From: a virus
Virus record (IMG/VR): IMGVR_UViG_3300037833_000023
Location: 1 to 41,213 of that record
DNA length: 41,213 nucleotides
Reading direction: 5' to 3' (one strand)
Part shown: positions 1 through 41,213 of the stretch, one piece after another
How the letters are laid out: the number at the start of each line of letters is the position of its first letter
Numbering within the stretch: position 1 is the stretch's first letter
Notes under the pieces: model-generated
The model's input: only the letters and a program-made list of their open reading frames with translations
Told to the model about the DNA's origin: nothing
Databases searched by the model: none
Position numbers and translations under genes: made by a program

Positions 1-330
1 TCAGTCCGGTTCCTTGCAGAAGGGACTTTGAGTGCCAGCGCGAGCAGCCATCTCCTCCACTTCCTCGGCAAACTCTGGGTCGTGGTCCCTGATGCTGGTG
101 GCGTAGGCTTGCAACGCGGGTCTGGAATGGCGGTCCTTGAGCTTGACGAGAAAGAATTCATCCTCCGTACCAACCGCCCCCCACTCAATGACACCCAGAG
201 CAGCCAAACCGTCCAACATGGCCTTGGCGTGCCCGCGTTGGTCTACGGGCAACGAACGCACCGTGCGTAGGTTCGCAATGGCGTACTTTCCGACGCCGCC
301 ATTACGCGGCATGTTGCGGTCCATCCTCAT
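1..330 (-). CDS. Hypothetical early phage protein, last gene of the early operon in this window
   Basis: Predicted 109-residue soluble protein with no signal peptide or membrane segment. The start is the ATG whose first bases overlap the GemA stop codon (ATGA), the coupling used throughout this operon; a longer reading into GemA would be an antisense-like shadow. The first half is basic (RNMPRNGGVGKYAIANLRT) and the second half acidic and probably helical (EFAEEVEEMAARAG). Position directly after gemA is where Mu carries the middle-gene activator mor, but I see no Mor-like helix-turn-helix, so I leave the function open. Coding confidence is fair; function unknown. Confidence 0.7.
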   Translation of the reverse strand: MRMDRNMPRNGGVGKYAIANLRTVRSLPVDQRGHAKAMLDGLAALGVIEWGAVGTEDEFFLVKLKDRHSRPALQAYATSIRDHDPEFAEEVEEMAARAGTQSPFCKEPD

Positions 331-767
331 TTGCGTTTCGTCCTTGTCAGCCAGCTCTTGAGGGCCTCGATCACCTGGCTGGCGTTGCGGGTGTCGAGGA
401 AGCGCAGGTCGGTGACGCCGACCTGGGCCTGGATGAAGGCCTGCAGCGCGGCATCGCTCTTGTCGGTCAAGGCGCCGGCCTTGCCCAGGTCGCGCCACAG
501 CATCAGCGCGTGCCACTGCTGCTTCGAGTACTTGGGCACCGCGGGCTTCGCGCTGCCGGTCCAGCCGCAGGCCTTCAGGTGCTCGATGAAGCGCTTGCGG
601 CTGGTGCCGTCCAGCTCGCCGGCCGAGCGCTTGCCGGTCTTGGCGAACAGAATGGCGCGATAGTCCTCGTCGCTCCACTTCAGGGCCGCCACGCCGATGT
701 GGATCTGCGCCAGCTCGTTGTTGCGAGCCTTGGGCCCGTCGAGGCTATGGAAGCGCGGGCCGGTCAC
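327..767 (-). CDS. gemA: GemA/Mu Gp16-family regulatory protein (DUF1018)
   Basis: 146 residues. The pattern NELAQIHIGVAALKWSDEDY, then RAILFAKTGKRSAGELDGTS, RKRFIEHLKACGW and a C-terminal helical part matches the Mu Gp16/GemA family, found near the end of the early operon in Mu-like phages. In Mu GemA has been linked to altered host gene expression and DNA topology; the exact role here is not visible. The start is GTG at the 3-prime edge of a gap; there is no ATG in frame, and a GGGGTG stretch precedes it. Its stop overlaps the next gene's ATG. The family call is firm, the start less so. Confidence 0.88.
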   Translation of the reverse strand: MTGPRFHSLDGPKARNNELAQIHIGVAALKWSDEDYRAILFAKTGKRSAGELDGTSRKRFIEHLKACGWTGSAKPAVPKYSKQQWHALMLWRDLGKAGALTDKSDAALQAFIQAQVGVTDLRFLDTRNASQVIEALKSWLTRTKRK

Positions 768-793
768 AATGGCACCCCGAACCGGAGGGTGTG

Positions 794-1027
794 ATGGACC
801 TGAAAGATGCCGAAGCGAAGTGGCGCGAGCTGCACCACCAGGCCGTGGCCGCTGAGGAGGCTGCCCGCGCCGTTGAACGCGAGGTGACCTTTGCGTTCAG
901 GGAATGCGCTGCCGGACGAGGCCCCGCGCCCGCCGAGGGCGTGCTCACCCGCGCGGAGGCGTTGCGCAAGGAGGCCGACCGATGCCGCAACGTCGAAACG
1001 GGGTACCTGAAGGGCGTCTTCGGCTGA
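794..1027 (+). CDS. Small helical protein on the plus strand, inside the early region
   Basis: 77 residues, begins MDLKDAEAKWRELHHQAVAA. It is rich in Ala, Glu and Arg with long heptad-like stretches, so probably a helical or coiled-coil protein, with two cysteines. The ATG has a perfect GGAGG five bases upstream, which argues that it is real. It lies in the roughly 500-nt gap between gemA and the next minus-strand gene, where no minus-strand frame looks protein-like. It is divergent from gemA (27 nt) and antisense to any early transcript that reaches gemA. Function unknown. Confidence 0.65.
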   Translation: MDLKDAEAKWRELHHQAVAAEEAARAVEREVTFAFRECAAGRGPAPAEGVLTRAEALRKEADRCRNVETGYLKGVFG

Positions 1028-1030
1028 GCC

Positions 1031-1264
1031 ATGCGAGAGGTCCGCACGGCAGTAGAGATCCGCGAAGCGGTCGCCCGGCTGCTGAACGCCGGCCGGAAGG
1101 TGCCGATCACCGTGCCGCTGCCCACGCGGCTGTCGATGTCCTCGGACGCCTTCGATGACCGCGCGGCGAACTGGCAGATCCCGGCGCACCCGAGCTTCGC
1201 GGCTGATCGAAAAGCGGTCAAAGCAGCCATCGTGGCCGTGAAGGCGAAGTGGGACCTGGCCTAG
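1031..1264 (+). CDS. Small hypothetical protein paired with the preceding plus-strand gene
   Basis: 77 residues, begins MREVRTAVEIREAVARLLNA and contains a PITVPLPTRLSM segment. It starts 3 nt after the previous stop, so the two genes look like a translationally linked pair; the Shine-Dalgarno sequence is weak. Its stop lies 2 nt from the convergent stop of the neighbouring minus-strand gene, with no terminator visible between them. No family recognised. The amino-acid composition is balanced, unlike the Ser/Ala/Arg-rich shadow frames opposite. Moderate confidence as a gene, function unknown. Confidence 0.6.
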   Translation: MREVRTAVEIREAVARLLNAGRKVPITVPLPTRLSMSSDAFDDRAANWQIPAHPSFAADRKAVKAAIVAVKAKWDLA

Positions 1265-1266
1265 CG

Positions 1267-1488
1267 TCACGCGCGCCTCCGTGCGTCCGCGCGCGCATTC
1301 AGCAGCCGCAACGGCACGTGGCCGAAGTGGAAGCCATTGCAGAAGTTGCAGTGGTAAGCGTCCATCGGCCGTCCCTCGTTGCCCACCTTTCGGATCAGTG
1401 CGCGCATGGCCTGGTGGGCTTGCTGGAAGCTGCTGAAACGGGTCTTGCCGTCGCACGCCTTGCGGCGGATGGCGCGCTTGCTGCTCAT
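1267..1488 (-). CDS. Small zinc-finger-like phage protein
   Basis: 73 residues, basic (MSSKRAIRRKACDGKTRF at the start, LNARADARRRA at the end). The centre carries HCNFCNGFHFGH, a CxxC followed by two histidines, a compact zinc-binding arrangement; with high positive charge this suggests nucleic-acid or ribosome binding. The ATG overlaps the preceding stop codon (ATGA). It is one of several short Cys/His proteins at the distal end of the early operon. Target unknown. Confidence 0.72.
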   Translation of the reverse strand: MSSKRAIRRKACDGKTRFSSFQQAHQAMRALIRKVGNEGRPMDAYHCNFCNGFHFGHVPLRLLNARADARRRA

Positions 1489-1763
1489 GGCTGGGCCTGC
1501 TCACCGGCCAGCAGCCGCACCTGAACCTTGCCGACGGGCACACCGCGCGGCACCAGGCACGTCGAGGAAACTCCGAACTTCACCGACCTGGTGCCCTGCA
1601 CCGGCCGCTTGGCCAGGCACCCATTGCGCTCCATGTCATGAAGCCGCCGCCGGCTGAAGCCCTCCTTGAACTGGAAGTGACGGTCGACCTCCAACGCCGA
1701 CCACCAGTCGCCGGACTGCAGGATGCACAGCCAGATCTCGACGTTGAGGTCGCCCAGCTTCAC
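1485..1763 (-). CDS. Small winged-helix-like early protein
   Basis: 92 residues. The segment EIWLCILQSGDWWSALEVDR, then FQFKEGFSRRRLHDMERNGC and LAKRPVQGTRSVKFGVS reads like a small winged helix: two helices, a recognition helix and a basic hairpin. The likely role is DNA binding, perhaps regulation or replication accessory. The start overlaps the upstream stop (ATGA) and the stop overlaps the next start, so translation is coupled on both sides. The fold call is by eye. Confidence 0.7.
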   Translation of the reverse strand: MKLGDLNVEIWLCILQSGDWWSALEVDRHFQFKEGFSRRRLHDMERNGCLAKRPVQGTRSVKFGVSSTCLVPRGVPVGKVQVRLLAGEQAQP

Positions 1764-1978
1764 GACTGTGCTTCCTTCGCGGCCAACGCGGCATTGATCT
1801 TGGCGCGCACATCATGCGAATACCCGGCCACCTGGATCGTGGCGCCGGTGTCCAGCGCCAGCTCCACGCCGGCGTTGCCGTTGTAGGAGATCGAGTAGTA
1901 ATGCGTGACGCGCTTCACGTCGACCTCGACCTCGCTGGCACCAACGCCATAGCCACGGAATTGAACAAAGGCAGCCAT
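1760..1978 (-). CDS. Small hypothetical early protein
   Basis: 72 residues. It begins MAAFVQFRGYGVGASEVEVD and contains alternating beta-like stretches (KRVTHYYSISYNGNAG, VELALDTGATIQVAGY), then a C-terminal helix (VRAKINAALAAKEAQS). The pattern suggests a small beta-sheet protein with one helix. No family recognised. It follows the upstream gene by 3 nt and overlaps the next by 4 nt. Accepted as a gene from the tight packing and non-shadow composition. Confidence 0.68.
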   Translation of the reverse strand: MAAFVQFRGYGVGASEVEVDVKRVTHYYSISYNGNAGVELALDTGATIQVAGYSHDVRAKINAALAAKEAQS

Positions 1979-1981
1979 CTG

Positions 1982-2275
1982 CTACTCCTGGGCCTGCAGC
2001 AGGCCGGTGAAAAGTCCGCGCTGGGGCGTGCTGGCGATCGCGTCCGCCTGGTGCTCAGGGCAGTAGTGGCGGTTCTTTCCCACCTGGTGGGCATGGGCCT
2101 CACACAGCGCGCGATCGCACGTGTGGCCACCGCCGTCAGGGAAGTCGCACAGGAAGCCGCTGGGCGCCAGGCAGTGGGCTTGCTTGCCCTCCAGCCAGAT
2201 CAGCGCGCAGCAGGGCTTCGGTAGCTTGCTGCCCCGCATGTGCACCAAGTTGCCGCCCATTCGGTAGCACGGCAT
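1982..2275 (-). CDS. Small cysteine-rich early protein
   Basis: 97 residues with about nine cysteines and several histidines: CY at the start, KPCCALIW, HCLAPSGFLC, HTCDRALCEAHAH, and HYCPEHQ. The CDRALCEAHAH and CPEH parts look like ligands of one or two zinc sites. The start overlaps the upstream stop by one base (TGATG). Function unknown; a zinc-stabilised binding protein is the most economical reading. Confidence 0.72.
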   Translation of the reverse strand: MPCYRMGGNLVHMRGSKLPKPCCALIWLEGKQAHCLAPSGFLCDFPDGGGHTCDRALCEAHAHQVGKNRHYCPEHQADAIASTPQRGLFTGLLQAQE

Positions 2276-2616
2276 CAGGCCACCTTCTTCCAGGGCAAAG
2301 TCATGACTTGCACGACGTTATGGAAGCCGTAGTCGCACATGTCGTCCCGCAGATCGATGCCGAATGGCCAGCGCACTTTGTTCAGGCGCTGGGTGCGCTG
2401 GTCGTTAAGCCGGCACCACTCTCCTGCTTCGAGACTGTGGTCAATCGAGGGGAACCGCTTCGACACCCTGGTCAAAAACGCATTCATCCGCGCGGCGGCG
2501 ATGTCCGCTTCCTCCTTCGTCGCACAGACGAAGTACGGCGTCAGCGATTCCTCGTAGTCAAGCACCGGCCTGTAGACCAGGAAAGCGCTGACGTTCGTGC
2601 GGTGCCGAGACATCAT
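2275..2616 (-). CDS. Hypothetical early protein
   Basis: 113 residues, soluble, starting with two methionines (MMSRHRTNVSAFLVYRPVLD); the first ATG overlaps the upstream stop. A helical segment (ATKEEADIAAARMNAFLTRV) and several aromatic residues near the C-terminus (RWPFGIDLRDDMCDYGFHN) are the most notable parts. No recognisable domain. Overlaps on both sides place it in the continuous early operon. Confidence 0.68.
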   Translation of the reverse strand: MMSRHRTNVSAFLVYRPVLDYEESLTPYFVCATKEEADIAAARMNAFLTRVSKRFPSIDHSLEAGEWCRLNDQRTQRLNKVRWPFGIDLRDDMCDYGFHNVVQVMTLPWKKVA

Positions 2617-2900
2617 TTCCTCCCTGCCGTCAGCTGGCGCTGCTTGACCATGTTCGCCAGGCTGCGGAAGGCATTCCGCGTCAGGCGACCTTCCGCGGTG
2701 GCCACCGCCTCGACGGCGTCTGCCCAGGCTTCCAGGAACTCAATGCTGGACAGGCGCTGCGCCGATGTCTTGTGCGCTCGCGCGGCGGCGTAGATGCGGC
2801 GCTGAATCGCGACCGGCACCTGGTGCCAGTGATCCGGGCACATGCCCTTGTTCATGTCCACCCGCACGCTGCAGTGGTTTGCGTCGCAGGTTCGCTTCAT
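2613..2900 (-). CDS. Small protein with an N-terminal Cys/His zinc-like motif
   Basis: 95 residues. The N-terminus MKRTCDANHCSVRVDMNKGM followed by CPDHWHQVP supplies C-x4-C and CPDHWH, a plausible zinc site; the remainder is helical and basic (VPVAIQRRIYAAARAHKTSA). ATGA overlap with the DUF5131 gene upstream and TGATGATG arrangement with the gene downstream. Together with its Cys-rich neighbours it suggests a set of small zinc-bound effectors. Specific function unknown. Confidence 0.7.
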   Translation of the reverse strand: MKRTCDANHCSVRVDMNKGMCPDHWHQVPVAIQRRIYAAARAHKTSAQRLSSIEFLEAWADAVEAVATAEGRLTRNAFRSLANMVKQRQLTAGRK

Positions 2901-4003
2901 GACCGGACCTCGGGGAAGCCGTCGTGCGTGACGCCATCAAGCAAGCGGCCGGCGGCTTTCTTGCCGATGTGGGCAATGAAGGCCGCTCCCGCTTCCGGCA
3001 GGAGTTCTTCACGCTTTGGCACGGCGGGATGACCGCGAACCGTACGCCAACCCGACCGCGGGTTACCCGCAGCTTCGTCTGGTGTTGAGGGAGCCCATTC
3101 GCCCCACTGCTTGAAGTGAAACGGTACGCCAGCAGCGGCGCACTGGTCGCGCAAGCTGCGGACCCAGTCCGGGTGCATCGCGCGCGCGCCGGCCCCGCTC
3201 TCGCCGCCGACGATCACCCAGTCGATGAACTGGGCGTGTGCGCTGACCAGAGCTTGGCGCTTCAGGCCGCACTCTGCGCCGGCCGCCTTCGCTTCCGCAT
3301 AAGACCTGTGAGGGCCCTTCCACCAGCCATGCACCGGCCAGATGAAGCGCCGAATGTCCACCGGACCGAGCAGCGGCTCCATCGAAAGGAAAACGACGCG
3401 GATCCCCAGCTCTACCTTTGCCAGCAGCAGCTTCACGACGTCACGATCAGCTTCGGGCTGGCTTGTGATGGTCGCACCCAGCTGTACGTTCGAGGGAAGG
3501 TACCGGGTGCCGTTCCCGGCAACGCAGCCGCTCTCCGCCACCATGCGCTCGACGTTGCCGATCCGCTTCGTCAACAGCAACCAGTCGAGAGAGGGCGTAT
3601 CCCGGATGAGGTTAAAGAGGTCGTGCCGCCATGCGGGGTCTACTTCGTTGTCGAAGACGTCAGCGAGTGAGGCGCAGAAAACCCGGCGCCGCGCGGGAAC
3701 GTACCTGTCAACGGAGGAGCAGGACGGACAGGCGCCGGTCACTCCAGCTTCGGCCAGGTCGCCGCGCCATCCGCAAGCCTGGCACGTGACGAACGTCGCC
3801 GCGTTCCACTGCACTGGCTTGCGCCAGTTGGCGGCCGTGGTGCGCACGCGCGCAGCGCCTGGGCCCCACTTTCCTACCTTGTCACCAGCGCGTTTCGACC
3901 AGGACTCAGCGTAGCATCCATCGCAGCCAGGGCTGACCTTGGTGCAGCCGGTCCAAGGATTGAAGGTCGAGTCGGTCCAACTGATTGCAGTGCGCGCAGT
4001 CAT
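2897..4003 (-). CDS. Phage Gp37/Gp68-family protein (DUF5131), with inserted zinc ribbon
   Basis: 368 residues. The opening ISWTDSTFNPWTGCTKVSPG then CDGCYAE is the signature of DUF5131: Cys20, Cys27 and Cys30 form a C-x6-C-x2-C cluster similar to a radical-SAM iron-sulphur site. Later family landmarks are FCASLADVFD, DWLLLTKR, FLSMEPLLGP, DWVIVGGESG and PFHFKQWGEW. Unusual here is an insert with Cys74/Cys77 and Cys92/Cys95 (CQAC...CPSC), a zinc-ribbon pattern. The biochemical activity of the family is not established to my knowledge; an enzyme of radical chemistry on nucleic acid or host protein is inference. Start chosen for the ATGA overlap. Confidence 0.9.
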   Translation of the reverse strand: MTARTAISWTDSTFNPWTGCTKVSPGCDGCYAESWSKRAGDKVGKWGPGAARVRTTAANWRKPVQWNAATFVTCQACGWRGDLAEAGVTGACPSCSSVDRYVPARRRVFCASLADVFDNEVDPAWRHDLFNLIRDTPSLDWLLLTKRIGNVERMVAESGCVAGNGTRYLPSNVQLGATITSQPEADRDVVKLLLAKVELGIRVVFLSMEPLLGPVDIRRFIWPVHGWWKGPHRSYAEAKAAGAECGLKRQALVSAHAQFIDWVIVGGESGAGARAMHPDWVRSLRDQCAAAGVPFHFKQWGEWAPSTPDEAAGNPRSGWRTVRGHPAVPKREELLPEAGAAFIAHIGKKAAGRLLDGVTHDGFPEVRS

Positions 4004-4263
4004 TGCACAACCCTCACGCAGCCCAGGTCTTGAGCGGTGGCCAGACGCGCAACGATCCGCGCCGGCTTCAGCACGGTCATGGCATTGCGCTTGGCGGCTT
4101 GCACGGCCAGGTGGCGCGTGCGCGCCGTCACGTACTTGACCTCGCGCTGAGGCTTCGACGCGGGCCCCTGCTCCAAGGTCACCACGTACTTCTTCCACTC
4201 GCGCGTCGCCCAGTAACGATCAGCGTCCTCTTGGGACTGGATGGCGAATTCCGTCTTGATCAT
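4000..4263 (-). CDS. Small hypothetical early protein
   Basis: 87 residues. MIKTEFAIQSQEDADRYWAT is followed by EWKKYVVTLEQGP, a basic middle (KPQREVKYVTARTRHLAVQA) and a hydrophobic C-terminal strand. The arrangement of a helix, strands and basic patch suggests a compact alpha/beta protein, possibly nucleic-acid binding. ATGA overlaps bind it to genes on both sides. No family recognised. Confidence 0.7.
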   Translation of the reverse strand: MIKTEFAIQSQEDADRYWATREWKKYVVTLEQGPASKPQREVKYVTARTRHLAVQAAKRNAMTVLKPARIVARLATAQDLGCVRVVQ

Positions 4264-4574
4264 GCGGCGTGCTCCACTTCGCGGGACACAGGCTCGTTCA
4301 GCGGCGTGCTGTTCGGGTCGAACGGGCGCAGGAAGGCGTCCGGCAGCATGGACGTCGAGCGGGTCTCACCGGGGCGGATCTGGCGACCTGACCAGTCGAT
4401 CGCAGGCGCCGTGAAGGTGACGGTCACCGAAGGCGTGATGTTCCAGATCGGCTCTGGGTAGCCCGGCTCCAAGGTGAGTGTCTTCACCACCTGGTTGTTC
4501 AGTTGCTCAAGCCCCGTACCGCGATACCCACGCGGCACCACGATCCAGGCGAGCTGATCAGGCTTGCAGTTCAT
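4260..4574 (-). CDS. Hypothetical early protein
   Basis: 104 residues from the ATG (MNCKPDQLAWIVVPRGYRGT) that sits 2 nt after the HD-hydrolase stop; the upstream extension in the same frame is Arg/Ala-rich shadow. It contains LAWIVVPRGYRGTGLEQLNN and a proline-rich strand region (PIWNITPSVTVTFTAPAIDW), followed by an acidic, probably disordered tail. Mu-like phages often carry a gene of this type beside the HD protein. No function assigned. Confidence 0.7.
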   Translation of the reverse strand: MNCKPDQLAWIVVPRGYRGTGLEQLNNQVVKTLTLEPGYPEPIWNITPSVTVTFTAPAIDWSGRQIRPGETRSTSMLPDAFLRPFDPNSTPLNEPVSREVEHAA

Positions 4575-4576
4575 GG

Positions 4577-5158
4577 TCAGCGCCCCGAGTACTGATCCGG
4601 CGTCAGTCGCACGACTGGCACCCGCGCGCCGCTCTGCGTGATGGCGGCGAAGCGCTGCAGGAACATCTGCCGAGCCAGGTGGGGCGCCACCGGAAAGACC
4701 TTTCCCGGGATAGGCTGGATGCCAGGAATGCGTTCCCACTCCCACTCGTCGTCGTGGGCGGGCATCAGGTCGCGCTGCTCAGTTGCCAGCATGATCAGGT
4801 CAGCCTGCTTTACGCAGGCGGGTAGATCTGCCGACAGGCCGAACCTGGCCAGCACCGCCCTCTCGACTCTCTTCTCGATGACCTTGTAGTCGGGCAGCAG
4901 CTGCTTCAGGGGCGCGGCGACGTCGCCGATGAACGCCTCGGCCGCATCGTGCAGGAGGCCGGCCAGCGCGTGCTCGGGCGGCACCAGGAGCGACACCAGC
5001 ACTGAGTGCTGCGCCACGCTGTAGAACTCGCGCGTGTGGCCGGCGTACCGGCATATATGCGACAGCGCGTGAGCCACTTCCTGGATGCCGAACTCGCTGG
5101 TCTCCGGCGTGAGGAAGTTGAAGTAGTGGCCGCGCGAGGTAAGGATGTCTGGACGCAT
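4577..5158 (-). CDS. HD-domain phosphohydrolase (YfbR-like)
   Basis: 193 residues. The HD metal site is visible as AQHS (first His), AGLLHDAAEAFIGD (His-Asp pair and downstream Glu/Asp) and KQADLIML (distal Asp), the order typical of YfbR-type 5'-nucleotidases and related phage HD proteins. It probably removes phosphate from deoxynucleoside monophosphates or a signalling nucleotide. An AGGA Shine-Dalgarno precedes the ATG. In an early transposition operon it could adjust nucleotide pools or counter nucleotide-based defence; both are inference. The substrate cannot be read from sequence. Confidence 0.88.
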   Translation of the reverse strand: MRPDILTSRGHYFNFLTPETSEFGIQEVAHALSHICRYAGHTREFYSVAQHSVLVSLLVPPEHALAGLLHDAAEAFIGDVAAPLKQLLPDYKVIEKRVERAVLARFGLSADLPACVKQADLIMLATEQRDLMPAHDDEWEWERIPGIQPIPGKVFPVAPHLARQMFLQRFAAITQSGARVPVVRLTPDQYSGR

Positions 5159-5166
5159 GGGAATTC

Positions 5167-5403
5167 CTAGATGTCGGTCGGTCCGATCCGGACCAGCAGC
5201 TGGCGCACGGGCGTGTTCGGCGCGTCGGGCCCGACCGCGAAGCGCTTGCAGCCACCATCCGGCGCCACGAAGAAGTGGCCCAGGCTGCAGCGCAGGCGCG
5301 CGTCACGCGGCTCCCGGTGGGTGCAGTAGCGGCACCGGCTCTCAGGGGCGCTGCTGCGCTCCACGTAGCCCAGCGCCTGCATGGCGTTGCGGATGCTGCT
5401 CAC
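5167..5403 (-). CDS. Small Cys-rich protein downstream of Gam
   Basis: 78 residues from a GTG that overlaps the gam stop codon (GTGA); the longer frame is a shadow of gam. Cysteines in SRCRYCTHREPRDARLRC and APDGGCKRF make a CxxC plus two further Cys, a likely single zinc site. The segment LRCSLGHFFVAPDGGCKRF resembles small zinc-bound phage proteins annotated only as hypothetical. An alternative start is the internal Met (MQALGYVERS). Function unknown. Confidence 0.65.
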   Translation of the reverse strand: MSSIRNAMQALGYVERSSAPESRCRYCTHREPRDARLRCSLGHFFVAPDGGCKRFAVGPDAPNTPVRQLLVRIGPTDI

Positions 5404-5915
5404 TGGGCGGTCTGCTCGAAGGGAGAGATCACGAAGTCTTCGACGCCCGTCACCAGGGAGATGCCGGCCACGCCGCGCACCTGGTCGGGCTCGTTCAGGA
5501 TGGCCTCCTTGTTGACCTCTTCCTTCGTCCGCACGAACTTGGCCAGGCCCAGGCGCTTGAGGGCTTCGATCACGGCCTCGGCGCCGCGCACTGTGACGCT
5601 GGGCGGGCGCTGGCGCCACTGCACCTCGCCGGTAACGAAGTTCGCGGTCTTGACCTTGCCCTCGTTCGTCAGCTCGTGCCGGTGGGCCTCGCAGTAGGTC
5701 TGCACGCCCAGCTGCAGCGTCTCGATGCGCTCGGTCAGCTGCTCCAGCTTCGGCTGGTAGCGCTTCGTGATCGCCGCGATCTCGTCGTTCATGTCGGCCT
5801 GCGTACGCGTGATGTCGCGCTGCAGGTCGCCCAGCTTCTTGATGTCGCCAGCGCAGTCGGTCTGGGTCTGGGGGGCGTAGGTCTGCGCCTTCGCCTTCAG
5901 TTTCTGTACAGCCAT
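5400..5915 (-). CDS. gam: Host-nuclease inhibitor Gam
   Basis: 171 residues, close to Mu Gam (174). Family features: N-terminal helical coiled-coil region (KKLGDLQRDITRTQADMNDE and onwards through ERIETLQLGVQTYCEAHR), the strand segment NEGKVKTANFVTGEVQWRQR, PPSVTVRG, and ALKRLGLAKFVRTKEEVNKE. Mu Gam is a Ku-like dimer that binds linear DNA ends and blocks exonuclease. That protects incoming or excised phage DNA. A GGGAG Shine-Dalgarno lies six bases from the ATG. Its stop overlaps the next gene's GTG. Confidence 0.95.
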   Translation of the reverse strand: MAVQKLKAKAQTYAPQTQTDCAGDIKKLGDLQRDITRTQADMNDEIAAITKRYQPKLEQLTERIETLQLGVQTYCEAHRHELTNEGKVKTANFVTGEVQWRQRPPSVTVRGAEAVIEALKRLGLAKFVRTKEEVNKEAILNEPDQVRGVAGISLVTGVEDFVISPFEQTAQ

Positions 5916-5929
5916 GTCGTGCTCCCGGT

Positions 5930-6250
5930 TCAGGCTTGGTTGAGGAAAAGCTGCCCCGCCAGGACCGGCAGGGGAATCTTGCGAAGGCGGCTGCTCAGCT
6001 TCAGGCTGTGCATGGCGCGCGCTTCGAGGTACTTGATGCAGAACTCGTCCAGCTCCTCGGACGTCTCGGCGATGAAGTAGCCGGTGGTGGGCTTGCCGCA
6101 GATCGCCACGCCCTCGGTGCGCAGGTCCGAGATCAGCCGGCGCAGCAGGCGCGCGGGCTTGCCGGTGCGCTGCACCAGCTGCACGACATGGATGCCGTGC
6201 GCCCGGCCGCGGTGAGCGCTCAGGATGTTGAGGAGTTCGGCGCTGTTCAT
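5930..6250 (-). CDS. Winged-helix early protein
   Basis: 106 residues. The segment ELLNILSAHRGRAHGIHVVQ then LVQRTGKPARLLRRLISDLR and TEGVAICGKPTTGYFIAET is a textbook winged-helix layout: helix, helix, recognition helix and a beta wing (GYFIAET). The rest is a helical basic tail. Mu-like phages frequently encode this type near gam. It probably acts as a DNA-binding regulator or replication accessory. It sits 1 nt after the upstream stop. Confidence 0.8.
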   Translation of the reverse strand: MNSAELLNILSAHRGRAHGIHVVQLVQRTGKPARLLRRLISDLRTEGVAICGKPTTGYFIAETSEELDEFCIKYLEARAMHSLKLSSRLRKIPLPVLAGQLFLNQA

Positions 6251-6251
6251 G

Positions 6252-6479
6252 TCAGGCCCTTTGGCCCTTCACCTGGAAGCGGCGGCTGGCGGGGAGGTCA
6301 TCGGGCAAGCTGGGCAGCGGCTCGATCTGCACGGTGCCGGTCTTGAAGTACCTGCCGGCCAGCCTCTCGACGGCGATCTCTGCGCTCTGGGTGCTGGAGC
6401 CCTTTGCACCACCCACTGTGTTGGTGACGTAGGCTCCGCCGCTGAATCGGACGTAGACGCTGATCAAGTCACGACGCAT
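6252..6479 (-). CDS. Small hypothetical early protein
   Basis: 75 residues. MRRDLISVYVRFSGGAYVTN is followed by TVGGAKGSSTQSAEIAVERL, AGRYFKTGTVQIEPLP and a basic end. The alternating strand pattern with a central helix suggests a small alpha/beta fold. The start overlaps the upstream gene by 11 nt. No family recognised; accepted for its packing and composition. Confidence 0.7.
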   Translation of the reverse strand: MRRDLISVYVRFSGGAYVTNTVGGAKGSSTQSAEIAVERLAGRYFKTGTVQIEPLPSLPDDLPASRRFQVKGQRA

Positions 6480-6690
6480 AGCCGTCCTCCTGGGGTTTGC
6501 TGCGGTATTCGCCGGTGGCCAGGTCGTGGGTGGCCAGGCCGGCGTCGACCAGCTGCTGTAGCTCGCTCTTGACCAGGTCTAGTGGCAGGTTGCCGGCGGC
6601 GGCCAACTGCGGCGCGGTGGCGCCGGTACCGGGCTTGGGCAGCAGGGCGGCCAGCGCCACCTGGTAGCGGGAGAGGCTGGCGAAGCTCAT
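6469..6690 (-). CDS. Small winged-helix protein
   Basis: 73 residues, starting at the ATG that overlaps the upstream stop (ATGA); the longer in-frame extension is a shadow. SLSRYQVALAALLPKPGTGA, TAPQLAAAGNLPLDLVKSEL, QQLVDAGLATHDLATGEYRS read as helix, helix, recognition helix and wing. It resembles the N-terminal part of the larger upstream protein, as if a single winged-helix module had been copied. Role unknown; DNA binding inferred. Confidence 0.72.
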   Translation of the reverse strand: MSFASLSRYQVALAALLPKPGTGATAPQLAAAGNLPLDLVKSELQQLVDAGLATHDLATGEYRSKPQEDGYAS

Positions 6691-7631
6691 GCCCGTTCTC
6701 CCAGCTGGTCCAGCCACGTCAGGTTGCCGGCCAGGAAGCGGGCGAGCTGCACCGTGTGGGCCGGCTTGAACTTGATCGTGAAACCGTCGCCGCAATCCAG
6801 CGCCAGCTCACCGCGCGAGTTCAGCGCTGTGACCGGGTCCGTCGCTTCAATGGTGATGGGATCCACGTCCGCGACGGCCTCCACCAGGTCGCGGAACGCT
6901 TGCGGCTCCGTCGCCGAGGGCTGCGGGCCCGGCGAAGGGCTCTGAGCGCCTGCCCAGCCGAGGCTTTCCGCCCGCTGGTTGAAGGCGCGCTCCAGTTCGC
7001 CCCCAACTCGTTGGCCCGAGGCCCCTGCGCGGGCCGAGGCGCTGCGATCGCCGCCAGCCGAGGGCTTGGGTGCTGCCACCACGATCGGGCCCGGCGTGGC
7101 CGGCGCCACGGGGCCGACGTTGGCTGTCGGCGCCACGGTCGCTCCCTGGCAAGCGGCAAAGTCCTCGTCGGTCAGTCCGCCATCCAGGCGGTAGTCGAAC
7201 TCGGACACGACGCCCCGACGCACGGCAACGCGGGTGAGCTTGGACCTGGCGTGCAGCGGCGCCAGTGCCGCGTCGACCACGGCCGGCTGCAGCTGCAGGA
7301 TCTCGGCGATCGCGCTGCTGCTGTGGACCTTGCCATTGCGCAGTACCTTGGCAGCCGCGCGGGCGGTGGCCACCGGATCCTCGTCCGTGCGGGCGATCGA
7401 CTTCTCGTGGCCTTGGCGGTAGGCGTCGGCACGCTCCTGTGTGTCGAAGTAGCGGCTGTGCTGCCCTTCGGGCTTGGCGCGAAAGATGTGCCCCGCTTCC
7501 ACGTAGCGCGTGATGCACGCGCCGGCAGCGGTGGCGCTTAACTCGGCAGCCTTTGCCAGATCGCCATTGCTGAAGCCTTCCGGTCGGGCGGCCAACTGCA
7601 GCGCACGATTGAGAACCGCGGGACGGCTCAC
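6687..7631 (-). CDS. Large early protein with two winged-helix modules
   Basis: 314 residues from a GTG overlapping the upstream stop (GTGA). Module 1, roughly residues 5-60 (AVLNRALQLAARPEGFSNGD, LAKAAELSATAAGACITRYV), is a winged helix. Module 2, roughly 85-140 (AAKVLRNGKVHSSSAIAEIL, QLQPAVVDAALAPLHARSKL), is a second. A low-complexity Ala/Pro/Ser linker joins a C-terminal part (DGFTIKFKPAHTVQLARFLA) that looks like a compact interaction domain. No specific family name recognised. Two DNA-binding modules and a flexible linker suggest a scaffold or replication/transposition accessory. Confidence 0.75.
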   Translation of the reverse strand: MSRPAVLNRALQLAARPEGFSNGDLAKAAELSATAAGACITRYVEAGHIFRAKPEGQHSRYFDTQERADAYRQGHEKSIARTDEDPVATARAAAKVLRNGKVHSSSAIAEILQLQPAVVDAALAPLHARSKLTRVAVRRGVVSEFDYRLDGGLTDEDFAACQGATVAPTANVGPVAPATPGPIVVAAPKPSAGGDRSASARAGASGQRVGGELERAFNQRAESLGWAGAQSPSPGPQPSATEPQAFRDLVEAVADVDPITIEATDPVTALNSRGELALDCGDGFTIKFKPAHTVQLARFLAGNLTWLDQLGERA

Positions 7632-7906
7632 GACTGCACCTCGGCTTGCCCGCAGGCCTTCCAGAACTGCCCTGCTGCCTGGCTGGTCGCCTGGTTCTCC
7701 ATCACCAGCTGCGTCAGCTCGTGGTTGAGGGTGCGCAGGTGTTCGCGGTGCAGTTCGCGCTCGCGGCACAGGTACACCTGCAGCAGCGCCATGCGCCGCT
7801 TCTGCGCCGCCAGCTTGGCCGCGTAGTACAGCCCCACGGGCCCGCCCTGCAGGAAAGCCTGCAGGCCCGTCTGCATCCGTGCGCGGATCATCGTCTTGGT
7901 GGTCAT
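7628..7906 (-). CDS. Small helical early protein
   Basis: 92 residues, start overlapping the upstream stop (ATGA). It is strongly helical and basic, with LYYAAKLAAQKRRMALLQVY followed by RERELHREHLRTLNHELTQL, a likely coiled coil with a short hydrophobic stretch near the N-terminus that is too short to be a convincing membrane anchor. No family recognised. Confidence 0.7.
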   Translation of the reverse strand: MTTKTMIRARMQTGLQAFLQGGPVGLYYAAKLAAQKRRMALLQVYLCRERELHREHLRTLNHELTQLVMENQATSQAAGQFWKACGQAEVQS

Positions 7907-8322
7907 GTCCCCTCCTTCGGGGTGTTCTTGCGCGGCTTCACATCGCGCGCGGGTGGCGGCGCGGTATGCGCCTTGTGTGGGCAGCCGTTACAGGCCTGCC
8001 AGTGCTGCATGTCGCGCGGGCTGCCGGTCGGCGCCGGCCGGTGCGCGTAGGCGCGGCATTCCTCGGCGGTGATGACCACCGCCTGGTCGCCGAAGCCGGA
8101 CTGCTGGCTCAGGTGCGGGCACGGGTAGCGCCCGAAGGTGTGCATCACCTTCTCAGCCAGCTTGCCGGTGCCGGCCTCGCCGGTGCCGTACTTGCCAGTG
8201 CCGTTGAGAACCTGGCTGACCTGGGGGGCGCTCACGCCCAGGAGCAGGGCGGCGCCCTGGCGGGTGTGCGTCTTGGCTGCGCCTTGCAGCAGCTCGAACC
8301 AGGGCTCGCTCATGTACTTCAT
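7903..8322 (-). CDS. Cro-like helix-turn-helix protein with C-terminal Cys motif
   Basis: 139 residues from the ATG that overlaps the upstream stop. Residues about 14-35 (KTHTRQGAALLLGVSAPQVS, QVLNG) form a helix-turn-helix. It is followed by a short tandem Gly-Thr-Gly repeat (GTGKYGTGEAGTGK) that reflects an imperfect DNA repeat. The C-terminal region has CRAYAHRP and HWQACNGCPHK, a possible zinc site, and a basic tail. The order resembles small regulators beside B genes in Mu-like phages. A GGAGG lies about a dozen bases upstream of the start. Confidence 0.75.
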   Translation of the reverse strand: MKYMSEPWFELLQGAAKTHTRQGAALLLGVSAPQVSQVLNGTGKYGTGEAGTGKLAEKVMHTFGRYPCPHLSQQSGFGDQAVVITAEECRAYAHRPAPTGSPRDMQHWQACNGCPHKAHTAPPPARDVKPRKNTPKEGT

Positions 8323-8942
8323 ACTTTTTTGGCGCCTCCGCGCGCCAGCTCGTTGGGGATCACGGGCGCTTGCGGCCCCAGGTCTTGCACCAGGACGAAG
8401 CGGTAGGCTCCGGCCAACCGCTGCGCCGCGACTTGGATCGCGTTCGGGTGCATCGCCTGCCAGCACCGCAGGTACTGCCCGGCCGTGCGCGCGGCGCGCC
8501 GCACGTCCTGGCCGGCGTCCACCAGCGTCTCGGCCGCCTCGGGGCCGGTGAGGGCCTTGCGCATGCGAAACAGGGCCCACAGCCGCACGACAAAGCTGTC
8601 TTGCTGGCGCGGCCTGCTCTTGTTGCCCTTGATGCAGCCGGCCGCGCGGGCGGCGCGCACGCGCTCTGCGTCGGCGGCCTTGGCCGCTGCGGCGCCCTCG
8701 GGCGTGAGCACGTAGCGCACCAGGCCGGGCGGCGGCGGCAGCTCGCCAGGCGCGACGTGCACGCGGCGGATCAGGCCCGCGCGCTCCAGGTGGTCCAGCG
8801 CGTGCTGGGCGCCGGCCGGGCGCTTGCGGATGTTGTCGGACCAGGCGCGCAGGTCGGCCCGGGTGAAGGGGCGCCCGGCGTCGGTCTTGCCCCTGGCTGC
8901 CAGGGCCAGCAGCGCCGCCACGACGAACCAGTACTGCGGCAT
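8319..8942 (-). CDS. Winged-helix phage protein next to the B gene
   Basis: 207 residues. The N-terminal region (WFVVAALLALAARGKTDAGR, FTRADLRAWSDNIRKRPAGA, QHALDHLERAGLIRRVHVA) is a winged helix of the MarR/PadR style, ending in a wing near residue 75. The centre is Ala-rich; the C-terminal part (RQQDSFVVRLWALFRMRKAL and onward) is helical. It starts 4 nt after the B stop. Probable early regulator; no characterised homologue recalled. Confidence 0.75.
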   Translation of the reverse strand: MPQYWFVVAALLALAARGKTDAGRPFTRADLRAWSDNIRKRPAGAQHALDHLERAGLIRRVHVAPGELPPPPGLVRYVLTPEGAAAAKAADAERVRAARAAGCIKGNKSRPRQQDSFVVRLWALFRMRKALTGPEAAETLVDAGQDVRRAARTAGQYLRCWQAMHPNAIQVAAQRLAGAYRFVLVQDLGPQAPVIPNELARGGAKKV

Positions 8943-8946
8943 GGCG

Positions 8947-9711
8947 TTACAGCTCCGGCCGGGCGCGGCCCAGCGTCTTGCCGTTGAACTCCACGCACAG
9001 CTGCTTGCCCCTAACGTGCTCGCCCGTCACCTTCTTCCAGCTGTTGGCCTGAGCCCACTGCTCGATGTTGGCCAGCGCGTTGAGCACCAGGCGCATGCGC
9101 CCCTTGGACTGCTCGGCGATCGCGGCGATCACCGCGTCGTCCATCGGCAAGGCGGGGGCGTCGTGCGCATCGCCCAGGGAGGCCTTGGCGGCCACCGCGG
9201 CCTTTACGTCACCCAGGCTGAGCAGCTGGAACTCGACCACCCGCGCCACGCGGCTCGCGATGTGCTCGTAGCGGGCCACCTTCTGGCCGAAGCGGTCCAT
9301 GCCCACCAGGAAGCACATGGTTCCGGTGATGTCGGTGATGTCGCGCACCACCTCCAGCAGGCTGGCCGTGCTGCGCACCAGGTGGTCGGCCTCGTCCAGC
9401 ATCAGCGGGGCCATGTCCACCGCCAGCTTGCCGATGATGCGGGCCTGCACCTCCTGGTTGCGCCCACGCTTGTCCAGGCCCATGCGGTCGGCCAGCTCGT
9501 CGAGCAGGGCGCGCTTGGTCCAGGTCTCTTTACAGCGCACGAACACCGCGCCGTTCTCGGCCGCCCAGCGCTCGGTCAGCTCGGACTTGCCCACGCCGTA
9601 GGGCCCCTGGATGATCACCAGCCCCGCCTCGCGCGCGCCGCGCCGCGCCACCACCTTCTGCGCCTCGGCCAGACGCTTGAAGTTCTCCGTGTGGACAAAA
9701 CCTTTTCTCAT
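8947..9711 (-). CDS. B: MuB-type AAA+ ATPase, transposition target selector
   Basis: 254 residues. Walker A is GPYGVGKS at residues 36-43, Walker B LMLDEAD at about 103-109, and DITGTMCFLVGMDRFGQKVA plus SRVARVVEF continue the AAA+ core. MuB forms ATP-dependent filaments on DNA, recruits target sites and stimulates the transposase. The start is an ATG preceded by AAGGAG. Mu B is about 312 residues with an N-terminal DNA-binding domain; this protein begins only about 36 residues before the P-loop, so that domain is absent. It follows the transposase gene after a 70-nt spacer that contains a perfect hairpin. Confidence 0.93.
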   Translation of the reverse strand: MRKGFVHTENFKRLAEAQKVVARRGAREAGLVIIQGPYGVGKSELTERWAAENGAVFVRCKETWTKRALLDELADRMGLDKRGRNQEVQARIIGKLAVDMAPLMLDEADHLVRSTASLLEVVRDITDITGTMCFLVGMDRFGQKVARYEHIASRVARVVEFQLLSLGDVKAAVAAKASLGDAHDAPALPMDDAVIAAIAEQSKGRMRLVLNALANIEQWAQANSWKKVTGEHVRGKQLCVEFNGKTLGRARPEL

Positions 9712-9763
9712 GGCTACATTGCTCCTTGCTTGTTGCTCGTTCTCAATGACACGCAGGCACGCT

Positions 9764-9787
9764 CGGTGAAGGCGGCAACCTTCACCG
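9764..9787 (-). promoter_or_regulatory. Perfect hairpin across the end of the transposase gene
   Basis: Arms CGGTGAAGG and CCTTCACCG (9 bp, no mismatch) with a six-base loop sit in the A-B spacer and overlap the A stop codon. There is no T-run on either side, so an intrinsic terminator is unlikely. It could set the A to B expression ratio by pausing, RNase protection or uncoupling translation; that is inference. Confidence 0.55.
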
Positions 9788-11965
9788 GGCACTCTTAAAA
9801 CCGGCTTCCCCTTCCACCCACTGCAGCCCCCGGCTGGCGAAGTACTCGGCCAGCGACGCGTAGTCGTCCCCCTGCACGTACTCGGCCAGCCACTGCGCGT
9901 CGGCGTCGTCCCAGCTGCCGCGGTTGCGCAGCAGCCACTCGTAGCGGTCGCTGGCGTTGTCGAAGAAAGGCCTGCCCGCAGCGGCTTGCACCGGCTGCGC
10001 CTGTGTCGGGAGTTCAGGGAGGTAGGAGGAGGAGAAAGTCCCCTCCACAGTGGGGCGCAGCACCACGGGGGCGCTGGGCTCCGGCAGGGAAAACACTTGC
10101 GCGCCGTGGACGCCACCCAGCTCGCGCTGGGCCAGGTCCATCTGGCCTTGCAGTCGCTTCATGCGCGCGTCCACGCGCTTCTCGCGGGCCATCTGGATCA
10201 CCGGCTGGGCGAAGAAGGCCTTGCGGTTGGCGTTCCAGTCGGCCTGGCACACGTACTCGCCCTGCAGGTCGAAGATCAGCACGAAGTTGGGGTTGTGGAT
10301 GTCGTAGTGCACGCGCACCTGTTGACCGTCCACCGCCATCAGCTCGTTGCTGAAGTACACCTGGTTGAAGAACTGCACCTCGCCGCGCTTGGCCGTGCGC
10401 AGCACCGCCGGCATGAACAGCATGCGCAGCTCCAGCTCGCTCAGCTTGAACTGCTGCTCACGGTCCAGCATTGCGTCCCAGGCCTCGCTGGGCGTCATGT
10501 GCTTGCCCACGTTCGGCCCGTTGGTGTGCTTGGGCAGGCTGCGGTGGCGGTGCTCGGTGTTGTACTCGCGCACCGCCTTGTCCACCGCGTCGATGAACTG
10601 CTGCCAGCTGGGGGCCTTGTTCGACAGCTGGATCACCTCGCCGGTGGCTTCGGCCCGGCGCAGCGCGCGCTGCTCGCTGGCCAGCTCGGCGCTCACCTTT
10701 CGCAGGCTGCCGGCGTCGACCTTCTTGCCCTGGAAGGTGGCGAACTGCGCCGCGCAGGGAATGGCCCATGTCGCCCAGCTGCGCTCGATCAGGCCGCGCG
10801 CCTGCGGGTTGCCCGGCAGGCCGGTGCGGTGCTCGGAGCCAAGGCGGGCGATCACGCCGGTAATGGGGCAGTCCAGCTGCTTGGCCGTCTCGCCGGCGCC
10901 GTTGTCGCTGTAAATGATGGCCGGCACGCCCTCGTTGCCCACTGCATGGCGCAGGGCGTCGCCCACCGCGATCACGTTCTCGGACAGGGCCACCGACCAG
11001 CCGCAGATCTTGCGGCTGGCGCCGTCGATCACGGCCGTCAGCTCGGGGGCGAACGGCGCGCCGTGGTCCGGGTGCCGCACTTTGGCCTTGAAGGTGTGGC
11101 CGTCGATCACCCACACGTCCAGGGGCTTGAGCACGCTGGTGTCGCGGCGCTTGTGCGGCAGCAACGCGGCCCGCTCAGATCCGCTGTGGCGCGCCTTGAT
11201 CAGCGCCACTTTGTCCAGCTTGGGCAGCACGCGGCGGGCCCGGGCGTACAACTGCTTCCAGGTGTCCTTGGGGCGGCCCAGGCCCTTGGTCACGTCCTGC
11301 GCGGCCTGGCTCAGGTTGCGGAAGCGCCCTTCCTTGGAGTGATACAGCGCCAGCACTCGGGCGACGTCCTCGCCCACCACCAGGCCTACTGCGGTGCCGT
11401 CCGCCTCCGCCGGCAGCAGCCCCCACCAGCCCTGGGCGCGGTAGGTACTCAGCCAGCGCTGCAGGGTGCGGTCGCTGACGGACGCATCGCGGGCGCGCTG
11501 GTTGGCCGTGCGCGCCATCGTTGCCAGGTCGGGCGAGCATTGGCCGCTGGCCAGCTGCAGCGCGAGCAGGGCGACCGCCTTCTTGACCCCGTGCATCGGC
11601 TCCAGCTGCAGCACCTGGTTCACCAGGCCCTGGCGGGCGTCGGCGACGGCCTTGTCGGCCTGGCTGGGCGGGCGGCGCGTGGTCGCGGGGGCGCGGTCCT
11701 GGGTATTCACCAGGGCGCGCGGCTCGGTCTGCGGCGCCTCGGCGTGCGCGGCGATCGTCAGGGTGGCGCGCGCCACCTGGTCGATCATCAGCGCGCGCTT
11801 GGTCTCCGCGGGCAGTGCCGCCGCGTCGTACTCTTGCCCGCCGCCGCGGCCGGCGCGGGGACGGGCGGGGACGCCCAAGCGCGTGAGCCGCTCGCGAGCG
11901 CGGCGCTCGGTGCCCGGCATGCCTGGAAGTCCGGCGAGCTCGCGGGCTGTAAGCCAGGTGCTCAT
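9782..11965 (-). CDS. A: MuA-type DDE transposase
   Basis: 727 residues (MuA is 663). N-terminal Mu-type winged helix (TWLTARELAGLPGMPGTERR) for end or enhancer binding; helical end-binding region about 100-250; catalytic core with Asp288 (VWVIDGH), Asp354 (IYSDNGAG) and Glu394 (RGLIERSW), the DDE triad; the D-D spacing of 66 is close to MuA. A C-terminal beta-barrel (VQFFNQVYFSNELMAVDGQQ) and a B-contacting tail follow. It cuts the phage ends and joins them to target DNA in the cytoplasm. The ATG follows GGAGGGAGAGGCA and overlaps the Ner-like stop. Confidence 0.96.
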   Translation of the reverse strand: MSTWLTARELAGLPGMPGTERRARERLTRLGVPARPRAGRGGGQEYDAAALPAETKRALMIDQVARATLTIAAHAEAPQTEPRALVNTQDRAPATTRRPPSQADKAVADARQGLVNQVLQLEPMHGVKKAVALLALQLASGQCSPDLATMARTANQRARDASVSDRTLQRWLSTYRAQGWWGLLPAEADGTAVGLVVGEDVARVLALYHSKEGRFRNLSQAAQDVTKGLGRPKDTWKQLYARARRVLPKLDKVALIKARHSGSERAALLPHKRRDTSVLKPLDVWVIDGHTFKAKVRHPDHGAPFAPELTAVIDGASRKICGWSVALSENVIAVGDALRHAVGNEGVPAIIYSDNGAGETAKQLDCPITGVIARLGSEHRTGLPGNPQARGLIERSWATWAIPCAAQFATFQGKKVDAGSLRKVSAELASEQRALRRAEATGEVIQLSNKAPSWQQFIDAVDKAVREYNTEHRHRSLPKHTNGPNVGKHMTPSEAWDAMLDREQQFKLSELELRMLFMPAVLRTAKRGEVQFFNQVYFSNELMAVDGQQVRVHYDIHNPNFVLIFDLQGEYVCQADWNANRKAFFAQPVIQMAREKRVDARMKRLQGQMDLAQRELGGVHGAQVFSLPEPSAPVVLRPTVEGTFSSSYLPELPTQAQPVQAAAGRPFFDNASDRYEWLLRNRGSWDDADAQWLAEYVQGDDYASLAEYFASRGLQWVEGEAGFKSAR

Positions 11966-12300
11966 TGCCTCTCCCTCCGTCCGGTGGCTGCACCCGGCCG
12001 CGCCTCCGCGTTTGCTTTGCGCGGCATGGTCACCTTGATCTTCCGAGTGAGCTGGAAAGCTCGCTGGCGATCGGACGGGTTCAGGTAGCGCGAGGGCCAG
12101 ATGTCCCTCGGCTGAACGCCTAGGGCACGGGCGACCACCTGTTCGGCCGCCAGCCACGGACTTGTGAGCACGCGCTGAATATGGCTGTAGCCGTTTTGGG
12201 CGGCAAGCTGCCGCAGGCTGGTGCCACGCTTACGCAGGGCAGCAACTACATCCGCCGGATGCCAATCCGCGTGGGCGATTGCCGTCTTTCTTGTGCTCAT
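11962..12300 (-). CDS. ner: Ner/Nlp-like DNA-binding regulator, first early gene
   Basis: 112 residues from the ATG MSTRKTAIAHADWHPADVVA; ATGs two and six codons upstream are possible. ADVVAALRKRGTSLRQLAAQ, NGYSHIQRVLTSPWLAAEQV, VARALGVQPRDIWPSRY is the Ner/SfsB (Nlp) family fold, whose Mu member turns down early and repressor promoters. The C-terminal basic tail is longer than in Mu Ner. It is the first gene of the minus-strand operon, and no Shine-Dalgarno precedes it; the inferred transcript would start at or next to this ATG. Its stop overlaps the transposase start. Confidence 0.88.
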   Translation of the reverse strand: MSTRKTAIAHADWHPADVVAALRKRGTSLRQLAAQNGYSHIQRVLTSPWLAAEQVVARALGVQPRDIWPSRYLNPSDRQRAFQLTRKIKVTMPRKANAEARPGAATGRRERQ

Positions 12301-12320
12301 GCCCATGATTATGAGCACAA
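12291..12320. promoter_or_regulatory. Dyad operator over the early promoter
   Basis: Perfect 10-bp inverted repeat TTGTGCTCAT / ATGAGCACAA with a 10-bp centre. It covers the predicted early -10 box and the start codon of the Ner-like gene. A 9/10 match to the same half-site lies at the repressor start, so it is the best candidate binding site for the S24 repressor or Ner. Confidence 0.75.
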
Positions 12321-12335
12321 ATCCAATTAAGTCAA
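12308..12335 (-). promoter_or_regulatory. Predicted early promoter (sigma-70 type)
   Basis: Read on the minus strand: -35 TTGACT, 16-bp spacer, -10 CATAAT (5 of 6). The start codon of the Ner-like gene begins 7 nt after the -10 box, so transcription should begin on or near the ATG. The -10 and much of the spacer lie inside the dyad operator, the expected arrangement for repressor occlusion. Confidence 0.65.
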
Positions 12336-12433
12336 CGCGCTCGCGCTATCGGGTTTGTACTGATGCTGTTTACTGTGTGGTTTTCACCAGGGGCGAAGGC
12401 CGGGATTGCGCGTACACGCCTGGCCGTTGACAA

Positions 12434-12451
12434 TTGTGTTCATGGACACAA
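12434..12451. promoter_or_regulatory. Second operator-like dyad, over the repressor start codon
   Basis: TTGTGTTCATGGACACAA has perfect 6-bp arms and contains the repressor ATG. Its left half, TTGTGTTCAT, differs at one base from the early operator half-site. This suggests autoregulation of the repressor or Ner control of it. A GACAAT hexamer ends 7 nt before the ATG with TTGCGC 17 bp upstream, a weak promoter guess. The 12336-12426 stretch holds no other feature I can support. Confidence 0.6.
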
Positions 12452-13254
12452 AAACGACAGCACAGCGCGCCCAGCAGAATGTGGGCCTAGCTGAAGCGTC
12501 GCCTGGCTACTTGGATGCCGAGACTGGAAAGGCCGCCATCAAGCGTGCCCGGGACGCGTTCCGGATTAAGTTTGGGCAGCGATGCCGGGCGGCGCGAGGC
12601 TCGATGGAGATCAGCCAAGTGGCAGATCGCCTGGGCGTTCATCGCAACACCATCTGGAACATCGAACGGGGCGACTCACTGCCCGACGCCTTCGAGCTGG
12701 ACCTGCTGGCTGCTGCATATGGAACCACGGCCGAGCGGCTTCTGCACGGCGGAGACGATGCGCAAGAGCAGGCGACCGAGGAGCAGGGCCTGCCGAACGC
12801 CGTGCATGCCGTCCCGCACGGGAGGTTCGTCTACGTGCCGCACTTCGACGTGACCGCCTCGGCGGGAAAGGGTGACCTGTTCAACGACCTTGAGTCTGTG
12901 AAAGCCATGCGGCCCTTCGACCAGAGCTACATCCGCGGCGAGCTGGGTCTGGCGCACGACGAGCTGGGCCTGATCTCAGTGTTTGGCAACTCGATGGAGC
13001 CGCGGCTGGCCTCCGGCGATACGGTGCTGGTTGACCTACGCGCCGGCTATGAGATGTTCACGGACGGCATCCACGTCGTGCGGCTGGACGAGTCGCTCCT
13101 GGTCAAGCAAGTCCAGCGGCTGCCCGGCAAGGTCTTCCGGATCCGCAGCCTGAATCCGGACTACGAACCGTTCGACATCAAGACCAGCGAGGAAGCCGAT
13201 CGCGACTTCGCGATCATTGGACGCGTGCGCTGGGGCGGCGTCACTATCAAGTAG
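12442..13254 (+). CDS. c: Phage repressor, helix-turn-helix plus S24 (LexA/CI-like) domain
   Basis: 270 residues. Residues 45-100 hold an HTH_3 fold (MEISQVADRLGVHRNTIWNI); 130-270 hold a LexA-type domain with Ser184 (FGNSMEPRL) and Lys222 (ESLLVKQVQR), 38 residues apart as in self-cleaving repressors, and a possible Ala141-Gly142 cleavage bond (TASAGKGD). Cleavage after RecA activation would link induction to DNA damage; not proven here. It is transcribed divergently from the early operon. The ATG has no Shine-Dalgarno, matching a leaderless message; upstream GTG and TTG starts in frame are weaker. This is not the Mu c family, which is of a different fold. Confidence 0.93.
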   Translation: MDTKTTAQRAQQNVGLAEASPGYLDAETGKAAIKRARDAFRIKFGQRCRAARGSMEISQVADRLGVHRNTIWNIERGDSLPDAFELDLLAAAYGTTAERLLHGGDDAQEQATEEQGLPNAVHAVPHGRFVYVPHFDVTASAGKGDLFNDLESVKAMRPFDQSYIRGELGLAHDELGLISVFGNSMEPRLASGDTVLVDLRAGYEMFTDGIHVVRLDESLLVKQVQRLPGKVFRIRSLNPDYEPFDIKTSEEADRDFAIIGRVRWGGVTIK

Positions 13255-13262
13255 AGGAACCC

Positions 13263-13583
13263 ATGAAAACCACTGCACTGTTGCTCATCTCGAGTCTCGC
13301 CGTCATCTCCAGTCCCGCGTTCGCGCAGCTTCGCTGCGTGCCGAAGGAGTACTCGCAATACAAGGACCAGCTGGCGACCGCTGACGGGCGCCACAACATG
13401 CCGCTGGACTACTGCATCGTCGCCATTCGTCAGCGCCAGTTCGACAGCGCCTCGCAGCCGTATGCTGACTGCGCAGCCGAGCAAGGCAAGATGCGAGACG
13501 CAATGGCGAAGGCGAAACTGACGAAGCTGATCGACTACGCGGAAGCGGACTGCAAGGGGAAGCACCCCCTCTCGGGCAGGTAG
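13263..13583 (+). CDS. Small secreted protein co-transcribed with the repressor
   Basis: 106 residues. A clear signal peptide (MKTTALLLISSLAVISSPAF, cut after ...AFA) precedes about 85 residues with four cysteines (LRC, DYC, ADC, ADC), enough for two disulphides in the periplasm. A GAGGA Shine-Dalgarno lies just before the ATG, 9 nt after the repressor stop, so it should be expressed in the lysogen. This fits a lysogenic-conversion gene such as superinfection exclusion or envelope modification; no family recognised, so function is inference. Confidence 0.82.
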   Translation: MKTTALLLISSLAVISSPAFAQLRCVPKEYSQYKDQLATADGRHNMPLDYCIVAIRQRQFDSASQPYADCAAEQGKMRDAMAKAKLTKLIDYAEADCKGKHPLSGR

Positions 13584-13587
13584 CAGG

Positions 13588-13878
13588 GTGGATCCGAAGT
13601 CGTCCGCACCAACTTGCCCAGCCTGCAAAGCTCAGGCATGGGTGCTGAGCGAGCAATCACTGGAGCGATGGCTGAAAGCAGAAGCAATGGGCATCGTATT
13701 GGGCGTGCACATTGCTTCGCCGGTGTCCGATCGGCGTGTACAGGACAGCTGTGTTCAGCGCGCGGTGCGGCTCTATCGAGTTGCCGATGCACTGAAAGAG
13801 CGACCGCTGCCGTGCAAGGAAGACTGTGTCTGCTACTGGCGGCCAGTACTCCGCAGCGATCGTGAATCCGCCCTATGA
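13588..13878 (+). CDS. Small zinc-ribbon-like protein
   Basis: 96 residues from a GTG 4 nt after the previous stop; GGCAGG lies about seven bases further upstream. It carries TCPACKAQ near the N-terminus and CKEDCVCYW near the C-terminus, a possible four-Cys zinc site, with a helical centre (RAVRLYRVADALKERPLP). It appears to be the third gene of the repressor transcription unit. Start and reality are moderately supported; the function is unknown. Confidence 0.55.
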   Translation: MDPKSSAPTCPACKAQAWVLSEQSLERWLKAEAMGIVLGVHIASPVSDRRVQDSCVQRAVRLYRVADALKERPLPCKEDCVCYWRPVLRSDRESAL

Positions 13879-13892
13879 CGAGCCGCCGGCCA

Positions 13893-13952
13893 CTGTGCTA
13901 ATCTGAAAAAGCACCACACCCGCCTCTGAGGCCGACACGCGTCGGCCTTATT
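13893..13952 (+). repeat. 60-bp duplicated non-coding element, copy 1 (promoter/hairpin-like)
   Basis: Same-length, near-identical sequence recurs at 22107-22166. Order: TGTGCTAATCTGAAAAA (an extended -10-like TGnTANNNT), then GCACCACACCCGCC, then a perfect 8-bp stem AGGCCGAC / GTCGGCCT with loop ACGC and the tail TATT. The stem could end transcripts of the repressor unit or act as an attenuator about 25-40 nt after a promoter. It precedes the lysis/packaging block. The region 13879-13982 holds nothing else. Confidence 0.75.
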
Positions 13953-13982
13953 CATTTCGCGTTGCCCTCGCACAGTGCGGGG

Positions 13983-14534
13983 ATGCAACTCAACAGCGCC
14001 TTCAGGAGCCTGCGCCGCCAAATCGGCCAGATCGGCAGCGGCATGCGCGTGGCGATCGCCGCGCTCAGCCTGTCCGCTGGCGGCCTGGTCGGCATCGCCG
14101 TCCACGAGGGTTACAGCTCCAACGCCTACCCGGACCCGGTGCACGGCGCAAAAGTGCCGACCATCGGCTTCGGCACCACTGGCGGCGTGAAGATGGGCGA
14201 CACCACCACGCCGGTGCAGGCGCTGCAGCGCAAGCTCTCCGACGTGCAGGCGATGGAAGGCGCGGTCAAACGCTGCGTCGCAGTGCCGCTGCACCAGCAC
14301 GAGTACGACGCCTTCCTCGACTTCTCCTACAACATCGGCACCGCCAAGTTCTGCGGCTCGACGCTGGTCAAGAAGCTGAATGCTGGCGACTACGAGGGCG
14401 CGTGCCGCGAGATGGCCAGATGGACCTACGCCGGCCCCTTCAACTGCGCCTTGCCGCAGTACCGCAGCAAATGCGGCGGCCTGGTCACGCGTCGAGAGCA
14501 GTCCGTGGCCAAGTGCCTGGGGCAGCAGCCATGA
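13983..14534 (+). CDS. SAR endolysin (GH24 lysozyme)
   Basis: 183 residues. The N-terminal Gly/Ala/Ser-rich weak membrane segment, about 23-40 (VAIAALSLSAGGLVGIAV), is a signal-arrest-release sequence. The catalytic Glu42 (HEGYSSNAYPD), Asp51 and Thr60 follow directly, as in P1 Lyz/P21 endolysins, and GFGTT, DFSYNIGT and the C-terminal CLGQQ region complete the fold. It hydrolyses cell-wall glycan once released into the periplasm. The ATG is preceded only by GCGGGG; an internal ATG at the basic MRV is possible but would shorten the basic N-terminus. Confidence 0.93.
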   Translation: MQLNSAFRSLRRQIGQIGSGMRVAIAALSLSAGGLVGIAVHEGYSSNAYPDPVHGAKVPTIGFGTTGGVKMGDTTTPVQALQRKLSDVQAMEGAVKRCVAVPLHQHEYDAFLDFSYNIGTAKFCGSTLVKKLNAGDYEGACREMARWTYAGPFNCALPQYRSKCGGLVTRREQSVAKCLGQQP

Positions 14535-15118
14535 GCACCGGCTACAAGGCGCTGGCCGCTCTCCTGATTGCCCTGGCCCTGGTGACGTTCGGTTACCGCC
14601 AAGGGAGCACCGCCACACACAACGCCTGGCAGGCCAAGGAAGGCAAGCGCATCCAGGAAGAGAAGGACGCCCAGGAAGCCGAGTTCCGCCGCGCCGACAA
14701 GGCCAGCGGCGCCTTGCAGGCCGAGCTGCTGGCGCTCGCCGCGTCCAACGATCAACTGCACGGAGCGTTCGATGACTACAAGCGCAAGCACCCACTCCTC
14801 GCGCGCCGCCCGGTGGGGCGTGCAGCGCCAGCCGCTGTCGGCCAAGCCCCGCCGCTTCGGTGCGAGCCGGTACCTGGTGGCAATGACTCTGCTCTCTCTC
14901 TTGGGGCTGTCTGGATGTGGAACAGCGCCCTCGCAGGGCGGGACGTCCCTGCGGGTGCCTGCGGACTTGCTGACACCTCCCCGGAAGCCTGTGCCGCTGA
15001 TTCCGGCCGCACCCTCACCGACGCCTGGGACAACCAGGCCCTCAACGCCAAGCTCTGTGCCGAAGATCGACTCCGGCATCAGCGCCTGATCGATTTTTTA
15101 CAGGAACGAAAGCAATGA
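14531..15118 (+). CDS. Rz: Rz-like inner-membrane spanin
   Basis: 195 residues. The ATGA overlap with the endolysin stop sets the start. One N-terminal anchor (YKALAALLIALALVTFGY, residues 5-22) is followed by a long coiled-coil periplasmic part (KEGKRIQEEKDAQEAEFRRA, DKASGALQAELLALAASNDQ) and a C-terminal helix, the usual i-spanin plan. Together with Rz1 it should bridge and fuse inner and outer membranes in the last lysis step. A T_TTT_TTA heptamer near its 3-prime end reads in -1 frame into the next gene (see findings). Confidence 0.9.
   Translation: MSTGYKALAALLIALALVTFGYRQGSTATHNAWQAKEGKRIQEEKDAQEAEFRRADKASGALQAELLALAASNDQLHGAFDDYKRKHPLLARRPVGRAAPAAVGQAPPLRCEPVPGGNDSALSLGAVWMWNSALAGRDVPAGACGLADTSPEACAADSGRTLTDAWDNQALNAKLCAEDRLRHQRLIDFLQERKQ
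14883..15089 (+). CDS. Rz1: Rz1-like outer-membrane lipoprotein, embedded in Rz
   Basis: 68 residues in the +1 frame inside Rz. The lipobox LSGC puts lipidated Cys at residue 12 (MTLLSLLGLSGCGTAPSQ); the mature part is proline-rich (LLTPPRKPVPLIPAAPSPTP), typical of o-spanins. The start ATG is 111 nt inside a longer possible reading that begins without a good signal. Embedded gene layout matches lambda Rz/Rz1. Confidence 0.85.
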   Translation: MTLLSLLGLSGCGTAPSQGGTSLRVPADLLTPPRKPVPLIPAAPSPTPGTTRPSTPSSVPKIDSGISA

Positions 15119-15393
15119 GCGACCAAGGACGCACGCAGGAGTTGCTCTTGCTAGGCCAGATCCACGGCCTGGTGCAGGCGCTGAAAGATGGGCAGGATCT
15201 GTCCAACACCCGGATCGCCGATCTGGAAAAGAAGGTCGATACCCGTTTCGACGGCATCGACTCCAGGCTGCGCAACGTGGAGCAGAAAGCCGCCGTCATG
15301 GGCGCCGTTTCTGGCGGCGCGATGGCGATCGGCACCGCACTCATCATCGAGGGCATCAAGCACTGGCTCGGCCGGGGCGGCCCCACCCCGTAA
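15115..15393 (+). CDS. Small C-tail-anchored membrane protein, possible holin
   Basis: 92 residues. N-terminal coiled coil (IADLEKKVDTRFDGIDSRLR) and one C-terminal membrane segment (AVSGGAMAIGTALIIEGI, about 64-82) followed by HWLGRG. This is the XhlA-like arrangement. Start ATG overlaps the Rz stop (ATGA). No classic holin is seen before the endolysin, so this is a holin or lysis-timing candidate; the call is inference. Confidence 0.8.
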   Translation: MSDQGRTQELLLLGQIHGLVQALKDGQDLSNTRIADLEKKVDTRFDGIDSRLRNVEQKAAVMGAVSGGAMAIGTALIIEGIKHWLGRGGPTP

Positions 15394-15893
15394 TGGCCCA
15401 CGGCACAGAAAAGCGCACGCAGCTGCGCGGGCTGTACGTCTACCAACGCATGCCGATGGAGACCGCCTGCAAGAAGCTGGGCGTGCCCAAGAGCACGGGC
15501 AACCGCTGGAAGCAGGACGCCGCGGCTAAGGGCGACGACTGGGACACCTCGCGCACGGCAATGGCCCTGGGCGACGAGAACTTCAACCAGCTGGGCAAGA
15601 AGCTGCTGGAAGACTACCTGCTGCAGCACCAGGCCACCATGAACATGCTGCGGGACGACAAGAAGATGACCGCGCGTGAGAAGGCCGAGACGCTGGCCAG
15701 CATGAGCGACAGCTTCAACAAGACCATGAACAGCTTCAAGCGCCTGTCGCCGGACCTGAACCGCCAGGCGATCGGGCTGGACGTCCTGCAGCGCCTCGCG
15801 CAGTTCGCGCAGGCCAAGCACCCGAAGCACGTGCCGGCACTGCTGGCGCTGCTGGAGCCCTTCGGCGAAGAACTGGCCAAGGCGTACGCCTGA
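15393..15893 (+). CDS. DUF1804-family protein, probable small terminase-like component
   Basis: 166 residues. MAHGTEKRTQLRGLYVYQRM, then METACKKLGVPKSTGNRWKQ (helix-turn-helix) and KGDDWDTSRTAMALGDENF match DUF1804, usually found just before the large terminase of Mu-like phages, where it most likely acts as DNA-recognition small terminase. The C-terminal half is helical. The ATG overlaps the upstream TAA (TAATG). Confidence 0.88.
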   Translation: MAHGTEKRTQLRGLYVYQRMPMETACKKLGVPKSTGNRWKQDAAAKGDDWDTSRTAMALGDENFNQLGKKLLEDYLLQHQATMNMLRDDKKMTAREKAETLASMSDSFNKTMNSFKRLSPDLNRQAIGLDVLQRLAQFAQAKHPKHVPALLALLEPFGEELAKAYA

Positions 15894-15902
15894 GGTGCCG
15901 TT

Positions 15903-16016
15903 ATGGTCTCGTTTGCCTTCTTCTTGGCGTTGGCCTACCTCGTTGAGGAGGAAGGGCTGCACCCGTTGATGGCGCTGATCATCGCGTGCATCTGGCTGGC
16001 GGTGCGACATGGCTAA
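15903..16016 (+). CDS. 37-residue membrane peptide overlapping the terminase start
   Basis: Starts MVSFAFFFLALAYLVEEEGL and continues HPLMALIIACIWLAVRHG: two hydrophobic stretches divided by a short acidic loop, enough for a small membrane hairpin. A GAGGTG Shine-Dalgarno lies five bases from its ATG; its stop lies inside the first codons of the terminase gene (8-nt overlap), suggesting coupling. It could be a pinholin or antiholin or a membrane anchor for packaging; function unknown. Confidence 0.6.
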   Translation: MVSFAFFLALAYLVEEEGLHPLMALIIACIWLAVRHG

Positions 16017-17676
16017 GAGCAGCAAGCAGTTCCTCGACGGCCTGGCCGAGCTGGCCGAGACGCTCCGCCGGCAGATCGACGCCGACCTGGAGGGCTGGGA
16101 CCTGGCGCCCGAGGCGATCGCCGAGCGCCGACGCCTGGTCTTCGACGATGTAACCGGCTTCGAGTACTTCGACCGCACGTACTTCCCGCACTACGGCAAG
16201 GCCGAGCCCAGCGCGCTGCACACCTTTTTGCACCAGCGCCTGCCGCAGATTGTGAACTCGCCCAACGGAGAGCGCGACGCGATCGCAGCGCCCCGCGGTG
16301 AAGCCAAGTCCACCAAGATCAGCCTGGTCTTCGTGCTGTGGTGCCTGATCAAGGCGATCAAGTGGTACCCGATCATCGTCATGGACGCCTTCGAGCAGGC
16401 GGCCGAGATGCTGGAGGCGATCAAGGCCGAACTCGAGGCCAACCCCCGGCTGGCCAGCGACTTCCCCGAGGCTTGTGGCCAGGGCAAGGTGTGGCGTGCC
16501 GGCGTGATCGTTACAGCGAACGGCCGAAAGGTGGAGGCGTTCGGCAGCGCCAAGAAGATCCGCGGCCGGCGCCACGGCCCGCACCGGCCCGACCTGGCGG
16601 TGATGGACGACATCGAGAACGACGAGAACGTCACCACGCCGGCGCAGCGCGACAAGCTGCAGCGCTTTGTGACCAAGGGCGTGCTGAACCTCGGGCCGCC
16701 CGACGACAGCATGGACGCCATCGTCGTCGGCACCGTGCTCCACTACGACAGTGTGCTGGCCAGGTTCCTGCGCAACCCGTTGTGGAACCGCAAGGTGTTC
16801 AAGGCCATCATCCAGTGGCCCGACCGCATGGACCTGTGGGAGCAGTTCGAAGGACTGCTGCTCAACGCCGACACGCCCCAAGAGGGCCAGGCCGCGGCGA
16901 TGGCGCTCTACGAAGAGAACCGGGCGGCGATGGACGCCGGCGCGGTGGTCAGCTGGCCGGCGGTGCGGCCGCTGGTGAAGCTGATGATCAAGCGCGCGCG
17001 CGAAGGGCACGATGCCTTCGACAGCGAACAGCAGAACGACCCCACCAGCGGGGAGGATGCGCCATTCGCCAACTCGATCCGCTTCTGGGTCAATCGGCTC
17101 AATGAGTGGCTGTTCTACGGCGCCTGCGACCCTTCGCTGGGCAAGGCCGGCGCCGGCCGCGACCCCAGCGCGATCGGCGTGGGCGGCTTCAATCGCGAAA
17201 CCGGGATCCTGGACGTGGTCGAGGCCAAGATCCGCAAGCGGGTGCCGGACAAGATCATCAGCGACATGATCGAGGTGCAGCGCGAATACAACTGCATCGT
17301 CTGGGGCGTCGAGACCGTCCAGTTCCAGGAGTTCCTGGCCACCGAGCTGATCAAGCGCAGCGCGCAGCAGGGCGTGCCGCTACCCGTGCGGATGCTCGTG
17401 CCGATCATCGACAAGCTGATGCGGATCGAGGCGCTCCAGCCCCACTGCGCCAACGGCCTGATCCGTTTCCACTCGTCGCTCACCACCCTGATCGACCAGT
17501 TCAAGCACTTCCCCAAGGCCGACCACGACGACGGCCCCGACATGGTGGCCATGCTCTGGATGCTGGCGCAGACCGGCGGCGTGGCCGCTGCCGTTCAGAG
17601 CGGCGGGGAAGAAGAAGACAGCACCCGCGCCCGCTACCGCCGCACAGCCGCGCGCATGTTTCGAGGAGTCCACTGA
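16009..17676 (+). CDS. Large terminase subunit (Mu Gp28-like)
   Basis: 555 residues. Packaging ATPase: Walker A-like APRGEAKST at residues 94-102, Walker B DLAVMDD at 195-201, coupling region GTVLHYDSV. C-terminal RNase H-type nuclease: Asp374 (YGACDPSLG), VWGVETVQF and HDDGPDMVAML supply acidic residues. It cuts and pumps phage DNA, for Mu-like phages from inserted copies into heads. It overlaps both the preceding 37-aa gene and, by one base, the portal start. Confidence 0.94.
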   Translation: MAKSSKQFLDGLAELAETLRRQIDADLEGWDLAPEAIAERRRLVFDDVTGFEYFDRTYFPHYGKAEPSALHTFLHQRLPQIVNSPNGERDAIAAPRGEAKSTKISLVFVLWCLIKAIKWYPIIVMDAFEQAAEMLEAIKAELEANPRLASDFPEACGQGKVWRAGVIVTANGRKVEAFGSAKKIRGRRHGPHRPDLAVMDDIENDENVTTPAQRDKLQRFVTKGVLNLGPPDDSMDAIVVGTVLHYDSVLARFLRNPLWNRKVFKAIIQWPDRMDLWEQFEGLLLNADTPQEGQAAAMALYEENRAAMDAGAVVSWPAVRPLVKLMIKRAREGHDAFDSEQQNDPTSGEDAPFANSIRFWVNRLNEWLFYGACDPSLGKAGAGRDPSAIGVGGFNRETGILDVVEAKIRKRVPDKIISDMIEVQREYNCIVWGVETVQFQEFLATELIKRSAQQGVPLPVRMLVPIIDKLMRIEALQPHCANGLIRFHSSLTTLIDQFKHFPKADHDDGPDMVAMLWMLAQTGGVAAAVQSGGEEEDSTRARYRRTAARMFRGVH

Positions 17677-19214
17677 TGATCAAGAGTGCTTGGGGCAGCC
17701 TGCTGGCCCGTGTCGGGTTCGGGCAACTGGAGGGCGACCCGGTGAGTGCAGCCACCGCGCCGGCAGTGCAGGAGCGCCTGGTCGAAGCCGTCGGCACTCA
17801 GTCCGAGGACGAGGCTGGCTGGACCCGGCTCACAGGCGACGGGCTGGGCCGCTACAACCAGCGCGACCTCACGCCCATGAACCAGGAGCGCATGGCTAAG
17901 CTGGCCGAGTTCCTGTGGCAAAGCAACACCCTGGCCAACCGGCTGATCGAGCTGCCGCTGGCCTACCTGACAGCCGAGGGCGTCAGCCTGCAGTGCGAAC
18001 ATCCAGAGCACCAGAAGCTGCTGGACGCCTTCTGGAACGATCCGATCAACAACTGGCCGCTGAAGCTCCCGGCGCGCGTGCGTGCGCTGGCGCTGCTCGG
18101 TGAGCAGTGCTACGTGATCAACGCCAACAGCGGCAACGGCTTCGTGCGCCTGGGCTACCTGGATCCGCGCCAGATCGGCCAGGTTGTAATGGACCCGGAC
18201 AACCCGGAGCAGGCGATCGGCGTCATCACCAAGCGCGACGCCAGGGGCAAGTACTGGAAGTACCGGGTTGCAGTGCTGGGCGACGACCCCGAGCTGTTCA
18301 GCGCACGCACGGCCAAGATCCGGGCCGAAGACTTCACGGACGGCGAGTGCCTGCTGTACCAGGTCAACAAGTTCCCGGACGGCAGCCGCGGGCGCAGCGA
18401 CCTACTGGGGCAGATGGACTGGCTGGACGCTTACGACAACTTCCTCTTCGACGAGATCGACCGCATCTCCTTCCTGCGCCGGTTCGTCTGGGACGTGACG
18501 CTGAAGGGGGCCGACCCCGAGATGGTGAAGAAGTTCGACAAGGAGTTCAAGGCGCCCGAGCCGAACAGCAAGTTCGTGCACAACGACTCGGTCACGCTGC
18601 AGGCAGTCAGCCCCACCCTACAGGCGGCCGACACAAGCGAAAGCGCCCGCCTGCTGCGCAACCACGTCCTGGGCGGCGCCACGGTACCCGAGCACTGGTT
18701 TGGCGGCGGCGGCGACGTAAACCGCGCCGCTGCCAGCGAGATGGGCGAGCCCACCTTCAAGATCTACACGGCGCGCCAGAGCATGCTCAAGATCATGCTG
18801 GAGGAGATCGGGCGCCTGGTGCTGTGGAAAGCCACCAGCACGAACGAACCGAACTGGGGCGACGAGAAGTGGAAGGTGACGGCCGTGTTCCCGGAGTTGG
18901 CCAACAAGGATCTGACCAAGTTCGCCGCGGCCATGAGCCAGGTGGCCACCACGGTGGTGCTGCTGATCGACAACGGCCTGCTCACCCAGGAGCGCGGCCT
19001 CAGCCTGATCGCCGACGTGGCCGGCCGCTTCGGCCAGCAGATCGACGCGGCCGACGAGTTGGCCAAGGCCCGGCTCGAACACGAGCAACGCAAGAAGGAC
19101 CGGGCTGCAGCCGACAGCTTTAACCTGCCTGCGGACCTGCGTGACGCGCTGAAGGACGGCAAGGCTGGCGCGAGCCCGGCGCCGGCACCTGGTGAACCCG
19201 CAGCAAGCGTTTGA
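17676..19214 (+). CDS. Portal protein
   Basis: 512 residues. Family features: LTPMNQERMAKLAEFLWQSN, NRLIELPLAYLTAEGVSL, LLGEQCYVINANSGNGFVRL, LDPRQI, EHWFGGGGDVNRAAASEMGE, then ISFLRRFVWDV. It forms the dodecameric ring at one head vertex. The ATG sits at the terminase stop (TGATGA). The C-terminal tail is low-complexity and overlaps the next gene by 23 nt. Confidence 0.9.
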   Translation: MIKSAWGSLLARVGFGQLEGDPVSAATAPAVQERLVEAVGTQSEDEAGWTRLTGDGLGRYNQRDLTPMNQERMAKLAEFLWQSNTLANRLIELPLAYLTAEGVSLQCEHPEHQKLLDAFWNDPINNWPLKLPARVRALALLGEQCYVINANSGNGFVRLGYLDPRQIGQVVMDPDNPEQAIGVITKRDARGKYWKYRVAVLGDDPELFSARTAKIRAEDFTDGECLLYQVNKFPDGSRGRSDLLGQMDWLDAYDNFLFDEIDRISFLRRFVWDVTLKGADPEMVKKFDKEFKAPEPNSKFVHNDSVTLQAVSPTLQAADTSESARLLRNHVLGGATVPEHWFGGGGDVNRAAASEMGEPTFKIYTARQSMLKIMLEEIGRLVLWKATSTNEPNWGDEKWKVTAVFPELANKDLTKFAAAMSQVATTVVLLIDNGLLTQERGLSLIADVAGRFGQQIDAADELAKARLEHEQRKKDRAAADSFNLPADLRDALKDGKAGASPAPAPGEPAASV

Positions 19215-20109
19215 AGCGGCACTGCGCGAGCGCCTGCGCGAGCGCGCCGCCCTGATCCTCGGCACCGACCAGGCCGTGGTGGCGGAGCTGCGCCAGGCGC
19301 GCGAGCAGATCCAGCAGGTGCTGGCCGGCCAGCCGGCCGATTGGGAGCGCTGGCAGCTCACGCGGCTGCTGGAGCAGCTGCAGGCGGTCCTCGAAGGTGC
19401 CACAGGCCGCGCCGCCACTGCGGTGGACGTGGGCCTGCGCGCTGCCTGGCAGCAAGGCGAAGACCTGGTCGACAAGCCGCTGGGCGCGGCGGGCCTGAGC
19501 GTGGAGCTGCAGCTGCCGGTGCTCGATGCCGGCGTCCTGGGGAACCTGCGGCGCTTCACCGCGCTGCGCCTCAAGGACGTGGGGGTCGAGGCTTCCAGGA
19601 AGATCGGCAACCAGCTCAGCCTGGTCACCGTTGGCGCACGCACGCCGTTCCAGGCGATCAAGGCGGTGCAGGAGACCCTGGGCAATGAGAGCCCCCAGCG
19701 CGCCACCACCATCGTGCGCACCGAGGTGGGCCGGGCCTTCGCGATCGCCAGCTTCAAGCGGCTGCAGCAGGCCGCGGCGCTGGTGCCGGGCCTGAAGAAG
19801 CAGTGGCGCCGCAGCGGCAAGATCCACAGCCGCTGGAACCATGACGCCGCGGACGGCCAAGTCCAGGAGGTCGACCAGCCGTTCGTGCTGCCAGGCCACC
19901 AGGGTCCCGTGAAGCTGATGCACCCGCACGACCCGCAAGCGCCGGTGGAGGAGATCATCAACTGCGGCTGCCTAGCGGTCCCCTACCGCGACACCTGGAC
20001 GGTGATGACGCCCGGGGCCAAGCCGTTCTCGAAGCTGGAGCTGCAGCAGGATCCGCGCAAAGCCGCCATTGACCAGGCCGCGCAGCGGGCAGGTATGCGC
20101 CAGAGTTAA
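19192..20109 (+). CDS. Head morphogenesis protein (Mu F / SPP1 gp7-like)
   Basis: 305 residues. It has the helical N-terminal region (RLRERAALILGTDQAVVAEL), TTIVRTEVGRAFAIASF, and the Cys/His-containing C-terminal motif (KQWRRSGKIHSRWNHDAADG, ... EEIINCGCLAVPYRDTW), as in Mu F-type minor head proteins. The GTG start lies inside the end of the portal gene. Probably a minor head component helping start assembly at the portal. Not preceded by a good Shine-Dalgarno, so coupling is likely. Confidence 0.9.
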   Translation: MNPQQAFEAALRERLRERAALILGTDQAVVAELRQAREQIQQVLAGQPADWERWQLTRLLEQLQAVLEGATGRAATAVDVGLRAAWQQGEDLVDKPLGAAGLSVELQLPVLDAGVLGNLRRFTALRLKDVGVEASRKIGNQLSLVTVGARTPFQAIKAVQETLGNESPQRATTIVRTEVGRAFAIASFKRLQQAAALVPGLKKQWRRSGKIHSRWNHDAADGQVQEVDQPFVLPGHQGPVKLMHPHDPQAPVEEIINCGCLAVPYRDTWTVMTPGAKPFSKLELQQDPRKAAIDQAAQRAGMRQS

Positions 20110-20216
20110 AGCGTCTCCGGTTTTAGGGCCGCCAAGGCCCGCGAAGCCTGAGGACTGCCGCTGCCCCCAGGAAAGAAGTTAAAGCGAAGTTAGGCCCCCG
20201 CAATTGCGTCGGAGGG
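20110..20216. other. Non-coding gap at the left edge of the inserted cassette
   Basis: Contains a weak hairpin (GGGCC / GGCCC), the motif GTTAAAGC twice (20105-20112 and 20178-20185), GCGAAGTTA at 20184-20192, and the 10-bp palindrome CGCAATTGCG at 20199-20208. GCGAAGTTA recurs at 20701-20709, so the short repeat flanks the minus-strand gene. No promoter is convincing. Confidence 0.5.
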
Positions 20217-20636
20217 CTATGGAAGAGCTTCTGCCTCGGTCGCCAGGGCGTCGTTCATCGCCAAGGTCGAGTACCGGCCTGTAACTATCTCGCGGACGGT
20301 CGCCGGGTCGATCCGCCACTTCTCAGCGACGACTTTCGGGTCTGCGCCCTCTCGAACTTGCTGTCTGATACGCAGGAGTTCGGGCGCCAGCAGCTTGGCG
20401 CGGAAGTTCCGCGGTGCGAATTGGATGGAGCGCCGCTCGTATCCGAGCTGCTCGTAGGCGATGCGCGAGGCCGCGGAGGAGTAGGCCCCGCGCAGGAGAT
20501 CCTTCAAGCTGGCCACGGCCAGGCCTTTCTTGGTCCAGTCCGCGAGCAGCTGCTCGAAGCACTCGCCCGCGGTGAAGCGTTCGAGGTAGGACTTCAGCGC
20601 CTCGGGGGAAAGCGCCTGGTGGCGGCTACGTGGCAT
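20217..20636 (-). CDS. Helix-turn-helix-like protein, antisense to the late genes
   Basis: 139 residues from the ATG (MPRSRHQALSPEALKSYLER). The C-terminal ADPKVVAEKWRIDPATVREI then VTGRYSTL reads as a helix-turn-helix; the centre is helical (YSSAASRIAYEQLGYERRSI). It is the only minus-strand gene right of the repressor. A TTG 15 codons upstream is less likely. It is divergent from the two HEPN-like genes, with 93 nt between. A regulator or antitoxin of that pair is a reasonable but unproven guess. Confidence 0.7.
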   Translation of the reverse strand: MPRSRHQALSPEALKSYLERFTAGECFEQLLADWTKKGLAVASLKDLLRGAYSSAASRIAYEQLGYERRSIQFAPRNFRAKLLAPELLRIRQQVREGADPKVVAEKWRIDPATVREIVTGRYSTLAMNDALATEAEALP

Positions 20637-20729
20637 TGGGGCAGTGTATTCGTCAAACCACCCACTCCGCCGATGGTGCAATGCTTTCGCAACGACCCCA
20701 GCGAAGTTAAAGTTACAGCAGGAGAGGCA

Positions 20730-21239
20730 ATGGACAATATCGAAACGCAGCTGCGCATGGCCGACCGGCTAGACGCCATCTCGAAAGCGGTGGGCTACTC
20801 GCTCTGGGCTCTGCAGGGCCTGGAGCATGCGACCGCCCAGATCTACGTGATGATGGCTCTGGCAACCCCTGGCATGGGTGTGGAGGCTGCGAAGCCATTG
20901 CTGGACGACGCCATGTCTAAGACCTTCGGGTCCACCGTCAAGAAGGCGATCCGCGCAAACCTGTTTCCGCCGCCTCTGGCGCAGCGCTTCGAGGCGCTTT
21001 TGGCGGAGCGGAACTGGCTGGTCCACAACTCGCATGACGAGAGCCGGTCTGCGGTCCACCAGGATCGAGCCTGCACCCAGGTCATCGCGAGAGTTGAAGC
21101 GATCGCCAAAGAGGCGGGCGCGCTGATGACGGAACTGAACGTCCTCGGCATGGCGTTCGTCGTCAAGCACGGGAAAAGCATGAACAGGGTTATGGACATC
21201 GCGGCGCAGACACTAACCGAATGGCGCCACCGCGACTAG
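20730..21239 (+). CDS. HEPN-like protein (RNxxxH), insertion cassette
   Basis: 169 residues, mostly helical. LLAERNWLVHNSHDESRS contains Arg94-Asn95-x3-His99, the RNxxxH form of the Rx4-6H motif that marks HEPN-domain proteins, many of them RNases in toxin-antitoxin and abortive-infection systems. AGGAG precedes the ATG. It lies among head genes but does not resemble any structural protein. It is followed after 27 nt by another Rx4H protein. Domain call is from motif and helical context only. Confidence 0.75.
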   Translation: MDNIETQLRMADRLDAISKAVGYSLWALQGLEHATAQIYVMMALATPGMGVEAAKPLLDDAMSKTFGSTVKKAIRANLFPPPLAQRFEALLAERNWLVHNSHDESRSAVHQDRACTQVIARVEAIAKEAGALMTELNVLGMAFVVKHGKSMNRVMDIAAQTLTEWRHRD

Positions 21240-21266
21240 GACAGCACCATCTGCCGCCGCTTCGAG

Positions 21267-22082
21267 ATGAACCCTCCAGATGAAAAGCCACCTGCCCCGC
21301 GGCTAACGCTGGGCACTGCAACACCTGAGCAGCTGGCCGCGGCCGTCGCATCCGTGTTCTCGCGGCCGGAGTTTCTTGCTCGCATCCGCGACCTGAACGA
21401 GCGCTGGGCGCTCGTGGGTAAGGCGTTCCGTCGGCTCGAGATGCTCGGATCCGCCCTCGTGCAGGTAGGTTCCGCGATCCCTCACCAGAAAGGCCTTGAG
21501 TCCAGTGTCGAACAGGTGCGCGCCCTGGCGAACCTGAACTGGTACATGGATCTCGAATTGCCCTGGTCGGTGTTCCAGGACGCCGGCGAGGCGGCCTGCC
21601 GCGAGGACATCCAGGAGGCGGATCGCATCATGGCGGAGCATTTTGAGTCCCGCTATGCAGAGGTACGTCAGCAGCTGCACGACCGCCTTCCTAAGCGGTG
21701 GCCGGTGCTCGGGCTCGCCTTTGCCGCACACGAACGTGGCGACTATGGCCTCGCCATTCTGGCATTCCTCAGCCAGGCGGACGGCCTGAGCCGCGAATTA
21801 CGAGAAGGCTATTTTTTCGCCCGCACCCGCGGTGCCGGCCAACGGGCGACGGCAAGCTACGCCGCGCGTAACGCGCGCACGGACGCCGATTGGCTGGTGT
21901 TCGCGGCGCTGGAGGCGAAGCTGGCCATCATGGACAACCTGACTCCCAGCACACCTGATGACGGCTCCCTGAACCGCCATGCCGTGATGCACGGTGAAGC
22001 CGTGAACTACGGGAGCCGCACCAACAGCCTCAAGGCCCTGTCGCTTCTGCACTACGTGGCCGTGACGGCGGAAAGTTCCTGA
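21267..22082 (+). CDS. Second HEPN-like protein (Rx4H), insertion cassette
   Basis: 271 residues. The C-terminal LNRHAVMHGEAVNYGSRTNS then LKALSLLHYVA contains Arg237-x4-His242 and the N-R-H-x3-H-G context seen at the end of many uncharacterised HEPN-type helical proteins. The N-terminal DLNERWALVGKAFRRLEMLG region is helical. It has only a weak Shine-Dalgarno and probably depends on the upstream gene. No structural role is suggested. Likely a cassette partner of the preceding gene; RNase activity is inference. Confidence 0.78.
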   Translation: MNPPDEKPPAPRLTLGTATPEQLAAAVASVFSRPEFLARIRDLNERWALVGKAFRRLEMLGSALVQVGSAIPHQKGLESSVEQVRALANLNWYMDLELPWSVFQDAGEAACREDIQEADRIMAEHFESRYAEVRQQLHDRLPKRWPVLGLAFAAHERGDYGLAILAFLSQADGLSRELREGYFFARTRGAGQRATASYAARNARTDADWLVFAALEAKLAIMDNLTPSTPDDGSLNRHAVMHGEAVNYGSRTNSLKALSLLHYVAVTAESS

Positions 22083-22106
22083 CGCGCCGCGCGCTCAACT
22101 CGCGCC

Positions 22107-22166
22107 CTGTGCTACTCTGAAAAAAGCAGCACACCTGCTCTAGGGCCGACACGCGTCGGCCTTATT
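22107..22166 (+). repeat. 60-bp duplicated non-coding element, copy 2
   Basis: Matches copy 1 in order and nearly all bases: TGTGCTACTCTGAAAAAA, GCAGCACACCTGC, then the identical stem-loop GGCCGACACGCGTCGGCC and TTATT. By eye roughly 53 of 61 aligned positions agree, with one inserted and one deleted base. Here T-rich sequence continues (TTATTTCTTT), making a better terminator. It separates the HEPN-like cassette from the capsid block. No similarity lies upstream of the -10-like box, so the element itself is what was conserved. Confidence 0.75.
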
Positions 22167-22201
22167 TCTTTGCGAGCTCAGCAGCAAAGTTCGCTCCTCA
22201 C

Positions 22202-22215
22202 GTTGATCGATCAAC
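22202..22215. promoter_or_regulatory. Perfect 14-bp palindrome with two GATC sites
   Basis: GTTGATCGATCAAC lies between the copy-2 hairpin and the AGGAG of the capsid block's first gene. Two GATC sites lie side by side in it. It could bind a dimeric regulator, and methylation at GATC could modulate this if the phage or host methylase recognises GATC. The perfect symmetry is observed; the role is not. Confidence 0.5.
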
Positions 22216-22227
22216 CAGGAGCAACTT

Positions 22228-22563
22228 ATGAAATCCGCACGTCTCGCAGTCCTGATCGCCGGCCTCGGGGCCATCTGCATGTCGCCCGAGCCCGGTGCTG
22301 CCGGAGGCGGCCCGACGACCACACCTCAAGGCGCCACCTCCGGCGCAAAGGCCATGACGGCCGCGGACGCAGCCAAGCAGGTCAAGCGCCCGGTCACCAC
22401 TCGCGAAAAAGCGGGCACCGATGGCGAAGGCAAGGCCGTCTACAAGGACGTGACCAAGCACGTGGCGGTAGCCGCCTCCGAAGTGCTGGACTTCAAGGAC
22501 TACGGCTCGCACGTGGTCGTGGTCACCAAGGACGGCAAGAAGTTCAGCTCGGCCGAGGAGTAA
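22228..22563 (+). CDS. Small capsid-operon protein, hydrophobic N-terminus
   Basis: 111 residues. After a hydrophobic start (MKSARLAVLIAGLGAICMSP) comes a low-complexity Gly/Pro/Thr/Lys part and a small beta-like C-terminus (DFKDYGSHVVVVTKDGKKFS). AGGAG precedes the ATG. Genes of this type are commonly seen just upstream of the protease or capsid gene in Mu-like siphophages, without a known role. The N-terminus resembles a signal peptide but with no convincing cleavage site or lipobox. Function unknown. Confidence 0.75.
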   Translation: MKSARLAVLIAGLGAICMSPEPGAAGGGPTTTPQGATSGAKAMTAADAAKQVKRPVTTREKAGTDGEGKAVYKDVTKHVAVAASEVLDFKDYGSHVVVVTKDGKKFSSAEE

Positions 22564-22569
22564 GTCGGC

Positions 22570-24987
22570 ATGAAGCTCGCCCTCCTTGTCGCTGCCCTGG
22601 CCGCCTCCGGTGGCCTGCAGGGCCGCGACTTGATCGACACCCACATGCGCGAGGCGCAGAAGACGCCCGAGCGCGACTTCCGCTCCCTGATCGACATGGC
22701 CAGGGGCGCCGTCGACCAGGTCGTCAACGCCGGCAAGATGCCCGGCGAGCGCCGCTACGTCTCCATCGAGGCGATGTACAGCGACCGCATCGTGATCGAG
22801 CTGGACGGCAAGCACTGGCAGTACGCCTACAGCCTCAAGCCGGTCAACGGCGTCGAGACGATGGTGCTGGAGTCGCCTGTCCAGGTGGTGAACCAGTTCG
22901 TGGCCGTGGTCACGCCTGGCGCCACCACCAGCGCCAAGCTGGCCGAGGCACTGCGCGGCATGGAGGCCGGCGAGGTCGCCCTGGTGGAGGCTCAAGAAGG
23001 CTGCATCCAGGTCACGATCATCAAGGCAGGCGCCAGCGGCAACAACAACTACTACCCCGACTCGGTGCTCAAGGAGGCCGTGCCGATGTTCGAGGGCACC
23101 CGCGTCTTCACCAAAAGCGACGCGGAGCACATCAAGGGCGGCGGCAAGGACGTCCGCAACCTGATCGGCGGCATCTACGACGTCAAGTTCGTCGAAGGAA
23201 CCGGGCCTGACACCGGCAGCCTGGTCGGCACCTTCAAGGCGCTGGATCCCAAGGACTCCGTCGTCACCAAGATGGTCGAGGCTGTCCGCCGGGGCATGCA
23301 GAACCTGCTGGGCCTATCGATCGACGCCGATGGCAAGACCAAGAAACGTGTGCAGGGCAACAAGACCCTGCGCGAAGCCGTCAAGTTCACGAAGGTGAAC
23401 TCGGTGGACCTGATTGTCGAACCGGGCGCTGGCGGCGGCCTGGATCGTTTGACCGAAGCCGCTGCCGAAACTCACCAAGGAGAAACGACCATGCCCCTGT
23501 GGAAACAACGCCTGCTGGAGGCCATCAAGGCCAAGGACGCAGCCAAACACGCGACCATAGATGCCGCCACCATCGGCGACGACGACCTGGTCAAGCTGGC
23601 CGAAGCGATCGGGATCTCCGTCGTCGCTGCCAACGCCGACCGTCTCACAGAGGCGCAAGGTGACAACGCGCCCGTCACCCGCGCCGAGCTGCAACTGCTG
23701 CAGCTGCGCCAGACGGCCGCCACGCGCATCGCCGCGAGCAAGCTGCCCCAGCCGGCCAAGGACCGCCTGCAGGCCGACTTCGCCGGCCGCGAGCGCTTCG
23801 TCGAGGCCGACATCGACTCCGCTGTCAAGGCCGAAGGCGACTACCTGGCCCGCTTCACCGAAAGCGGCACCGTCCGCGTGCCGACCTTCGGCGCCGGCAG
23901 CATCCAGGTAGGCGACCGCAGTGTGGCCATCAAGGACATGCTGGACGCGTTCTTCGACCCGTCCCATGCCAACCACCGCGATGTGCGCTCGTTCAAGGAG
24001 TGCTACATCGAGATCACGGGCGACCGCCGCGTGACGGGCTTGATGGCCAACGTGGACCGCTCGCGCCTGGCTGAAAGCCTGGGCGACGCGTACCGCGAAG
24101 CGATCGATAGCTCGACCTTCGCGGACGCACTCGGCAACAGTATCACCCGCCGCATGCAGGCCGTGTTCACGGGACTGACCGACCTGCAGGCCTGGCGCAA
24201 GGTGGCCGTGGTCGGCCAAGCGAACGACTTCCGCAGCCAGGAGCGTGTGCGCATCGGCGGCTACGGCAACCTGCCGGCCGTCGCCGAGAGCGGCGCCTAC
24301 GCGGCGCTCACCTCCCCGGGCGACGACAAGGCGACCTACGCGGTCACCAAGCGCGGCGGCACGGAGTCCGTGACGCTGGAGACGATCAAGAACGACGACG
24401 TGCGCGCCATTCGCCAGATCCCGCAGGAGCTGGCCCTGGCCGCGGCCAACACGCTGTACGAGTTCGTGTTCGACTTCTTCCGCACGAACCCGAACGCCTA
24501 CGACGGCACGGCGATCTACCACGCCTCACACAACAACCTGTTCACGGCCGCCCTGGACGCCACCGCCTTCGCGGCCCACCGCCTGGCGATGGTCAAGCAG
24601 ACGCGCGCCGGCAGCTCCAAGCGCCTGGGCATCAGCCCGAAGAGCGTCCTGGTGCCGTTTGAGCTGCAGGAGACGGCCTACAACCTGTTCGTGCGCAACC
24701 AGAACCTGGACAAGACCTACGTCCAGTCGATCAACCCGGAAGTGATTCCGGTGTCGTACTGGACCGACGCGAACGACTGGGCGACGGTCTGCGACCCCAT
24801 GGTGCTGCCGGTGCTGGAGATCGGCTTCCTGGACGGCAAGGAAGACCCGGAGCTGTTCGTCCAGGACATGCCCAACGTCGGCTCGCTGTTCAGCAACGAC
24901 AAGATCACTTGGAAGATCCGCCACATCTACGGCGGCTCCGACCTGGTGGATGGCTACAAGGGCACGACCAAGGCGGTCGTCGCCTAA
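22570..24987 (+). CDS. Prohead protease - scaffold - major capsid fusion protein
   Basis: 805 residues. Residues 130-290 form a serine prohead protease: His187 (SDAEHIKGG), Ser250 (LGLSIDADG) and Asp280 (VNSVDLIVEPGAGGG) are the probable catalytic residues, with NNYYPDSVLKEAVPMFEGTR as landmark. About 308-460 is helical scaffold/delta-domain. About 465-805 is an HK97-type major capsid fold (RVPTFGAGSIQVGDRSVAIK ... VIPVSYWTDANDW). GAGGAG lies nine bases before the ATG. An internal ATG with its own AAGGAG (see next entry) probably supplies the bulk of capsid. The fusion order protease-scaffold-capsid is directly read. Confidence 0.9.
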   Translation: MKLALLVAALAASGGLQGRDLIDTHMREAQKTPERDFRSLIDMARGAVDQVVNAGKMPGERRYVSIEAMYSDRIVIELDGKHWQYAYSLKPVNGVETMVLESPVQVVNQFVAVVTPGATTSAKLAEALRGMEAGEVALVEAQEGCIQVTIIKAGASGNNNYYPDSVLKEAVPMFEGTRVFTKSDAEHIKGGGKDVRNLIGGIYDVKFVEGTGPDTGSLVGTFKALDPKDSVVTKMVEAVRRGMQNLLGLSIDADGKTKKRVQGNKTLREAVKFTKVNSVDLIVEPGAGGGLDRLTEAAAETHQGETTMPLWKQRLLEAIKAKDAAKHATIDAATIGDDDLVKLAEAIGISVVAANADRLTEAQGDNAPVTRAELQLLQLRQTAATRIAASKLPQPAKDRLQADFAGRERFVEADIDSAVKAEGDYLARFTESGTVRVPTFGAGSIQVGDRSVAIKDMLDAFFDPSHANHRDVRSFKECYIEITGDRRVTGLMANVDRSRLAESLGDAYREAIDSSTFADALGNSITRRMQAVFTGLTDLQAWRKVAVVGQANDFRSQERVRIGGYGNLPAVAESGAYAALTSPGDDKATYAVTKRGGTESVTLETIKNDDVRAIRQIPQELALAAANTLYEFVFDFFRTNPNAYDGTAIYHASHNNLFTAALDATAFAAHRLAMVKQTRAGSSKRLGISPKSVLVPFELQETAYNLFVRNQNLDKTYVQSINPEVIPVSYWTDANDWATVCDPMVLPVLEIGFLDGKEDPELFVQDMPNVGSLFSNDKITWKIRHIYGGSDLVDGYKGTTKAVVA
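23491..24987 (+). CDS. Nested scaffold-major capsid protein from an internal start
   Basis: 498 residues in the same frame as the fusion, starting MPLWKQRLLEAIKAKDAAKH at codon 308. AAGGAG lies eight bases upstream, among the best Shine-Dalgarno/spacing in the window, which is not needed for reading through. This suggests that most capsid subunits are made without the protease domain, and a small amount of fusion supplies the protease. Final maturation would cleave the scaffold part. Needs protein evidence; the start is inferred from the ribosome-binding site. Confidence 0.72.
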   Translation: MPLWKQRLLEAIKAKDAAKHATIDAATIGDDDLVKLAEAIGISVVAANADRLTEAQGDNAPVTRAELQLLQLRQTAATRIAASKLPQPAKDRLQADFAGRERFVEADIDSAVKAEGDYLARFTESGTVRVPTFGAGSIQVGDRSVAIKDMLDAFFDPSHANHRDVRSFKECYIEITGDRRVTGLMANVDRSRLAESLGDAYREAIDSSTFADALGNSITRRMQAVFTGLTDLQAWRKVAVVGQANDFRSQERVRIGGYGNLPAVAESGAYAALTSPGDDKATYAVTKRGGTESVTLETIKNDDVRAIRQIPQELALAAANTLYEFVFDFFRTNPNAYDGTAIYHASHNNLFTAALDATAFAAHRLAMVKQTRAGSSKRLGISPKSVLVPFELQETAYNLFVRNQNLDKTYVQSINPEVIPVSYWTDANDWATVCDPMVLPVLEIGFLDGKEDPELFVQDMPNVGSLFSNDKITWKIRHIYGGSDLVDGYKGTTKAVVA

Positions 24988-25063
24988 CGGGACTCACTCC
25001 CCCCGCCGGGGTGGCTCCCCGGTGCCAAGTGCAGCCTACGGGCCGCCGGCACCCATAGCCACT

Positions 25064-25088
25064 CCCGCCTGCGCAAGCAGGCGGGTTT
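25064..25088 (+). terminator. Intrinsic terminator-like hairpin after the capsid gene
   Basis: Perfect 9-bp stem CCCGCCTGC / GCAGGCGGG with a GCAA tetraloop and a short TTT tail. A second hairpin CCGGGG / CCCCGG lies at 25006-25022. Together they fill the 149-nt gap between the capsid gene and the next gene. A partial terminator would reduce tail expression relative to capsid. Confidence 0.7.
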
Positions 25089-25136
25089 CACAAGGCTCCT
25101 TCACCCGCCGGTGCCTTTTGAAACCGACCCACCCAC

Positions 25137-25829
25137 ATGGCCTTCGCAGACTTCCAGACCCTCGTCGACAAGATGGTCCGCGCCCCTGGCGGCACGGAAA
25201 CCATCTCGACGGCCGACCGCGACCAGGCGATCGAGCTGGCGCGCCTGCGTTACAGCGCCGACTGCGAGCGAGAGTTGGTCGAGGACGTCGCCTGGGCCGC
25301 GGACGGCTACTTCGCGCCGCTGCCGGCGGGCTGGGTAGACGGCTGCTACATCAAGCAGGCCGAGTTCCCGATCGGCGAGCAGCCCGCGGCCCTGGTCGCC
25401 CTGGCGATCTACGGCACGCCCAGCGACCAGCAGCTGGTGACCGAAGACGCCCTGCAGGCCGGCGACCTGGTGCGGGTCACCTATGCGGCGCCGCACCTGC
25501 TGAGCGATGACCCCGCCGCGGACACCATCCCGGCCGTTCACCGCGAGGCAGTCGCCAGCTACGCGGCCAGCCTGCTGTGCGGCCAGCTGGCCGCCCACTA
25601 CAGCGGCGAGCGCGAGACCTCGATCAACGCTGACGGCAGCAACACCGAAAGCCGCAGCCGTAACTTCGCCTTCCGCGCCAAGGACTACAGGGCCGCCTAC
25701 TACGCCGGCATCGGCAAGGCGGATCCGCGCGGTGACAAGGGCCAGGCAGTGGCCGGCGACCCCGCGGCCAGCGTCAGCAGCTGGACAGGCCGCCAGCGCA
25801 GCACCTTCGGTCGGGAGAGCCTGCTGTGA
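25137..25829 (+). CDS. Head-tail connector-like protein
   Basis: 230 residues. DFQTLVDKMVRAPGGTETIS, DQAIELARLRYSADCERELV, then EAVASYAASLLCGQLAAHYS resemble the helical connector (adaptor) proteins that follow the major capsid gene in Mu-like and other siphophages. The C-terminal tail is Ser/Thr/Arg rich. No good Shine-Dalgarno is seen (the leader is CCCACCCAC). The assignment leans on synteny and helical pattern. Confidence 0.75.
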   Translation: MAFADFQTLVDKMVRAPGGTETISTADRDQAIELARLRYSADCERELVEDVAWAADGYFAPLPAGWVDGCYIKQAEFPIGEQPAALVALAIYGTPSDQQLVTEDALQAGDLVRVTYAAPHLLSDDPAADTIPAVHREAVASYAASLLCGQLAAHYSGERETSINADGSNTESRSRNFAFRAKDYRAAYYAGIGKADPRGDKGQAVAGDPAASVSSWTGRQRSTFGRESLL

Positions 25830-26347
25830 GCCTGACCGCCGCCAGCCTGGCCACGCTGCAGCGCGCCTTCAAGGAAGCGCCAGAGCTGGCCGAGCGCGAG
25901 CTGCTGGCTGCCGCCACCGAGGCCACCCTCCTGGTGGAGCGCGAGGTGAAGGAGAACATCAAGACGGGCGCGACCGGCCTGACCCGCGCCAGCGTGACCA
26001 GCGACGCGTTCAGCACGCCCGAAGGGCCGTTGGGCGTGGTGGGCAGCAGCCAGCTGTCGGCCCTGGTCCTGGAGCTGGGCACCCGGCCGCACCCTGAAGC
26101 GGCCAGCACCGCCCCGCGCAAGGCGCCGCCCGTCGACGCCTTGGAGCCCTGGGTGCGTAGCGTCCTGGGCCTGGGCGAGAAGGAAGCGAAGTCGGCCGCC
26201 TTCGCGATCGCCATGAAGATCAAGAAGCACGGCACCAAGCCGCAGCGGCCCTTCGGCCGCGCCCTTGAGTCCACCCGTGCCCAGGTGCTGGCCATGTACG
26301 AGCAGGCCGCCGGCCGCATTGCAGCCCAGCTGGGAGGTGCTGCATGA
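25826..26347 (+). CDS. HK97 gp10-like head-tail joining / tail completion protein
   Basis: 173 residues from a GTG overlapping the previous stop (GTGA). TLQRAFKEAPELAERELLAA, then LVEREVKENIKTGATGLTRA, LSALVLELGTRPHPEAA and KPQRPFGRALESTRAQVLAM follow the gp10-type pattern (helix, short strands, C-terminal helix). It probably stoppers the neck or attaches tail. Overlaps the next gene by 4 nt. Confidence 0.78.
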   Translation: MSLTAASLATLQRAFKEAPELAERELLAAATEATLLVEREVKENIKTGATGLTRASVTSDAFSTPEGPLGVVGSSQLSALVLELGTRPHPEAASTAPRKAPPVDALEPWVRSVLGLGEKEAKSAAFAIAMKIKKHGTKPQRPFGRALESTRAQVLAMYEQAAGRIAAQLGGAA

Positions 26348-26817
26348 GCGCCACCTTGACCGAAATCCGCGCCGCGATCGTGGCGATGCACGCCGCGGTG
26401 CCGGACGTCGGGATCGTTCACGACTATGAGCGGTACGCCCGCTCGGAGGAGAAGTTCCGCGAGCTGTTCGTTGGCACCTTTGACGGCGCCAAGCAGATCC
26501 GCGGATGGTGGTGGCGTCGGAGCGCCACGCAAGAAAGGACGGTGAGCACCGCCTCGGTGATGAACGTCCACACCTGGCAGGGCCGCGGTTACATGGCCCT
26601 GAACGACGAGCAAGCCAGCGAGAAGACCTTCGACGAGCTCGTCGAGGCCTTCCGCGACGCGGTGCGCGCAGACCCCACCTTTGGCGGGATTTGCGAGCAG
26701 AACTCCGTGGAAGACGGGGAAGACGGCGTCCAGGTGATCGACGTCGGGCCCGTGATGTTTTGTGGGGTGCTGTGCCACAGCGCCGTGTTGCAACTGAAGA
26801 CCTGGAGCTACCTATGA
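26344..26817 (+). CDS. Tail terminator-like protein
   Basis: 157 residues. TEIRAAIVAMHAAVPDVGIV, DYERYARSEEKFRELFVGTF, NVHTWQGRGYMALND and HSAVLQLKTWSYL show an alpha/beta layout typical of tail-terminator or head-tail joining proteins, with the right gene order (before tail tube). Exact family not recognised. ATGA overlaps on both sides. Confidence 0.75.
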   Translation: MSATLTEIRAAIVAMHAAVPDVGIVHDYERYARSEEKFRELFVGTFDGAKQIRGWWWRRSATQERTVSTASVMNVHTWQGRGYMALNDEQASEKTFDELVEAFRDAVRADPTFGGICEQNSVEDGEDGVQVIDVGPVMFCGVLCHSAVLQLKTWSYL

Positions 26818-27116
26818 ACACGAAGTCAACCGCCATCAACGGCGACGCCGGCACCGAACCCGGCTCGACCACGGCCGCAACCGCCGCGCCGGCATCAATC
26901 CCCGCTCCGGCAGCGGTCTCTGCAGCGGCGCTGGCGCTGGAGCGGGCCAAGAAAAAGCCGCACGAGCCGGCGTTCGTGGAGCCCGCCAAGAAGCCCGCGG
27001 TGCCGCGCGACGAGTACCACGGCAAAGGCGGCATGTACGCGATCGTGGACGGCAAGCGCGTGCCCTGCGACGACACCGGCAAGCCCCTGCCACCCAAGGT
27101 CGACGAGAAGGCCTGA
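26814..27116 (+). CDS. Small low-complexity tail-region protein
   Basis: 100 residues, overlapping the previous stop (ATGA). The first half is Ala/Pro/Thr rich (TTAATAAPASIPAPAAVSAA); the second half has DEYHGKGGMYAIVDGKRVPC and a basic end. Proteins of this type occur before the tail tube gene in several siphophages. Probably partly disordered; function unknown. Confidence 0.75.
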   Translation: MNTKSTAINGDAGTEPGSTTAATAAPASIPAPAAVSAAALALERAKKKPHEPAFVEPAKKPAVPRDEYHGKGGMYAIVDGKRVPCDDTGKPLPPKVDEKA

Positions 27117-27162
27117 TACCGGTCCTGCTGTCACAACACCCCATCATTGAAGGAGCCTGAAC

Positions 27163-28098
27163 ATGGCGTCGAAGAAAATGCGCAAGCTGGCCATCCTGGC
27201 CAAACTGGAAACCGTTTACGGGACGGACCCCACTCCGACCGGCGCCGCCAACGCGATGGTGGTGCACGACGTGGAGATCACGCCTCTGGACGGTGAAGAG
27301 GTGGAGCGCACCAATGTGCAGCCTCACTTCGGCCACAACGGCGCGATCACAGCCACCTCATTCGCCCGCATCAAGTTCAGCGTCGAGCTGGCCGGCTCGG
27401 GTGTTCCTGGCACCGCCCCCAAGTGGAGCCCCCTGATGCGAGCTTGCTCGGTGGGCGTCACTGTCTCGGCCGGCGTGAGCATCACCTATGCGCCCATCAC
27501 CGAGAACCAGGAGTCGGTGACCATCTACGGCAACGTCGACGGCGTCAACCATGTGATGCCCGGGGTGCGCGGCGAGTGCAAGCTGGGCCTGGACGCGAAG
27601 GGCAAGCCGGCGCTCATGTTCGAGTTTCAAGGCCTATGGACGCCCCTGGCAGACGCGACACTGCCGGCTGCCGCGTACACCGGCTGGGTAGCGCCTGTGG
27701 CTGTCAACAAGGCGAACACCTCGTTCTCGCTGCACGGCACTCTGGTCGGCATGACCCACTTTGACCTGGCTTTCGGCAACCAGGTGGAGAAGCGCGACAC
27801 CAGCGAAGACGACACGGTGGAGATCGTGGACCGCAAGTCCTCAGGCAGCGCGGTGTTCGAGATGACGCCCGTGGCCACCAAGGACTGGGTCAGCATCGCC
27901 CAGGCCAAGACGCGCGGCAACCTGCAGCTGGTGCACGGCGTCACGGCCGGCAACATCATCACCGTCGCCGGCACCGGCACCGTGGAACTGGGCAAGCCCA
28001 CGTACCAGAACCAGCAGGGCGTGCAGATGATCAACGTGCCCCTGCGGTTCGTGCCGACCTCGGCCGGCAACGACGAGTGGTCGATGGTCCTGACCTGA
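27163..28098 (+). CDS. Major tail tube protein
   Basis: 311 residues, strongly beta-structured. RKLAILAKLETVYGTDPTPT, NAMVVHDVEITPLDGEEVER, ITATSFARIKFSVELAGSG, VELGKPTYQNQQGVQMINVP are the expected strand-rich tube segments. It carries GGAG seven bases before the ATG. It stacks in rings around the tape measure. Its place before the G/GT pair and tape measure confirms the role. Confidence 0.87.
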   Translation: MASKKMRKLAILAKLETVYGTDPTPTGAANAMVVHDVEITPLDGEEVERTNVQPHFGHNGAITATSFARIKFSVELAGSGVPGTAPKWSPLMRACSVGVTVSAGVSITYAPITENQESVTIYGNVDGVNHVMPGVRGECKLGLDAKGKPALMFEFQGLWTPLADATLPAAAYTGWVAPVAVNKANTSFSLHGTLVGMTHFDLAFGNQVEKRDTSEDDTVEIVDRKSSGSAVFEMTPVATKDWVSIAQAKTRGNLQLVHGVTAGNIITVAGTGTVELGKPTYQNQQGVQMINVPLRFVPTSAGNDEWSMVLT

Positions 28099-28106
28099 CC
28101 AGGTCA
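28091..28106. promoter_or_regulatory. Dyad at the tail tube stop codon
   Basis: TGACCTGACCAGGTCA: 7-bp perfect arms with a 2-base centre spanning the stop codon. As RNA it allows a 6-bp stem with a GACC loop, no T-run. It might reduce downstream expression after the abundant tube protein; weakly supported. Confidence 0.35.
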
Positions 28107-28145
28107 AACCCGCAGGCACCTCTTTAACTCAAACAAGGAAACGCG

Positions 28146-28643
28146 ATGGCACGCATTGCGCCGGTTCCCTATTTCTGGGACTACGTCACCTTCTACATGG
28201 TGGGTGACTTCGGCAAGCACATCAAGAGCCAGTTCAAGGCCAAGTACCGCCGCCTGGACCAGGACGAGTACGAAAAGCTGGCAGCCCGCGTGAACGCCGC
28301 GCGGATCGCGGCGATCACCGGTGCGCTGCGCTCGACGCCCGGACAGCCTGGCGATGCCGGCAAGGATCTGCCGGCAGGCAGCGCAGAGCCGATCACCGAC
28401 CAGGAAGTGGTCGACCTGGTCTTCATGGACTGGGACGACATGGAAGACGAGGACGGCAACAAGCTGCCCTACACGAAGGACAACGAAGCGCGCGCCTTCA
28501 AGGCGCTGGGCTGCAGGGCCGCAGTGGTGACGACGTTCTTCGACGCGCACATGAAGGCCCCGGAAAAAAACTCCGGGGAGCCGTCCGGTACCACTACCGG
28601 CACCTCGGCGGCTCCAACGCAGCAGAAGACCGCGCAGACCTGA
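28146..28643 (+). CDS. Tail assembly chaperone, short form (lambda G-like)
   Basis: 165 residues. PYFWDYVTFYMVGDFGKHIK is followed by an acidic centre (EVVDLVFMDWDDMEDEDGNK) and ends in a Ser/Thr-rich tail (SGTTTGTSAAPTQQKTAQT) that is the default product past the slippery site. Lambda G and its homologues bind the tape measure during tail assembly and are not in the virion. AAGGAAA precedes the ATG. The long form arises by -1 frameshift. Confidence 0.85.
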   Translation: MARIAPVPYFWDYVTFYMVGDFGKHIKSQFKAKYRRLDQDEYEKLAARVNAARIAAITGALRSTPGQPGDAGKDLPAGSAEPITDQEVVDLVFMDWDDMEDEDGNKLPYTKDNEARAFKALGCRAAVVTTFFDAHMKAPEKNSGEPSGTTTGTSAAPTQQKTAQT

Positions 28644-28954
28644 ACCTGCAGGCGCAATGCCATGCCCTCGGTCTGGACTTGGAGCAGCTGGTGCCCGACG
28701 AGGCCGTCGCGGCGGCCAGGGACGAGATGGAGTTCGAGCTGTGGCCCGAGCACCAGAAGGCCTACGAGGTCTTCACCACCTGCGACACGCAGTGGGTGGT
28801 GCTTCTGGGCATCGGCGCCGTGTACTACCAGGCCCTGGACTATGCCCGCGTGGGGCAGATCGCCAGGGAGTGGCTGGGCATTGAGTTGACCCGCGAGCTG
28901 CTGCTGCAACTGCGGGTCATGGAGGACGAAGGAAAGCAGATCCTGAACGACTGA
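28146..28954 (+). CDS. Tail assembly chaperone, -1 frameshift product (lambda GT-like)
   Basis: About 269 residues, join(28146..28571,28571..28954). After the shift the frame reads LRGAVRYHYRHLGGSNAAED, then QCHALGLDLEQLVPDEAVAA, WPEHQKAYEVFTTCDTQWVV and LTRELLLQLRVMEDEGKQ. The second part has no convincing independent start. This is the T-domain, which recruits tail tube protein to the G-coated tape measure. Order tail tube, G/GT, tape measure is the conserved long-tail module. Confidence 0.87.
28565..28600 (+). promoter_or_regulatory. Programmed -1 frameshift signal
   Basis: Slippery heptamer A_AAA_AAC at 28565-28571, in exactly the correct phase of the G frame (codons AAA AAC). Thirteen bases further is a perfect stem CCGGTA / TACCGG with loop CCAC (28585-28600), which could stimulate slipping, possibly with the intervening CCGG repeats. 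Both frames stay open across it. Confidence 0.9.
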
Positions 28955-29001
28955 AGACCCGTTGGGCGAATTAAACCAAGACCGTTGAACCCAGGCAGCA
29001 A

Positions 29002-32000
29002 ATGACCGATCGCGTAGTCTCAATCAGGATCACCTCGGACGGCCGGGCGTTCGTGGTCGACCAGGCTGCGAACGTGCAAGCCGTGCAGCAGCTGGGCAAG
29101 GCCGCGGAGGCTACGGGCAAGCAGCTGGACACCGCGGCCGAGAAGGTGACGCGCAAGGGACGCGCGGCCAAGGCGGCCGCCGCCGACGTGAAAGAGCTGG
29201 GGGACGCCGCCGGCGCGGCCGAGCCCAAGGTCAAGAAGGTGGGCGACGAAGCGGGCGCCGCCACCGACAAGGTGGCTCGCAAAGGCAAGGCGAGCAAGCA
29301 GGCCGCCACCGAGGTGAAGGAGCTGGGCGACGCTGCTCAGCGCAGCGAGCCGCCGGTCAAGAAGATTGGGGACACGGCGGCCGGAGCGTCCGAAGGTGTC
29401 TTGAAAGTTACGGCTGCGGCAGGCGCGGCGCTGCCTGGGCTGAAGAACGTCGGCGACCAGGCAAGCGGCGTTGCCCCCAAGTTCAAGGGGGTAGGCGACG
29501 GCGCAGCCGCAGCCGAGCCAAAGCTCAAGGGCATGGGCGATCAGGCGGCCCGTACCGCCATGCAGATGCGCCAGGTAGCGCCCCAGATCACGGACATCGT
29601 CACGCAAATCGCCGGGGGCCAGAGCCCCATACAGATCCTCATCCAGCAGGGTGGCCAGCTGAAGGACGTGTTCGGTGGCGTAGGCCCGGCGGTCAGCGCT
29701 GTGACCCGATACATCGGCGGCATGATTTCGCCGCTGACGGTGGGCGCGGGCGCGGTGGGTGCACTCGCCGTCGCCTACTACCAGGGGTCGGAGCAGAGCG
29801 CCGCCTTCACGCGCGAGCTGATCATCTCCGGCAACGCTGCCGGCGTCACGGAAAGCAGCTACGCCATGATGGCGCAGCGCCTGGCCGCGATCGGCGGCTC
29901 CCAGGGCGGCGCCCTGGATGCCCTGAGCCAGATCGCTCGCGAGGGCAAGGTCGCCGGTGAGCAGCTGGAGCGCTACACCGCGATCGCGCAGAGTATGGAG
30001 CGCGTGGTGGGCAAGGCGGTCGAGGACACCGCGAAGGAGTTCGGCGCCCTGGCCGGCGCCCCGGTCGAAGCCAGCCTGAAGCTCAACCAGACCTACAACT
30101 ACCTGACTGCGTCGGTTTACAGCCAGATCAAGGCGCTGCAGGACCAGGGCAGGCAGCAGGAGGCGGTGAAGCTGGCGCAGGAGGCGTATGCGGCGTCTCT
30201 GGCGGTGCGGATCCCGCAGCTGGAGGCCACGCTGGGGACCTTCCAGCGCGCGTGGCGCGAGATCGGCGACGTTGCCAAGCGGGCCTGGGACCAGATGCTG
30301 GGCATCGGCCGCCAGGACACCATTGCGCAGCAGCTGGTCGCCGTCACCGACGAATTGAACCGGGCGCGCGGCAACAACAAGAACATGGCGCACCGTCTGC
30401 CTTGGCAGGCCAGCGAGGCGGAGCTGCAGCAGCAGCAGGCCTTCTTGCAGGAGATGGTGCGCCTGGAGCGCCGCGGAGCCGATGCGGCGGCCGAGCATGC
30501 GAAGCAGGTAGCGGCCCGTGGGCGGCTGGACAGCATGGCAGAGGCCTCGCTGTCCAAACAGGAGAAGCTGAAGCGCTCGATCGCCAAGATCGAAGCGGAC
30601 GGCGCCACCGCGCAGTGGACACGCAAGCAGATCGACGACCTCATTGGTGCCGAGCGCAAGAAGTACGAGGACACGAGCGGAGACGCGGGGCGGAATGATG
30701 CGCTGGGCGCGCGGCTCGCTGCCATCAAGCGGGCAACGGAGCTTGAGGCGATCGCCATCAAGTCAGGCATCGACCAGGTCAACGTGGCCTACCGCCTGGG
30801 CGAAGTCACGCAGGCGGAACACATCGAGCGCGTTGCAGCCCTTGAGCTGAAGCAGCTGGAGACGCGGCGTGCGGCGGTGGCGGAAGAGATCGAGATCGCG
30901 GGAAAGGCCAAGAACAGCAAGAAGGCGGTCGCCGACCTCCAGGGGCAACTGGCCGTCGAAGAAGCCAAGATCACCGAGCGCCGCAAGCAGCTGCAGGAAG
31001 AGCTGGCGACCAGCCTGAAGGAGCGGGTTACCAAGGAGGCGATCGAGGCAGCGAAAGCGCATGAGGCGCTCTTCGCTGAGTTGGACCGGGGTGTTGTCAC
31101 GCTCGGAGAGCAGATCCTGGCCCAACGAGAGCACAACGCCACGTTGGGGCTCACCAAAACAGCCCTCGCCGCCGTGCACGCCGCCAAGCTGGAGGATATG
31201 GCGAGCAGCAAGGAGCGCCTTGCCTCTTTAGCCGACGAGATCGACTGGACCCGGAAGCTGGGCGACACTTACCGCGACCAGGCCCAGGCCCTGCGTCAGT
31301 TGGCCCAGCTGAAGCGCCAGGGTGGCGCTAAGGAAGAGACGCTGGAGGCCGCCACGGACCTGCGGCGCGAAGCCGCCAAGACGGGCGAGTTCCTGGAGCG
31401 CACGCTGCTGGAGAGCGTGCAGCGCGGCTTCGAGCAGGGCAAGAAGTTCTCGGACGGCTTCTTCGCTTCGCTTAAGGCCACGGCCAAGACGTCCGGCATC
31501 CAGATCGGCGTGGGCTTCTTCACGGATGCGACGGGCCTGACCCGCAACAGCGGCGTGAGCCGCGCCGGCGGAATGCTCAACAGCGCCAGCAATGCGGGAT
31601 CCCTCTACAGCGCCGTCAGCGGCTACAGCAGCGGCGTCAACACCGTGGCCGGCATGTTCGGCGCCGGATCCACCGCGGGCGCGTCCGCGGCTTCGCTGGG
31701 TTACGCCAACATGGTCGGCGCAGCGGGCGGTGATGCGCTGGGCGCGATGATCGCGGCCAACGGCAGCTGGGGGGGCGTGGCTGCAAGCGGCGCGGCCGCG
31801 GGCGGTGCGGCTGGTAGCGCCGGCCTCATGGGCACGCTCGGCGCCGCCATGCCCTACCTGGCTGTGGCCGCCCTGGTGATCGGCGCGCTGATGAAGAAGG
31901 GCGGGGGCCCGAAACAGGACGGCCAGTTCGGCGCGACGGCCGGGATGAACACGCTCGGAGGGCAGATCGCCTCGGGACAGTTCGGCGGGAATGAGCTTGC

Positions 32001-33765
32001 CGCCGGCGTGAAGCCGATCGTGCAAGGCATGCAGGGACAGTACGCTGGGTACGAGCGCATGTTCGGCCTGGACAAGATGGACTTCGGTGTTGCCGTCACC
32101 CGCGATCCGAAGGGCACCGCACCGACCATGCTGGAGCTGACGGCGACCAGGGGCGGCAACACCGTCTTCAGCAACATCAACCGCAACGTGGCCCGCGGGG
32201 ACGAGGACCTGAACCAGGCGTTCGAGATCATGGTGACGGACGGCCTGCTGGGCGCGCTGAAGGCGAACGCGACCAAGCTGCCCAACACAATCGTGCAGTA
32301 CCTGGACAGCGTGGCGCCTGGCGCCGACTTGGACACGAAGAAAGCTGCCCTGGCCAGCATCCAGGCGGTCTCGGCCTTCACCGATCAGTTCTCCGGCCTT
32401 GGCGGAGTGTTCAGCCGCCTGGGGACGATCTCGGTCCAGGCCCGCACTGAGCTGATCAAAGTCGGCGGCGGCCTGGAGGCGATCACCAACGCCACCGCCA
32501 GCTATTTTCAGCACTACTACAGCGAGGCCGAACGCGCCGGCATTTTGGCCAATCGTGTGGCGCAGGAGATGACGAAGCTGGGTCACAGCGCTGTCGACAC
32601 GATCCCTGAGTTCCGCCAGCTGGTTGAGGCGATCGACCCGAACACCGAGGCCGGCCGAGCGCTGTACGCCCAGCTGATGCAGCTGGAGCATGCCTTCTTC
32701 GAGGTCCACGATCAGTCGAAGCAACTCAAGGAGGCTGAGGAGGCACGCAAGCAGGCCATCCAGGACAACGAACGCACGCTGGTGGACGCGTACAACCGCG
32801 AGGCCGACGCCCTGCGGGACCGCCAGAAGCGCCTAGAAGACTTCATCAACGTGCTGCAGCGGTTCAGCCGCTCCTTGAGCATGGGTGGCCTGGCGCAGCT
32901 CTCGCCGATGGCGCAACTGGATGCCACCCGCGCCGAGTTCCAGCGTGTGGCGGCGCTGGCGATGGGGGGCGACGAGCAGGCCCAGTCCAACTACCAGTCG
33001 GTGGCCGAGGCCTTCCTGGAAGCCAGCAAGGCGGTGAACACCAGCAGCGTGGCGTACTTCGCCGACCGTGACCAGGTGCTGTCGATGACGCGCCAGCTGG
33101 AGATCTCCGGCCGGGCGCAGATCGACGTGGGCAAGCTGCAGCTGGACGCGCTGAAGGCCCTGGTGGCGCCGCTGGTCAAGATCGACACCAGCGTGCTGAC
33201 GGTGCGCGAGGCGATCGCGCAGCTGAAGCTGTCAGGCGGCGGTATGGGCGCCACCTCAGGGGGCGGCATCGGGTCGGCAGTTGCGGCAACCGGCTCGGCG
33301 GCGCAGTCTGCTGTAACCCAGCTCTACGCCGACCTTTTCGCGCGGGCGCCTGACCCGGGGGGCCTGGCGCTGTGGACGGGGATCCTGGAGTCGGGCAAGT
33401 CGATCGACTACGTGCGCGGTGAGATGCAGAAGGCGCCGGAGTGGCTGAACGCCCCCCGATTCGCTGCAGGCGGCGTCCACGCCGGCGGCGCCCGCATCGT
33501 CGGTGAAGAGACTCCGGAGCTGGAGATCACCGGCCCGTCTCGCATCTTCAATGCGGAGCAGCTGCTGCGCATGGTGAGCGATGCCGGCGGCCAGCGCGTC
33601 AACGCCACAGAGATCCGCCGGCAGACCAGCGCCATCGAGCGCACCGGCCGGCTGATCGAGCGGCTGGCCGTGTCGATCGACGGCAGCACCGCCGAGAACG
33701 CCGAGCAGTTGCGAGGCCTGAAGCAACACCTGGCGCACGTGCTGTCCAAGAGGGCGGCGGCATGA
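29002..33765 (+). CDS. Tape measure protein
   Basis: 1587 residues. N-terminal 14-residue repeats (residues 47-186), then the lambda-type tape-measure segment QIAGGQSPIQILIQQGGQLK with hydrophobic GGMISPLTVGAGAVGALAVA, long helical regions, a Gly/Ala/Ser-rich part with a second hydrophobic segment (AMPYLAVAALVIGALMKK), a DUF4214-like unit at about 1434-1475 (LYADLFARAPDPGGLALW) and the end motif FAAGGVHAGGARIVGEETPE. It sets tail length and is ejected with DNA. At roughly 0.15 nm per residue, length would be near 240 nm. ATG with a weak AGG leader. Confidence 0.93.
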   Translation: MTDRVVSIRITSDGRAFVVDQAANVQAVQQLGKAAEATGKQLDTAAEKVTRKGRAAKAAAADVKELGDAAGAAEPKVKKVGDEAGAATDKVARKGKASKQAATEVKELGDAAQRSEPPVKKIGDTAAGASEGVLKVTAAAGAALPGLKNVGDQASGVAPKFKGVGDGAAAAEPKLKGMGDQAARTAMQMRQVAPQITDIVTQIAGGQSPIQILIQQGGQLKDVFGGVGPAVSAVTRYIGGMISPLTVGAGAVGALAVAYYQGSEQSAAFTRELIISGNAAGVTESSYAMMAQRLAAIGGSQGGALDALSQIAREGKVAGEQLERYTAIAQSMERVVGKAVEDTAKEFGALAGAPVEASLKLNQTYNYLTASVYSQIKALQDQGRQQEAVKLAQEAYAASLAVRIPQLEATLGTFQRAWREIGDVAKRAWDQMLGIGRQDTIAQQLVAVTDELNRARGNNKNMAHRLPWQASEAELQQQQAFLQEMVRLERRGADAAAEHAKQVAARGRLDSMAEASLSKQEKLKRSIAKIEADGATAQWTRKQIDDLIGAERKKYEDTSGDAGRNDALGARLAAIKRATELEAIAIKSGIDQVNVAYRLGEVTQAEHIERVAALELKQLETRRAAVAEEIEIAGKAKNSKKAVADLQGQLAVEEAKITERRKQLQEELATSLKERVTKEAIEAAKAHEALFAELDRGVVTLGEQILAQREHNATLGLTKTALAAVHAAKLEDMASSKERLASLADEIDWTRKLGDTYRDQAQALRQLAQLKRQGGAKEETLEAATDLRREAAKTGEFLERTLLESVQRGFEQGKKFSDGFFASLKATAKTSGIQIGVGFFTDATGLTRNSGVSRAGGMLNSASNAGSLYSAVSGYSSGVNTVAGMFGAGSTAGASAASLGYANMVGAAGGDALGAMIAANGSWGGVAASGAAAGGAAGSAGLMGTLGAAMPYLAVAALVIGALMKKGGGPKQDGQFGATAGMNTLGGQIASGQFGGNELAAGVKPIVQGMQGQYAGYERMFGLDKMDFGVAVTRDPKGTAPTMLELTATRGGNTVFSNINRNVARGDEDLNQAFEIMVTDGLLGALKANATKLPNTIVQYLDSVAPGADLDTKKAALASIQAVSAFTDQFSGLGGVFSRLGTISVQARTELIKVGGGLEAITNATASYFQHYYSEAERAGILANRVAQEMTKLGHSAVDTIPEFRQLVEAIDPNTEAGRALYAQLMQLEHAFFEVHDQSKQLKEAEEARKQAIQDNERTLVDAYNREADALRDRQKRLEDFINVLQRFSRSLSMGGLAQLSPMAQLDATRAEFQRVAALAMGGDEQAQSNYQSVAEAFLEASKAVNTSSVAYFADRDQVLSMTRQLEISGRAQIDVGKLQLDALKALVAPLVKIDTSVLTVREAIAQLKLSGGGMGATSGGGIGSAVAATGSAAQSAVTQLYADLFARAPDPGGLALWTGILESGKSIDYVRGEMQKAPEWLNAPRFAAGGVHAGGARIVGEETPELEITGPSRIFNAEQLLRMVSDAGGQRVNATEIRRQTSAIERTGRLIERLAVSIDGSTAENAEQLRGLKQHLAHVLSKRAAA
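29140..29559 (+). repeat. Ten tandem 14-residue (42-bp) repeats in the tape measure
   Basis: Residues 47-186 align without gaps as ten units of 14, pattern x-x-V-K-x-x-G-D-x-A-x-x-A-x. Examples: ADVKELGDAAGAAE, PKVKKVGDEAGAAT, TEVKELGDAAQRSE, PPVKKIGDTAAGAS, PKFKGVGDGAAAAE. A less perfect unit precedes. The length of two heptads fits a coiled-coil or amphipathic rod. Confidence 0.8.
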
Positions 33766-35372
33766 AAGAGCAGATCGTGCTGGTCGAGATCCAGGCGTAC
33801 AACAAGGTCGCAGGCGCGGCCGAGACGCTGCGCTTCTGCGACGGCTTGGCCTACCGCCTGCGGCCCACCGAAGTGCCCGCCAACGCCCTGTATCGGCCCT
33901 TCCTGCTGGATCCGGGCTGGTGCCGCGTCGACGTCTTCAACCGCCCGGGCCAGTACGGCCAGGTCACGCCCGGCGAGGTGGTCCTGGACGACAGCTCCGG
34001 CACCCTCGGCGCGCAGCTGATCAACTACGCCTTCGACGGCCGCAGCATCGTGATCCGCATCGGCGATCGCGGCGCGGCCTACCCGGCCGGCTACGTCACC
34101 GTCATCAACGGCACCGTCGACGGCCAGCCCACCTTCGACGAGACCCGGATCACCTTCCGCCCGGCCGACCTGGCAGCCAGCCAGGCCAAGCCGCTGCAGC
34201 AGCTGCGCTACGCCGGCACCAACGCCCTGCCGGCAGGCCTGGAGGGCGTGGACGACCTCAAGGGCCAGGTCAAGCCGATCGTGCTGGCGCTGGCCAGCAA
34301 CATGACGCCGCGCCTGGTGAACACCGCCAAGCTGATCTACCAGGTGTCCATCCCGAACGGGCTGGCTGCGGTTTCCTGCAGCGCCGTGCGCGATCGCGGC
34401 GTGCCCCTGACCCTGGGCGCGGCCTACGCGAGCCTGGCGGCCCTGCAGGACGATGCCCAGGCGCCGGCCGCGGGCGGCTTCAAGGTGCTGTCGACGGCGG
34501 CGGACGGCTGCTACTTCCGCCTGGGCAGCTCGCCGGTAGGCGCGATCACCTGTGACGCGGCTTACGGCGCCGCCGGCGATCGCACCCACGCCCAGGTCTG
34601 GAAGCGGATCCTGAAGTACATGGGCGTCCTGGACACGGCGATCTCCGCGGCGGACGTGGCGGCCCTGGATGTGGCACTGCCGGCGGAGATCGAGTTCGCT
34701 CTGTTCGACGAGACGCAAGCGGACTCCGCCCTGACCGAGGTGGCCACCAGCGCCGGCGCGGCCTGGTACGGCGACCCCTCGGGCGTGTACCGCCTCACCC
34801 AGTGGACCGCCCCGGCCGGCCCCGCCGTGGCCACCCTGACCCAGCTGCGCACCAGCGAGATCAACATCGTGGATCCCGCGGGCACCGGCGACGTGGCGCC
34901 GGCCTACCGCGTCACGCTGCAGCACGGCCGTAACTGGACGGTGCAGAACGACTCGGAGTTGGGCGGCGACAAGACCAACCCGGGCGTGGACACCGTCCGG
35001 GCGCCTGGCGCTCGAGCAGCGCTGGCCGCCCGCGCCTGGCTGGCGCTCGAGCACCGGACCGTTCCGGCCGAGGACGCCAGCGTGAAGACGGCGCATCTGA
35101 ACGCGATCGAGCTGAAGCTCACCTCGCTCATCGCCGACACGGCCGCGGCGCAGGCCTTCGCCAACGCGCAGCTCGCCCTCTACAAGGTGGCCCGGCACTC
35201 GATGGCGCTGACGCAATGGCTCTCGCCTGCGCAGATCGCCCTGGTGCGGCCGGCGGCGGTGGTCACCGTAAAGGGCTCGCGCTGGGGCTACGACGCTGGC
35301 CGGCTGATGCGGATCGCGGGCGTGAAGGTCGATCGGTGGACCGGCAAGACCGAGCTGGGGGTGTGGGGCTGA
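33762..35372 (+). CDS. Tail tip / baseplate hub protein
   Basis: 536 residues, beginning MKEQIVLVEIQAYNKVAGAA, at the tape measure stop (ATGA). It is a mixed alpha/beta protein with RVDVFNRPGQYGQVTPGEVV, LINYAFDGRSIVIRIGDRGA, IVLALASNMTPRLVNTAKLI and KGSRWGYDAGRLMRIAGVKV. Some segments resemble hub proteins (beta-barrels with intervening helices). Synteny after the tape measure supports a tail-tip component; a specific family is not recognised. Confidence 0.78.
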   Translation: MKEQIVLVEIQAYNKVAGAAETLRFCDGLAYRLRPTEVPANALYRPFLLDPGWCRVDVFNRPGQYGQVTPGEVVLDDSSGTLGAQLINYAFDGRSIVIRIGDRGAAYPAGYVTVINGTVDGQPTFDETRITFRPADLAASQAKPLQQLRYAGTNALPAGLEGVDDLKGQVKPIVLALASNMTPRLVNTAKLIYQVSIPNGLAAVSCSAVRDRGVPLTLGAAYASLAALQDDAQAPAAGGFKVLSTAADGCYFRLGSSPVGAITCDAAYGAAGDRTHAQVWKRILKYMGVLDTAISAADVAALDVALPAEIEFALFDETQADSALTEVATSAGAAWYGDPSGVYRLTQWTAPAGPAVATLTQLRTSEINIVDPAGTGDVAPAYRVTLQHGRNWTVQNDSELGGDKTNPGVDTVRAPGARAALAARAWLALEHRTVPAEDASVKTAHLNAIELKLTSLIADTAAAQAFANAQLALYKVARHSMALTQWLSPAQIALVRPAAVVTVKGSRWGYDAGRLMRIAGVKVDRWTGKTELGVWG

Positions 35373-35373
35373 C

Positions 35374-36243
35374 ATGGCTGCAGTGAAGTTCTGCTTCCCC
35401 AACTGGACGCTCGACACGAACGTCATCACGCCGACAGCGACCGGGGCGGCCTGGACCGACCTGGCGAACCTGAAGGGCGAGGTGCTGTCCGAGATGGCGC
35501 GCTGCCCAAGCCTGGTGCTGGCTGACAGCAAGTTCGTGATCGACCTGGGCACGACCCGCAACATCAGCGTGCTGGCCATTCCCTTCCACAACGCCCAGAT
35601 CGGCAACCTGGCGCGCATGCGCCTGGCCACGGACGCGGGCTTCGCGGACGTGGTGGTCGACACGGGCTGGAAGGAGTTCTTCGGCGAGGTGTACCCCTGG
35701 GGCACTCTCCCCTGGGGCCACGTGTCCTGGGTGGATGGCCGGCTGAACGCGGAGCAGGCCTACCAGCGCGTGCCGCCCTGGATGCACGTCCTGGGCGAGG
35801 AGGTTCTGGGGCGCTATCTGGAGGTGCAGCTCGACTTCACCGGCAACACGGACGGCTTCGTCGACGTCGGGCAGATCGTGGCGGCGTCCGCGCTCAGCCC
35901 CGTCTACAACGCCTCGCGCGGCGTCACGCCGCCGTTTTACGTGGACGCGAGCACGAAGACGCGAGCCAAGGGCGGGCCGATGTTCGCCGATCGGCGCAAG
36001 CCGTACCGCGTCTCGAAGATGCAACTGCAGCACCTGAGCCTCAATGAGGCCTATGGCTCCTTCTTCGAGATGGTCCGCGAGCTGGGTGTGAGCAAGCCGT
36101 TTTTCTTTATCTACAACTCGGACGCCGCCGCCGCCTTCCTGCCCAAGCAGAGCTTCATGGCCATCGCCGAGGAGATCACCCCGCCGGTGCAGCCCTATGC
36201 GCTGGAGTACTCGATGGCGATCGAGATCACGGAGCAGTTTTAA
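35374..36243 (+). CDS. Tail protein of the distal tip
   Basis: 289 residues. KFCFPNWTLDTNVITPTATG, SKFVIDLGTTRNISVLAIPF, TGNTDGFVDVGQIVAAS and YRVSKMQLQHLSLNEAYGSF show a beta-sandwich pattern close to tail-tip proteins of Mu-like siphophages. It follows the hub gene by 1 nt and ends 11 nt before the fibre gene. The function, connecting hub and fibre, is inferred. Confidence 0.75.
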   Translation: MAAVKFCFPNWTLDTNVITPTATGAAWTDLANLKGEVLSEMARCPSLVLADSKFVIDLGTTRNISVLAIPFHNAQIGNLARMRLATDAGFADVVVDTGWKEFFGEVYPWGTLPWGHVSWVDGRLNAEQAYQRVPPWMHVLGEEVLGRYLEVQLDFTGNTDGFVDVGQIVAASALSPVYNASRGVTPPFYVDASTKTRAKGGPMFADRRKPYRVSKMQLQHLSLNEAYGSFFEMVRELGVSKPFFFIYNSDAAAAFLPKQSFMAIAEEITPPVQPYALEYSMAIEITEQF

Positions 36244-36254
36244 CGAGGTCAAGC

Positions 36255-37109
36255 ATGGCATTCACCTTCACCATCAACGGCAACGTGTACACCAGCGACC
36301 CGGCCAACGTCACGGCGGGCGCCACCAGGCGTTTCATCGGGTACGGCTACATCACGGCACTGGCTCTGCTGGTCGAGGACATCATCGCGGTCGCAGCGGC
36401 GGTGCTCACGAACAAAGAGGACGCCGAACAGGCTGTCACGGACGCCGTGCAAGCCAAGGATCTCGCTGTGATTGCAAAGAACGCAGCGGAGACCGCCCTG
36501 GACAACATGGACGACCGCTATCTCGGCTCCAAGGCGGCGGACCCGGCCGTAGACAACGATGGCAACGCGCTGACCGACGGGGCGTACTACTTCAACACGA
36601 CCGCCAAGGCGGTCAAGTTCTACGACCTGGCCACCGCCACCTGGTACGCGCCCCCGACCACCTCCGCAGGCCTGCTACAGAAGGCGGGCGACACCATGAC
36701 GGGCGCCTTGAACATGGCCGACCAGCAGCTGGTGCGCGCCCTGCTCAAGGATTCGGCGGCCAAGTTCGTGGACCTGGGCGCCAGTGGCACTGCAGCTCAG
36801 GTCCTGGACCACGAATTGGCCCACCACTTCAAGAGCACGGCGACCGGGAACCATACGGTGAGTTTCTCCAACTGGCCGGCCACTGACACGGGGTTCATCG
36901 TCTACGAACTCGTGAACGGTGGGGCGTTCGCTGTGACGCTGCCGACCATCAACTTCGTCAAGCCAGACGGGACGACGACGACCAGCCTGGGCACCTACCT
37001 CACCGCCCTCGGCATCTCCGGCCGCACGACGCTGCAGAGCGCCGGTACCGACATCTTCCTGCTGATGAACACGGCGAACGGGACGCCGCGCGGGGTGCTG
37101 CTGAAATGA
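36255..37109 (+). CDS. Tail fibre-like protein
   Basis: 284 residues. N-terminal ITALALLVEDIIAVAAAVLT and a coiled-coil (TNKEDAEQAVTDAVQAKDLA, NAAETALDNMDDRYLGSKAA) are typical of the shaft-start of fibres, then DGNALTDGAYYFNTTAKAVK gives the short beta motif found in many tail fibres. The C-terminal part is beta-rich. It probably joins the tip to the receptor-binding protein that follows (overlap of 4 nt). AGG leader; the start is clear. Confidence 0.8.
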   Translation: MAFTFTINGNVYTSDPANVTAGATRRFIGYGYITALALLVEDIIAVAAAVLTNKEDAEQAVTDAVQAKDLAVIAKNAAETALDNMDDRYLGSKAADPAVDNDGNALTDGAYYFNTTAKAVKFYDLATATWYAPPTTSAGLLQKAGDTMTGALNMADQQLVRALLKDSAAKFVDLGASGTAAQVLDHELAHHFKSTATGNHTVSFSNWPATDTGFIVYELVNGGAFAVTLPTINFVKPDGTTTTSLGTYLTALGISGRTTLQSAGTDIFLLMNTANGTPRGVLLK

Positions 37110-39010
37110 GCGCATTGCTCCTTTCCTTGTTCATGGCTGCGGGCATCGGGCCCGCAGCGCAGACCTACGTGGACGATGTGTTCAGCGCGTACACGTACAC
37201 GGGCAACGGCGGCACGCAGGCGATCAACAACGGCATCGACCTTGCGGGCAAGGGTGGGCTGGTGTGGGTAAAAAAGCGAGCGACAGGGACGGCAGATCAC
37301 CACCTTTATGACACTGCCCGGGGCGCAACTTTTCAGTTGCTTAGCAATGGAACAAACGGGGCGATTACAAGAGCCACGGGGCTTACGTCATTCAACGCAG
37401 ACGGATTTACCCTCGGTGCGTACAGCGAAGTAAACGGACTTTCAACCACCAACGTCGCATGGACCTGGGCCGAGGCTGCCAAGTTCTTCAAGAAGAACAC
37501 CTTCAGCCACACAAACGGCGTAGCAACCGCCATCGACCTGTCCACGCTGGGCACCGTGGGCCAGGTCCACGTCAAGAGCACCGGGGTCGGTGACTGGCTG
37601 GTGTGGCACCGGAGTCTGACGGCAGGCAACAACCTGCGTCTGAACACCACGTCGGCGCAAAGCACCACTGATGCGTGGCTCAGTGTCTCGGGAACGACGC
37701 TGACCATCTCGGCCTCCGCCCCTTCGGGCAGCTACGTCTATCACGCATGGGCTCACGACACCAGCAGCACAGGGCTGATTCAGTGCGGGAGCTTCGTCTG
37801 CGATGCAAGCGGAAACGCAACGGTCAACCTCGGGTATGAGCCGCAGTTCATCGTCAGCAAGTTGGTCAACGTTGCGAGTGGTTGGCAGGTCCGCGACAGC
37901 GCACGCGGGTTCTCACACTCCGCGAACGCCATGCTCAACCCGAACAACAGCAACGCCGAGGCCAGCACGGCGGCGGATTTCAAGCCTACGGCCACCGGAT
38001 TCACGGTGAGCGGCTTCGTAGCGGGCTGGGAAGTCGCCTACATGGCGATCCGCCGCCCCAACAAGCCTCCTACCAGTGGAACGCAGGTTTACAACGCGGT
38101 GGCGAGAACGGGAACGGGAGCGGCAGCAACGGTGACGGGGGTGGGGTTTGCGCCTGATTTGGTGATCGACTGCGACAGGCAGTCGGTAACAGTAGAGCCG
38201 TTCAAGTATTGGTGGGACAGGCTGCGTGGTACTCGCTTCCTCTGCTCAAACAATACGAACGCAGATAACAGCGCTGCCGACGACTTCGCTGGCTTTGACG
38301 CTATGGATGGCTTCCTAGTCGGCCCGTCTTTGTCAGCGAGAACCAATGAGGCGGGGCGCTCTTACATCAACTGGTGCCTCAAGCGTGCGCCTGGCGTCTT
38401 CGATGAGGTCTGCTGGACCACCAGCGGAACGCTTCAAACGAACCGCCGCATTGACCACCGGACGCTCGGCGTGCCGCCCGAGTTGATTATCAGCAAGTCT
38501 CGCAGCGGAACAGGCCATTGGTGGGTGTACGCGCAGGCACTCGGCCGCAGCTCGAATCTCATCTTGAACAGCAGCGGGGCGGCGGCTGCCGTTGCGAACG
38601 TCTGGGGCGCCAGCGACCCGACGGCTACTGACTTCGGTGCTGACGAAACCTATATGTTCAACGCGAACACCACGATGGTGTCGTACTTGTTCGCCACCAA
38701 GGCGGGCATCAGCAAGGTGGGGAGCTATGTGGGCAACGGCACCACGCAGGTGATCAACTGCGGCTTCGCGGCAGGAGCGCGGTTCGTATTCATCAAGCGC
38801 ACTGACGGAGCAGGTCACTGGAACCTGTTCGACACAACACGCGGCATTGTTGCTGGCAACGACCCGGCCCTAAAACTGAACAACACAGACGCCGAAGGCA
38901 CTGGACTCGATCTGATCGACCCTGCGCCATCTGGATTTGAGGTTGGTGGGACCGCTCCCGGAGTCTGCAACGGGGCCGGTGAAACCTACATCTTCTTCGC
39001 CGTCGCGTAA
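37106..39010 (+). CDS. Receptor-binding / tailspike-like protein (DUF7483-type repeats)
   Basis: 634 residues, overlapping the fibre stop (ATGA). N-terminal YTGNGGTQAINNGIDLAGKG, then GLVWVKKRATGTADHHLYDT and FNADGFTLGAYSEVN match repeated units in phage tail proteins (DUF7483-like). A related unit returns near the C-terminus (GNGTTQVINCGFAAGARFVF, IKRTDGAGHWNLFDTTRG) and partially in the middle. Codon use is visibly more AT-rich than in the neighbours from about 37270, consistent with module exchange. Likely contacts the host surface. Confidence 0.78.
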   Translation: MSALLLSLFMAAGIGPAAQTYVDDVFSAYTYTGNGGTQAINNGIDLAGKGGLVWVKKRATGTADHHLYDTARGATFQLLSNGTNGAITRATGLTSFNADGFTLGAYSEVNGLSTTNVAWTWAEAAKFFKKNTFSHTNGVATAIDLSTLGTVGQVHVKSTGVGDWLVWHRSLTAGNNLRLNTTSAQSTTDAWLSVSGTTLTISASAPSGSYVYHAWAHDTSSTGLIQCGSFVCDASGNATVNLGYEPQFIVSKLVNVASGWQVRDSARGFSHSANAMLNPNNSNAEASTAADFKPTATGFTVSGFVAGWEVAYMAIRRPNKPPTSGTQVYNAVARTGTGAAATVTGVGFAPDLVIDCDRQSVTVEPFKYWWDRLRGTRFLCSNNTNADNSAADDFAGFDAMDGFLVGPSLSARTNEAGRSYINWCLKRAPGVFDEVCWTTSGTLQTNRRIDHRTLGVPPELIISKSRSGTGHWWVYAQALGRSSNLILNSSGAAAAVANVWGASDPTATDFGADETYMFNANTTMVSYLFATKAGISKVGSYVGNGTTQVINCGFAAGARFVFIKRTDGAGHWNLFDTTRGIVAGNDPALKLNNTDAEGTGLDLIDPAPSGFEVGGTAPGVCNGAGETYIFFAVA

Positions 39011-39020
39011 GGACCACACC

Positions 39021-39728
39021 ATGAACACCTACCGAATCCGATCCTCCGGCGCCCTCATGAGCGAGAGCGAGCTTCGCCTGCACTTCGAGAAGGTCATCAT
39101 CGACGGCCAGGAGTGCAACCGCTCCCTGCCAGTGATTCTTGGCGCTGCCGAGCGCGAGGAGCTGGGCTTTGACCCGGTGCTGGAGTCGCCGGCCCCGACT
39201 GTCACGGCCTACCAGTCCGTCCAGCGCGACGGAGTCGTTCAGGACGGACTGGGCAACTGGGTGCATGCATGGAAGGTCACTGTGCTTGAGCCGGAGCAGA
39301 TCGAGGCGCTCAAGAACTCGAAGCGGATTGAGAAACGAGAGGCGATCAAGGCGCATAGGGACGCCCTGCAGGTTGCTGGTTGCCCGGTCGGCACGGACTG
39401 GTTTCACAACGACGTGAAGTCTCGTGGCCAGTGGGAGCGAATGGTCAATCGCGTCGACAAGGAAGGCTTAGCGAACGATGCCCCGTACACGATCGCTGGT
39501 CAGCCGGTGCCGTGGCAAACGATGGCGGGTGACTCGGTTTTGCTCACTGCCGGAAAAATCCGGGCGGTCGTGGCGGCGATGGAAGTGCGGGAGGCAGTGC
39601 TTTTCGCGGTTGCAAAGCAGCACATAGCTGCCGTCAACGCCGTCGCAGATCCGGCCGCGTACATCTTCACCGGCCCCGGCAAAGGCTGGCCAGCGCAATT
39701 TGTGCCGCCGGACGGAGAGGCTCCGTGA
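39021..39728 (+). CDS. DUF4376-family protein, fibre-associated
   Basis: 235 residues. The C-terminal half (SKRIEKREAIKAHRDALQVA, DVKSRGQWERMVNRVDKEGL, WQTMAGDSVLLTAGKIRAVV) matches the DUF4376 helical domain common in fibre assembly or tail-adjacent phage genes. The N-terminal half is beta-like. Its start is set by GGACC near the ATG and by the length of the family. It probably works with the receptor-binding gene. Confidence 0.8.
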   Translation: MNTYRIRSSGALMSESELRLHFEKVIIDGQECNRSLPVILGAAEREELGFDPVLESPAPTVTAYQSVQRDGVVQDGLGNWVHAWKVTVLEPEQIEALKNSKRIEKREAIKAHRDALQVAGCPVGTDWFHNDVKSRGQWERMVNRVDKEGLANDAPYTIAGQPVPWQTMAGDSVLLTAGKIRAVVAAMEVREAVLFAVAKQHIAAVNAVADPAAYIFTGPGKGWPAQFVPPDGEAP

Positions 39729-40240
39729 AGGTTGCGCTCTACATCGGTGATCACGCGCAGGACGGCCTGCTGACCCGCCTTGGCTGGGCCGCTACCCGCT
39801 TGGCGCAGAAGGGGCCGTACGACCAGGTGACCCACGTCGAGGCCATCCACTTGGAGCTATCGGACGGCACCGTGGACATCGCCAGCGCCAGCCTGCGCGA
39901 CGAGGCGCGCGTGCGCACCAAGAAAGGGGTGCAGCTCGACCCTGGCCACTGGTGGATCGTTGACATGCCCGCCTGGTCCACGACGGGATCGCGTGAGTGG
40001 TTCCGTGAGCACGACGGCGCGCCTTACGACAAGCGCGGCGCGGTGGCCACGGTGCTCCCGGGTCACCCGAAGGGCGGGTACTTCTTCTGCAATCACGCGG
40101 TGGGCGCGTCGGCGGGGCAGAAGGCAGCGGCGTACTACACGCCTGCGCAGTTCGCCGGCATCTGCTTCACCTTCGGGCGGGATGTGACGTTGGACTTCTT
40201 CATGGCGCGCGCGCCGATCGGGAGGGCTGCGCTGGCATAA
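39725..40240 (+). CDS. Permuted NlpC/P60-like (YiiX-type) cysteine hydrolase
   Basis: 171 residues from a GTG overlapping the previous stop. His in QVTHVEAIHLELSDG precedes Cys in GGYFFCNHAVGASAG, the order of the circularly permuted papain fold (YiiX/YaeF-type). No membrane or signal region. At the end of the tail block it could be a peptidoglycan-cutting virion enzyme or act in lysis. Catalytic residues and fold are assigned by eye. Confidence 0.7.
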   Translation: MKVALYIGDHAQDGLLTRLGWAATRLAQKGPYDQVTHVEAIHLELSDGTVDIASASLRDEARVRTKKGVQLDPGHWWIVDMPAWSTTGSREWFREHDGAPYDKRGAVATVLPGHPKGGYFFCNHAVGASAGQKAAAYYTPAQFAGICFTFGRDVTLDFFMARAPIGRAALA

Positions 40241-40252
40241 AGACGAGGCGAG

Positions 40253-40338
40253 TGGCACGGTGCGTCAACACCGTGCCACCCACCTACTACCGTGGGTTAG
40301 CACGGTCTCGGCCAAAGGCCTCGCCACCTGGTACCAGG
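40253..40338. promoter_or_regulatory. Dyad-rich region before the methylase gene
   Basis: Perfect 10-bp hairpin TGGCACGGTG / CACCGTGCCA (loop CGTCAA) at 40253-40278; two further CACGGT hexamers, giving four in all with orientations +, -, -, + at 40257, 40270, 40289 and 40301; GGCC-AAA-GGCC at 40310-40320; palindrome CCTGGTACCAGG at 40327-40338. No T-run follows the hairpin. Likely regulator binding sites or a terminator/promoter combination before a separately controlled gene. Confidence 0.6.
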
Positions 40339-40376
40339 CGGTGAGATTCTAAAAGTTAAAGCAGAGATCGTGAACG

Positions 40377-41213
40377 ATGAGCAAGACGACGGATGAGCCG
40401 GGCGAGACCGGCATGGTGTTCGATGACGCGGTGATGGGAATGGGCCTGGGGGCGCAGCCGATCATTCCCTGGGTGGGTGGCAAGCGCCGCCTGGTGGCAG
40501 AGATCCTGCCGTGGTTCGAGCCACATACGTGCTATGTGGAGCCGTTTGCAGGTGCAGCGGCTTTGCTCTTTAACAAACAGCCAAGCAAGGTCGAGGTGCT
40601 CAACGATGTGAACGCCGACCTGGTCAATCTGTACCGCGTGGTGCGTCACCACCTCGAGGAGTTCGTGCGGCAGTTCAAGTGGGCGCTGACCAGCCGAAAG
40701 CTGTTCGAGTGGGCGCAGGCCACGCCCGCGGAGACCCTGACGGACATCCAGCGCGCGGCTCGCTTCTTTTACCTGCAGAAGCTCGCCTTCGGCGCCAAGG
40801 TGCAGGGGCAGACGTTTGGGGTGGCCACCACGGCCAGCCAGGCGCTGAACCTGCTACGGATCGAGGAAGACCTCAGCGCGGCCCACCTGCGGCTCTCCAG
40901 GGTCGTGATCGAGCACATGGACTGGGCAGCCTGCATCGCACGCTACGACCGGCCGCACACGCTGTTCTATTGCGACCCGCCTTACTGGGGCACCATGGGA
41001 TACGGCGTCGGCTTTAGCCTGGAGCAGTACGACCGCATGGCCGAGCTGCTGCGCACAATCAAGGGCAAGGCGATCGTCAGTGTCAACGACATCCCGCAGA
41101 TGCGCCTGGCCTTCAAGGGCCTGACGATCCGCAGGCTGGCTATCCGGTACACGGTGGGCAGCTCAGGCCAGGGCCGCGGTGAAAAGGGCGAGCTGCTGAT
41201 CAGGAACTGGTGA
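40377..41213 (+). CDS. DNA adenine methylase (Dam family, D12 class)
   Basis: 278 residues. PWVGGKRRLV is the SAM-binding FxGxK-type motif, YVEPFAGAAALLF is motif I, and YCDPPYWGT carries DPPY, the catalytic N6-adenine signature. GEKGELLIRNW closes the protein. Predicted to methylate adenine in phage DNA to avoid host restriction. Mu carries the unrelated mom modification gene at this right-end position. The first ATG is preceded by a weak leader; an internal ATG (MGLGAQPIIPWVGG) remains possible. The stop ends the window. Confidence 0.92.
   Translation: MSKTTDEPGETGMVFDDAVMGMGLGAQPIIPWVGGKRRLVAEILPWFEPHTCYVEPFAGAAALLFNKQPSKVEVLNDVNADLVNLYRVVRHHLEEFVRQFKWALTSRKLFEWAQATPAETLTDIQRAARFFYLQKLAFGAKVQGQTFGVATTASQALNLLRIEEDLSAAHLRLSRVVIEHMDWAACIARYDRPHTLFYCDPPYWGTMGYGVGFSLEQYDRMAELLRTIKGKAIVSVNDIPQMRLAFKGLTIRRLAIRYTVGSSGQGRGEKGELLIRNW

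Follow-up and report, generated by a model that had tools for sequence, protein, structure and literature searches.

Accessory cargo between the MuF and capsid genes of a D3112-type phage: an HTH gene and two HEPN-type candidates with a plausible role in exclusion

Phage-borne HEPN proteins are an already known kind of biology. Those carried by prophages act as abortive-infection RNases, a well-documented example being Tha, a defence RNase of 301 aa from Staphylococcus aureus phages whose motif, R265NSIMH270, is C-terminal (PMC11087260). HEPN motifs follow the rule R-x4-6-H, with a polar residue after the arginine, and DUF4145, DUF86 and DUF4209 are HEPN families (PMC3710099). A different cargo is found in D3112-type phages, where the accessory region RGP G holds anti-CRISPR genes (Cazares et al., PMC4378225). 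In JBD30, the gene order is portal, MuF, gp34, acrF1, aca1, head maturation protease and capsid. The cassette described here lies at a place equivalent to the acrF1-aca1 locus of this phage, with the MuF region on one side and the protease/capsid genes on the other. It resembles the acr-aca loci of the JBD30/D3112 type by its slot, by the combination of accessory genes with an HTH gene and by a high turnover. It differs from them in that its plus-strand genes are larger and of putative HEPN type, and in the orientation of its HTH gene, which is on the opposite strand, whereas aca follows acr on the same strand.

The DNA under study (the window), a virus record 41213 bases long, was assigned to a D3112-type transposable phage because its large terminase shares 64% identity with those of DMS3, D3112 and JBD30, Mu-like phages of Pseudomonas. 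At the right end of the window, an open frame (40377-41213) resembles Dam-type adenine methyltransferases (VGGKRRLVAEILPWF). The left neighbour of the insertion is a MuF-type head morphogenesis gene (19192-20109, plus strand; PHROG head morphogenesis, E 1.3e-25), with relatives of 48-77% identity in six phage contigs. The right flank starts with a small head-operon gene (22228-22563, plus strand), for which relatives of 61-64% identity are present in contigs L024, L026 and L027, and continues with a protease/scaffold-capsid protein of 805 aa (22570-24987, plus strand; Pfam Phage_capsid_4, E 6e-41; PHROG major head and protease / head maturation protease). This single gene fuses a protease-like N-terminal part, matching the PHROG head maturation protease, to a capsid C-terminal part. 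Three genes are found between these flanks, P0001 on the minus strand (20217-20681), then P0002 (20730-21239) and P0003 (21267-22082), both on the plus strand. The first-pass annotation had described the same three open frames, with a divergent HTH gene; their coordinates and strands were confirmed, and the HTH gene matches phrog_517. The third-position GC of the three genes is coding-like (0.76-0.82) and stays below the values of the adjacent phage genes (0.87-0.92), consistent with imported cargo.

Accessory cargo makes up the region 20110-22107 and occupies an insertion slot used recurrently in Mu-like (D3112-type) phages, at the point where the late operon running from lysis to MuF ends and the protease/capsid operon begins. 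A survey based on the capsid protein provided 80 contigs, some of them near duplicates, and a MuF gene was also present upstream in 64 of them. The MuF-to-capsid interval, measured between aligned ends and thus approximate, varies in these 64 relatives from 378 bp to 4050 bp (the longest, in L104), against 2461 bp in the window. Several slots are essentially empty, with 378 bp in L127, 441 bp in L121-L123 and 495 bp in L112. P0001, P0002 and P0003 are absent from the slot in all 64 relatives, and likewise from the slots of phages retrieved via the MuF protein; no match to the cassette DNA or to its proteins was found in the phage collection. Since the slot is empty or otherwise filled in relatives, the cassette is an insertion between head genes, as had been proposed from the sequence, with MuF on its left and the protease/capsid genes on its right. 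The comparison with related phages, suggested at the time as a test, also shows that these genes are not conserved parts of the head module, and the empty slots led to the rejection of a head-part identity. A restricted version, in which decoration or assembly proteins would be specific to this phage, could appeal to the location of the genes between head genes and on the late strand, as well as to the capsid decoration genes found at nearby positions in Mu-like phages (PMC4378225). It is nevertheless extremely improbable, considering the relatives with the same flanks and an essentially empty slot, and the relatives of both proteins on plasmids and of P0002 in chromosomes.

The cargo found in the slot of related phages is diverse. 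In L026, where MuF is 76% identical, the slot contains an HTH gene, an IrrE-type peptidase and a small protein; the HTH and IrrE pair is seen again in L027, on the other strand, and an HTH gene with an IrrE-type peptidase in L102 and L129. The slot of L024 carries the PADLOC candidates PDC-M18A (E 1e-111) and PDC-M18B (E 9e-70). In L152, the sole cargo is a 206-aa protein with the motif RNTIVHG (4880-5500, minus strand), likely another HEPN protein, so that a HEPN-type motif occurs at this slot in an unrelated protein as well. Further unclassified cargo, in the interval before the capsid gene, was seen in L118, L134, L142, L144, L145 and L104 and includes, with names given by sequence impression, a ParA-like ATPase, a large membrane protein, a DUF2786-like protein and others. 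Because this is the anti-CRISPR slot, a counter-defence role keeps some standing: P0002 and/or P0003 would block a host defence, and P0001 would be an Aca-like repressor. The position is exactly the one taken by acrF1-aca1 in JBD30 and by the anti-CRISPR genes in D3112-type phages, and the HTH gene adjoins P0002 and P0003. Such a role is unlikely, however: invariant Arg/His motifs of catalytic type and the HEPN profile of P0002 are unexpected for a binding inhibitor, the chromosomal and plasmid relatives are without an adjacent HTH gene of the P0001 type, and the strand of P0001 is not the one that aca1 of JBD30 would predict.

The same comparison bears on the borders of the insertion. The GCGAAGTTA repeats, reported by the first-pass annotation to flank the HTH gene, are indeed present at 20184 and 20701, with a third site at 25661 on the minus strand, for a chance expectation of 0.07; as cassette borders they are not supported, the left copy belonging to a backbone element. 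Directly after the MuF stop, a AGTTAAAG / GAAGTTAAAGCGAAGTTA element (20104-20195) has TTTAAA/GTTAAAG sites that recur at comparable places in L026, L024 and L027, and its equivalents in these contigs (6914-7010, 6943-7020 and 6942-7020, respectively) precede different cargo. This element is part of the phage backbone and is probably regulatory. Past the MuF stop, one TTTAAA/GTTAAAG-type site is followed by two others about 11 bp apart; the sites occur irrespective of the cargo and probably constitute a backbone binding element. The left GCGAAGTTA copy belongs to this post-MuF AGTTAAAG/TTTAAA-type element; as the element is also associated with other cargo, the left repeat, at least, is not specific to the HTH gene. 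The right copy (20701), in the region before P0002, may be an operator. It is contained in the divergent intergenic region (20637-20729), with GCGAAGTTAAAGTTA at 20701 and a Shine-Dalgarno sequence, AGGAGAGG, for P0002, and this region is presumed to act as promoter and operator. No match to the sigma-70 promoter consensus was found near the cassette genes, and expression in the lysogen is therefore an assumption.

A duplicated 60-bp element had been thought to close the cassette. The duplication is real: the copies (13894-13957 and 22108-22171) have 88% identity over a 34-nt core (13924/22138), the first being situated ahead of the lysozyme gene and the second ahead of the head-protease operon. 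The right copy (22108-22171, plus strand) forms the right border of the insertion and comprises TGTGCTANNCT, a small inverted repeat, and a terminator hairpin GGCCGACACGCGTCGGCC with a T run. As L026, which is without the cassette genes, has the duplicated element at the same two backbone places (215 and 8924), the element belongs to the backbone and not to the cassette, and marks the end of the insertion. In L024 and L027, the hairpin only is found, at both equivalent places. The late promoters of Mu are lys, I, P and mom (PMC4461284). The two copies would be placed at the lys and I promoters, and the element may be a late-promoter/attenuator element of this phage group.

The divergent gene, P0001, matches phrog_517 ('HTH DNA binding protein', E 1.3e-7) over residues 62-137, that is by its C-terminal half. 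Its start could be the TTG at 20681 (154 aa) or the ATG at 20636 (139 aa). Searches of phages, plasmids and viral contigs turned up no relative of P0001 over its full length. By its position, P0001 is a candidate autoregulator or antitoxin.

The first of the plus-strand genes, P0002, encodes a 169-aa protein in which the RNWLVH motif announced by the first-pass annotation is present at residues 94-99, just as NRHAVMH is at residues 236-242 of P0003. With R94, the polar N95 and H99 (R94-N95-x3-H99), P0002 conforms to the HEPN motif rule, and ERNWLVH is invariant in its 7 relatives. P0002 itself has no Pfam match to DUF4145 or HepT, and its link to these families is made through its relatives and by profile-profile comparison: Pfam DUF4145 is matched by 5 of 7 members of the family (best E 4.6e-4), 2 of 7 being HepT-like. 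A comparison by hhalign of the P0002 profile with HepT, taken from proteins of the same order, gave a probability of 80 and a score of 37.5, against 24.1 for the best of 60 column shuffles and 13.8 for the reversed control. This similarity spans about 100 residues, and the RN-x2-VH motif of DUF4145/HepT (PF13643, PF01934) is in register with that of P0002. DUF86 is taken here to be the HepT type. On the basis of this profile comparison, there is good reason to regard P0002 as a probable HEPN protein of the DUF4145/HepT-like kind. The AF2 model, built with four sequences in the alignment, is a helical bundle (pLDDT 78). Its structural matches include 2hsb (Z 7.2) and HepT entries (Z 6.0-6.6), tied with unrelated bundles, so that Z alone proves little; HEPN/HepT-type entries account for 11 among the 50 matches listed, with a HEPN Z of 7.2 or lower.

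A Thauera plasmid, genomes of Zoogloeaceae and Thiobacillus, and one phage contig carry relatives of P0002 with 36-44% identity. Only 4 of 399 genomes of the order carry one, a weak one with a stop included, and the gene is thus sporadic. In Thiobacillus, the relative is located between a PDC-S05-like gene and a gene of the AlbA_2/RecG-C type, followed by a MmeI-like type IIG restriction enzyme. In phage L022, it is part of a plus-strand group embedded in capsid and head-tail genes of the minus strand, and a DNA methyltransferase is encoded close by. P0002 itself gave no convincing match to the PADLOC defence models.

The second gene, P0003, encodes a helical, HEPN-like protein of 271 aa and is a member of phrog_28904 (E 8.5e-16), a phrog of unknown function. 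The best-conserved part of the family is its ending, LNRHxVxHG...Y...NSLKA, which contains the C-terminal motif of P0003 (LNRHxVxHG, R237-H242). Among 17 relatives with 20-34% identity to P0003, the R-x4-H and the following G are invariant without exception, and R is followed by H or N, as in HEPN motifs (PMC3710099). The AF2 model has a confident helical core; the motif region is of low confidence (pLDDT <50 at 181-246). The best viral fold match in BFVD is a phage DUF4209 protein (E 5e-4, prob 1.00, TM 0.47, 19% identity). This family (the C6orf70-type HEPN family, PF13910) shares with P0003 the R-[NH]-x3-HG ending and is its nearest viral fold, but no significant sequence-profile match supports the resemblance; the P0003 profile likewise gave nothing significant against HepT, DUF4145 and a DUF4209 sequence. 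In a second look at the PDB, the top match was 1ufb (Z 4.2), presumably a HEPN protein. A HEPN fold, suggested by the invariant R-x4-H and by weak structural matches, is plausible but unproven for P0003. The initial proposal of two HEPN proteins is therefore well founded for P0002 and rests for P0003 on that motif and on those matches. The structure prediction that had been recommended gave HepT/HEPN entries among the matches of the P0002 bundle, and nothing significant in a Foldseek search of the PDB with either model.

The relatives of P0003 are found on plasmids of Cupriavidus, Xanthomonas and Burkholderia, mostly conjugative, and on 12 IMG/VR contigs. In the P2-like phages L010, L015 and L016, which are of a different phage type from the window, the relative is a single gene inserted between tail-completion and baseplate-assembly genes, the PHROG test of these tail neighbours having been made on L016. 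We assume this to be the classical P2 moron site. In L008, the relative is convergent with the portal and terminase genes. In L013 (4739-5662) and L014 (7546-8442), it is followed by a possible partner, a protein of about 300 aa that has CxxC pairs and CRFCGKRPPEVTFRKIAHAIPQS (HNH-like). Members of the P0003 family gave no convincing match to the PADLOC defence models. Compared with Tha, P0003 is similar by its architecture only, both being prophage-borne proteins of about 270-300 aa with an uncharacterised N-terminal part and a C-terminal HEPN-type site, R237HAVMH242 in P0003. Their hosts and genome positions differ, and no Ith-like immunity gene was recognised beside P0003.

The two plus-strand genes are separated by 27 bp and, from this spacing, are probably co-transcribed. 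The proposal that they form a pair was not borne out. A mutual relatedness was ruled out by hhalign (prob 0.3%), P0002 was not found on five plasmids bearing P0003, the hypothetical gene nearest to the P0002 relative on the Thauera plasmid is not P0003, and no second locus with both genes was seen. As the two are never together elsewhere and their sequences are unrelated, they would represent two acquisitions with a common promoter region, and they are probably independent proteins, not a two-part enzyme. When used as single-protein queries against viral contigs and genomes, P0001, P0002 and P0003 gave no confirmed hit; the relatives of P0002 and P0003 surfaced only via alignment-based or plasmid searches. 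A PDB sequence search with both profiles gave chance helical matches only. The candidate pEK499_p136 was rejected as the family, with one member found. These data also bear on a toxin-antitoxin (addiction) module that would stabilise the prophage, with one of the HEPN proteins as toxin and either P0001 or the remaining plus-strand protein as antitoxin. In its favour, HepT-like toxins belong to the HEPN proteins, P0002 has HepT/DUF4145 as its nearest families, and the two plus-strand genes are a short distance apart. However, the MNT nucleotidyltransferase, the usual partner of HepT as in HepT-MntA, is absent beside P0002 (no Pfam match in P0001 or P0003, and the flanks are head genes), the HTH gene is divergent, and no partner gene is common to the relatives of P0002 and P0003. 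This module is accordingly about as doubtful as a counter-defence role.

The best explanation overall, which we hold with moderate confidence, is a slot cargo composed of an HTH regulator and two HEPN-type proteins acting as abortive-infection RNases that protect the lysogen. As far as can be judged from sequence, the cassette is most likely used to shut out rival viruses. An exclusion or defence role is plausible because the same slot carries PADLOC candidates and HTH and IrrE pairs in related phages, and because the Thiobacillus relative of P0002 has a restriction-modification neighbourhood. In the lysogen, P0002 and P0003 would be transcribed from the divergent region before P0002, at a low level maintained by P0001, and the proteins would wait as inactive, metal-independent RNases. 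Upon infection by another phage, a trigger, either a phage protein or the loss of a host factor, would switch on the Arg/His site, probably located at a dimer interface. RNA would then be cut and the cell would stop before progeny is made, the lysogen population of the prophage being protected by abortive infection. Against this lysogenic scheme, P0002 and P0003 share the orientation of the late operon, and their expression could take place late in lytic growth instead. It is improbable that the cargo is neutral or decaying, or that its HEPN proteins are degenerate and act only as binding proteins. The pairing of regulator and effector is not conserved with either family and P0001 has no close relative, as would be expected in that case, yet the open frames are intact with coding-like codon use, and the residues of active-site type are kept across 20-44% identity.

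P0002 and P0003 represent two HEPN-type families that lie outside the PADLOC models, and the P0003 family connects insertions in unrelated phages and plasmids. We tentatively propose, as a serious possibility that may well need revision, that P0003 (phrog_28904) is the founding member of a so far undescribed HEPN defence family that extends over insertion slots of D3112-type and P2-like phages and conjugative plasmids, and that the anti-CRISPR slot of Mu-like phages is a general hotspot of attack and counterattack, where HEPN RNases, IrrE-HTH pairs, PDC-M18 and anti-CRISPRs are swapped. The slot survey is a more useful product than the HEPN cargo itself. Indeed, aligning the MuF and capsid genes and reading what lies between them constitutes a cheap route for the discovery of phage-borne defence and counter-defence genes, and the 64 contigs already display both the empty and the filled versions of the slot.

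Follow-up and report, generated by a model that had tools for sequence, protein, structure and literature searches.

Head assembly requires that a few copies of the prohead protease end up in a shell built from hundreds of identical subunits, and a gene in which protease and capsid protein are fused one to one seems to be an exception. Such a gene lies at positions 22570-24987 (plus strand) of the stretch analysed here, referred to as the window (41,213 nucleotides, IMG/VR record IMGVR_UViG_3300037833_000023): the frame is open throughout and encodes 805 amino acids (87.2 kDa). The original prediction was that this frame carries a serine prohead protease and an HK97-type capsid, and that an in-frame ATG at 23491 opens a nested gene, from which the capsid could be made in larger amounts. 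Does the capsid protein have a start of its own inside the fusion? The window itself is from a Mu-like transposable phage, because a transposase (phrog_310, 7e-148) and a transposition protein (phrog_296, 7e-43) are matched on the minus strand at 8950-12157.

Residues 33-805 match PHROG 29592, a fusion family of unknown function (E 7.4e-191, profile search), and residues 144-448 match PHROG 15531, 'head maturation protease' (E 1.1e-14). Residues 1-307 were modelled with AlphaFold2 on an alignment of 45 sequences (pLDDT 83.6). The first 110 residues or so (22570-22899) are modelled as a separate alpha/beta domain of low conservation, and a conserved (F/L)xE|A motif (Glu140) stands between it and the protease domain, residues 138-298 (22981-23463). 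The latter aligns with T4 gp21 (5jbl_B) at a VIA Z of 10.4 (rmsd 3.3 A, 132 residues aligned) and with herpesvirus assemblins at lower values (4.3-7.8, pseudorabies pUL26N reaching 7.8); in BFVD, a library of viral models, capsid maturation proteases were among the named matches near the top. A PDB sequence search with the protease profile returned no match, hhalign against T4 gp21 gave a weak match (probability 2%), and Foldseek of the model against the PDB gave no protease at E <= 0.001. The assignment was made because of the modelled fold together with the PHROG 15531 and BFVD matches, and the link to gp21 by sequence alone is weak. Pfam CLP_protease found no match in the window protein, whereas other fusions do match it. 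His187 (23128-23130), present in 77 of 78 aligned homologues, and Ser250 in the motif GLSID (23317-23319), present in all 78, are the candidate catalytic residues; both are invariant in A1. On these models, the protease half is a predicted prohead protease of the gp21/assemblin type with conserved His and Ser candidates. In one homologue (L048:724-2968) the frame is broken near residue 190, within the protease domain, while neither the start further on nor the capsid frame is damaged; this may be a sequencing error or a protease-less form.

The second half, residues 308-805, was modelled on an alignment of 55 sequences (pLDDT 84.2) as an HK97 fold preceded by a helical part at the N-terminal end. 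The helical part is a scaffold-like delta domain (residues 308-431, 23491-23862). The shell domain covers residues ~458-805 (23941-24984); Pfam PF25209 (Phage_capsid_4) matches residues 510-801 (6e-41), and the capsid model matches 1ohg by Foldseek (4.5e-7) and HK97 prohead II by VIA (Z 12.6), the top row being an encapsulin (15.0). A PDB sequence search with the capsid profile gave two weak matches only. The order of the parts, N-terminal domain, protease, linker, delta and shell, therefore follows from the profile matches and both models. The predicted union of a serine prohead protease and an HK97-type capsid in a single 805-residue frame is borne out.

Two starts can be recognized in this frame. 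The 5' start at 22570 is preceded by GAGGAG (22555-22560; spacer 9 nt) and the internal ATG at 23491, codon 308, by AAGGAG (23477-23482), with 8 nt between motif and ATG; the second Shine-Dalgarno (SD) sequence and its good spacing are thus as predicted. The two SD duplexes are equal in strength (-8.4 and -8.5 kcal/mol, respectively), while the RNA folding of the 50 bases around each start is -17.2 kcal/mol at 22570 versus -5.5 kcal/mol at 23491. The predicted nested gene (23491-24987, plus strand) would encode delta and HK97 capsid, 498 amino acids and 54.4 kDa, with a product beginning MPLWKQ.

To see whether this start is under selection, the best 80 of 145 IMG/VR matches were compared. Adding the window and removing two sequences that begin after the start (L053 and L055) left 79 usable sequences, and clustering at 90% identity left 60, among which L049, with a duplicated or recombined capsid gene, was kept. 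One of the six search patterns (ETTMPLWK) spans the start methionine, a possible bias; among the 79 rows, only the window and L002 carry this peptide. The junction ATG was taken as the one with the best SD within a span of eight codons, and the same choice was applied to every other column as a control. An in-frame ATG was found from three codons before to four codons after the position of Met308 in all 79 sequences drawn from these best 80 matches. Its median SD duplex energy was -6.6, a value reached by 5.9% of 1,094 other in-frame ATGs, whose mean is -2.75. Among the 60 non-redundant sequences (still from the best 80 of 145), the junction ATG was present in 60 and an SD of -5 kcal/mol or better in 59; the best distant column with ATG and SD, inside the protease region, reached 27 of 59.

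This signal is kept in a segment that otherwise changes fast. For the same best 80 of 145 matches, the linker from Glu296 to the internal methionine is the least conserved of the segments compared (18% pairwise identity, versus 51% for the protease and 60% for the capsid), and it has 15 different lengths, from 5 to 35 residues, with frame, SD and start still kept. Dissimilar linker peptides (QGE, KEE, EGN, QED, PEE and others) all encode the SD motif. When the eight upstream codons were randomized synonymously, the observed SD (-7.23) was stronger than expected (-5.70; Wilcoxon 9e-6), and this held for 49 of the 60 sequences from the best 80 matches; at 852 other in-frame ATGs used as a control there was no such excess (-2.81 observed, -2.99 randomized). 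Taken one by one, most sequences do not reach significance (median p 0.37), because much of the SD motif is already dictated by the encoded peptide. Local RNA folding at the junction was weaker than the mean of the same ORF in all 60 (mean z 1.65), and the internal start was less folded than the 5' start in 35 of the 36 sequences among the 60 that had an assignable SD-bearing 5' start, both counts again being drawn from the best 80 of 145. Comparison of these sequences thus reveals selection on the internal start.

Homologues in cellular genomes were scanned as well, again with the pattern across the start methionine among those used, giving 44 loci, mostly in Comamonadaceae and other Proteobacteria, and two in Actinobacteria. 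One of them (L450) begins after the start and was left out, so that 43 were counted. A junction start was present in 42, as ATG in 39 and as GTG in three, and an SD of -5 or better in 39 of the 43; weak junction SDs (-2.9 to -4.1) were seen in L412, L436 and L439. The GTG starts, in a Rhodocyclaceae bacterium (L425), Nonomuraea soli (L452) and Planobispora longispora (L454), follow AGGAGG, AAGGAGG and AAGGAG, respectively, with energies of -8.8 to -11.7. Since these 3 of 43 homologues have GTG with a strong SD, what is conserved is the start codon and not methionine. The one locus without a junction start, L446, was entered as a miss and is chimeric: in L446:3638-5029, an N-terminal stretch that is ParB-like by eye replaces protease and delta and is fused to the capsid domain, next to what appears, also by eye, to be a transposase fragment. 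It is probably a degenerate recombinant.

The capsid part is related (tblastn against phage records) to those of Gifsy-2, mEp043, Stenotrophomonas S1, Rhodobacter RcKemmy, Bordetella PY223 and others. Among seven fusion ORFs inspected, namely the near relative Mae-JY22 and six others, all had an SD-preceded ATG just past the protease part. For relatives of Gifsy-2, S1 and PY223, at most the best 80 of 518, 161 and 313 matches were taken, respectively, and one S1 search pattern similarly spanned the start. In these samples of the best loci, a column test placed the start at the junction in 18 of 18 sequences of the Gifsy-2 type (best distant column 13 of 18), in 27 of 35 of the PY223 type (best distant column 7) and in 4 of 13 of the S1 type, a tie with another column. 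The column test was replaced by a wider junction-window test on 102 complete, non-redundant fusions with an SD cut-off of -5.3 or lower, in which the span tested was chosen after the junction data had been viewed; a further 24 loci, for which the best ATG of a wide window had been taken, were left out of the counts. ATG and SD were found at the junction in 77 of 86 fusions of the S1 and PY223 types, compared to 27.8% of 1,280 control windows, and in 16 of 16 of the Gifsy-2 type, compared to 22.3% of 238 control windows. At a cut-off of -7.0, the figures were 46 of 86 compared to 6.5%, and 8 of 16 compared to 5.0%. Pfam identified ClpP in six of eight upstream parts of fusions, S78 in one and nothing in one; related capsid parts are therefore joined to unrelated proteases at the same joint.

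Nine fusions of the S1 and PY223 types fell below the SD threshold. In one of them (L204) the start is GTG with AAGGAG, and in two (L247 and L233) the motif is weaker; each of the remaining six has ATG at the joint, preceded by a weak SD or by no SD. SD usage was measured over up to 20 kb per record for five of these six (L231, L199, L244, L203 and L200) and for L206 and L202. A different ATG alone brings L206 past the threshold, and L202 owes its -6.9 to a motif that lies some 14 nt away from its ATG. Across these seven records (L325-L331), an SD of -5 or better precedes 0 to 14% of genes and gene leaders are 45 to 55% A, compared to SD use at 38 to 82% of genes in the window and four SD-using homologues. 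Initiation in the seven resembles the Bacteroidota type. Nine junction ATGs of this kind, those of the seven fusions with measured SD usage and those of L196 and L239, have 58% A in the preceding 15 bases, compared to 30% for 135 other ATGs in frame (P = 1.7e-6). As records with little SD use have A-rich leaders at the junction, the joint follows whichever initiation signal the phage uses; neither a conserved peptide nor a pause site would explain this.

From these data, 23491 is very likely the start from which ribosomes translate a nested capsid gene, the full-length product serving as a protease carrier that co-assembles with the short one. The nested gene put forward in the original prediction has thus gained in weight, as homologues keep the start signal in the fastest-changing part of the gene, also as GTG, and in the phage's own mode of initiation. 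All capsid protein might instead come from the 805-residue precursor by self-cleavage near residue 296, SD and ATG being a relic of an ancestral two-gene layout or a matter of chance; homologues do keep the frame open across the linker, and the conserved (L/M/F)xE at 296 could part the domains. A relic, however, would be expected to decay where identity is down to 18% and 15 lengths occur, whereas SD and start are kept in 59 of 60 homologues (from the best 80 of 145) and as GTG in three genomes, and the A-rich form of the start persists in phages that hardly use SDs. This makes the polyprotein very unlikely. Scarcely credible is a purine-rich pause site at which the ribosome would stall, giving the protease time to fold ahead of capsid-domain synthesis, with an ATG that is incidental. 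The motif does sit at a domain boundary, but pausing needs no start codon, and yet ATG or GTG is present in 42 of 43 homologues from cellular genomes; moreover, where phages do without SDs, the motif vanishes and the ATG with its A-rich leader remains.

Two other possibilities accept the short protein and differ in its amount or its origin. It could be a minor or regulatory form, most shell subunits being long; the nearly equal SDs in the window (-8.4 and -8.5) would allow for this. We consider it unlikely, as the internal site is far less folded than the 5' site in the window, and in 35 of 36 homologues from the best 80 of 145, and as hundreds of protease domains per shell would presumably be costly. 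The short form could also be translated from a separate mRNA made from an internal promoter, not by internal initiation on the long one. There is a parallel in T4 gene 17, annotated with both internal transcription and in-frame translation, but a search for sigma-70-like promoters, the one type covered, found none in 22200-25300, and this origin is highly improbable.

For the preferred reading, that of a nested gene and a protease carrier, we propose the following course of events. Ribosomes would read one mRNA region from two in-frame starts. Initiation at 22570 would yield the 87-kDa protein, which has the prohead protease as its N-terminal and a capsid subunit as its C-terminal part, and initiation at 23491 the 54-kDa delta-plus-capsid protein, the equivalent of HK97 gp5. 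By analogy with lambda C/Nu3 and herpesvirus UL26/UL26.5 as regards the two products and their ratio, we infer that both proteins are made, with the short form in excess. Long and short forms would co-assemble through their common delta and capsid parts, and the protease would therefore be built into each procapsid as a minority of the subunits. Once the procapsid has formed, cleavage after (L/F/M)xE by the gp21-like protease would release the protease near Glu296 and trim delta near Glu431. T4 gp21 cleaves after L/I-X-E (PMC9026906). The candidate release site is Glu296 in LTE|A (23455-23457), where Glu is found in 60 of 60 homologues from the best 80 of 145 and L, I, F or M stands two residues before it in 58; the candidate maturation site is Glu431 in FTE|S (23860-23862), with Glu in 55 of 60 from the same set. 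A conserved (L/M/F)xE with A or S as the next residue is present at Glu140 (between N-terminal domain and protease), Glu296 (protease and linker) and Glu431 (delta and shell), and also at 502 and 510. L/I/F/M-x-E motifs are found at 169 and 284 in the protease and, besides those at 502 and 510, at 477 in the capsid part; the candidate sites are not unique, because such motifs also occur inside these domains. The mature capsid protein, as predicted from these motifs, could start at residue 432 (residues 432-805, 41.0 kDa) or at 511 (32.3 kDa).

Parts of this arrangement have precedents. Lambda C/Nu3 is a nested protease-scaffold gene, reportedly described by Shaw and Murialdo in 1980. As in the window, where the nested product is predicted from sequence, its protease is N-terminal and its scaffold C-terminal, with an in-frame nested product; unlike the window, this product is scaffold only and capsid protein E has a separate gene, whereas the window's would be capsid protein plus delta domain. 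Herpesvirus UL26 and UL26.5 are in-frame overlapping genes with a common 3' end, and the nested product is the scaffold, according to PMC4498786; an N-terminal protease of assemblin fold and a release site between protease and scaffold correspond to the modelled protease and the candidate release site of the window, but the capsid gene is separate. As in both systems, the window has a conserved in-frame start downstream of the protease, while its predicted nested product, with an HK97 domain, is not a capsid-free scaffold.

Fusions of all three parts are known too. The paper on Gifsy-2 is said to speak of a 'tripartite capsid gene'. Pseudomonas phage MD8 gp5 is likewise a tripartite capsid gene, a single gene for which the relevant portion of PMC8508860 mentions no internal start. 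As far as these descriptions go, Gifsy-2 and MD8 resemble the window in having protease, scaffold and HK97-fold capsid in one ORF, and differ from it in that their protease is ClpP-like and the window's gp21/assemblin-like. In Gifsy-2 and its relatives, our scan found an internal junction start, as in the window. In HK97, the capsid protein carries a delta domain at its N-terminus and the protease is a separate product encoded upstream, as proposed for the window, but the two are made from adjacent genes (gp4/gp5) and not from a fusion with a nested start (PMC8508860). T4 gp21 has the protease fold in common with the window, and an internal translation start is annotated in gene 21 (also in PMC9026906); it differs in that this start shortens the protease and makes no capsid, gene 23 for the capsid being separate. 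Nested protease/scaffold genes and tripartite capsid genes were thus already known. A nested start for the capsid protein itself is apparently new, as no description of an internal start in a protease-capsid fusion was found in the open-licence literature, a scope that leaves out the Gifsy-2 paper.

It is probable, if less so than for the window's own gene, that phage protease-capsid fusions in general are nested gene pairs and not polyproteins, whatever the protease clan (gp21/assemblin-, S78- or ClpP-like), with a capsid start at the junction written in the initiation dialect of the host, be it an SD or an A-rich leader without one. If this rule is true, the protease half may be swapped at the joint while the capsid start stays, and the 'capsid-protease fusion' annotations of databases miss the real start of the capsid protein, whose true N-terminus the nested start would predict for many of them. 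A conserved nested start would remove the one-to-one exception and provide a testable switch of stoichiometry, two starts on one mRNA, extending the nested-gene logic of lambda and herpesviruses to the capsid protein itself. At two loci (L429:6157-7242 and L049:5577-6599), the fusion gene is immediately followed by another capsid ORF or capsid match that has no protease part, possibly a second shell protein or a decaying duplicate.
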